Virus record (IMG/VR): IMGVR_UViG_3300003873_000054
Location: 1-40,747 of that record
Source: a virus
DNA length: 40,747 bases
Direction: 5' to 3' (one strand)
The position numbers and the translations under genes were made by a program. Each line of letters opens with the position of its first letter. Position 1 is the stretch's first letter. A model generated the notes under the pieces. That model did not search any database and had not been told where the DNA came from. It worked only from the letters and a program-made list of their open reading frames with translations. This document shows positions 1-40,747 of the stretch, piece by piece.

Positions 1-21
1 AATTTGTATACCTTTCAGCAT
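1..21 (-). CDS. Start of an unidentified protein, cut by the window edge
   Basis: Only the first seven codons are present: Met-Leu-Lys-Gly-Ile-Gln-Ile, read on the minus strand from the ATG at 21. The start is supported by an AAGGAG ribosome binding site at 31-36, nine bases upstream, the same type used by most genes here. Nothing can be said about its function. It points away from the non-coding stretch that follows, so its promoter probably lies within 40-250. Confidence 0.6.
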
Positions 22-299
22 GCTATTTACCTCCTTATATATTATTATAGTTAGTACTATCGTACTACATATTTATGATATATGGTTGTAAATAATTGAT
101 ACGCATATGAATTACATCCTAATAACCAAAATCATTCTGATTCACCTCCAGCCTGTAGAATATATCATTATATCCTGACGATATTCTTATATGATAATGA
201 ATTTATAAAATAAAAAAGTAAATTAATTATTATAGTTTTTGATACTATTAAAAAAAAATGGGTTCGTTGTTGTTGTTACCATAATTCGTCATACCACGA

Positions 300-436
300 C
301 CAGAGACGTTTTCTCTGGGGGAGACAAGGAAAGTAAACACTACTAAACTAAAAACCTCGCATGGTAATAATAATAATGAAATAATAGTATAGGCCGAAGG
401 CCTATTAGTATAATAATAATACTCACTAAATGCGAG
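300..436 (+). ncRNA. Candidate structured small RNA
   Basis: Two independent helices are visible. One is CCAGAGA/TCTCTGG with a five-base loop (300-318). The other is a long-range stem at 356-362/430-436 that encloses a GGCC hairpin with a GAA loop (389-405). A strong terminator palindrome lies 18 bases downstream. No known RNA family is recognised; tRNA features are absent. The strand is a guess based on the terminator position, and the region may instead be untranscribed. Confidence 0.25.
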
Positions 437-454
437 ACTTCAAAACAAATAATA

Positions 455-490
455 AGTATCCTACATAGGCTAATACCTATGTAGGATACT
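455..490. terminator. Palindromic terminator
   Basis: A perfect 15-bp inverted repeat (455-469/476-490) with a six-base loop lies eight bases after the stop codon of the minus-strand gene ending at 499. It would work in either direction. Confidence 0.8.
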
Positions 491-498
491 GTATATAT

Positions 499-1299
499 TT
501 AAATAACGGTTATTTCATTATCTATAGCTAATACCCTACGGTAATCCATAACCATCGTATCTATAGATAGATTTTCCTTACCTAGATATACTAGCTTACC
601 AGAATGGCTATACTCACCGGGACTACTAGTACTAACCACATCATCGCTAGGAGAATACTTAATAACAGAAGGAATATGTTTAGCGATTATAATATAGATG
701 TCATTATCGATAATCACAGTATCCCAACCTGAATCTTCAGAGTCTAGTGCGGTTAACAATTCATTATGATCAATATCGTATATTGTCTTACCTACTTGAG
801 CGACACTACCTTTTAATACTATCTTCTTGGTTAATGTAGAATATTTTGGTAATATTCCTATAACACATCTATAGGAAGATGCTATATTAATTCTGTATAT
901 TGTGTCGTCTATTGCAACATCACAATATTTTTTATTTAACCTAAGAACTCTATGCACGTTAGGTAATGCCAAAATTATATCATCGTTATCTATGCTTCGG
1001 ATCTCTGACAATTCTAACCCGGCTGATATAGCACAGTAGGTACTAGAATCCTTAGACAGAACTACATCGTCATACATCGATATATCTACAGATGTTTTAT
1101 TAATAATATCATATAGTGTATCTTTTGTTCTTACTACTACATTAGTATCCCAACACGAAACTTCAGTTGGCAAATTACCAGATTTGCTAAGAGCGAGAAT
1201 ATTAGTATTAATAGTAGTATGTTTTGAATCACTAAGATTTATTATTCTTATCACATCACTTACGTATACTAAATATCCATTCGTTAAAAATACGGCCAT
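499..1299 (-). CDS. Unknown beta-rich protein, 266 aa
   Basis: Function not recognised. The protein is almost entirely short hydrophobic strands separated by polar turns, which suggests a beta-propeller or similar beta fold. It has no signal peptide, membrane segment or cysteine motif. The start was chosen at the ATG at 1299, which has AGGGAG six bases upstream; the adjacent ATG at 1302 is too close to that site, and a more distal in-frame TTG lies inside an inverted repeat. It is the last of three consecutive minus-strand genes of similar composition and opening (a strand ending in YLVYVSD), which may be distant paralogues. A terminator follows its stop codon. Confidence 0.75.
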   Translation of the reverse strand: MAVFLTNGYLVYVSDVIRIINLSDSKHTTINTNILALSKSGNLPTEVSCWDTNVVVRTKDTLYDIINKTSVDISMYDDVVLSKDSSTYCAISAGLELSEIRSIDNDDIILALPNVHRVLRLNKKYCDVAIDDTIYRINIASSYRCVIGILPKYSTLTKKIVLKGSVAQVGKTIYDIDHNELLTALDSEDSGWDTVIIDNDIYIIIAKHIPSVIKYSPSDDVVSTSSPGEYSHSGKLVYLGKENLSIDTMVMDYRRVLAIDNEITVI

Positions 1300-1320
1300 C
1301 ATTATCTCCCTTAATGCGCA

Positions 1321-1347
1321 CAAGGAAGCTCAATAGGAGCTTCCTTG
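1321..1347. terminator. Intergenic hairpin, terminator or processing site
   Basis: A perfect 11-bp inverted repeat CAAGGAAGCTC/GAGCTTCCTTG with a five-base loop lies five bases after the stop codon of the upstream minus-strand gene and just before the ribosome binding site of the next. There is no U-tract, so it may attenuate or mark a processing point rather than stop transcription fully. Confidence 0.6.
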
Positions 1348-1351
1348 TATA

Positions 1352-1702
1352 TCACATTATGTAATTATTAAAATTTATTATATGTTGTTTATCACGTACT
1401 AGTAATATATAACTAGGGTCTATGATTGGTGTTACTATCGCTTTATTCGGGTTACTAATATCTACGGTAGACATATCAGGAATAATATATCTTGTAACAT
1501 CACCATCATACCACAATTGAGTTATGTATTTAGAAGTTACTATAATGATATAACTATTAGTAGCGGCTATATCGTTAACAAGATTCATATCTATTTTAAC
1601 CCCATCTCTCTCGAATAGTATAATGTCATGTATTGCATCCACCACAGCTATCCCGCACCCAGTTACTCCTACGATAAGGTGGTCGCTAATATAGACACTC
1701 AT
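1352..1702 (-). CDS. Unknown small beta-rich protein, 116 aa
   Basis: Function not recognised. The start has a strong GGAGG site eight bases upstream. The segment SYIIIVTSKYITQLWYDG near residues 66-83 resembles DKMVILFSRYKATILKYSGG in the next gene upstream (1726-2088), and the spacing around both is alike, so the two are probably paralogues. The alternating hydrophobic pattern resembles a propeller blade. It lies in a three-gene minus-strand unit. Confidence 0.75.
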   Translation of the reverse strand: MSVYISDHLIVGVTGCGIAVVDAIHDIILFERDGVKIDMNLVNDIAATNSYIIIVTSKYITQLWYDGDVTRYIIPDMSTVDISNPNKAIVTPIIDPSYILLVRDKQHIINFNNYIM

Positions 1703-1725
1703 GGACTACCTCCGATTATGAACAC

Positions 1726-2088
1726 TCACACGCAGATGATGTCGTTCCTGTTGATTGTAACTTCCGTAAACATATCTTCGGATATATCTCTTAGAGAACC
1801 ATCCGATATGATTCTAACTTTAACACAACCAGGACTATCATTATCTAGCATCATTACATTGGGAGCAGCATCGTAAGTAAACACACCACCAGAATACTTA
1901 AGTATAGTGGCTTTATACCTACTAAACAAAATTACCATTTTATCAGTAGCTTCTGCCGAAACAATGGCTCCAGAACAGAATTTATGTTTAGTATTAGTAT
2001 ATACTGTTTTTCCCTTAACCATATTCTTAACCATTAGTTTGTTTCTTTTAATACCTATGATATAATTACCACTGGTGTATTTTAGCAT
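1726..2088 (-). CDS. Unknown small beta-rich protein, 120 aa
   Basis: Function not recognised. It is the first gene of the three-gene minus-strand unit, with a GGAGGT site just upstream of its ATG. Like its neighbour it consists of short hydrophobic strands and turns, and the block around residues 48-68 aligns by eye with the neighbour, which suggests a local duplication. A 13-base motif shared with another divergent promoter region lies 35 bases upstream of its start. The larger plus-strand structural protein across the divergent region also ends in propeller-like repeats, so a common fold is possible but unproven. Confidence 0.75.
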   Translation of the reverse strand: MLKYTSGNYIIGIKRNKLMVKNMVKGKTVYTNTKHKFCSGAIVSAEATDKMVILFSRYKATILKYSGGVFTYDAAPNVMMLDNDSPGCVKVRIISDGSLRDISEDMFTEVTINRNDIICV

Positions 2089-2122
2089 GTTACCTCCGTA
2101 TTATTTATTTACAATCATACCG

Positions 2123-2139
2123 TATTAAGTATATATGGG
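2123..2139 (-). promoter_or_regulatory. Shared promoter-like motif, copy 1
   Basis: TATTAAGTATATATGGG on the plus strand, which is CCCATATATACTTAATA on the minus strand, lies 35 bases upstream of the minus-strand gene starting at 2088. The first 13 bases are identical to 7874-7886, in another divergent intergenic region. The position fits a promoter for the minus-strand gene. Which polymerase would use it is unknown. Confidence 0.4.
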
Positions 2140-2301
2140 CATAGTTAGTTAATACAATATAATCCATTCATGACTAATTGGTAATCTTTAAATATTACTA
2201 TTACTTAGTCATTATTACTCGCTATATGGTTAGCAAGTACCATTTTTTGATTACAATATATTTAGCTAATTATTTAGTATCTTAAAAGGAGAATTGTCTA
2301 T

Positions 2302-4107
2302 ATGATTACTATCAAGATAAAACTATGGCCCAACGTAGGACCACTTACCCATACCGCGACAGATTACCAGGTATCGAGTAATATTAATTTTACCAATATT
2401 CTAGATTCTCATCTTAACGATGCCGTTAATCTTACAGTATATTATTCACAAGTAATAATCCCTGCAAATACAACATATTATGTACGTGTTCGGAGACATC
2501 TTCTGGATACCAATACTAATGCTGTGACGTTGACTGTTTGGGGAGATACTATTGCCGTTACGAATAATCCTAATGGAAGTGGGATGCTTGCCTATGCTCC
2601 TGTTAAGGTATTCCAGCCTGTGGTAACCGTAGATCATGTAGCGCTTAATGATCCTCTTAGCAATACATTCACGGTGTCCACAAGTGCCTTTGCCGGGCAA
2701 AATGAGGGTCACGGAGAGACTATCTGGACCGTGCTTAACGATAAGAATGAGACTTTATTATATTCTCGTTCCAGTACTGCACTGACCTCAGTTACATTTA
2801 CTAAGTTTACTAATATGTTATTGGGTAGTAAATACCTTAAAATAATAGCCATACATAGAACACATAGTAATATTGAAAGTCCTCCAGGGATTACAACTGT
2901 AGATATCTCAAATGTAGATTTTAAAATAGATGTCGTGGATAATATACATGCTCCCGGTATTGATTTGCGGGTTAATATAACTCGGTATGCCGGGAAGCCT
3001 AATAATGAAGTATCCAGACTTACTATGCTGGATGTTAACGGAACTGAGGTATGGACACTTCCTATATCAAATGGGATGAGTTCAGCTATAATCCCAGGAG
3101 TGTTGTTCGATACCGAGATGCAATACGTCATTACGGCCTTCGGAGTACCCTCAGATGCTAACCATAGCTATAGTATAGGTATTACCACTAAAGGTAATAT
3201 AACTGGCGCTACGGTCGATATGACGCGTAAGTATAATCGAACCGTTACTGTGTTGGGTGGTGGGATATTTCCTCTTAGTGGTAATTTAGATACACAAGAG
3301 ATTTATCCCGGTAAAATATTAATACCTAATGCTAATTATCTACATGGACTTACTAGGAATGCTGATAATACATACACAATACAATCTACTGTGTCTGGCG
3401 AAGTATTTTCTGGCAATCGTATGCAGAATATGCATATAACCCCTCTATCAGGGGATAGATTGTTTGTAGATACTACTAATGGGGGTAGTGGGTCTCTTAC
3501 AGATTTACTTAATATGGATTACTATAATGGTAGTTCCGTACAGCTGTCAGGAATACAAGACGCCAGCGCTAAACCGTTAGCTATTAATAACGGAGTCGTG
3601 GTTATTGACGATCTTATATATACCGCCAGAAACATGAATAGTGTTATAGAATTAATTAACATATCTACTAATAATTTAATTAAATCAAGTATAGCATTAC
3701 CTAATGGTATTAGCAATGTTAGGTTAGTAGCTAAAGACATGGGTAATAATCTTTTAGTGTTTTGTGAAGGGGCTTCTGATGTGTTTAGTTATAACATTAG
3801 AACTAAAACGTATAGTCCTAAGTATACATTACCTACTGTTTTTCAAAATAGAACACTTAAACAGCAGAAACTCGCTAATGGCGATGTTATTGTATGGAAG
3901 CCCATTAGGGCGGAAGTTGTTAATGGGGTTACCATTACAGACGTAGATTTAGACTTATTATACATAGACAATATCACTGGTAACATGACACACTCTGTAC
4001 CATATACCGGCAGGAAGAGTAATATAGAAGGAACCGTACTTATGAGTGATGGCAGTGTTTTCATGTGTGTTAATGATGGCGCCGGAACCATTTTACTATT
4101 CGAGTAA
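2302..4107 (+). CDS. Virion structural protein with Ig/FN3-like and propeller-like parts, 601 aa
   Basis: Probably a virion surface or tail-associated protein; the exact role is not recognised. The first two thirds look like a chain of Ig or fibronectin-type beta-sandwich domains (strand patterns rich in T, V and N, with W and Y at regular spacing). Residues from about 375 onward have Kelch/propeller-like repeats with GDRLFV, NNGVVVIDDLIYTA, NNLLVFCEG and NGDVIVWK strands. An AAGGAGA site precedes the ATG. The gene opens the plus-strand unit that continues into tail sheath and tube, which supports a structural role. No enzymatic motif, signal peptide or membrane segment was seen. Confidence 0.75.
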   Translation: MITIKIKLWPNVGPLTHTATDYQVSSNINFTNILDSHLNDAVNLTVYYSQVIIPANTTYYVRVRRHLLDTNTNAVTLTVWGDTIAVTNNPNGSGMLAYAPVKVFQPVVTVDHVALNDPLSNTFTVSTSAFAGQNEGHGETIWTVLNDKNETLLYSRSSTALTSVTFTKFTNMLLGSKYLKIIAIHRTHSNIESPPGITTVDISNVDFKIDVVDNIHAPGIDLRVNITRYAGKPNNEVSRLTMLDVNGTEVWTLPISNGMSSAIIPGVLFDTEMQYVITAFGVPSDANHSYSIGITTKGNITGATVDMTRKYNRTVTVLGGGIFPLSGNLDTQEIYPGKILIPNANYLHGLTRNADNTYTIQSTVSGEVFSGNRMQNMHITPLSGDRLFVDTTNGGSGSLTDLLNMDYYNGSSVQLSGIQDASAKPLAINNGVVVIDDLIYTARNMNSVIELINISTNNLIKSSIALPNGISNVRLVAKDMGNNLLVFCEGASDVFSYNIRTKTYSPKYTLPTVFQNRTLKQQKLANGDVIVWKPIRAEVVNGVTITDVDLDLLYIDNITGNMTHSVPYTGRKSNIEGTVLMSDGSVFMCVNDGAGTILLFE

Positions 4108-4165
4108 TTTTTTATTTTAGATTATTTGATGTATTTTTTAATACTAATTCAACAAGGAGTGAAAC

Positions 4166-6295
4166 ATGGGTTTATTTATTAACGCATCGCCAGAATACAT
4201 CTGGCTTGGTGCACACGACAAATCAAGTCGTACACTGCCATATCAGAGAGATCCGATCCCGCAGCACGTACCTCTTGTATATATTTTTGCAGAAAAAGGA
4301 ACACCTAAGAAAGAATTTATGGCCGGCGCTACTGCGGCAGCCATCTATGGTTCAGAAACATTTAATCCTGATAGTAAATTTCATATGCATACTACTGAAC
4401 TGTTAGCTAATATGTTCGGGGCTGGTAATGCATGTACTGTCAAACGCGTAATTCCTGCTGATGCAACACATGCTAGTGTTGTAACATATATCGATATCGC
4501 AGCTGGTACGGTGCCTAATTTCGTACGTGATTCCATGGGTAATATCGTTATTGATCCGGGCACACAGGCTCCTATGGTAGATGCTACGACACCTACTATT
4601 ACAGGTATTAACTTTAAGTATGTGGCCGAAGAAGCTACTGGTGCGTTTGGTTCAGCTACTCCGAAAGCTGGTACTATGACCGGATCTACCATGTACCCTA
4701 TTATGGAACATCGCGCTCTTGCGGGTGGTGCGTTCTATAATAACTTGGGTATCGGTGTTCAGTCTATGCTTAACTCTGAACTGGATAGTGCTACTATCGT
4801 AGCTAACAAAGCACTTACTTATCGTTTTGGTATTTACACACGTACTGCCGCAGGGACTCCTCAGCCATTGGCTAGTTTGTTCGGCTCTCCTAATGTCGTA
4901 TGTTCGTTCAAAGCTGGTGCTAAAGATGCTGGTCTTGGTACTAAGATTGATGTACAGACGGTATTTGATACTAACTGGTATAATGAAACCAACCCACTCA
5001 TGTCTGTTCGTTATCATGAGTTTGAAGGTATGCATCTTTATCAGGCTAATATCGAAACTGTATTGGGTATGGTTCTCGCTAACGAGAAAGCTCATATCTC
5101 ATCAGTATTGGCTACTTGGCATGATACTCTGCAGGCATCAACCCTTAGCTGGTTTGATTTCACGACTGCTGACCAGACAGCTATTGATGCTGAACGTCAT
5201 CTGATTGATCTGTTCTCTGGATCTTCCAGTAAGGGTGTTCCGTATTTCACATTTGTTCATGATACGACCACACCAACTCTTGTTGGTACTCAGCGTGAAG
5301 TCAGCATGACTAAGGACACCCCTGTATTCATGACTGGTGGTTCCGACGGTACTTTGGACAAAGCTACATTTGAAGCTTTGGTAGTAACCGAGCTGGCTAA
5401 GTATTTAGATCCTAACAGTGAAGTTATTGATAATGCTGTTAATCTGGAAACTCATCTGTATGATAGTGGGTTCTCATTGCCTACTAAGAAAGAACTGCTC
5501 AACTTTATCGCTTTGCGTAAAGATACCGCAGTAGCTCTTGGTACACATGAGTTCGTTGCTGGTGGTAAAGTAGATGTTTTGGCAGATACTCGTGCTACTT
5601 CAGTATTACTCAAAACCCAAGCTAAGCTGTTCCCTGAATCAGACTTCTACGGTACTCCTGTAGCACGTGCTGTTATCATGGGTGGCGGTTATAAACTGAA
5701 TAGCTCATTGTCTGGAGAATACTTCCCTACGACATTTGAATTAGCTATCAAGTCTGCTCGTTTGATGGGCGCTGGTAATTACAAGTGGAATGCTGTATAT
5801 AACTTCGACCATGGTTCTAACGCCATTCTTAAATATGGTAGTGGTTATGAACCTGCGTTTATCCCAGCTGGTATTAAACCATTGCTGTGGAACAGTGGTC
5901 TTGTTTGGGCTCAACCTCGCGACCGCCATTCGTACTTCCTGCCTGCTGTACAGACAGTATACGAAGATGATACCTCGTCTTTGAATAACTGGTTGACTGT
6001 TTGCGCTTTAGCAACTCTTAACCGTATTGCGTCTGATGCATGGCGTGAGTTCACTGGCACATCTACCATGTCTGATGCTGAGTTTAAATCTGCAGTATTG
6101 GGATATTTGGAAGATCGTATTAATGGCATTTTTGATGGATTGCTTGTCGTATCCCCTGATGTTATCATCACAGCCGACGATGCGATGCGTGGATATAGCT
6201 GGCATGTTATGTTCAAGCTATTTGCTGGCACCATGAAGACTAAGATGGTTTCTTACACTGATGTGTATCGTCTTAACGATCTTGGCAAAGTTTGA
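4166..6295 (+). CDS. Contractile tail sheath protein, 709 aa
   Basis: This forms the contractile outer tail cylinder that drives the tube into the host envelope. The length, the N-terminus (MGLFINASPEYIWLG), the large inserted variable domain in the first half and the C-terminal conserved sheath domain (for example RHSYFLPAVQTVYEDD near residues 590-605, followed by the helical region with AWREFTGTSTM) match phiKZ-type sheath proteins such as phiKZ gp29. An AAGGAG site precedes the ATG. The next gene, 33 bases on, is the tail tube, the normal order in contractile phages. Codon use is richer in C and G at third positions than neighbouring genes, as expected for a highly expressed virion protein. 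Confidence 0.9.
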   Translation: MGLFINASPEYIWLGAHDKSSRTLPYQRDPIPQHVPLVYIFAEKGTPKKEFMAGATAAAIYGSETFNPDSKFHMHTTELLANMFGAGNACTVKRVIPADATHASVVTYIDIAAGTVPNFVRDSMGNIVIDPGTQAPMVDATTPTITGINFKYVAEEATGAFGSATPKAGTMTGSTMYPIMEHRALAGGAFYNNLGIGVQSMLNSELDSATIVANKALTYRFGIYTRTAAGTPQPLASLFGSPNVVCSFKAGAKDAGLGTKIDVQTVFDTNWYNETNPLMSVRYHEFEGMHLYQANIETVLGMVLANEKAHISSVLATWHDTLQASTLSWFDFTTADQTAIDAERHLIDLFSGSSSKGVPYFTFVHDTTTPTLVGTQREVSMTKDTPVFMTGGSDGTLDKATFEALVVTELAKYLDPNSEVIDNAVNLETHLYDSGFSLPTKKELLNFIALRKDTAVALGTHEFVAGGKVDVLADTRATSVLLKTQAKLFPESDFYGTPVARAVIMGGGYKLNSSLSGEYFPTTFELAIKSARLMGAGNYKWNAVYNFDHGSNAILKYGSGYEPAFIPAGIKPLLWNSGLVWAQPRDRHSYFLPAVQTVYEDDTSSLNNWLTVCALATLNRIASDAWREFTGTSTMSDAEFKSAVLGYLEDRINGIFDGLLVVSPDVIITADDAMRGYSWHVMFKLFAGTMKTKMVSYTDVYRLNDLGKV

Positions 6296-6328
6296 TAACG
6301 CTATTATAAAAAATATAAGGAGAAACTA

Positions 6329-7267
6329 ATGAGCAAACTAAAAGATGCCATCTTAGCTAGCAGCAAAGCATATGCCGGACATAGCCCAGTGCTTAACCTA
6401 GCTTTTGGTGGACAAAATGGCCATATGAACGCCATTGGTCGTGCTGGCGCTGATGGGAAAGGTAACTATTCTGAGTGGATCTCTAACCAGGCCTACGTTA
6501 AACAGAATATTATTCCAGTAGTTATGGAATACCCTAAAGCGTTCGACCTCATGGCAGATTCACAGATGTGGATTGATACGTATAACGCACTAATGACTCT
6601 ACACCCACTTACTATTTCTGGGTTGTCGTCAGGACTTTCAGTAGAGTTCGCAGAACATGCTGTCGGTGGTGCTGGTGAAATGCAGGAAGAGATCAGTAAG
6701 GTTTCCCGTGCTCGTTCGACTCTGAATAAGACTTACAATGATAAAGCAGGTAAGTCCATTCAGAAGTTTATCGACATGGTAATTCGTTACATGTACTCTG
6801 ATCCTGATATGGAGAAGCCTTTACTGTTCTCTGGAGCAGCTGGTATTGCTAATCCTGTAGACGTTAAGAAACTCGGTGCCGGTATGTACACACCAGACTA
6901 CTATACAGGAACTAATCTGTATATCGAGCCTGATGCTTCTCAGCAGCAAGTTGTTGATGCATGGTTGGTAACTAATATCATGTTCAAGAGCAATGGTGAG
7001 CGTACTGGTAAACGTGATGTTCATAGCGCACGTGAGATGAATGAGTTGTCTATTGACTTCACTGGTATCACGATGAACAATGAATCTGTCTTGCGTTTGG
7101 CAGACTCTGTGCTGAAGGGACTTAATGTTCTGAATGCATCACCTGATAATGTAGTACTTCCTGTAACTGTGCCTGATGCTAAATTGGCTGCTACGAACAA
7201 TAAAGCAGTTAGTTTTGACACCACGCCTGGTTCCGGCGCTACTACTTCTTCTGGAGTTGTTGCGTAA
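6329..7267 (+). CDS. Tail tube protein, 312 aa
   Basis: This is the inner tail tube subunit, stacked in rings inside the sheath. The identification rests on position directly after the sheath, length near that of phiKZ gp30-type tubes, and the pattern of the N-terminal half (AFGGQNGHMNAIGRAGADGKGNYSEW is split by conserved G residues; then FDLMADSQMWIDTYNALM). An AAGGAG site precedes the ATG. The C-terminal 25 residues are G/S/T/A-rich and look flexible. A strong palindromic terminator follows the stop codon, so sheath and tube end one transcription unit. Confidence 0.85.
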   Translation: MSKLKDAILASSKAYAGHSPVLNLAFGGQNGHMNAIGRAGADGKGNYSEWISNQAYVKQNIIPVVMEYPKAFDLMADSQMWIDTYNALMTLHPLTISGLSSGLSVEFAEHAVGGAGEMQEEISKVSRARSTLNKTYNDKAGKSIQKFIDMVIRYMYSDPDMEKPLLFSGAAGIANPVDVKKLGAGMYTPDYYTGTNLYIEPDASQQQVVDAWLVTNIMFKSNGERTGKRDVHSAREMNELSIDFTGITMNNESVLRLADSVLKGLNVLNASPDNVVLPVTVPDAKLAATNNKAVSFDTTPGSGATTSSGVVA

Positions 7268-7283
7268 CAAAGAAAAAAGAAAA

Positions 7284-7317
7284 AACTACCCAACCAGGAT
7301 CTCCTGGTTGGGTAGTT
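7284..7317. terminator. Palindromic terminator between convergent genes
   Basis: A perfect 16-bp inverted repeat (AACTACCCAACCAGGA and its complement) with a two-base spacer is flanked by A-rich sequence on the left and T-rich on the right. It lies between the convergent tail tube gene and the minus-strand gene ending at 7339, so it probably terminates both. Confidence 0.9.
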
Positions 7318-7338
7318 ATCTTCTTATTATTATTCTTA

Positions 7339-7830
7339 TTAACCCAAGAGCTCTTCGGTCATTTTGGCCTGAAGTTCCTTAAGTTTAGTTTTGGACATCG
7401 ACGAATGTGGATCTTTTACTACTACGCGCAAGTCAGATCGTGTTACATCAGGTCGTCCGGACATGCCCGGGAACGTCACACTGCGTTTAGCTTTAACATT
7501 TAGCTTACCGCGCTTACTAATACCGTAAGGCATAGTAAACACTACCTCGTCAATCTTTTTATCCTTAGACATGATATCAGACGCCATATCGGAAGCTGCG
7601 GTAGTGCAGCTTTCTACATAGTCATGTGAGTGTTTGAATACAGTCTCAATATCCTTCTTAGAGACATCTCCTGCGAAGAAGGCATTGTCATCCGTGCATG
7701 TTACTGTAGCAACACTTCCTGATTTCTCTACCTCAAAGTCTTTTTTATCAAGTGACATAAATACTCCTATTTCAATATTATTATCTATGTACGCCATGAG
7801 GTATAATCTATTACAACCTGATGACAACAT
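7339..7830 (-). CDS. Unknown protein with two plausible starts, 163 or 139 aa
   Basis: Function not recognised. The protein is charged (KKDFEVEKSG, KTKLKELQAKMTEELL) with a mixed alpha/beta pattern and no membrane segment. Two in-frame ATGs both have good ribosome binding sites: 7830 (AGGAGTTCAAC before ATG) and 7758 (AGGAGTATTT before ATG). The shorter form begins MSLDKKDFEV, typical of a soluble protein start, while the longer form adds a 24-residue, more hydrophobic segment. The given start is the distal one. It stands alone between a shared terminator and a divergent promoter region. Confidence 0.75.
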   Translation of the reverse strand: MLSSGCNRLYLMAYIDNNIEIGVFMSLDKKDFEVEKSGSVATVTCTDDNAFFAGDVSKKDIETVFKHSHDYVESCTTAASDMASDIMSKDKKIDEVVFTMPYGISKRGKLNVKAKRSVTFPGMSGRPDVTRSDLRVVVKDPHSSMSKTKLKELQAKMTEELLG

Positions 7831-7873
7831 GTTGAACTCCTATGGCATTATTATATTTACCGCACGTAGTTCA

Positions 7874-7889
7874 TATTAAGTATATAGGG
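7874..7889 (-). promoter_or_regulatory. Shared promoter-like motif, copy 2
   Basis: TATTAAGTATATAGGG lies 44 bases upstream of the minus-strand start at 7830. Thirteen bases are identical to 2123-2135, and both copies are followed by GGG. Both lie in divergent intergenic regions at similar distance from a minus-strand gene, which favours a promoter over chance. Confidence 0.4.
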
Positions 7890-7966
7890 TTAAAAAAAGT
7901 TCCTATTCAAGATTACGTATGGGTGTTTGTTGACATTAACTAACAATAAGTACTAGGAGTTTAGAT

Positions 7967-8743
7967 ATGAATGCTATAAGTAAAGCGATGTCCGAAGTAT
8001 ATTATAACATACCTATGGAAATTATTAATCTAGGGTTTAACGATAATCCTGCATATGCCGCACATAGTATCGACGAGACCATCATGTCTAGAGTTATACG
8101 ACCTAGGGTACTGGTGGACTGTAACATCGTTGGTGGTGTTGAAATGTACATCAACCTCATGTATTGTAAAATATTTGATTACAGTACTAACTACGGGAAT
8201 GAGTTCCTTATAGAAGTTCCTAAGCAAGTTACTAATAACAGAAGTATTATAAGTGTACTAAGTATATTTTATAATAATAGTAGTTTTGGTATGGAAAATA
8301 ATACCGGAAGTGAATTAGCGCCAGTATTAATGAAACAATTAAGATCAGCATCCCCTCCCACCCTAATATCTACAACTAGACTAGAGTTAGTAGGTGAGAA
8401 TAAGATATTAGTATCCGATCCCAGCACAATTATTGTTGGTGGTATCGTTAAATGCGTATTAGAAAATGAAGATAACCTTAGTAATCTATCGCCTAGATCA
8501 TATCTAGCCTTTGGCAAACTAGTTGTACTAGCTGTAAAGGCATATATCCATAATCATCTACAAGTAAAGTTAGGTAGTGGGTACATTCAGTCTGGTCATG
8601 AGTTAGGTGTGGTTAATGATATAATTTCTGACTACGCGCAGGCTAATGAAGACTACTATCAGTACATAGAGGATGTTTGGGCTAAGGTAATGTTTCATAA
8701 TGATAGTGAACGACTAAGCAACCATATCAGCGGTATGTTATAA
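7967..8743 (+). CDS. Unknown phage protein, probably virion-associated, 258 aa
   Basis: Function not recognised. It opens with an amphipathic helix (MNAISKAMSEVYYNIP) and is a mixed alpha/beta protein: a strand-rich centre with TRLELVGENKILV and a helical C-terminal third ending NDSERLSNHISGML. No catalytic motif, signal peptide or membrane segment is visible. The start has a TAGGAG site. Such openings are common in neck and tail-completion proteins that lie near sheath and tube genes in contractile phages; this is inference from position only. It is followed by the gp49/66-family gene after 14 bases. Confidence 0.65.
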   Translation: MNAISKAMSEVYYNIPMEIINLGFNDNPAYAAHSIDETIMSRVIRPRVLVDCNIVGGVEMYINLMYCKIFDYSTNYGNEFLIEVPKQVTNNRSIISVLSIFYNNSSFGMENNTGSELAPVLMKQLRSASPPTLISTTRLELVGENKILVSDPSTIIVGGIVKCVLENEDNLSNLSPRSYLAFGKLVVLAVKAYIHNHLQVKLGSGYIQSGHELGVVNDIISDYAQANEDYYQYIEDVWAKVMFHNDSERLSNHISGML

Positions 8744-8757
8744 AGGATGTTATTACA

Positions 8758-9381
8758 ATGGTTAACTATAATGAATCAGAACATACTGTTACACAATTAC
8801 CTATAGATAAAATTGAGAATCTTATAGTTGGAGAATCATATACCAAACTACTTAGCGATAGGTGCGTCGTATGCGAGTTAATATTAGCTAATGGCTATAT
8901 TGTACGCGGCATTCATTCTCCCGAACCATCATCTGTAATCAAGACTAGCTTTGGAGAGATGATTTCTAGAGCTAATGCTAAAGATATGATACCTGATTTA
9001 GAGGAATATTTGAACCACCAGAGGATATATGATAAGAAGATCCGAAGGAGAGATAATATGAGTAATGAGGCAGGTGTAGAGGAATTAATCCAGGAGAAGA
9101 AACTTAATGCTCCTAGGTTAAGACCAGAAGATATTGAAGCGGTTATCGTTATGGAGACATATACTAAACTCCCTAGTGGGAAATGTCTTATTTGCGAGAT
9201 GACTTTGAAAAATGGATTTACCGTTAGGGGTGAATCGGCTTGTGTTAGTAAAGAAAATTTTGATATGGATGTCGGAAAGATGGTATCTAGAGATGATGCT
9301 AAAAGTAAAATCTGGCAATTAGAAGGATATCTTCTACAACAAAGACTACACGATGGTGAAGACTATAACGGTGTAGAATAA
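8758..9381 (+). CDS. Tandem-duplicated N4 gp49 / Sf6 gp66 family protein, 207 aa
   Basis: This small phage family (Phage_gp49_66) has no known biochemical function. The C-terminal half carries the full family signature: RPEDIEAVIVMETYTKLPSG, then CLICEMTLKNGFTVRGESAC, then a conserved DAKSKIWQLEGYLL helix. The N-terminal half (residues 15-92) is a diverged copy with the same order: IDKIENLIVGESYTKL, CVVCELILANGYIVRG, and a DLEEYL helix. Family members are normally about one domain long. Residues 93-100 are encoded by what looks like an old ribosome binding site for the second copy, and Met101 (9058) could still start a separate 107-residue product. Confidence 0.85.
   Translation: MVNYNESEHTVTQLPIDKIENLIVGESYTKLLSDRCVVCELILANGYIVRGIHSPEPSSVIKTSFGEMISRANAKDMIPDLEEYLNHQRIYDKKIRRRDNMSNEAGVEELIQEKKLNAPRLRPEDIEAVIVMETYTKLPSGKCLICEMTLKNGFTVRGESACVSKENFDMDVGKMVSRDDAKSKIWQLEGYLLQQRLHDGEDYNGVE
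9049..9060 (+). promoter_or_regulatory. Internal ribosome binding site and in-frame start
   Basis: AAGGAGAGATAATATG ends at the ATG of codon 101 of the duplicated gp49/66 gene. AAGGAG lies seven bases from the ATG, as good as the sites of the independent genes here, and falls exactly at the junction between the two domain copies. It could let the second domain be made alone. Confidence 0.6.
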
Positions 9382-9394
9382 TAATTAATAAGCT

Positions 9395-9432
9395 ACTACT
9401 ATCTGTGCTGGATATCCAGCACAGATAGTAGT
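9395..9432. terminator. Palindromic terminator between convergent genes
   Basis: A perfect 38-base palindrome centred on GGATATCC. It lies 14 bases after the gp49/66-family stop codon and only a few bases beyond the frame-restored helicase stop at 9437, so it serves both convergent units. Confidence 0.9.
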
Positions 9433-9436
9433 CTTG

Positions 9437-11483
9437 TTATTTCCACTTATCTATAATATCACTAGTTATCTTCATACTCTTAGTTATAAAGGTATCTACA
9501 GGAGACATGGTATCAGTTAGTTCTGGACCAAATCCTTCTAACACCTCTATCTAAAGTAACACTATCTTCTTTACCGGTAATAGCACTTACTTCATTTCTA
9601 AAGAAATCTATAATATCCACGTCACGATCAGTTATGTTGGGATCATCGCCAGTATTAAGTTCCGTAATATAAACAGACACAGGTAAGGTTTGGCCTGTCC
9701 GCCACGCTCTTCCGATAGCTTGTTCAAATATATACTGTCTATGCGGAAGTCCAAATAACACTACTACATTAGCGGCAATTAATGGCACTCCGGTACTTAA
9801 GGATTTATAGGTAGCGATAAGTGGATTAATATTACTAACACTACTAAATATATTAACATTTTTGTTAAGATCCTTAGAGGTATCTCCATATACAGTAATA
9901 GGTTTAAGTTTTCTCGATAAACAAGATTGTCTCACTGACTCGCATACATCGGTGTAGTTACTAAAAATAATAGTCTTATTAGTAGTGCTATTAACAAACT
10001 CTAAAATATCCGCAGCTGTAGCCATTTCAGAATAACAATCTATCCTACTTCTCATGACAACATTAGCCAACGCCTCTCCGCGTACTTTTAGAGATGAGTA
10101 TTTGTATATAGATTTAACATCTTTAAATATATTAGAATCAGTACTATTAAGAACCGATATTATATATGTTTTTTCAAACACATTTACTTCGCGTATATCG
10201 TTAGCAACAGACATTAATGAATTATTATTATGTGCTCCTACTATGAGTTTTACCGTTCGCTCATACCATTTAAATTTATCTACAGAAACTTTACCAGTCT
10301 CGAGTAGGATATCTTTAGCTTTAGTGTATAATCGTGTGTACTGTTCCGAATAAGTATCATAATTATCGTCTAATTCTCTTTGTCTTGTTTCTACATAATC
10401 GATAAGACGCCTTCTTATGGCCGCTAAGGTATATTTGCCGCCATTCTTTATTTTTATTTTAACATTAGTAGTAGTTAATGGTGGTATTTTCATATCAGTT
10501 TTCTTAAGTACTGTAGATACCCCACGGTATTTATCTTTAAGCACTTCTTTCATCAACCAGCTACTACCTCTGTACAGTTTAATATATCTATTCATAACTG
10601 TAGTGCTAAAATCAGAATATACTATTTTTAATATGGCTACTAAGTCTTTATATCCAGCCTTAATAGGAGTCCCAGACATAGGTAGAGTATCCTTAAATGG
10701 TATCTTATCAGTTATGTCTATAAGTAGCTTAGTCCTATTAGATTTCATGTCTGTGAAATTATGAATCTCATCAACAATCAACATAGTGAAGTTAATATTG
10801 TATTTACTATACAGATCCATAATTTTACCAATATTTTCATAATGACATAATACATATTTCTCACCACGATAATCTGTATCGCTGCCGACGATATAATGGC
10901 TTTGTGGATTATTGAATAACACACCGTCGCCAGATAATGAATTAGACCATACTTTATCTATAGTAGCGAGAGGCGCCACAATTAATGTTACTTCGCTTTT
11001 AAGAGCTAAGGCTATAGATAGCGACATATATGTTTTACCAATACCTACTGGCCCATCTAGTAACATACCTCTAGACATATTAGTATTTCTTATATTAATA
11101 TAATTTTCATATACGGGTTTCTGTACAGGTAGTGGTGGATATCTCATATCGTTATTAATTATATTCATATCCAATGGAGATAGTTTTCCGTGCGATACCA
11201 TAATATCATTGTCGATGATCTTTACTATATTCTCTATAGCTTTAAAGTTAACATCAAATTGCGACCCAGTATCCAAGATATGTAATAATATCTGTTTAAT
11301 ATCTGGTATAAAAAATTTATGTACACTAAAACCAGCCATACCTATGTGTGCGAAAAGATATTTTTGTTTAGATCTAGTATATCCTGATTTATGAAGGATC
11401 GAGGTGAATCTATGACCTAACCATGCGGTGAATTTACATATATCTTTTGTTCTGTCATACTCGTATCTAACTATCCCCTTCAT
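9437..11483 (-). CDS. SNF2-like (superfamily 2) helicase with an apparent +1 frameshift near its end
   Basis: ATP-dependent DNA translocase or helicase of the SNF2/UvsW type, probably acting in phage DNA replication, recombination or repair. Visible motifs: Walker A GPVGIGKT (144-151), DEIH (238-241), SGTPIKAG (270-277), and motif VI QAIGRAWRTGQ near residue 610. An AGGAGA site precedes the ATG at 11483. Frame 0 stops at 9513 after VRRIWSRTN (656 residues). A +1 shift between 9550 and 9516 instead opens a tail of about 34 residues starting LEGFGPELTDTM and ending ITSDIIDKWK, with a stop at 9437 next to the terminator. That tail looks like real protein, so the given end uses the restored frame. 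A mutation, sequencing error or programmed shift are all possible. Confidence 0.85.
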
Positions 11484-11575
11484 GATGTCTCCTGCGGTTA
11501 CTTGGTTAATTTATCAGTTAAAACTGCGCCCTGGTCTTGTTTGACTATTCATACATTACTTAAAGAGGAGGCTCT

Positions 11576-14500
11576 ATGCAAAATTATGATAAGTTCTATT
11601 ATAAACATGGCACTAGGTTTATTCGTGACCTAATATCGCCTATAGTATGGACCGCTAATGATATAGCTTACCCTAGGTCCAGTATGTTATTGTGGAACAA
11701 CCCAACTTCCATAAAAATGTGGCCGAGTAGGAATATTGGATATTTTCATAATGTTAAGAAAGCTATTGTCTATAATATAATTCGATATACACATGATGAT
11801 ATCAAGGGCAATCCAAAAGAAAGAACAGTTAGTGCTGGTAAGATAATAGCTAAAGCTAAGCATGTGGAGCCTAAGTTCAAGTATCTCGCTAAAGCTAATC
11901 CTATTACAATATCTTCCGAAATCCCAGTATTATTTAATATGGGAGTTCTTAATTCTGGATACAGATATACCCCACATCCTATTACTCCATATTACGTGTG
12001 GGAGAATAGCCTATCCACAGCAGTATCATTGGCCTCCGCCAAGAAGTCCGGTGTTAACAGGCATAAATTTATCTTTATGGACATCCCTTATCGTGTGCCA
12101 TCCAGAATTGACATTAATAAATATATGCCAGCACTCACACGGCCGGGACTCAAGATATTTAGCGATGCCGCACTATTCAATATTTTAGAGCTATTTAGAT
12201 TCGTTCATAAGGACCATAAAGATAAGTCCGTTATAGCTAAGATGCTAACGCCGGATGAGTTTAAATATGTTGATATTATATTAACCATAAATAATAAGAT
12301 ATGTATTATTAATTTAGAGCTATTAGCATCAATAACTGATGCGTACGCTATAGAATCTAAATTAACTAAATACCCTTCTAAAACAGTTTTTAAATTACTA
12401 TATATTTACTTAAATCGTATTATCGAAGCCGCTCCTATTATCGGAACAGGTAAGATGGCCGGCATCTCTGGGTTAGTCGATAATAGTTCTGTATCCGCTA
12501 GAGACAAAGGCGACGTTAATATAAATTTGGAAGATATTATAGATAATGAAATATCCGATACTGATAACGTAGAATCGTTAAGTGTTACCGATATCAAGGG
12601 AGATATTGATTCCGCTATTGATGTAATGGATATGGAAGATACGGTGAGTGATTCTATCGATCAGAATATGGATACTATAGATGAATCTCCTGCGCTAACT
12701 GATAATGAGGCATTAGTAAGCATCCTAACTGATTTATCAGATAGAAAACTTCTTAGTAAGGCTGCTAGAGATGGTATGATAGATACTATCAAAGGACAGG
12801 TAGTTATGCCATCTCCATATGATGACGGCACAAAATTATCTGACATGCTGTCGCCCGAGATCACGGAATTAGATATACCCAATACTGATGATAAGGCGTT
12901 AGATAGTGTTAGTATATTAGATAAAAGTATGGCTAAGGATACTTTAGGATCTTCTAAGAGAACATACTTACGTAAGACTATGCGTAAGGATATACTATCT
13001 ACCATGTACTCGATTCAAAAGGCAGGGGTTGTTGTTAAAGAGCATGTTATAACCCATAAGAAAGATGTTCTTGATGATACTGAAATACATAAATTATCAT
13101 TACAGAGTACTAATGGCACTAAGAGTACTATTACAGTACATATACCTGTGGTTCATGAGGATAATACGATCCGCATGTCCGGTAATAATTACGTAATGAG
13201 GGCTCAGAGAGCTGATGTGCCACTAAAGAAAATATCTAATAGTATTGTTAGCTTAAATAGCTACTACGGCAAATTGTTTATTTCTCGTAACACATACAAG
13301 AAGAATGATCTAGGTTACTGGTTTGTTAAACAATTACTTAAATTAGATAGTGTTGATGACAAACTTAAAGATATCGCATTAGTATCTGTATTGGAACCAG
13401 ATGTGACAGCACCTAAAGATTACGGTATATTAAGTCGTTACGTAAAAGGCTTTACTTATTCAGGTGTCGTATTTAATTTTGAATACTCTAACCGACTTGT
13501 GGGGCTTGGGGATATTGATGTTACTAAAATAGAAAAGAAAGGTTCGGTTATAGTAGGTCATAAAGGTAAATCTCCTATCGTTATGAATAACGATAACACC
13601 ATAAGTGTGTTGGATAAGAATAATGCTAATATAGGTACTATATATGAGTTCTTAGGCATGGATATCGCTAAAGCTCCTATCGAGTATTGCAATGCTAAAA
13701 TATATAAAGAACAGATTCCGGTAGGCATATTACTTAGCTACTATTTAGGATTCAAGAATGTTCTTAAAATGCTTAATAGCAAATATGAGACAATAGATAC
13801 TGGAAAAAGAGTTACTCTAGGTACAGATAAATTTAGGATAGTATTTGAAGATATAACATATGTGATCACTAGGGATTTCGCAGAAGGTGATATGATATTA
13901 GCAGGTATATCTTCCTTAATTAAATACACTAAGAAAATTACATCTATATCTATCGAAACTCGATCTGCTTTTGGTGCTATGTTCTCAGCTATGGGGCTGC
14001 CTATACTATATGTCAATGAGATAAAACTCATGGAGAACATGTTTATAGATCCTATTACTAAACAAGTACTAGAGTTATTTAAGATGCCTACTTCATTTGT
14101 GGGTGTTCTTCGTAAGGCTGTAGAATTACTTAATGATGATAGCTATAAACACCCTAATAGTCTGGAAGGGTCTATTATCAAGGGATATGAACGTATATCC
14201 GGTATGTTATATCTAGAATTAGTTAAATCGCTTAGAGTGGATATGAATAAGAGTCATTTCAGTAAGAGTAAAATAGAGTTTAATCCGTATGCTGTTAATA
14301 CTAAGATATCCGGTGATAGTACCACAGTAATTCTGGATGATCTCAACCCTATGTCGGAACTTAAGCAATCTGAAGATGTTACTTACCTAGGATCTCATGG
14401 TCGTAAAGAAGAAACTATGTCTGCCGAAACTAGGGTTATGCATAAATCTGAAATAGGTGTTATATCAGAATCTGTTAAAGATAGTGGTGCTGTAGGTATA

Positions 14501-14646
14501 TCTGCATATATGACTGCCGCGCCTAAACTAGCTACTACTCGTGGTACATTTGATAAGTTAGATAAGAAAGACGGTTGGGCTAGTAAACTATCTACCTCAG
14601 CTATGTTAGCGCCTTTTGGCACGATGGATGATTCAAAACGGTTAAT
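11576..14646 (+). CDS. Virion-type RNA polymerase beta subunit, exon 1 (N-terminal about 1023 residues)
   Basis: Beta-like subunit of a phage multisubunit RNA polymerase, most like the polymerase injected with phiKZ-type virions (gp178), because it is one long beta chain and lies beside the prohead protease and structural genes. Beta-type features: the lobe/protrusion region, the block VHEDNTIRMSGNNYVMRAQR near residue 525, and the end LAPFGTMDDSKRL, which aligns with bacterial RpoB PFxxxDDxxR. Residues of about 320-385 form a very acidic linker. An AGGAGG site precedes the ATG. Read straight through, the frame stops at 14648-14650, inside a group I intron; joined to exon 2 (15002-16100) the protein is about 1389 residues. 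Confidence 0.88.
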
Positions 14647-15001
14647 TTAGCCTGCTATAACAGTAATGTTATAGTTTAACGCATTGAATTGCTGGAAACT
14701 CGTAAAGCTATGTATGCTACAACGTAAGGATGAAATAAACCTAAGCGTGAATGCCTTAAAAATACATAGATAATAATTGACAACCAGCAGCGAAGCCCTT
14801 AATAGGGGAACGTTCAACGACTATTCCGGAAGGAAGTAGGGCTCGAGTGAGTGGGTATAGAATCCCTTAAATCGAAGCGGTGCGGCTCCTAATGTGTTAG
14901 GAGTATGATATAGTCTATCCTATAGGGAAATCCTATAGTTAGTTATTTAAACGAACATACATAATAACTACTGATGGATTAACGACCCATCAGCAATTTT
15001 G
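14647..15001 (+). ncRNA. Group I intron in the RNA polymerase beta gene
   Basis: A self-splicing intron of about 355 bases without its own endonuclease. The core is recognisable: GTTCAACGACTA (14812-14823) and GATATAGTC (14908-14915 region) form P7 and flanking joints; TGCTGG (14690-14695) pairs with CCAGCA further on; CTATAGG/CCTATAG with a GAAAT loop and CTGATGG/CCATCAG near the end form P9 helices. P1 is supported by exon GTTAA pairing with intron TTAAC (14675-14680). Ends were chosen so the exon ends in T, the intron ends in G, the frame is kept, and ATAA of exon 2 can pair with TTAT of the guide (P10). The exact 5' end could be off by a few bases. Confidence 0.85.
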
Positions 15002-16100
15002 AATAAATTTTGTTTCAATACAGAACTCCCATGTTATCCCCATGAGCGATATGCATGCTCCTTATGTAAGAACTGGGTATGAGTCTGTTATGGCCGCTAA
15101 GTCTTCTAAACGATATGTCATTAGCGCTAGTGATAGCGGTAAGGTTGTTGATGTTAGTGATTCTAATATAACTATAAAATATGCTAACGGGAAGACCATT
15201 AAACATAGCATTAAACCATGGACTGGTAAGGAAGAAGCTGGGTCTACATACGAACACAAGCTGGTGCCTAATCTTAAAAAGGGTAATAAGTTTGATGTTG
15301 GTGATGTTATAGCTTACGATAGATCTTTCTTCGAACCAGATCTTTTCGATAGTCATAAAGTAATATATAAACAAGGATCTAGTGTTACTGTAGCATTAAT
15401 GGAATCTCGTGAAACATATGAGGATTCTGGCGCTCTGTCAACTAGCGCTGCTAAACGTATGGGTACTGTCCTTGCTAAAACTAAGTCTATTAGGCTTACT
15501 AATACTGATAATATACATAATGCTGTATCTGTAGGAACTAAGGTAGGGTCGACTGATCCACTATTATCTATAGTCGATGCAGAACTCTCTAATATAAGTG
15601 GGTTAGATAATAAAGCACTAGATATTTTACAAAACCTTAAGAAATTATCTCCTAAGGCAGGATATGATGGAGTTATTAGTAAGGTAGTAGTTAGATATAA
15701 TTGTGAATTCGCTGACTTATCTCCTAGTATTAAGAAACTAGCTAAAGCGTCGGATCTAGAAACTATGGAATCATCTGGATCTACAGGAAAGGTTACTTCT
15801 GGTTATAATATTAATGGAGTACCACTACTTGATGGTGAGGTTGAGATAAAGTATTATGTTAGAGTTAGTGATAGTATGGGTATCGGTGACAAGGCCGTGC
15901 TCGGTAATCAACTTAAGTTCACAGTAGGTGATGTCTTCGATGATGAAGTAATTACATTAGATGGCACTAAAGTAGATTGTTTATTCAGCACGATGTCTAT
16001 CGAAGCTCGTATTGTAAACAGTCCTGGCTTGCTAGGAACTTCTGCTAAGTTACTAGAAATAGTTACAGATAATGCAGTAGACATGTATTTTAAGAAGTGA
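15002..16100 (+). CDS. Virion-type RNA polymerase beta subunit, exon 2 (C-terminal about 366 residues)
   Basis: This is the C-terminal part of the beta chain. Upstream of the Met at 15042 the frame stays open to 15002 and reads INFVSIQNSHVIPMSDM; then HAPYVRTGYES aligns with RpoB xxPLVGTGMEx, which follows the DDxxR motif at the end of exon 1. Further on, GIGDKAVLGNQLK matches the RpoB GDK...GN(K) active-site block with the conserved lysine. The end lies just before a terminator hairpin. An ATG at 15042 has no ribosome binding site, which favours expression through splicing rather than as a separate gene. Confidence 0.88.
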
Positions 16101-16103
16101 TGT

Positions 16104-16129
16104 AGATGCCCCGTATGTGCGGGGCATCT
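16104..16129. terminator. Terminator hairpin
   Basis: A 10-bp stem AGATGCCCCG/CGGGGCATCT with a six-base loop begins three bases after the stop codon of the polymerase gene. The following T-run is weak. It may end the polymerase transcript or reduce readthrough into the next genes. Confidence 0.8.
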
Positions 16130-16165
16130 TACAATAATATGATAGCTATTAAAGAAGGAGCAAAC

Positions 16166-16399
16166 ATGAGAACTAATGAATCAATTCCAGAACCGGTCGG
16201 TAGGTCAAATACCGGAGCAAATGAAAAGGCCGTGTCTATGTTAATAGACGTATGTTTAAGAAGCACGTTATCTGTGGCTTCTAAAGTAGAGGGTCTTGTT
16301 AATGTAAATAACAACAGTAAGTCTCTAGATGATACAATATCTTTAGTTAATACAGTAATTTCTAGTGAACTTTCTCGTAGATTTGGAGGTGTGGCATGA
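16166..16399 (+). CDS. Unknown small protein, 77 aa
   Basis: Function not recognised. The start MRTNES was chosen because GAAGGAG lies seven bases upstream; the in-frame extension to 16106 would run through the terminator hairpin and lacks a site. The protein is mostly helical (SMLIDVCLRSTLSVASKVEGLV and SLVNTVISSELSRRF) with a polar N-terminus, like a small assembly or adaptor protein. Its stop overlaps the next start (ATGA at 16396), so the two are translationally coupled and probably act together. Confidence 0.75.
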   Translation: MRTNESIPEPVGRSNTGANEKAVSMLIDVCLRSTLSVASKVEGLVNVNNNSKSLDDTISLVNTVISSELSRRFGGVA

Positions 16400-17724
16400 G
16401 TGTAGTTACTACTATAGCTAAACGAATTACCGATTCCGGTATCGTGCTAGAACCAAAACATAATAGTATCTTTACAGCTATTAAAGAATATGGTCCCAAT
16501 GACGAATTGACGACCGCCGCAATTAAAGGTATTGTTAATTACGTGTCTTCTAACATTAACACATACCGCAATATGATTATACCTGACGCTAAAGAGCTTC
16601 GTGGTATGGTTAAATCCAAAACAGCAGCAGTTATACCTGATGCTGCTAAAGGTGTTCAATTACATATTCTTGAAAAAGAAGAAGTTGTATCTATTATGTC
16701 CGAGCTAGATCTGGTATACCCAGATGCAGTATCTGATTATAATAAACTTCCAGAAAACCCATTGCTTATTGAATCTAAACTAGATGATATTAGACGTTTG
16801 TTGCGTTTTGATAACCATCGTTTAGAAGAAGCAGTTCAGTCTGTAGCAGTCGAGTACTCTGATTCTGATCTATTGGCACTACATGATAAAACATTTAGTA
16901 ATGTCAGTAAGACAAATCCGTTTATCCGAAATCTATTCTTAGAAGATATGCATACGGTTAATGATGTAACATTGATTCTGGCTATGACTATTGGTTATAT
17001 TAATGGCACTATGGGCGTTAGCAATATGCCTATAGAAAAGGCTAAAACAAACTACCTATATACACTGCGTAATATAACTACGACTATTTTGGGAGCTTAT
17101 AACAAACGTTATAATGCTATGGTATCTAATAATGTATTGGTTGTTAAGTCAATTGTGTCTGGAGATAGTAATGATATATATCTTATTGATTCCGTATATC
17201 AAGAATACTTGAATAGTCCTAATGCTGACGCGATTGTAGGTGCCGCACATATTGATGGTCTTAGTCGTGTCAAGTTAGAAGACTTTATGGTTGATATTGA
17301 CAAATACGTAGCCACATATGAATCAGTATGCAAGAAGGCTGCTATTAAAGCATCTATTAATAATATTAATGTATTGCGCACAGCATATGTAACATCGGTT
17401 AATAACTTCCTAGATGAGCGTGATGATACGACACTGGATGCTATTGGTGTTAGTCGCGATAGTATCACTGGTATTGTTAAATTAGCCCGAGACTATGTAA
17501 ATGGTCTTGATGATTCCGAACTTATGGAAGTTACCGAAGTAACAAGGTTCCTGATTGCTGTAGTTGTTTATGACCGTGGTGATTTTATGGACTTTAGTGG
17601 ATACATGTCACATTATAATAAGATTTATCCTAAATTCACTGTAGAAGAATTGGCTACCATTTCTACTGTTGGTGTTGTTATGGATGTGCTTATGCCACAG
17701 TTCAACACTGTCGAGATTAAATAA
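16396..17724 (+). CDS. Unknown, probably virion structural protein, 442 aa
   Basis: Function not recognised. The protein is largely alpha-helical with acidic character, no membrane segment and no enzymatic motif. It is translationally coupled to the 77-residue gene upstream by a four-base overlap and is followed after five bases by another unassigned gene, in the block between the virion RNA polymerase and the prohead protease. In phiKZ-type genomes genes in this neighbourhood encode virion proteins, so a head or internal protein is likely; this is inference from context. Its codon use resembles that of sheath and tube, consistent with high expression. Confidence 0.7.
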   Translation: MSVVTTIAKRITDSGIVLEPKHNSIFTAIKEYGPNDELTTAAIKGIVNYVSSNINTYRNMIIPDAKELRGMVKSKTAAVIPDAAKGVQLHILEKEEVVSIMSELDLVYPDAVSDYNKLPENPLLIESKLDDIRRLLRFDNHRLEEAVQSVAVEYSDSDLLALHDKTFSNVSKTNPFIRNLFLEDMHTVNDVTLILAMTIGYINGTMGVSNMPIEKAKTNYLYTLRNITTTILGAYNKRYNAMVSNNVLVVKSIVSGDSNDIYLIDSVYQEYLNSPNADAIVGAAHIDGLSRVKLEDFMVDIDKYVATYESVCKKAAIKASINNINVLRTAYVTSVNNFLDERDDTTLDAIGVSRDSITGIVKLARDYVNGLDDSELMEVTEVTRFLIAVVVYDRGDFMDFSGYMSHYNKIYPKFTVEELATISTVGVVMDVLMPQFNTVEIK

Positions 17725-17729
17725 TAACT

Positions 17730-18461
17730 ATGTTCGATGGTGTACTGAATACTAACAAGCTAAAACATAACCCTGCGGTTGTTAAGAAGTTATTCAGTAA
17801 CAAAGGTGATTCTATAGTTGCTAGTGATAAGTTATATATATTGTTCCCAGAGAGATATATTAATAAGTCACTAGCAACTATGGGGGCTAACGTAGAATTA
17901 TTGTCTATATTCGCGGTAGTGGATGAGTCTTTTAACTATGGTGTGGTAGCCGCTCCTGTTATGATGACCATTTCTCCAGATAATGTTACTGATGTTATGG
18001 TAGATGGTGTTATTAACAAAGCCTTGGTTATTAATAAAGGTAGTGTGTTTGTTACTAACAGAAACCTTATACGTAATGACAAATTTATGCATAATTTATT
18101 TGATGAATTTTTCCTACAAGGCAAGGTACCATGGTATATTACTTATGATAAGCTGTCCGATATATTTATAGAAGCTAAGAAGTACGCTAATAGTAATGTT
18201 GGTAATGATACATTAGCAATAGAAATTATAGCATCCATTATTTCTAGAGATTCTAAAAATAAAACCATGGGGTATAGGCATACCCTTAAAAAATCTGGTA
18301 GTAAGGTAATGCCATCATACGTTGGTCTTAATAATGTTTATTACTCTTATGATAATACATTGTCTAAGGTTATGGGTGGTTATTTCTCAACGGGTGTAAC
18401 CACAGCCATTGTGAATAGGGAGACTGAAACCAATAAAGTATCGGAGTTACTGAGAGCATAA
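17730..18461 (+). CDS. Unknown, probably virion-associated protein, 243 aa
   Basis: Function not recognised. Mixed alpha/beta: the first half has a strand LYILFPERYI, then SIFAVVDESFNYGVVAAPVMMTISP, a pattern seen in several phiKZ-type structural proteins; the second half has helices and ends KVSELLRA. No clear ribosome binding site lies before the ATG, only five bases after the previous stop, so it is probably translated by coupling. It precedes the prohead protease gene. Confidence 0.7.
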   Translation: MFDGVLNTNKLKHNPAVVKKLFSNKGDSIVASDKLYILFPERYINKSLATMGANVELLSIFAVVDESFNYGVVAAPVMMTISPDNVTDVMVDGVINKALVINKGSVFVTNRNLIRNDKFMHNLFDEFFLQGKVPWYITYDKLSDIFIEAKKYANSNVGNDTLAIEIIASIISRDSKNKTMGYRHTLKKSGSKVMPSYVGLNNVYYSYDNTLSKVMGGYFSTGVTTAIVNRETETNKVSELLRA

Positions 18462-18491
18462 TGCCCAGTAGCAATATATAAGGAGCGCGTT

Positions 18492-19238
18492 ATGTCAGAT
18501 GTTGTAAATTTAACAGTCATCAAGTCGATGGCTGGTAATAAAAAGGTAGTTCCAGATAAAGACGGATACTACGAAGTAATTCTTGGTGCTTTTAATGTGC
18601 GTAATTCCGCTGGTGCGATATACGCATTTAGTGGTGTTAGAGATATACTTACTAATAAAGATGGTGTTTTTGGTAAGAAACTACTTAGTGGTAGGTTACG
18701 ATGCGAAGCGGATCATCCGGCTAGAGAGCCTGGTATGACTAATGAAAAATATATCATTAGGAATCTAGAAATCTCTATGCAGCATGTGTGTGCGCATATT
18801 AAAGAAGTGTCTATTAATGAAACTAAACGTTCTGAAAATATACCAGGTATAGGAAATATAGTTATTATTAAAGGATTAGTTAAGCCTACTGGAGCATTTG
18901 GCTCAGGCTTAAAAGATTCCTTAGATAACCCAGCTGAAGATACATGTTTTTCTATCAGATCGTTTACTGTAGACAAGATGCGACCAGACGGCAATCTAAT
19001 AAAAACAATACGAGAAATCGTTACCTGGGATTGGGTATCCGCTCCTGGTATCAGATATGCTAGTAAGTTATCTTCTCCTTCCGTAGAGGCTATGGATATC
19101 TGTAGTATAGATATACAAGCTTTAGCCGACACGGAACTACCAGAAGGCATATCTTCCGAGTCTCATGATGTGGAAGATAGTATTAAACAAATTACCAGTT
19201 CTATAATTCCGGAAGAAGATATTCTGGATCGATGGTGA
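18492..19238 (+). CDS. Prohead core serine protease, T4 gp21-like, 248 aa
   Basis: This protease cleaves scaffold, capsid and inner head proteins during prohead maturation, as phiKZ gp175 does. The family (S80) signature is visible: LLSGRLRCEADHPAR with catalytic His75, and CFSIRSFTVD with catalytic Ser154. Length is near the family norm, and an AAGGAG site precedes the ATG. It sits in the late block near the virion polymerase, as in related phages. The C-terminal 35 residues are acidic and may be a removable tail, which is common in zymogen forms of this family. A long palindromic terminator follows. Confidence 0.88.
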   Translation: MSDVVNLTVIKSMAGNKKVVPDKDGYYEVILGAFNVRNSAGAIYAFSGVRDILTNKDGVFGKKLLSGRLRCEADHPAREPGMTNEKYIIRNLEISMQHVCAHIKEVSINETKRSENIPGIGNIVIIKGLVKPTGAFGSGLKDSLDNPAEDTCFSIRSFTVDKMRPDGNLIKTIREIVTWDWVSAPGIRYASKLSSPSVEAMDICSIDIQALADTELPEGISSESHDVEDSIKQITSSIIPEEDILDRW

Positions 19239-19250
19239 TTAAGTATTAGT

Positions 19251-19292
19251 TATACAGACTACCTGAACCATATGGTTCAGGTAGTCTGTATA
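19251..19292. terminator. Palindromic terminator
   Basis: A perfect 42-base palindrome, the longest in the window, starts 13 bases after the protease stop codon. Confidence 0.9.
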
Positions 19293-19354
19293 CATATATT
19301 AATTGTTAAAATATGTTAAGTGAATTCGAAATTAAGTATGAGGAGGTTGATATT

Positions 19355-21487
19355 ATGAGTATTTCAGCTGCTAATAAAGCATTTGACATAACTACTATCT
19401 TTGGCAAGACTGATAGTATCTCAGCTAAAGAACGTGATACAACAGTAATTGACGCGGACTGGGTACGCTCTAGGTTTATGGTCCCTGATGTTGATTTAGA
19501 TCCAGATATTGCTGCGATTAGGTATAGTAGTAATGCATCTCTTAAATATGTCGATACTAGTATCGGCGGAAACATAATGATGAATCCCAGACCACAGTTT
19601 AATCCGCTAACAGATCCTAAAGCGGATAATCTTGTTATGTCATACACAACTCCCTCGTTAAACCCAGAACTAAAAGACACTGGAATGGGTGAAGGGTATT
19701 CCTTACTACTTGATGATAATCAACAGACAGTATTTATGCAGTTTGGAATGCCGAAATTTAATTCATTAATAGACTTCTTCTTTAGAGCCGTTGATTATAC
19801 CGATTCTGTTCTGGCTAATACCGGACGTCCATCTACTATGTATGATATAGGTAAGGCCATCGGCACTACCGTGGCGTTTGTAGCCTTTCCTATATTAACA
19901 ATTACAGTTCTAGCCACTAAATTTTTATTATCGGCCCTAGTGTCAGATCATACTATGAAATTTTATTATTTTGACGAAAGAATGCATATGTACTGGGGGA
20001 CAGTCAATACGCTAGTGACACAATTGGTTACAGAACAAGGGTTATTAGCTCCTGTGTTCATGCCTGACGCGCCTAGCGCAAAAGACACCACGCAGGTGGG
20101 TGTCCCATATAAAGTAAGTCAGTATGATATAGAATATCTTAATAAGTTAATACCCGGAGTTATAGATCCTAAGACTAATTATGTTGATGTATTCAGAATA
20201 ATAACTAGAACCCAAAGAACATCAATGGCTAGACGAGAAGCTATATATAAACGTATGAAAGATGGTAAGATGGATAATGCTAGTACTGTACTGATAGATG
20301 CATTACCTGAGTTAACAATTAAAGATAAAGCGGCGCATTCAGTTACGTTTGGTACCTACTCTGAGAAGATTAACAACATCCCAGGGGATAAGTATGGAGA
20401 TAAAAAACAAACATCCACCAAACCCAAAGGTAGTCCTGGCGGAGCGAGTGTTACTGTGGGTAAACAAGGCGATTCTAAATTCTACAGAAAAGATATTAAT
20501 GGCCCATACCAGATACCTAAATCCAAGAAAGAGGTATCTGCTACTCAAAATGCCGCTAAGGCATTAGATGCTAGTTTTCATAACGGCGCGGCGTATGCCG
20601 TATTTGGCGTTGAATATACCGGATCAACTAGTGAGTCCTTTAGTAATTCCACTACTAGTATAAGTATCGCCGATCAAGCTAAGTCCATAGCGCATAAGTC
20701 ACGAGAACTTACCTATAATTTAGCTAGAGGTAATGTATTAGGAGATACGATAGTAACTGATGCTATTAATGGAGTTAAGGATTTGGCCATAGGCGCGTTA
20801 TCGGGTGTTAGTTTTAATCTTACTAATGTTATGGCTGCTTTAGATGGTAATGCGTATATAGAAGTTCCTAAACGATGGGATGATAGTAGTATGAGTTTTC
20901 AACAACATACCTATAAGATGTCGTTAGTCTCTCCTTATAACTCATTCTTATCTCAATTACAAAATATATATGTACCACTATGTATGGTACTTGCAGGAGT
21001 ATTGCCGTTAAGTGCCGGTAAGAGCTCGTATACATCTCCATATCTTTGTACATCATTTTCTAGAGGTATTGAGAATATTAAATTAGGTATGATAACATCA
21101 GTTAGTATAACTCGAGGAACTACCAACCTAGCGTTTGATAAGAAACATAAACCATTAGGAATAGACGTTAGTTTTACTGTAACTGATTTCTCAACACTAG
21201 TCACATCCCCGGTTAACTCATCATTGTTTACAGGATTATTTAGTGTTAATATAGAAGATGATACCCCGCTAGGTAGATATTTCTCTATGTTAGGAGGGCG
21301 CGATATTTTAACAGAGAAATATAAAACTAAAAAGGTAGAAATGGCGTTAAGTAGAAAACTTATGAGATTTGAACAAACATTCAATACAGATAACTTGGGT
21401 GTATTAATGGGTAATGCTCTAGGTAGTAGTGTGTTAGGCAACCTAATAAGTCATGGTGATCTTCCGTCATTATATGTTGATAAATAA
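19355..21487 (+). CDS. Large virion structural protein, 710 aa
   Basis: Probably a virion protein; exact role unknown. The start MSISAANKAF was chosen because GAGGAGG lies nine bases upstream; an in-frame ATG at 19313 has no site. Residues of about 165-205 are hydrophobic (GTTVAFVAFPILTITVLATKF) and could insert into a membrane. The middle (about 340-410) is low-complexity and basic. The C-terminal half has a long conserved-looking region with QHTYKMSLVSPYNSFLSQLQ followed by beta strands, a type also seen in large tail or portal-vertex proteins of jumbo phages. A shared terminator separates it from the convergent gene. Confidence 0.75.
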   Translation: MSISAANKAFDITTIFGKTDSISAKERDTTVIDADWVRSRFMVPDVDLDPDIAAIRYSSNASLKYVDTSIGGNIMMNPRPQFNPLTDPKADNLVMSYTTPSLNPELKDTGMGEGYSLLLDDNQQTVFMQFGMPKFNSLIDFFFRAVDYTDSVLANTGRPSTMYDIGKAIGTTVAFVAFPILTITVLATKFLLSALVSDHTMKFYYFDERMHMYWGTVNTLVTQLVTEQGLLAPVFMPDAPSAKDTTQVGVPYKVSQYDIEYLNKLIPGVIDPKTNYVDVFRIITRTQRTSMARREAIYKRMKDGKMDNASTVLIDALPELTIKDKAAHSVTFGTYSEKINNIPGDKYGDKKQTSTKPKGSPGGASVTVGKQGDSKFYRKDINGPYQIPKSKKEVSATQNAAKALDASFHNGAAYAVFGVEYTGSTSESFSNSTTSISIADQAKSIAHKSRELTYNLARGNVLGDTIVTDAINGVKDLAIGALSGVSFNLTNVMAALDGNAYIEVPKRWDDSSMSFQQHTYKMSLVSPYNSFLSQLQNIYVPLCMVLAGVLPLSAGKSSYTSPYLCTSFSRGIENIKLGMITSVSITRGTTNLAFDKKHKPLGIDVSFTVTDFSTLVTSPVNSSLFTGLFSVNIEDDTPLGRYFSMLGGRDILTEKYKTKKVEMALSRKLMRFEQTFNTDNLGVLMGNALGSSVLGNLISHGDLPSLYVDK

Positions 21488-21492
21488 CAACA

Positions 21493-21528
21493 ATAGTAGT
21501 TGAGAGGCATATGCCTCTCAACTACTAT
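21493..21528. terminator. Bidirectional palindromic terminator
   Basis: A perfect 36-base palindrome fills almost the whole 44-base gap between two convergent genes, so it must serve both strands. Confidence 0.9.
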
Positions 21529-21531
21529 AAG

Positions 21532-22686
21532 TTATGCTAAGATAGATTGATTCATGCTGGCTACTAATAATGCTTTAAGTTTAGGATCTCCTGCCGCTAA
21601 CGGCGTCGGGTCGGCGTTAATATTAGCCGGAGACACAGTTGTTGATTTTAAGAAATCTTTAGACATAAGTCCCAAATGAGCATTGTTCTTTACAATAGTA
21701 CTATCTCCAGATAATCCTGACCAGCCTGGGGCTATTTTATCAAGAGCTAACATCGTATCAGTATGGTCTTTAGTTCTATTAGTACTTTTAACACTAGTCG
21801 ATAGTGAATCTATAAATGATTTAGCCATACCCATAGTTTGGGCTGATATAGACGCGGTTATGGGTCCGGTGTGAGCCTCAAGATTATTTATAGCGTTAAT
21901 CCTAACTCTAGGGTCGGTCTTACTGGAACTTATAAAAGAAGATATGGCTCCTGATATTAAATCTTTAGTACCCACAGTACCCTGCTTTACTAATGCATCA
22001 ATACTACTAAATAATTTAGCAGGACTCATACACAGAGCTTGCGTCAATATGAGATTTACTACCAAACTTGCCATCAAGGAGCTTTCATCTCCATTCACAC
22101 CACTGTTATGCACACATGTCAATAGGGATCCTATTGTGGCTTTATCCCCAAGAGTGCCGCCGGTAGCAGATAGCTGTTTGGTAATCATACCTATACCTTT
22201 AAGAACGGCTGCCTGTTTATCAATATTATTTAGATTCGGCATCCCTCTAGTCATGACAGTAACGCGATCATGAATCATAGATTCTAAAGCTTTTACCTTA
22301 CCGTCAGGAACACCTTTAGTAAGTGTATTCATGCCAGAATCTAATGCTAATGATATTTTATTACTAGACGCTCCATTGATATCCATGGGCGCTGACATAT
22401 CTCTAGATGTGCTGTCTGGGGCATTGGCAGGTGGTGGTGTGCTAGCCACAGGACTAGATGTGTCACCAGAAGCCAGAGAACTGCTACTAGGAGGTGTTAC
22501 CGCCTGTGGTGATGTAGGGCTAGTCTTACCGATACTTGTGGTTTTCTTAGAGCTAGCAGCGGTGGGTGCTGTTGCTGCGGCATTATTAGGAGGAGTATCT
22601 TTAGTTTTATCTACGACACTAATAAACTTTTTATCCACTAAGGATGCAACACTTTTAGTTTTTATTCTATTGCTTCCGATAGCCAT
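21532..22686 (-). CDS. Unknown, probably structural protein with a P/T/S-rich linker, 384 aa
   Basis: Function not recognised. Three parts are visible: a basic N-terminus (residues 1-27), a long disordered linker rich in Pro, Thr, Ser and Ala (about 28-105), and a helical C-terminal domain (about 106-384) with G, S and T-rich turns. This resembles tethered virion or scaffold proteins. Start overlaps the upstream gene's end (TGATATG), so the two are translationally coupled; AGGAATAGG in the end of the upstream gene may act as ribosome binding site. The linker is long and uninterrupted in both frames because of its composition, so a long antisense frame there is not a gene. Confidence 0.75.
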   Translation of the reverse strand: MAIGSNRIKTKSVASLVDKKFISVVDKTKDTPPNNAAATAPTAASSKKTTSIGKTSPTSPQAVTPPSSSSLASGDTSSPVASTPPPANAPDSTSRDMSAPMDINGASSNKISLALDSGMNTLTKGVPDGKVKALESMIHDRVTVMTRGMPNLNNIDKQAAVLKGIGMITKQLSATGGTLGDKATIGSLLTCVHNSGVNGDESSLMASLVVNLILTQALCMSPAKLFSSIDALVKQGTVGTKDLISGAISSFISSSKTDPRVRINAINNLEAHTGPITASISAQTMGMAKSFIDSLSTSVKSTNRTKDHTDTMLALDKIAPGWSGLSGDSTIVKNNAHLGLMSKDFLKSTTVSPANINADPTPLAAGDPKLKALLVASMNQSILA

Positions 22687-22687
22687 A

Positions 22688-23299
22688 TCAATTACCTATT
22701 CCTTTAGCGCCATATACTTGCTCAATATTAGCGATAAAAGTCTTTTGATCGTTATAAAGAACAAGTAACTTAGCATACTTAGTTTCGAAAGATTCATTAC
22801 TAGTCATCTTCTGGGTTCTGGTGGCTTCTAATAAATTATGTTTGGTTATATCTACGCGCGTACTACTAGATGTATCCAACGTTTGTGTTGCTGGTGTTAT
22901 ACCTATGGTAGTTATCACTGCATTAGATATATTACTAATTAGGGATGTAAGATCCTTAGAATCCGGCACATGTCCTAAGTTAACTAATACTGTTTTTTCG
23001 GTATACGGCACGCCTGTTAACATAGCGTCCGATACTATTTTATTTTCAGGAACATATATGTAGTCATTACTATCTGTTTTAAATGTTATTACAGAAACAT
23101 TATTAGCTACATCCAAACCAAAATCGGCTTCGGTTGCTCCGGCTAAGAGATAAACATTATTTAGAGGATCATCCCCAGAGGCCTGCATCTCGGTAAGAAG
23201 TCTTACAGAAGTTACTTCTAATGTTTGAGTCGGGCTTACTAGTGTCTTATAAGGCGCTGATAATGTAAATATACCTTTGGTACCTATAGTTGGAATCAT
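22688..23299 (-). CDS. Unknown, probably virion structural protein, 203 aa
   Basis: Function not recognised. The N-terminal half is beta-rich (MIPTIGTKGIFTLSAPY and following), then residues 110-155 and the C-terminal 50 residues are helical, ending with a probable coiled helix (ESFETKYAKLLVLYNDQKTF). The family of small baseplate or tail proteins in phiKZ-type phages often opens with such a PTIGTKGxFxLxxPF block, so a tail or baseplate role is suspected. A strong GAGGAGG site precedes the ATG. It is the first gene of a two-gene minus-strand unit, coupled to the linker protein. Confidence 0.75.
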   Translation of the reverse strand: MIPTIGTKGIFTLSAPYKTLVSPTQTLEVTSVRLLTEMQASGDDPLNNVYLLAGATEADFGLDVANNVSVITFKTDSNDYIYVPENKIVSDAMLTGVPYTEKTVLVNLGHVPDSKDLTSLISNISNAVITTIGITPATQTLDTSSSTRVDITKHNLLEATRTQKMTSNESFETKYAKLLVLYNDQKTFIANIEQVYGAKGIGN

Positions 23300-23390
23300 A
23301 CGACCTCCTCTTGATTTTAATGTACTTTTTTCACCGAATAGTTGGCGATGCTATAATATAATGAACTACATTATTTTAGGAGGACATTAT

Positions 23391-24239
23391 ATGCTAACTG
23401 AGTCATTACTTAAACTATGGTCTTTAGGTATTGTTACAAAAGATATTCTAGAAGATGATCTATACGTAGACATAGCCCCGATAGAGATTCATGCCAGTAT
23501 TGATGGTGAGTTATCGGCAACCACAGATATAAAACACAAAGCTACAACATCCGATGGAGTTATCTCAAACATTAACGTTACTCAATCGGATATTATAAAA
23601 GCCAAATGGCTTCCGTACGGAGATACTAACCGACTAGAACCACCTACGGTATGTAAAGGTGAGCGAGTTAGAATCTATAAATATGCTGATACTGACCAAT
23701 ATTATTGGAATACATTGTATAATGAATTAGAGTTACGCAAGTTGGAAAAAAGAACTATAGTTGTTAGTAATAAAGCTAGTATAGATGTTCCTCCAGATCA
23801 GTTATTGGAAAATTCATATTATTATATCATAGACACTATTAATAAATTAGTGAAATTAAGAACATCTGATACTGATGGTGAGTATACTACATATGAAATA
23901 ACTATAGATACTAAAGAAGGTAAATTAGAAATACTTGATGGTAAAGGTAATAGTATATTTTTAGATTCCCAGATAGATACTCTTATAACAAGTACTAATT
24001 TATCCATTATAAATAATACCATAGAAAAGATAGATAACATTTTAGATCATTATCAGATTAACGTAAATACATACCATGTCTATAACGGACAGGACGAACT
24101 TATACAGACGTTAATGGACTTTGTGCAGACATGTCATGACGCGCTAGGTGTCGGAAATTTACAGGCCGATGTCCCTATGTCCAGTTCTACCAAGGATGCA
24201 TTTGATGGCATCAAGGCCAGACTGGCCGGTTTTCGGTAA
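23391..24239 (+). CDS. Probable baseplate or tail structural protein, 282 aa
   Basis: Probably a virion protein. The segment IIKAKWLPYGDTNRLEPPTV followed by CKGERVRIYKYADTDQYYW is a pattern I associate with a family of beta-barrel baseplate or tail-tip proteins in large myophages (WLPxxxSNRxTPPDVxxGExVxIYxxxDxDxYYW). The remainder is beta strands (KLEILDGKGNSIFLDSQ) and a C-terminal helical region. The start MLTESLLKLW has TAGGAGGA upstream; further in-frame sequence to 23277 overlaps the divergent gene and is rejected. A terminator palindrome follows its stop codon. Confidence 0.75.
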   Translation: MLTESLLKLWSLGIVTKDILEDDLYVDIAPIEIHASIDGELSATTDIKHKATTSDGVISNINVTQSDIIKAKWLPYGDTNRLEPPTVCKGERVRIYKYADTDQYYWNTLYNELELRKLEKRTIVVSNKASIDVPPDQLLENSYYYIIDTINKLVKLRTSDTDGEYTTYEITIDTKEGKLEILDGKGNSIFLDSQIDTLITSTNLSIINNTIEKIDNILDHYQINVNTYHVYNGQDELIQTLMDFVQTCHDALGVGNLQADVPMSSSTKDAFDGIKARLAGFR

Positions 24240-24253
24240 CAGATTATATTAAC

Positions 24254-24289
24254 ATAGTATACTAGGAGAATATTCTCCTAGTATACTAT
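24254..24289. terminator. Palindromic terminator
   Basis: A perfect 36-base palindrome centred on GAGAATATTCTC starts 15 bases after the stop codon, followed by CTTTTTAG. Confidence 0.9.
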
Positions 24290-24370
24290 ACTTTTTAGTG
24301 ACACATATGTACAAATCAGCCTTTCTCACACAGGTTTAGTAAACGTATTGTCCTGGGAGGAGGTTCTCCA

Positions 24371-25726
24371 TTGTTTAAGTACTTATTATTATATATTCAC
24401 ATCATTAGGTATGGTTATGCTAACGTAGTACGTTCCGAGCGGGAACTTATGCGGGGTCGAGATAAGGATTTAAGAATACGTAGTCATTGGGGGTTTGTAA
24501 TATTTCGTTGGTTGACTAGGTCTAGCAAGACTATTAAGTATGTTATGTATGCTGAAGATCCTAAAAATATCGATGTTACTAGAAGCTCTGTAATTACGTA
24601 TAACAAAGATGTCCATGGTTATCTGGATACGTTAGTAGATAGCATACCTAAATGGAATATATTATCAGATACCGATAGCGAGTTTAATAACAACGCCATA
24701 GCTATATGCTTGGGTAGACGCACTGATAATAACATGCCGTTATGTGTGGATGGTGTTGTGGAGCGTAGTTCAGCATTATGTCATGCACTAGGCAGGCTGT
24801 ATGTTGTGACTGATAACAAATCTTATCTAGATGCTTATAAAAAACTATTATCTGGTATAGATATGTGTATTATCAATAATGATAAGATTAAGGGTGTTCG
24901 AAGGACTCCTGTCGGCGTATTCACATCCGAGACACTAGCAGTATCTGAAGAAGTATTATCTGGTCTATTACTATTAATAAGCGGGTTTGGTAATATTGAG
25001 GATTCATATGTTAAAGATTTTGAGTTTTCGATTCGTTCTAAACTAACATCCATAATAGTTCATTATGACTATATGTTGTATTCAACAGATAGTGGTGGTG
25101 TATCTGATATCAAACCAACATATATCTATACGGCACCTAAGTGTTTTGCGTATATGGCAATAAGGCTAGCTAAAGGAAAATATAATCCTAGCGACGCCAG
25201 AATACTTAGAGAGGTATTACTAACACCTATCTATATTAATGATATGAAGACAAGACCATGTAGGTGCAGTATTATTTCTTGCGTAAATTTACTATATTCT
25301 ATATTCAATATGTACAACTCCACCAGAGATGTATCTGGTACTCAGATTTTATCTAAATTGGAATTTGTAAAATTAACTATAGCCTGGATACTTTGCGTTA
25401 GGTCTTATTACAAAAACTCAATTCCTGAGATAGACTCGGTATTAGCAGTAATGTATTCATATCTTAATGATAAAGATCTTGCTATAGATGTCGTTAAGGG
25501 TGTGCAGTCTGTTATTAATGTCATGTACGATAATAAAGTAGTTAGTAAAAATAACATAAATCGACATATATTAAGAGGCAGATGGCATAATACGGAAAGA
25601 ACACCAACCACTCGATGTCCTTGGTGCGGAGATCCTGTTGATATAGCTCCTATAGACGAAGAATATTCTGCTATAGAATATATCATATGTTATTCTAGGA
25701 TTATGCATCTTGTAATAAAAAAATAA
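24371..25726 (+). CDS. Unknown protein with TTG start and C-terminal zinc-like motif, 451 aa
   Basis: Function not recognised. The start is TTG: GGAGGAGG lies seven bases upstream and no suitable ATG follows. The N-terminus is a hydrophobic stretch (FKYLLLYIHIIRYGY) followed by basic residues, which may anchor or target it. The middle is alternating helices with SALCHALGRLYVVTDNKSYLDAYKKLL and SEEVLSGLLLLISGFG, resembling alpha/alpha-toroid proteins, but no catalytic residues can be assigned. Near the end TRCPWCGDPV is a single CxxC, too little for a full zinc site, although Cys residues at CRCSIISC may complete one. It stands alone between terminators. Confidence 0.7.
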   Translation: MFKYLLLYIHIIRYGYANVVRSERELMRGRDKDLRIRSHWGFVIFRWLTRSSKTIKYVMYAEDPKNIDVTRSSVITYNKDVHGYLDTLVDSIPKWNILSDTDSEFNNNAIAICLGRRTDNNMPLCVDGVVERSSALCHALGRLYVVTDNKSYLDAYKKLLSGIDMCIINNDKIKGVRRTPVGVFTSETLAVSEEVLSGLLLLISGFGNIEDSYVKDFEFSIRSKLTSIIVHYDYMLYSTDSGGVSDIKPTYIYTAPKCFAYMAIRLAKGKYNPSDARILREVLLTPIYINDMKTRPCRCSIISCVNLLYSIFNMYNSTRDVSGTQILSKLEFVKLTIAWILCVRSYYKNSIPEIDSVLAVMYSYLNDKDLAIDVVKGVQSVINVMYDNKVVSKNNINRHILRGRWHNTERTPTTRCPWCGDPVDIAPIDEEYSAIEYIICYSRIMHLVIKK

Positions 25727-25729
25727 TGT

Positions 25730-25767
25730 TAACAACTACCTACTGGATATCCAGTAGGTAGTTGTTA
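25730..25767. terminator. Palindromic terminator shared with the original polB end
   Basis: A perfect 38-base palindrome centred on GGATATCC lies four bases after the plus-strand stop codon and five bases after the stop of the polB 3'-end relic on the minus strand. It was probably the terminator of polB before the endonuclease gene arrived. Confidence 0.9.
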
Positions 25768-25772
25768 TTACA

Positions 25773-25808
25773 TTAATAACCCATCTCCGAGAATAACAAA
25801 GAGTTCTT
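25773..25808 (-). pseudogene. Orphan duplicate of the polB 3' end
   Basis: The minus strand reads K-N-S-L-L-F-S-E-M-G-Y-stop directly after the endonuclease gene. The intact polB gene ends K-G-T-L-L-F-S-E-M-G-Y-stop on the other side of it. Nine of eleven residues are identical, while only 26 of 36 bases match, so most codons differ synonymously. It has no start and is not in frame with the endonuclease. I read it as the gene end that was displaced when the endonuclease cassette, with its own recoded copy of the end, inserted. Confidence 0.85.
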
Positions 25809-27211
25809 TAAGTGTGCATTAGATACTTTTTAACGTCATTAAGTGTGGTTTCTGGTGGTAGATCTTTACTATGGCATATGTCTCGGAAATCTTTATAATA
25901 CTTATCACCATCTCTATATTTATATATTTTGGATAATTTAAATAATAAATAATCCTCTATATTTTTGTATTCCATATATGGTATTCGTATAAGTGGTATA
26001 TTATGCCTAGCGGCTAGCTCATTCTTAGCTTTATCTCTTTTTTGTGTCGATAGTAGGGCTTTTTCACCACCAAAGAACCCTATCGCTCGATAGTGTTGTA
26101 CACCATCGTATTCTATAAGTACATTGAGATTAGTTAGATAGAAATCATACCTATATAGGTTACTATCGCCTATTATATATTCTTTCTTGTATTTTATATT
26201 ATTCTCGATCAGGAACCCGGCTACTCTTATTTCACCCTTACTAGAGTTACATATAGGACACCCAGTTCCTGCTATATGACTGGCCGGCGTTTGTTTAAAT
26301 TCACCATGTTTTTTACATACTATTATCACATGGCTTTTCGCGTTAGCATATATAACTTTATCATAATTATATAGACCTTTATGAACTACCAAGGACTTCT
26401 CTTTAAACTCTTCTAATGTATCTCGTCTCGCATCTACACTACACTCGAAACAACCTGCGCCATTAAGGTGTAATTTAGGTGTTTGTTCGAACTCGCCGTG
26501 GGTATTGCATACTATGGTTACATTAGTTATGTTATTGACATACTTAACTTTACTGTAGTCGTATGTATTGCCGTGTATCTCTCTAGCGAGCTCGATGAAC
26601 TCGGCCGTATCCCTACTAAGTAATTCCTTACTAGCATCAGACATACAACGTTTACATCCGCCATTACCCTTTATATGGTCGGCAGGCAAGACTTTGAACT
26701 CGCCATGTTTTCTACATATTATCGATAGCTTCTGAGTAGATAATATATACTCTGTTTTAGAATAATCAAACTTATCCCCATGAATAGCCATAGCTCTTTT
26801 CAGGTATTCGATATTTTCCAAACGAGCAGGCTTAGTCCTACATTTGAAACAGCCATGACCATTCATATGATTAAAAGGGGACGTTTCGAAATCGCCATGT
26901 ATAGGGCATGTGACGATTATTTTATTACCTGCGGTATATATAGATTTATCATAGCTAAATTTATCACCATGTTTAGCTTTGGATCTCTTGATGAATTCTT
27001 CGGTAGTTAGTGTGTTCCTAGCTATGTAACATTGTTTGCAGCCGTTACCGGCTAGATGGTTACCTGGTAATATATCAAAATCACCATGTTCTGGGCATAC
27101 CACAATGATTTTAGTTAGATAATTATTGTATTTAACTTTACTATAATCGTATGCATACCCATGAACATCTTCAGCTCTAGTTATATATTGTTCAGTAGTT
27201 AATTTTATCAT
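25808..27211 (-). CDS. EDxHD (Vsr-like) homing endonuclease with five zinc-ribbon-like repeats, 467 aa
   Basis: Probably a free-standing homing endonuclease that spreads its own gene by cutting relatives that lack it. Five tandem repeats of about 55-60 residues (roughly 4-61, 67-124, 131-189, 201-257, 264-322) share the pattern F...A...HGxxYxYSKxxY, then C..HGxF...P..HLxGxGCxxC, and probably bind DNA using zinc. The nuclease domain (about 325-425) has GEIRV (E327), YRYDFYL (D356), LIEYDGVQHY (H373) and KRDKAKNELA (D393), the EDxHD pattern of I-Bth0305I-type enzymes, related to Vsr and PD-(D/E)XK nucleases. CCGGAG precedes the ATG, 13 bases after the polB stop. The duplicated polB end behind it marks its insertion. 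Confidence 0.88.
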   Translation of the reverse strand: MIKLTTEQYITRAEDVHGYAYDYSKVKYNNYLTKIIVVCPEHGDFDILPGNHLAGNGCKQCYIARNTLTTEEFIKRSKAKHGDKFSYDKSIYTAGNKIIVTCPIHGDFETSPFNHMNGHGCFKCRTKPARLENIEYLKRAMAIHGDKFDYSKTEYILSTQKLSIICRKHGEFKVLPADHIKGNGGCKRCMSDASKELLSRDTAEFIELAREIHGNTYDYSKVKYVNNITNVTIVCNTHGEFEQTPKLHLNGAGCFECSVDARRDTLEEFKEKSLVVHKGLYNYDKVIYANAKSHVIIVCKKHGEFKQTPASHIAGTGCPICNSSKGEIRVAGFLIENNIKYKKEYIIGDSNLYRYDFYLTNLNVLIEYDGVQHYRAIGFFGGEKALLSTQKRDKAKNELAARHNIPLIRIPYMEYKNIEDYLLFKLSKIYKYRDGDKYYKDFRDICHSKDLPPETTLNDVKKYLMHT

Positions 27212-27224
27212 TTAGTTCTCCGGA

Positions 27225-29348
27225 TTAGTAACCCATTTCACTAAATAATAAAGTGCCCTTCCTGAATAAACCCAAAGTCTCCATAAGGAGATAATAAATA
27301 TTCATATTATCTAAAACAATCCTATGTGTATCTAGAGCTCCTAACATTTCAACAGGAATTCCTTTCTCCCCACCAGCAATCGATAGCGGTACTTTAAACA
27401 CACCTAACATTACCTTATTATATTTAGCCATAGTAGTCGATAATCGATCAGCTACTTCTCTATCCTCTATAGTAGATATATACTCAGTCAGTTTTTTCTT
27501 ACTAGTGAGCGTAGTAGGTACTTTAAGTGTCATATATGTAGGCTCTCCAGGAGAACCATATTTGTCCGCGAAAACCTCATTCCATAACATATGGTGGAAG
27601 TACGGAGATTTTGATTTATCCGGATCTTTATAAGATTCTGCTGCCTTAACTTTATCATATTTAAACATACTTATCTCACCGGCAGATATAGCTTTTAATA
27701 TAGATCTCTCTAAATTAGCTACTTTAGTAAGTATCTCTTTAGCGGATATCTTCTTATCATTCTTAGCACTCTCTAAAAAAGATATCATATCATCATGAGC
27801 CGATTTGACTATACTTTGGTTGCCGGATGACGCAATGAGATGCACGCCTTTAAGCTCTAGCTTAGGTTTGCTATAGACATTACCTTCTTGTATTTCGATA
27901 TTAGCATAATAATGTTTACTAATATTAGCAGTTACAAATTGAGAGAAAAAGAATTCATTCTTCATCTTTAATAAATCTACTCTATCTGTGTCGATGTTCA
28001 TGTTCTTGGCAAACACTTTAATATTATGATCTATGGCTTGTGTATTAATAGTCATAACTGCGGCGCTCAAAGCTACGGCCTCGGGAGTAAATCTATCATT
28101 GCCATAATACCAATGTACCCAATTATCGTAACTACCGCAAGTACTATCTGTATCTGATAGTACTATCACATCTCTAAATAAATCTTTTACATTAGCGATA
28201 TCGACTGGAAGCATGTCAGTAGTTAAGAATGCTTTTATCAGTAGATGATATTTACTAAGTACTTTATATATATTTTCGGCAGTAGATCCTAATATCATAA
28301 GTAATTCTGGATCAGATTCTTGTAATTCAGAATACTTTATTTTCATACCCTTAATGTTGTCCATACAGATATGATGTACTAGGTTATTTATTCCTTCCAT
28401 ATTAACATTCAAAGCCTTAAGTGGGTTAGCACAACCCACAGTAACTTTATTAGCTAAGTTCCATACGAAATCTTTTATTAACTCCTCATTATGAGCTCTG
28501 AGATGATATAGATCATTAACATACATAACTGCAGCTAGCTCTGTATTAGTTAATGTGCTTAGGTATAAATATATCATATTATGACTTTCTGTATTAGTCC
28601 AATATCTATCACTACTACGACGTATCATGTTGTACACATCATCTACAGTAGGTATGGCTATGGAATAATGTTTGATAGCCATAGCTATAGTTGCCATATT
28701 AGGTACGGTGATACAAGCAGTTATATAATTCATAGTAGTATCTGGTGTGAACAAACACTTATTACCTGCTACTAATGATTCGGTCACAGCGTTACCGATA
28801 CTAGCCACTGATCTTGTTATAGATGTAAGTGTGTAGTGTTGTGAAGGATTATACAATATGGTAGAATTACTAGCATAGGCACCGCTAAGGGAGTTATTGA
28901 AAATCTTCATGACCTTTTGTAGTACATTATTATTAATATATGTACCCATATCACCATTCTGGTAAGCTTCAAACGCGGCTGCTTTGTGTTTATTACGTTT
29001 CTTTATGTTACCACTAAGGAAATCGGCATGTAATGATCGTTTTTTATCGGGGTGATCATACACTGTGAATGAAGGTACAATGATATCTTTATTTTGTATT
29101 ACAGAACCTATGTATTTAGATAGTGTAGTGGTAGTCATATCTCTATCACCATTATCTAATCTCTCTCTATACTCTACGATAGGATCTTTATATTTTTTAG
29201 AAGCTATAGCCTTTTTAACTACCTCGGTAGCTTGTTCTTTATTAATGTTTCTTATTTTGGACACAAACTTAACGGCCTGTTCCATATAGTTTGAAATGGG
29301 CGAAATCGTAGTGATATAATCTTTCATATCTCTTTTGAAATAGTTCAC
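27225..29348 (-). CDS. Family B DNA polymerase, C-terminal (catalytic) half of a split polymerase, 707 aa
   Basis: Replicative polymerase fragment. Motif B is seen as KIFNNSLSGAY (residues 148-158), with the K..R.K helix before it, and motif C as LSDTDST (DTDS at 399-402). Motif A (DxxSLYP) and the exonuclease domain are absent, so they must be encoded by another gene outside the window; family B polymerases are normally a single chain of about 800 residues or more, and split forms occur in phages. The start is GTG at 29348 with GGAGG four bases upstream; an open upstream extension of 22 codons has no site. The endonuclease insertion has replaced the last codons. A terminator upstream separates it from the small-gene cluster. 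Confidence 0.85.
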   Translation of the reverse strand: MNYFKRDMKDYITTISPISNYMEQAVKFVSKIRNINKEQATEVVKKAIASKKYKDPIVEYRERLDNGDRDMTTTTLSKYIGSVIQNKDIIVPSFTVYDHPDKKRSLHADFLSGNIKKRNKHKAAAFEAYQNGDMGTYINNNVLQKVMKIFNNSLSGAYASNSTILYNPSQHYTLTSITRSVASIGNAVTESLVAGNKCLFTPDTTMNYITACITVPNMATIAMAIKHYSIAIPTVDDVYNMIRRSSDRYWTNTESHNMIYLYLSTLTNTELAAVMYVNDLYHLRAHNEELIKDFVWNLANKVTVGCANPLKALNVNMEGINNLVHHICMDNIKGMKIKYSELQESDPELLMILGSTAENIYKVLSKYHLLIKAFLTTDMLPVDIANVKDLFRDVIVLSDTDSTCGSYDNWVHWYYGNDRFTPEAVALSAAVMTINTQAIDHNIKVFAKNMNIDTDRVDLLKMKNEFFFSQFVTANISKHYYANIEIQEGNVYSKPKLELKGVHLIASSGNQSIVKSAHDDMISFLESAKNDKKISAKEILTKVANLERSILKAISAGEISMFKYDKVKAAESYKDPDKSKSPYFHHMLWNEVFADKYGSPGEPTYMTLKVPTTLTSKKKLTEYISTIEDREVADRLSTTMAKYNKVMLGVFKVPLSIAGGEKGIPVEMLGALDTHRIVLDNMNIYYLLMETLGLFRKGTLLFSEMGY

Positions 29349-29403
29349 GATACCTCCGAATATGTTAGTCAAAATACTCGTGTTCCAAAGAAAAAAATAA
29401 GTT

Positions 29404-29435
29404 ATACTACACACGGGAATTCCCGTGTGTAGTAT
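29404..29435. terminator. Palindromic terminator
   Basis: A perfect 32-base palindrome centred on GGGAATTCCC lies between the small-gene cluster and polB, which therefore needs its own promoter in about 29350-29400. Confidence 0.85.
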
Positions 29436-29487
29436 CTTATAATTACTTATAAGCCACCACCAGCTATAGAGCCGAAGGTTAACTTAA

Positions 29488-29874
29488 TTATAATGGCATA
29501 ATATTAAAATTAGTTAATCCGATCTCTTTAAGTCTGGCTGATAAGACTGCTTCGGTAGAACTTGGAACATCAAAGATATCAACTCTAATATTGGTTACGG
29601 TAACTAATACGATAGTAGCCGGATCAATATACTCTTGGGCGATTACCTTAATGTTTCCCATAGCATCTTCGAACAGGATGTATGTAAGCATATCAGCAGA
29701 TACAGGAAGACCTGCGATGATGGTATTCAAAGCAGTAAATTGTGTATACACATCGATATGCTTAGATGCTTCTTTAGCTGTCAGAATACCTAATACTTTC
29801 ATATTAGTATAAGCCGCGCCTAGTATAGCTGCAGCTAGTGTGGTAAAGTCATATGACTTATTAATAGTAAACAT
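29488..29874 (-). CDS. Unknown small protein, possibly an SH3-like fold, 128 aa
   Basis: Last gene of the minus-strand small-gene cluster. The pattern FTTLAAAILGAAYTNMKVLG in the N-terminal half and a middle segment with FEDAMGNIKVIAQEYIDPATI resemble a family of small phage proteins annotated as SH3-like beta-barrels; the resemblance is by eye. The start overlaps the previous stop (TAATG), with AAGGAG upstream, so it is coupled to the preceding gene. No enzymatic residues are visible. Confidence 0.7.
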   Translation of the reverse strand: MFTINKSYDFTTLAAAILGAAYTNMKVLGILTAKEASKHIDVYTQFTALNTIIAGLPVSADMLTYILFEDAMGNIKVIAQEYIDPATIVLVTVTNIRVDIFDVPSSTEAVLSARLKEIGLTNFNIMPL

Positions 29875-30299
29875 TACGAATACTCCTTCTTATTACCTAT
29901 AGTTATAATTTGTGTGTCTATGTTTATGAGATATGGTCTTGTGATCCCCAATATCTCTAATTCCGACAGCAATGATGGCGCGTACCATCTAATAGCATTT
30001 TCTATAGTCAATGTTTCTACAAGACTGCTTGAATACTGCGGGACATAATCAGCTAATTCAGGTGCTTGTAAATCAGCCCTTAATGTCGTGCAGTAATCTA
30101 TAATATATTTCCCTACTTCATTTAGTAGCTGATCCTCAGCCATGTCTACGCATCCTACATGACGCATAGCGCGTAATACTTCAGGACAGAATGCCATTGT
30201 TAATATTTTCATAGTACTACCCGGAGTAACATCTCCGATACTAACATATGCCCCGTACATAGAATTCTGAAAAGCCTTATCTTCAGCTCGCGTCCCCAT
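29874..30299 (-). CDS. Unknown small protein, 141 aa
   Basis: Function not recognised. Mostly helical (VLRAMRHVGCVDMAEDQLLNEV and LVETLTIENAIRWYAPSLLSEL is similar) with a short strand-rich end (YLINIDTQIITIG). A GGAGG site lies upstream of the ATG. The TAATG overlap with the following gene implies coordinated translation with the probable SH3-like protein. Three cysteines are scattered and do not form a zinc motif. Confidence 0.7.
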   Translation of the reverse strand: MGTRAEDKAFQNSMYGAYVSIGDVTPGSTMKILTMAFCPEVLRAMRHVGCVDMAEDQLLNEVGKYIIDYCTTLRADLQAPELADYVPQYSSSLVETLTIENAIRWYAPSLLSELEILGITRPYLINIDTQIITIGNKKEYS

Positions 30300-30324
30300 A
30301 CTATATTGCCTCCATTTTATGTTA

Positions 30325-30828
30325 TCAAGCTTTTGTTATATGTACCATAATCTGATTATTAGAATACACCCATCTTACAGGTATGTATATATCCATATAA
30401 TCTGCTATATCCATACCAGTAACAGATATATTATATTCTGGAATTATTGAATATAAAAGCTCTATAATCTTAGTACTATTGGGTATCTCAGATATAACAC
30501 TATTTAACTCACAAGCTTCCAGTTCTTCGCATATGGCGTCCATATACATATTTCCATACCCAACCTTAGTATCGTCTATATTTAACGCGCCTATATTTAT
30601 TATAGATATCTCACTAAGGATAATAAATAACTTTATATTAACTTCTTCTGGAAATACACATCCGTTAGAGATTAACGAGTTTTTGAACATAGCATACATA
30701 GAGGTAGCGTCTATGATAGTTATCTCGCTAGACGACTCAATAGCATCCTTACTATTTACGTATATATGTTCCATAGAAGTAATTGCTGTTATCGATACGC
30801 ATCCGGAAACTGTTACTTCCGTATTCAT
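30325..30828 (-). CDS. Small acidic protein of a duplicated family, 167 aa
   Basis: Function not recognised. It is a paralogue of the gene directly upstream (30825-31322): both have an N-terminal strand with VxVS or SVTS, a central helix with CEELE (DAICEELEACEL here), and an end with NNxxMxH (SNNQIMVHI here). The start overlaps the previous stop by four bases (ATGA) and uses AAGGA within the previous gene. The alternation of strand, helix and strand suggests a compact alpha/beta fold repeated through this cluster. Confidence 0.75.
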   Translation of the reverse strand: MNTEVTVSGCVSITAITSMEHIYVNSKDAIESSSEITIIDATSMYAMFKNSLISNGCVFPEEVNIKLFIILSEISIINIGALNIDDTKVGYGNMYMDAICEELEACELNSVISEIPNSTKIIELLYSIIPEYNISVTGMDIADYMDIYIPVRWVYSNNQIMVHITKA

Positions 30829-31322
30829 AGTCGTTCCTTATTAGTAACCACTATCATATGCAACATCAAGCTATTGTTGCAGCCATCCCATTGACCTATC
30901 ACAATAGTAGATTTGTCATGGTTGTACATATTATATAGATTATTAACAAACTGACTATCAGAAATGACTTCCATACATAATATTATCATATCTTCAGTTA
31001 CGTCGACCCCTTGTAGATATTCTTTATGAATAGTATACTCAAGTTCCTCGCACGCCTCGTCAAGAATTATCTCACTGGAATCTAACCCATTAAGATAATC
31101 AACATGCCCTGAGTTATGTTCAGCAATAATAATTTCTATAACTATCTGAAATATTCTTAACCCACCAGACATGGTTATCTCAGGATATTTATTAGATAGT
31201 GCGGATTGACATAATGCATATTCTGAATGCATATTAACAACGTGTATAAAACTCATCCTATTGGCTATCTCAACATCTGGTATGTTAGATCTAACTCTGG
31301 ATGTTACAGATATAGCTCCCAT
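30825..31322 (-). CDS. Small acidic protein of a duplicated family, 165 aa
   Basis: Function not recognised; paralogue of the next gene downstream. Shared blocks: SVTSRVRSNI at the N-terminus, DEACEELEYTI in the centre, and CNNSLMLHMIVV near the end. The start is the ATG at 31322; a GTG 21 bases upstream lies in the hairpin of the IscB element. Unusually for this cluster no ribosome binding site precedes the ATG, because the iscB element lies directly upstream and may have separated the gene from its original site. Confidence 0.72.
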   Translation of the reverse strand: MGAISVTSRVRSNIPDVEIANRMSFIHVVNMHSEYALCQSALSNKYPEITMSGGLRIFQIVIEIIIAEHNSGHVDYLNGLDSSEIILDEACEELEYTIHKEYLQGVDVTEDMIILCMEVISDSQFVNNLYNMYNHDKSTIVIGQWDGCNNSLMLHMIVVTNKERL

Positions 31323-31329
31323 TTTATAA

Positions 31330-31373
31330 CACCAAGGGAACACCCACCTCTACAGGTGGGTGTGGAATTGGTG
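31330..31373. terminator. Hairpin at the downstream end of the IscB element
   Basis: A perfect 10-bp stem ACACCCACCT/AGGTGGGTGT with a four-base loop (31340-31363) is extended by CACCAA/TTGGTG (31330-31335/31368-31373) after an internal loop. It lies 15 bases after the iscB stop codon. It may be both terminator and transposon end, since IS200/IS605-type elements have subterminal hairpins. Confidence 0.75.
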
Positions 31374-31387
31374 TAACAGTATTATTA

Positions 31388-32593
31388 TTACATTGCATGT
31401 ATTATTCCTTGGTATATAAGTGTTGTTGATCTAGCTTGTAGCCTTTTACAGTTCTTTTTAACGCTAACTTCATCTATCAACTGGCTAAATATATCTCCTA
31501 TAACGAACCATCCAGTACTACGCTTACCTTTAATGAACCCAGTGCCCTTAGGAGTCTGTATAAGATCGAACTTACGTAGTCCGAACAGTTTACCTGTAGG
31601 TATACGTATGTTACTATGCGGTCCTTTAGTCTGTCGATAGTCACCAGACGAGACATGTCTTTTAAGTAGAACATAGTCACTACTCTTAATACGGTTACTA
31701 CCGCTAGCTATAGCAACAGCATCGTTGTAGTGTGTCTTAGGTAGATGCAGTATCTGTTCTCTAACATACTTCGTTATATAACCGAAGGTCTCTTGTAGTG
31801 GCACTAGTTTCTTAAGATTGTTAGCTATGTAGTTAGTATGCATAGCATGCCTAGTTCTACTAGGAGCGCTATCTATAGTGAACATACCAGCATGTAGTGC
31901 TTTATGACATGATTCACATAGTGTAACTAGGTTAGCTGGAGCATTAGTACCACCTTGACTGCGATAACGTATGTGATGCACATGTAGCTTATCAGAGTGT
32001 TTACACTTCTGTCTAGATTTACATTTATAGTTATCACGGTCTAACACGAAAGCTTTAACATTATAATAACCTAATTGATCTCCTTTCTGGTAATTATCAA
32101 CTAGGAAATTGTTATTCGATATTCTAGCTATATCGAACTTAGTAGTTTCAACCACCCATTTAGAGATAGGTAGTATCTGTTCCATCTGACGGCGTTCGCG
32201 TAGATGTGAGTCTACTTTAGATCTTAGGCTAGGTGGTAGTCCACTACTAGTTCTGTTAAGGAACCTAGGTGCTCTATAACGTAGTCTACCACGTCTGGTT
32301 CTCCTGTACATACGTCTCTGGGTCATCTTCTTACTAACATCATTACGTATGACTGTCTCAGCTTGATAGATAACTCTTTTGCTAGCTATAGCTGCAGTGC
32401 CTATAGTTTTAGATCCTATATCCATACCTGCAGTTACTGGTTGTACGTAGTGTGATGTTGGTTGGTTAAGTTTGATAGTGAATGGTGTTCTTCTTTTAAC
32501 TTTAGCTTTACTGGCACGTAATAACCGTCTAGCTATCCGTGGTGAGCACGGCATGAGTGGTTCATTATCTATATTTATTACATATACACGCAT
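31388..32593 (-). CDS. iscB: IscB RNA-guided nuclease, 401 aa
   Basis: RNA-guided DNA endonuclease of the family ancestral to Cas9. Domains in order: PLMP domain (EPLMP, 11-15), RuvC-I GMDIGSKTIGT with D58, arginine-rich bridge helix (about 91-111), RuvC-II with E149, HNH with HVHHIRYRSQGGTN (H206/H207 region), LVTLCESCHKALH and a CxxC pair, and RuvC-III HYNDAVAIAS with H288 and D291. All expected catalytic residues are present and the length is typical for IscB, so it should be active. AAGGA lies eight bases before the ATG, overlapping the end of the omega RNA. No transposase is linked, which suggests it acts as a homing-type nuclease in phage co-infection or has been adopted by the phage. 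Confidence 0.95.
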   Translation of the reverse strand: MRVYVINIDNEPLMPCSPRIARRLLRASKAKVKRRTPFTIKLNQPTSHYVQPVTAGMDIGSKTIGTAAIASKRVIYQAETVIRNDVSKKMTQRRMYRRTRRGRLRYRAPRFLNRTSSGLPPSLRSKVDSHLRERRQMEQILPISKWVVETTKFDIARISNNNFLVDNYQKGDQLGYYNVKAFVLDRDNYKCKSRQKCKHSDKLHVHHIRYRSQGGTNAPANLVTLCESCHKALHAGMFTIDSAPSRTRHAMHTNYIANNLKKLVPLQETFGYITKYVREQILHLPKTHYNDAVAIASGSNRIKSSDYVLLKRHVSSGDYRQTKGPHSNIRIPTGKLFGLRKFDLIQTPKGTGFIKGKRSTGWFVIGDIFSQLIDEVSVKKNCKRLQARSTTLIYQGIIHAM

Positions 32594-32599
32594 GTGTAT

Positions 32600-32870
32600 A
32601 TTCCTTGTATTGATTAGGCTATTAGTAGCCTACCGCCGTTACAGCGTTATGCGTATCTCTACGACTTCCTCTCGTCCATGTTAAGCAAGCTTCAGATGTG
32701 GTTGACTGTCCGTTACCCAACAGACTGTTTACAGAGCCACGATAGAGCCTAGTACTGAGGCGGCATACTAGGGTATCTAGATCAAGCTTAACGTAGTTAT
32801 CGTAAGATAACTTAGACTGGTCAACAAGCTTTTACAAGCTTCCTCCGAGCATGGCTTGGTGGGGGGTATT
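32600..32870 (-). ncRNA. Omega RNA (HEARO RNA) of IscB
   Basis: This non-coding stretch directly upstream of iscB would act as its guide RNA; HEARO RNAs have just this position. On the minus strand several stems can be seen: AAGCTT/AAGCTT with a GTAA loop (32826-32841), AGTTATC/GATAACT (32795-32812), CCTAGTA/TACTAGG, and TAGGCTA/TAGCCTA (32615-32632) close to the iscB start, with CGGCGG before it. It is richer in G and C than its flanks. The guide is expected at the 5' end, that is, near 32860-32880, derived from flanking phage DNA. Exact ends are estimates. Confidence 0.85.
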
Positions 32871-32876
32871 GACAAA

Positions 32877-33230
32877 TTACTCCAATTTAAATATTACATT
32901 CTTATCGTCCATTTTATCATACCATGCGTTACATAATACTGATCTATGTCTGTTTATGATAGCTGTTGTTATTATTTTATGTGCTTTTAGAAAGTATGTA
33001 ACTAACGCAGGTTCGTTTGTATATGAATCTATATTAGCAAACGCCTCTACCTTATCGGTATCGGAATAGGTTATCTTATCGTAAATAGTCTTAATGGCAT
33101 CAGTAACATATGCTTTACCCTTAAGCGGGTGGGTAGTGTACGTGCGAAGAGCCACATCTGATGCTCCCGGATATGGCTCTTGTGGTAACTTGTTAATGAT
33201 TATATCCTTACTAATAGTTATGCTGAGCAT
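32877..33230 (-). CDS. Unknown small protein upstream of the IscB element, 117 aa
   Basis: Function not recognised. It has an N-terminal strand (LSITISKDIII), a helical middle and a final strand (NVIFKLE). Although shorter than its neighbours, both ends look natural, so I do not think the IscB insertion truncated it. GGAGG lies six bases before the ATG, inside the end of the preceding gene, which it overlaps by 20 bases. Its last codons and stop, TTGGAGTAA, may once have been the ribosome binding site of the gene now on the far side of the insertion. Confidence 0.72.
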   Translation of the reverse strand: MLSITISKDIIINKLPQEPYPGASDVALRTYTTHPLKGKAYVTDAIKTIYDKITYSDTDKVEAFANIDSYTNEPALVTYFLKAHKIITTAIINRHRSVLCNAWYDKMDDKNVIFKLE

Positions 33231-33693
33231 CCGGTACCTCCATTTGAAATATCTTAAAATGCACTATCTTAGATTTATCCAACATTATATTAGATATTAT
33301 TAAAGCCTTCTCATAGGAGGCTGGTTGTGTCTCATTTGTAACCAAGACACTTGTCGCGTTATTAACGAGGATAGGTATTTTAGATTTTATAATAGTTATT
33401 ATCTCGTCCATACATAGTTTGATGTTTATTCTGTCGTCAGGTTTGCTTATGTTTATAAATACTCTAAAATCGTCTAATAACATATACTCTATGGTTCTAG
33501 CTACAAGATTTGTAGGTAATGTCCCAGAAATAACTTCTTTGGCTAGGTTACCAATACATCCAGTTATGATATCATCATGTTCGTGATCAGATATAATATT
33601 TAATATGGCATCTACATACACTGTAGTCTCTGGTATAGACATAACTACGACAGTATCCAGTCTCCGATCACTACTCAATACGTGTTCTAGCAT
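33211..33693 (-). CDS. Unknown small protein, 160 aa
   Basis: Function not recognised. Opens with a strand VVVMSIPETTVYVDAILNII, followed by a helical middle and strands near the end (SVLVTNETQPAS, VHFKIFQMEV). This strand-helix-strand order is common to several genes of the cluster, which may be distant paralogues. The stop codon of the previous gene abuts its ATG (TAGATG) and GGAGG lies just upstream, so translation is coupled. Confidence 0.72.
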   Translation of the reverse strand: MLEHVLSSDRRLDTVVVMSIPETTVYVDAILNIISDHEHDDIITGCIGNLAKEVISGTLPTNLVARTIEYMLLDDFRVFINISKPDDRINIKLCMDEIITIIKSKIPILVNNATSVLVTNETQPASYEKALIISNIMLDKSKIVHFKIFQMEVPDAQHNY

Positions 33694-34284
33694 CTAGCCT
33701 CCATTGATATCCATAACCTCCGTAAAACGATATGCTCTGATATCATCATATCTAACGAGGTTATATGTTGATGTTGATGTATCCAGAGAAAATATATCAT
33801 TAGGATGCATTTCAAAAATATTCTCAAATACGTTATGATACATCACTAGGAATAATTCTATTAGAAGATCCATATCCTCAGACGTGATATCCGGAATTAT
33901 ACTTAATATAATAGATTCATCTGTCTCGTGCGCGAGAGTATCGTATACCTTACAACCATCACATACAGGATTCTTTTCGAAAAGTTCTGGATTATCAGTA
34001 TGTGTGTATTGGTAATATTCTACTAATGAATGCAGCATAGGTATTGTTAAAAACGGATGCCATGGACTATCGCCAGATATTCCATATTTAGTATATCTGG
34101 CTAAATCTTTCCTAGACGCGAGCGGGAATCTTAATCCTTTAATATAAATACATCCAGCGGGTAGATTTACATAATTAGACATGATGGCATCCGCCGTTAC
34201 CATATAGCTATCTATATCTATAATATAGACTTCTCGCATGATGATGTTGCTGCTAGATAGCATTTTATCTTTAATCTGTAACAT
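33694..34284 (-). CDS. Unknown protein, 196 aa
   Basis: Function not recognised. An N-terminal strand EVYIIDIDSYMVTADAIM opens like other cluster members (compare AYVINISSIL and TVYVDAILNI). The middle carries CDGCKVYDTL, a single CxxC, and aromatic residues with HPFLTIPMLHSLVEYYQY; the C-terminal part is acidic and helical. AGGAG precedes the ATG, inside the end of the preceding gene, with which it overlaps by 14 bases. Confidence 0.72.
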   Translation of the reverse strand: MLQIKDKMLSSSNIIMREVYIIDIDSYMVTADAIMSNYVNLPAGCIYIKGLRFPLASRKDLARYTKYGISGDSPWHPFLTIPMLHSLVEYYQYTHTDNPELFEKNPVCDGCKVYDTLAHETDESIILSIIPDITSEDMDLLIELFLVMYHNVFENIFEMHPNDIFSLDTSTSTYNLVRYDDIRAYRFTEVMDINGG

Positions 34285-34714
34285 GAGGGCTCCTAGGGAA
34301 AAGTATGATGGTGCGTATGGTTATTAATAATGATGTGCCGATTAGCATGGTATTGCAAGATATAGGTAATCCATCATCACGTAGCATTGATTTGGGTAAT
34401 CTTAAATCTAAGGTATTAGATAATATCTTATACGCGCTATCTGTGATAGACAACATATTCCACATCCCAAATTTAGTATTATGGTAAGGCAATATGTTAT
34501 AATTATAACGTATCCATGAAATCACTAGATGGTGTATGTAGTCATCCAGATATATGTGCGTATGCTTAGGTAAGTAATAAAGACAATCAGATTTTGTATT
34601 CTCTTTTATATATTTCTTAAGTATTGATTTAAAATTAACTCTATGTAAATAAGAAATAATGTTAGCTACAGGTACTATATAAATATCGCTAGCGATCTTG
34701 TTCGTATCTATCAC
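34271..34714 (-). CDS. Unknown small protein with GTG start, 147 aa
   Basis: Function not recognised. The start is GTG with GGAGG four bases upstream. It begins with DIYIVPVANIISYL, like the strands opening its neighbours, has several tyrosine-rich segments and ends with a hydrophobic strand (TSLLITIRTIILF). It overlaps the genes on both sides (by 26 and 14 bases), so this part of the operon is read as a coupled unit. Confidence 0.7.
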   Translation of the reverse strand: MIDTNKIASDIYIVPVANIISYLHRVNFKSILKKYIKENTKSDCLYYLPKHTHIYLDDYIHHLVISWIRYNYNILPYHNTKFGMWNMLSITDSAYKILSNTLDLRLPKSMLRDDGLPISCNTMLIGTSLLITIRTIILFPRSPHVTD

Positions 34715-35114
34715 TATTCCTCCATTTCATGTACTCAATATATTGTGTCGAAATCAAAAAATCCCCGTGAATATCGGGAGTTATAGTAATATACAGTTGA
34801 TAATCTAATATTATTATTTTAGCTGTTATATTAATATCATAATGACTGCTATCCGGCAGATATTCTTTACATATGTCCAGCATTGCTTGTTTGAAATGTT
34901 TAGATTCAGAAGTCTCCGTATTAACATAGTTCCAGGGATCTAACAAACCTAAATATTCATTAACAACACCTTCGATAAATCTCTCCATACCCAATAACGC
35001 CTCTAGGTGATCTGAAGCGTCATGGGTATCAATACTATAAGATATACCTAATCCTTTAGCATCAGGATGTTGCAATATACTACTAATATTAATGACATAA
35101 GCATCAGCTCTCAC
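34689..35114 (-). CDS. Unknown small protein with GTG start, 141 aa
   Basis: First gene of the minus-strand cluster; function not recognised. It starts with GTG after AAGGAG. The N-terminus AYVINISSILQHPDAKG resembles the opening strand of other cluster genes, and the centre has a helix LDICKEYLPDSS followed by strands KIIILDYQLYITI, again the same order. It follows the terminator behind phuZ, so its promoter must lie in the few bases near 35115-35137 or it depends on readthrough from phuZ. Confidence 0.7.
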   Translation of the reverse strand: MRADAYVINISSILQHPDAKGLGISYSIDTHDASDHLEALLGMERFIEGVVNEYLGLLDPWNYVNTETSESKHFKQAMLDICKEYLPDSSHYDINITAKIIILDYQLYITITPDIHGDFLISTQYIEYMKWRNSDRYEQDR

Positions 35115-35136
35115 GATAGATAATCTCCTTATTAAT

Positions 35137-35178
35137 GTATGCTACCACCCACATCATATGATGTGGGTGGTAGCATAC
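35137..35178. terminator. Palindromic terminator behind phuZ
   Basis: A perfect 42-base palindrome centred on CATCATATGATG starts 16 bases after the phuZ stop codon. Confidence 0.9.
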
Positions 35179-35194
35179 TATCTATTAAATTACT

Positions 35195-36232
35195 CTACAA
35201 AACCATTCCGCCATCTTCTTCATCACCAGCTCCGGATAATTCAGTACTGGTTATGCTATTCATAATAGCTTCATATTCTGCTACAGTGTTAGTTAATACC
35301 TTATGTTCTGCATTAAGGCATTCTCCTGACAATAAGATATGCATAGGAGTAACTTCACCAATGATATCAATAACGCCAGGTTCGGAGATCTTGCCATGTT
35401 TATGATGCAGTAAAGTAAGATCCATATTGTACCCTTGATCAGGAACAGTTAATGTACGACCAAGAATATTAACAGCGACAGGATCGTTTTCGATTTTATC
35501 ATTATTGAAAATATTCACAGAGTACAATGCTGGAGAGATCTGAATAGTACTATATTCATTAGGAGATACGAAGTTAATCATATCTTTAGTATCGATATCG
35601 TCGTTATCGCCAGACATAAACAATGAAAGGGTAGTTAACGTAGTGTAAATACTTTCATTAACAGATTTCTCTCTATCGGAAGCAGTTGAGCCATTAGCCG
35701 CATAGTTGTTCATATACACGACAGTATATGGTTTCTTAGCAACACGTTTAGCCATTCCGTCTAAACTAGCAATCGTGTTCAACGTATTTTTACAGCTCAG
35801 GCCATTACTACTATCCCCGATTACAATAGAAACTACAGGAATGTCTGATTTACGAAGACTGGTAACCAACAAAGGACCAACAATACTACCCGTACCACCA
35901 GCGGCAGAGAAAACCACAATATGAAATTCTCCAATAACTTTATTAAGGTAACCATATTGATTAAGATATTCTTCAAGGTTAGCACTAATGGCGGCAAAGT
36001 TAGTCTTGCGCTCACCACCACTACCATCGATCTGGTTAGTGGCTACGTTTTTCGAAGTCACTCTCCAGAAATCATCTCTCTTGAGATTACGGATATTATT
36101 TTCAGACGTATCGATATACTGTGGTTTAATTTCACAGAACCCGGCGCCTTGTTTGCATAGGCCTTTGCCGGCCATAGCATGTGCGATGTTAAGTCCTGCC
36201 CCACCACAGTAATGGATTACTAACTTGTTCAT
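35195..36232 (-). CDS. phuZ: PhuZ-type phage tubulin, 345 aa
   Basis: GTP-binding tubulin/FtsZ homologue that forms the spindle that centres the phage nucleus and carries capsids to it in phiKZ-type phages. The nucleotide-binding strand and loop CGGAGLNIAH lies at residues 9-18 and the tubulin signature loop AAGGTGS at 110-116. The length is near that of known PhuZ proteins and the C-terminus is an acidic tail (GAGDEEDGG), as PhuZ has for filament contacts. AAGGAG precedes the ATG. It stands as its own unit, with an HNH endonuclease gene upstream and a terminator downstream. Confidence 0.92.
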   Translation of the reverse strand: MNKLVIHYCGGAGLNIAHAMAGKGLCKQGAGFCEIKPQYIDTSENNIRNLKRDDFWRVTSKNVATNQIDGSGGERKTNFAAISANLEEYLNQYGYLNKVIGEFHIVVFSAAGGTGSIVGPLLVTSLRKSDIPVVSIVIGDSSNGLSCKNTLNTIASLDGMAKRVAKKPYTVVYMNNYAANGSTASDREKSVNESIYTTLTTLSLFMSGDNDDIDTKDMINFVSPNEYSTIQISPALYSVNIFNNDKIENDPVAVNILGRTLTVPDQGYNMDLTLLHHKHGKISEPGVIDIIGEVTPMHILLSGECLNAEHKVLTNTVAEYEAIMNSITSTELSGAGDEEDGGMVL

Positions 36233-36327
36233 ATGTATCTCCTTAAGATATTATTTATACTACAAACTCATTTTAATAATATATGGTTATGTAGTTATGA
36301 TATAACGATAGCAGCTCATGCTGTTAG

Positions 36328-36717
36328 TTATTTCTTTTTCTTGTTAGGGCTATTCCACACAGTCTTCCCGTTATTAAAGGAAGCTATAATATTTTGTTTA
36401 GGAGTAACCCACTCCAAATTATTAGGGTAATTATTTTTACGATTATGATCGCGATGATTAACTTGTGTCTTGCGTTTATCTTTAGGCAAGCCTTTAAATG
36501 TAGACAAAACAATAATCTGGGCCTGCAAATGCTGCTTAGATCCATCAGTTTTAGTTAATACATACTCCACGTATCCATCTTTTGTTATAAATGGTTTCAT
36601 TTTTACGAGAATACCTTTAGCGTTCTTGTAAAAAACTATACCTAAATCAGACACCCAGTATCGTGATTTTTTGATATCATGCTTGACTTTAAGTTCTTTA
36701 AGTTTGGATTTAGGCAT
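36328..36717 (-). CDS. HNH homing endonuclease, 129 aa
   Basis: Probably a small free-standing homing endonuclease. The HNH core is VNHRDHNRKNNYPNNLEWVT (residues about 86-105), with the usual H, N and downstream N/W residues; the N-terminal part RYWVSDLGIVFYKNAKG resembles the NUMOD4-like strand found before such cores. The protein ends in a lysine tail (NKKKK). GAGG lies seven bases before the ATG. It sits directly upstream of phuZ, with a short weak hairpin (36309-36324) after its stop codon; phuZ itself looks intact. No duplicated phuZ sequence was found around it. Confidence 0.85.
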   Translation of the reverse strand: MPKSKLKELKVKHDIKKSRYWVSDLGIVFYKNAKGILVKMKPFITKDGYVEYVLTKTDGSKQHLQAQIIVLSTFKGLPKDKRKTQVNHRDHNRKNNYPNNLEWVTPKQNIIASFNNGKTVWNSPNKKKK

Positions 36718-36874
36718 ATTAACCTCGCGTATATTAGTGTCAATGAACCGGAGTATGAATATTCAGTGAGTTAATTTAATATGTTCTGAAAAAGGTAAAG
36801 GTTCATGTTAGGATTAATCTCTTAACAAGAACTATTACTCATAGTAGTTCACAATAGTATATTTAGGAGGCAAC

Positions 36875-39800
36875 ATGCTTATCAGTCCTGGTGGTGGTCC
36901 TAATGCATGGGATGCTGATGTGGCTGACGCAGGCGTTAAAGCTGCGATTATGTCTAAATCAGAATTTGACGCGCAGGTAGATGCTAGAAACGAATATTTC
37001 GGCGGATCAGGACATTCTTATAATGACGGTCCGTATAAAAATTTTGTAACTCCTAGTAATATTTATGGTAACACACATGAGTATTCAACGCACGCATATC
37101 CAGCAGGTCGTACATTAATAAACGCATTATGCGGATGTCTAGGCGAGGATAGTATAGATAGCAGACAGCGTAACATCACATATAATATCAATGGTGTGCG
37201 ACATGCCATAAAGGGTACATTAGCAACTGGGAGTAATGGTCTAATAGCCGCTGGGGTTGACCAGAATTCGTATGGTATTTTATTTCCGAATGCCGGAGTT
37301 CCCACAAACGAGCTTAACCCCAAAGTACTCTCTAAGGCGTACGAGCCAGGAGAATATATCTACTTTCCTAAGACTACCACCACGCTAGTATCGTCTGCCA
37401 TGGCGCTAAATGGCGCTGATAACTGGATAGATAGTGCTGGGACACATACTCTAGCCGGTGGAGTGCTTACTACTAACAGTGTAAACACCACAAATATCGA
37501 GTTACTAAGAACTAAATATCCTATTAATAAAGCGATATCGGTTCCGGCTAAATTAGTTATGGAGATTTCTTTTATTAATATAGCTGGCAACGCCCTACAA
37601 TATACTTCTCCTGGTGGTTATGGTAATGTGGCATTTACATCGTCAACATTACCTAATGGCCACACACGCGTCGAGGCTGATCTTACTAATTATGATATTA
37701 CAGGAATTATGTATTATGGATACAGCACAGATGCCAATGCCGCTAGTCTAATGGTACATAGTTTTGATATAATACAAGTGATTGAAGGTCCAGCTATTGT
37801 GGAGAAATCATTAGCGCTAGGTAGTTCTATTAATGATGTTTCGCATGGTATATGCATGCTCCCAGATATGTCTAGACGAGATTACGTGTTTATAGAATCT
37901 TGGAGAGAATCTATAGGCATTAATGATATGGTGTATCCGTTTGGTAATGTACAAGCTCAATATGGTATTAATCCGATCTCTGGCCCGCGCCAGTCTAATT
38001 ATAATCAGCATGTGGCCGGAACATTTACTGGTGCGGATACATATTCATTGTTCGGTCCATGGCAACCTGCAGGACAGCTGGTTGGTAGAGGCTTAGTATG
38101 GTCTACTATGACTCCAGCTGAGCAAATTAGATTCGCTAGTGATCCTGATAACAACATATACATGGATAATGGTAATCCTATGCAGGCTAGATTTCGCATG
38201 CGAGTTGTTCCTCTTTTAGGTAATGAGTTATATAATAATTATAATCTTAACCAACAGACAAATGGCGGGGCTCAATACGTTCGTAATGGAAACTACATTC
38301 GTTTTCAAGCGGCCTCACATACAACAGAGCAGTATGGTCCGGATAATAGTTATATATTGTACACGGGACATAACTATAACCCGAAAGGTATTGGTTCGTT
38401 AGGAAATCAAAATTTGGGTGTGGTAGTTCCTGTTATGCTTGTACAACGTCGTAATGGTGGCGTGTATCATCCCACGCATAATCCAGATGGATGTGCTAGA
38501 TTCTTAGGCAATAACGCATCTGGCGTAGCTAGTGCTTTGTTGTGGTATGAGACATCTCTTATAACCAGCCCGTTAGATTGTTATAATCACGATAATATTG
38601 CCGTAGTTGATCCTAGTAATTTGACAGCTCCGGCAATGTCATACACAAATAAATTGAATGGCACTGCTGGCGCGACATACCACGTCACCGGGACGGTGCT
38701 AAGCACGCTATCTGGAAGGCCTGATAACCTAATGGTCGACTATGTCTCGCCGCACGATATTGAGGATCTGCGTATGAACGCCAATAAAGTAGATGATCAA
38801 GCTACTTATTTGGAAGATTCTTTCCAGGATGCGTTATTCAATGTTATGAGTAGACTATCTCCTAATAAAAGGTTGGTTAAGGTAGGTGATACTATGATTG
38901 TTGGTGGTCTGGCTGCGGCTGAAGTATCACCTACATATGGTAAATACGGCGTGAGAATGCGTTTTGCTTCCACCACAGTATCAGGACTAAATGGCACTGG
39001 ATATAGATCTACATTTAGAGGTATTGGTAATTACCAAGATCATGGCCAAGCATTTCTGGTGGGTAATAACGGAAAGGTAATGCCGGTAGGACATATAGCT
39101 AACACACATAACCCTAACGGTAATAGTTATGTAGGTATATCCGTACCTGATTACGCATCGCAAGTTGCGTTATTCAATATATTATTTCCTGTGGGAACGC
39201 ATGTAGACGCCTATACCGTAGGCGATAGGACATCTGGAATGGCTAGGCAAATGTCAAGTTGTATTATTGTCGGTAATCCAGCCAAACTAAGCGATAGGTT
39301 AAGATTAGGCATTAGCGCAACACCACAAAACATAACTGTTGGTGACTTAATATTGGATACCGTAAGTGGTCATTATTATGTTTCTAAATTAACAAGAACT
39401 GGGGTTGTTACAAGTACTGAAGTATTTACTAACGTAACCAATTGGGCTGACTTAGGTCTGGATGGTACCATTGGTGGCTATCCTCTAGAGTGGTTTACTA
39501 ATGGTATTGATGCCATACCTACCATGGTGAACAATAAAGGTACTGCGAGCACAATGAGATTATCCAGAGCTGGTACACACGGTGCCTACGATATTCATTT
39601 ACCTATCCCTGGCATTAATAGTGGATATTTTGGAAATGTGACAAAGGTATTAGTTACCTTGGGTGGTGTTACAACAAGCTATACAGAAGTAGTTGATGAT
39701 ATTAAACTTAATCTTATCGGAACTACCAAAGGTTATTATTGTATTAATGACGATTGGCGTGTGAGGATAAATATAGACGGCACTGGAGTTCATTCTGAAG

Positions 39801-40363
39801 CGACAGAAGAAGAGGTTATTATACAAGTATACTATAATACCGTGGCGGGTATAATGCACACTTCTAATATGAACCAGCCTATACGTGTTGTTGGTAATGC
39901 GTGGGCCGGGTCTTATTATGGCGCTAGTTGGGGTCGTGGTCTGGTTGGTAATATAATCGGTCGATCATTAAGAGGTGTAAATAGCACGACTCCCGGGGAT
40001 GTAAATACAAGATATATGATATCAGAATATGCTAAGACAGCTAGTCGTAATACACAGATCAGTTATGGTTGGACAAAACCATTTGTTCATAATCCACTGG
40101 AGCCGATGTCATCATTCACACCAGGTTGTAAACTACTTCCTGTTCTGGTAGATATAAATCGTATGGCATATATGGAATTATTCTATAAAGAATTGATTTT
40201 TGACGATGCTGATGCGAACATAGACGGAACGCCTACTAATCTTATGGGGGATAATAACATGTTTGACGTATATCCCGGACAAGACGTTATGAATGATGAT
40301 AACGGTAACCATGTTGCCTATGGAATTTACACAGTTAGATTAGATAGGTTTTTATATAGATGA
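36875..40363 (+). CDS. Large fibre-like virion structural protein, 1162 aa
   Basis: Probably a tail fibre or other virion surface protein. The N-terminal segment SKSEFDAQVDARNEYFGGSG followed by HSYNDGPYKNF matches the attachment-type opening (xKxEFxAxxxxRxxxYxGSG) common to large structural proteins of jumbo phages. The rest is beta-rich, full of G, N, T and S, with repeated Y/W-containing turns, but no receptor-binding or enzyme domain can be named. No coiled coil, signal peptide or membrane segment was seen. TAGGAGG precedes the ATG. It is a single-gene unit, with a terminator behind. Confidence 0.78.
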   Translation: MLISPGGGPNAWDADVADAGVKAAIMSKSEFDAQVDARNEYFGGSGHSYNDGPYKNFVTPSNIYGNTHEYSTHAYPAGRTLINALCGCLGEDSIDSRQRNITYNINGVRHAIKGTLATGSNGLIAAGVDQNSYGILFPNAGVPTNELNPKVLSKAYEPGEYIYFPKTTTTLVSSAMALNGADNWIDSAGTHTLAGGVLTTNSVNTTNIELLRTKYPINKAISVPAKLVMEISFINIAGNALQYTSPGGYGNVAFTSSTLPNGHTRVEADLTNYDITGIMYYGYSTDANAASLMVHSFDIIQVIEGPAIVEKSLALGSSINDVSHGICMLPDMSRRDYVFIESWRESIGINDMVYPFGNVQAQYGINPISGPRQSNYNQHVAGTFTGADTYSLFGPWQPAGQLVGRGLVWSTMTPAEQIRFASDPDNNIYMDNGNPMQARFRMRVVPLLGNELYNNYNLNQQTNGGAQYVRNGNYIRFQAASHTTEQYGPDNSYILYTGHNYNPKGIGSLGNQNLGVVVPVMLVQRRNGGVYHPTHNPDGCARFLGNNASGVASALLWYETSLITSPLDCYNHDNIAVVDPSNLTAPAMSYTNKLNGTAGATYHVTGTVLSTLSGRPDNLMVDYVSPHDIEDLRMNANKVDDQATYLEDSFQDALFNVMSRLSPNKRLVKVGDTMIVGGLAAAEVSPTYGKYGVRMRFASTTVSGLNGTGYRSTFRGIGNYQDHGQAFLVGNNGKVMPVGHIANTHNPNGNSYVGISVPDYASQVALFNILFPVGTHVDAYTVGDRTSGMARQMSSCIIVGNPAKLSDRLRLGISATPQNITVGDLILDTVSGHYYVSKLTRTGVVTSTEVFTNVTNWADLGLDGTIGGYPLEWFTNGIDAIPTMVNNKGTASTMRLSRAGTHGAYDIHLPIPGINSGYFGNVTKVLVTLGGVTTSYTEVVDDIKLNLIGTTKGYYCINDDWRVRINIDGTGVHSEATEEEVIIQVYYNTVAGIMHTSNMNQPIRVVGNAWAGSYYGASWGRGLVGNIIGRSLRGVNSTTPGDVNTRYMISEYAKTASRNTQISYGWTKPFVHNPLEPMSSFTPGCKLLPVLVDINRMAYMELFYKELIFDDADANIDGTPTNLMGDNNMFDVYPGQDVMNDDNGNHVAYGIYTVRLDRFLYR

Positions 40364-40373
40364 TTACGATATC

Positions 40374-40399
40374 AGGAGCGTGGGGTACCCCACGCTCCT
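40374..40399. terminator. Palindromic terminator
   Basis: A perfect 26-base GC-rich palindrome centred on GGGGTACCCC starts 11 bases after the fibre-like gene. Confidence 0.85.
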
Positions 40400-40429
40400 A
40401 TACTATACATAACAAAATAGGAGTTACAT

Positions 40430-40747
40430 ATGATAAAGTATGAATATTTATATAATCCTGATAGTAAAATAACCACCAGGATTATTATTGAAAAGTTTCC
40501 AGATTTAGAAGTTATTAATCGTGGCATGTCTGTCGGTAGGAATACTGAGGTTATTAAAAAACAATGTCTTAAAGCTCTCGAGGGACAGGAAGAAGCCCCG
40601 ATTATTAAAATTGAATCTGATTGGTGGGATCAAACTGAGATCGTCAGGATAGCTAATGAAGAAAAGGATATTGTGGATGATCTCAATATGCAACTTTCTT
40701 TTACGGATATTACTCCTGAAGAAAAAACACGACTAGAAAATGAGCTT
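40430..40747 (+). CDS. Unknown protein, cut by the window end (first 106 residues)
   Basis: Open from the ATG at 40430 to the last base. AGGAG lies seven bases upstream. The visible part is acidic and helical, beginning MIKYEYLYNPDSKITTRIII and later IESDWWDQTEIVRIANEEKD. The family is not recognised. A terminator just upstream means that it has its own promoter between 40400 and 40420 or relies on readthrough. Confidence 0.75.
   Translation, partial: MIKYEYLYNPDSKITTRIIIEKFPDLEVINRGMSVGRNTEVIKKQCLKALEGQEEAPIIKIESDWWDQTEIVRIANEEKDIVDDLNMQLSFTDITPEEKTRLENEL

What the first reader, a model, noticed from the sequence alone, without database searches (positions are those of the whole stretch)
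31330..32876. IscB with its omega RNA inserted in an operon of a nucleus-forming jumbo phage
All IscB domains and catalytic residues are present (PLMP, RuvC I-III, bridge helix, HNH), and the upstream 270 bases fold like an omega/HEARO RNA. There is no transposase. This suggests an RNA-guided nuclease acting as a homing element or phage competition weapon. Since phiKZ-type phages shield their DNA in a nucleus, the protein would need to be imported or to act early or on rival genomes.
Basis: partly seen in the sequence, partly recalled or inferred. Interest (0 to 1): 0.9.

Follow-up and report, generated by a model that had tools for sequence, protein, structure and literature searches.

The report
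RNA-guided IscB element in phiKZ-like phage
A fragment of a giant phiKZ-type phage carries a 1.55-kb selfish element encoding an RNA-guided DNA cutter (IscB) and its guide RNA, parked just before the start codon of a phage gene, so its guide spells out the unoccupied version of the same spot in other phage genomes, which is what a homing element needs.

Summary
Window 31388-32593(-) is an intact IscB (NCBIfam 302.8 bits against a cut-off of 175; Foldseek best match solved IscB, E 8e-24). Just upstream, 32661-32873(-) matches Rfam HEARO (113.3 bits against 83), with strong covariation among relatives. I place the element at 31323-32873 (1551 nt), ending in a 46-nt hairpin. It splits an operon whose gene order is kept in two phage relatives without it (L006, L174).

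The element sits between the Shine-Dalgarno sequence and the start codon of the downstream gene. The predicted guide (TAAATTGGAGTAATTT) is that Shine-Dalgarno region and the predicted target-adjacent motif (TAM) is the start codon (ATGG). Viral relatives in unrelated sites show the same arrangement. Unoccupied alleles in Methanosarcina and other genomes show insertion immediately 5' of NTGA without loss or duplication. The occupied site lacks a TAM and so should not be cut.

Most likely it is an RNA-guided homing or retention element that cleaves element-free alleles. Cleavage, expression and any role in phage competition or nuclear import are untested. It is a new member of a known kind in an unusual host. 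The phage class is well supported, but the nuclear-shell gene is not on this fragment.

The parts
31388..32593 (-). iscB, 401 aa: PLMP, RuvC-I, bridge helix, RuvC-II, HNH, RuvC-III, C-terminal TAM-interacting region
32661..32873 (-). omega RNA scaffold (HEARO, RF02033), full-length match
   Evidence: 113.3 bits; covariation among 17 sequences, 32 of 39 predicted pairs with compensatory changes
32874..32889 (-). predicted guide, TAAATTGGAGTAATTT (16 nt of 5' flank; length taken from known IscBs, not tested)
   Evidence: flank directly 5' of the omega RNA
32880..32883 (-). Shine-Dalgarno GGAG inside the guide, belonging to the downstream gene in the empty allele
32873..32874 (.). left joint of the element (element begins with G of GTCAAT)
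   Evidence: same boundary in multicopy relatives with different flanks
31329..31374 (-). right-end imperfect hairpin, 46 nt (ACACCAATTCC...TTCCCTTGGTGT)
   Evidence: equivalent hairpin in almost all viral and cellular relatives with a resolved right end
31323..31328 (-). right-end tail TATAAA, last six bases of the element
   Evidence: boundary placed by analogy with empty alleles of relatives
31319..31322 (-). predicted TAM ATGG = start codon of the downstream gene plus one base
   Evidence: NTGA/NTG/NTGG TAMs known for IsrB (PMC9581776)
30825..31322 (-). downstream gene separated from its Shine-Dalgarno by the element; probable homologue at L006 6551-7090
32877..33230 (-). upstream gene, homologue at L006 6202-6564 (38% identity)

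Best explanation
This is a transposase-less IscB/omega-RNA element working as an RNA-guided homing or retention element. Steps: (1) omega RNA is transcribed with about 16 nt of the upstream flank as its guide (inferred). (2) IscB binds it (inferred from family). (3) The complex recognises DNA in which the guide match is directly followed by NTGR, here ATGG, the start codon of the downstream gene. That arrangement exists only in the element-free allele, because in the occupied allele the guide match is followed by GTCA (sequence shown; recognition inferred). (4) HNH and RuvC cut the empty allele (catalytic residues shown; cleavage inferred). (5) Repair from an element-carrying genome during co-infection copies the element in, or the cut genome is lost (inferred). 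Insertion immediately 5' of the TAM without target loss or duplication is shown for cellular relatives and inferred for the window.
For: Intact IscB and HEARO with strong RNA covariation. In 17 elements (window plus 16 viral relatives) in different contexts the 5' flank carries a Shine-Dalgarno: mean anti-SD duplex -5.8 kcal/mol against -1.5 for 4124 control ATG[AG] sites, Mann-Whitney p 9e-8; the right end abuts ATG[AG], and 13 of 17 open an ORF of 60 aa or more against 21% of controls. Real empty alleles of relatives join 5' flank | NTGA with nothing lost or gained (Methanosarcina pairs at about 89-96% identity); a Vibrio empty site is similar. Published IsrB TAMs are NTGA, NTG or NTGG (PMC9581776). 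The left-end start GTCA/GTAA/ATCA never matches NTGR in 18 elements, and no other site in the window matches the guide with fewer than 5 mismatches next to NTGR. Syntenic phage relatives L006 and L174 lack the element. TnpB, the related nuclease, has been shown to drive IS elements through plasmid populations by cutting IS-minus copies (PMC11870625).
Against: No nucleotide-level empty allele of the window's own site was found; L006 and L174 are too diverged to align across the joint. No expression or cleavage data. IscB and omega RNA would need to meet inside the phage nucleus, and import is unknown. Homing alone cannot explain why related elements sit in many unrelated sites, so a transposase in trans is probably needed at times; 12 of 14 cellular genomes searched hold Y1 transposases.
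Confidence: 0.72

Rival explanations
1. A passive relic: an IscB element mobilised once by a Y1 transposase in trans (from the host or another element), now immobile and with no homing activity in the phage.
For: No transposase in 26 viral records, while 12 of 14 cellular genomes with relatives hold Y1 transposases. Related elements occupy unrelated sites. Right-end hairpins resemble IS200/IS605 ends.
Against: ORF, catalytic residues and omega RNA are all intact and RNA pairs are preserved, unlike a decaying relic; some cellular copies are frameshifted or carry stops. Some 20 viral carriers with intact genes suggest maintenance.
Confidence: 0.15
2. An interference weapon: the nuclease mainly benefits the phage by destroying element-free co-infecting relatives rather than by copying itself, as shown for the PhiPA3 intron endonuclease gp210.
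For: gp210 of the nucleus-forming phage PhiPA3 gives a competitive advantage over PhiKZ and is imported selectively (PMC11620839). This window has an intron at the matching RNA polymerase codon.
Against: No data on competition, localisation or target range. The syntenic relatives found here have diverged target sites and would probably not be cut.
Confidence: 0.09
3. A regulator: the RNP binds Shine-Dalgarno/start-codon DNA of phage or host genes and represses them, like nuclease-dead TnpB-derived repressors.
For: Guide spans a Shine-Dalgarno and the TAM is a start codon. Exact guide-plus-ATGG 19-mers occur at gene starts in two unrelated phage lineages.
Against: Both nuclease sites are intact, unlike dead repressors. 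The two 19-mer matches are near chance for such a large collection given the shared motif (own estimate).
Confidence: 0.04

Closest known systems
IscB / OMEGA systems (OgeuIscB, TbaIscB, HfmIscB) with HEARO (RF02033) omega RNA
   Same: PLMP, split RuvC, bridge helix and HNH; omega RNA directly upstream; guide from the 5' flank, TAM from the 3' flank
   Different: Carried by a phiKZ-type phage without transposase. About 15-27% identity to solved IscBs in structural alignment.
IsrB nickase (DtIsrB, BbIsrB)
   Same: TAMs NTGA/NTG/NTGG (PMC9581776) match the start-codon motif seen here
   Different: IsrB lacks the HNH domain; this protein has it, so double-strand cleavage is expected.
PhiPA3 gp210 intron homing endonuclease
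   Same: HNH endonuclease in a mobile element of a phiKZ-type phage; targets the element-free allele; competition role shown (PMC11620839)
   Different: gp210 is protein-guided and intron-borne; IscB is RNA-guided and not in an intron.
TnpB of IS200/IS605 acting as gene drive on plasmids
   Same: Guide records the insertion site, so element-free copies are cut (PMC11870625)
   Different: TnpB is the Cas12-type ancestor with guide and TAM on opposite ends compared with IscB, usually with a transposase.

Membership tests
IscB (OMEGA nuclease) | Sequence model of the family above curated cut-off | tested here: met
   NF040563.1 302.8 bits, cut-off 175
IscB (OMEGA nuclease) | PLMP, RuvC I-III, bridge helix and HNH with catalytic residues | tested here: met
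   PLMP at 12-15, D58, E149, H206/H207, H230, H288, D291 conserved; Foldseek to 8csz E 8e-24
IscB (OMEGA nuclease) | Cognate omega RNA next to the gene | tested here: met
   RF02033 113.3 bits, 67 nt upstream of the ORF; covariation
IscB (OMEGA nuclease) | RNA-guided DNA cleavage next to a TAM | not testable with these tools
   needs a biochemical assay; TAM NTGR inferred from insertion sites
IS200/IS605-type transposon | Y1 transposase in the element | tested here: not met
   PF01797 absent from the window and 25 related viral records
IS200/IS605-type transposon | Subterminal hairpin ends and insertion without target duplication next to a fixed motif | tested here: met
   right-end hairpins; no duplication in empty alleles of relatives; for the window itself inferred
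Homing element | Nuclease recognition site exists only in the element-free allele | tested here: met
   guide plus ATGG only when the flanks are rejoined; occupied site reads GTCA; geometry only
Homing element | Element-free relatives at the same locus | tested here: met
   gene order kept without the element in L006 and L174; not alignable at nucleotide level
Homing element | Transfer to element-free genomes in co-infection | not testable with these tools
   needs a co-infection experiment
Nucleus-forming phage (Chimalliviridae) | Shell protein ChmA/PhuN | tested here: inconclusive
   not recognised on this 40.7-kb fragment; PhuZ, divergent DNA polymerase, vRNAP and gp29PR present

The most novel reading that the evidence does not exclude
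An RNA-guided endonuclease acts as a homing or interference weapon between co-infecting nucleus-forming phages, with its RNP assembled in the cytoplasm and imported into phage nuclei. Because its guide is a translation-start region and its TAM is a start codon, it can also reach similar gene starts in less related phages.
Probability: 0.2. Interest if true: 0.85.

Novelty: new member of a known kind. Interest (0 to 1): 0.58.

Why it matters
It places an RNA-guided OMEGA nuclease in a phage class whose DNA is thought to be sealed in a protein nucleus that excludes DNA-cutting enzymes, beside a known class of competition tools (intron endonucleases). It makes a direct question testable: can an RNA-guided nuclease and its RNA reach a phage nucleus, its own or a rival's? 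The insertion rule (element between Shine-Dalgarno and start codon, TAM equal to the start codon) also explains how such elements can settle in gene-dense phage genomes without breaking a coding sequence, and gives exact, cheap predictions of target and TAM for each element.

Tried and rejected
An intermediate idea that the element inserts inside the start codon (N|TG) and supplies its own A was suggested by base counts and by apparent in-frame joins in L090 and L100; true empty alleles showed that N belongs to the target, so it was dropped. An OgeuIscB-like TAM (NWRRNA, from memory) at ATAAAA was considered first and dropped for the same reason. DNA searches of the window's flanks and of L016/L020 flanks in the phage collection gave no empty site. 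An upstream-gene protein search in phages found nothing. The exact guide-plus-TAM 19-mer hit two unrelated phage lineages, neither a relative of the window phage. PhuZ as bait found only the L006 contig again. L090's right flank lies elsewhere in relatives, so it was not used as an empty-site case. Photobacterium gave no empty allele for L095.

Full report
WHAT IS THERE. The window is a 40.7-kb virus record of a phiKZ-type phage: PhuZ-like tubulin matching PHIKZ039, divergent family B DNA polymerase PF20286 at 631 bits, virion RNA polymerase beta, phiKZ gp29PR/tail sheath. ORF 31388-32593(-) is IscB. A five-model prediction of moderate confidence (pLDDT 73) matches solved IscBs best (8csz, E 8e-24). 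Rfam places HEARO at 32661-32873(-), full length, 113.3 bits. In an alignment of 17 omega RNAs, 32 of 39 predicted pairs carry compensatory changes.

BOUNDARIES. Related elements were found in some 20 viral contigs and 40 loci of cellular genomes, some in many copies within one genome (Methanosarcina STD2_179; archaeon BM5_bin.6). Copies with different flanks begin exactly at GTCAA/GTAAC and end with an imperfect hairpin plus a short tail. Applied to the window, the element is 31323-32873, 1551 nt, with hairpin 31329-31374.

INSERTION RULE. Flanks of cellular elements were rejoined and searched in genomes of the same genus. True element-free alleles were found. The best, L085 and L103 in Methanosarcina at about 89-96% identity and L098/L100/L108 in a second archaeal group, show 5' flank | N-TGA with no base lost or duplicated, for example GGAATCAAT|ATGAAAAAG. 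Aligned Vibrio alleles (about 66-67% identity) show an element inserted at AAGGAATATGA, between Shine-Dalgarno and start codon. This NTGA agrees with the measured TAMs of IsrB enzymes: NTGA, NTG, NTGG (PMC9581776). From memory, not checked here: HEARO elements were described in 2009 as lying before ATGA/GTGA.

THE PHAGE CASE. In the window the 5' flank ends ...TTAAATTGGAGTAATTT and the 3' flank begins ATGGGAGCT: rejoined, a Shine-Dalgarno GGAG, six bases and a start codon. Other genes of the operon use the same kind of start. In 17 elements (window plus 16 viral relatives) the 5' flank is strongly Shine-Dalgarno-like (mean -5.8 against -1.5 kcal/mol, p 9e-8) and 13 of 17 right flanks open an ORF of 60 aa or more (21% of controls). 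The Shine-Dalgarno score comes from the left flank alone, so it does not depend on which start codon was chosen on the right. TAMs were 14 ATGA and 3 ATGG, the window being ATGG. In cellular genomes some elements sit before NTGA that is not a gene start, so the start-codon preference probably reflects the TAM plus the density of phage genes, not a separate recognition of translation starts (inference).

SELF AND NON-SELF. The occupied locus has the guide match followed by GTCA; in 18 elements the first four bases are GTCA, GTAA or ATCA, never NTGR. Nothing else in the window comes within four mismatches of the guide next to an NTGR. So the only expected target is the element-free allele.

EMPTY RELATIVES OF THIS LOCUS. 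L006 (polymerase 63% identical) keeps phuZ, the gene at 33694, the upstream gene (38%), a probable homologue of the downstream gene (E 7e-5 in a single comparison), the genes at 29874 and 29488, and polymerase in order, with no IscB or HEARO. L174 keeps phuZ, 33694, 29488 and polymerase without HEARO. Both are too diverged to read the joint base by base. Among the phage records listed, none with a phiKZ-type polymerase appears among the IscB hits, within tblastn sensitivity and as far as the rows shown allow.

MECHANISM. Shown: intact gene, intact RNA, guide and TAM geometry, empty relatives; element boundaries by analogy with relatives. Inferred: transcription of the guide, RNP formation, cleavage, transfer. 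I favour RNA-guided homing/retention. Interference competition is a real alternative because PhiPA3 gp210 works that way (PMC11620839; PMC12908238). Mobility to new sites must have another source, probably a Y1 transposase in trans: 0 of 26 viral records but 12 of 14 cellular genomes hold one.

TREE. The window protein is a long branch of its own near the base of the close relatives, 53-61% identical to them and about 40% to two distant ones, so its source cannot be named.

NOVELTY. IscB/HEARO-type proteins in phages are known as such (PHROG 119 and others), and the working principle is known from IscB/TnpB. No paper in the open library searched described IscB in a jumbo phage or as a phage homing element; subscription papers are not covered. 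I file it as a new member of a known kind with an unusual host.

Noticed in passing
window 14633-14938 (+): Group I intron (RF00028, 78.3 bits) in the virion RNA polymerase beta gene, directly after a conserved Asp-Asp: the same place as the intron of Pseudomonas phage HPP-Temi (L172 3111-3396) and, by the paper's description, of the PhiPA3 intron carrying gp210. Here no endonuclease ORF was seen inside it.
   Followed up: partly
window 25808-27211 (-): Probable free-standing homing endonuclease (phrog_559/681; repeated treble-clef motifs, C-terminal YDGVQHY motif) next to the DNA polymerase gene; not found beside the polymerase in L174-L176. With the intron and IscB this makes three kinds of selfish element within about 18 kb.
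   Followed up: partly
first four bases of the element, window 32870-32873, and relatives: The left end starts GTCA, GTAA or ATCA: a TAM (NTGR) with only the G replaced. It may be a minimal way of sparing the occupied site, or simply a demand of the RNA fold.
   Followed up: no
L072-L077: Exact 19-mer of guide plus ATGG at gene starts of two unrelated phage lineages; a guide made of a translation-start region may have more near-matches than a random one.
   Followed up: partly
L029 171-4309: More than 20 tRNA genes in about 4 kb directly upstream of an IscB/HEARO element in a viral contig.
   Followed up: no
L093 and L092 upstream flanks: Remnant element ends (bare left- and right-end sequence) lie next to full copies in Methanosarcina sp. 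STD2_179, suggesting deletion derivatives or non-autonomous copies.
   Followed up: no
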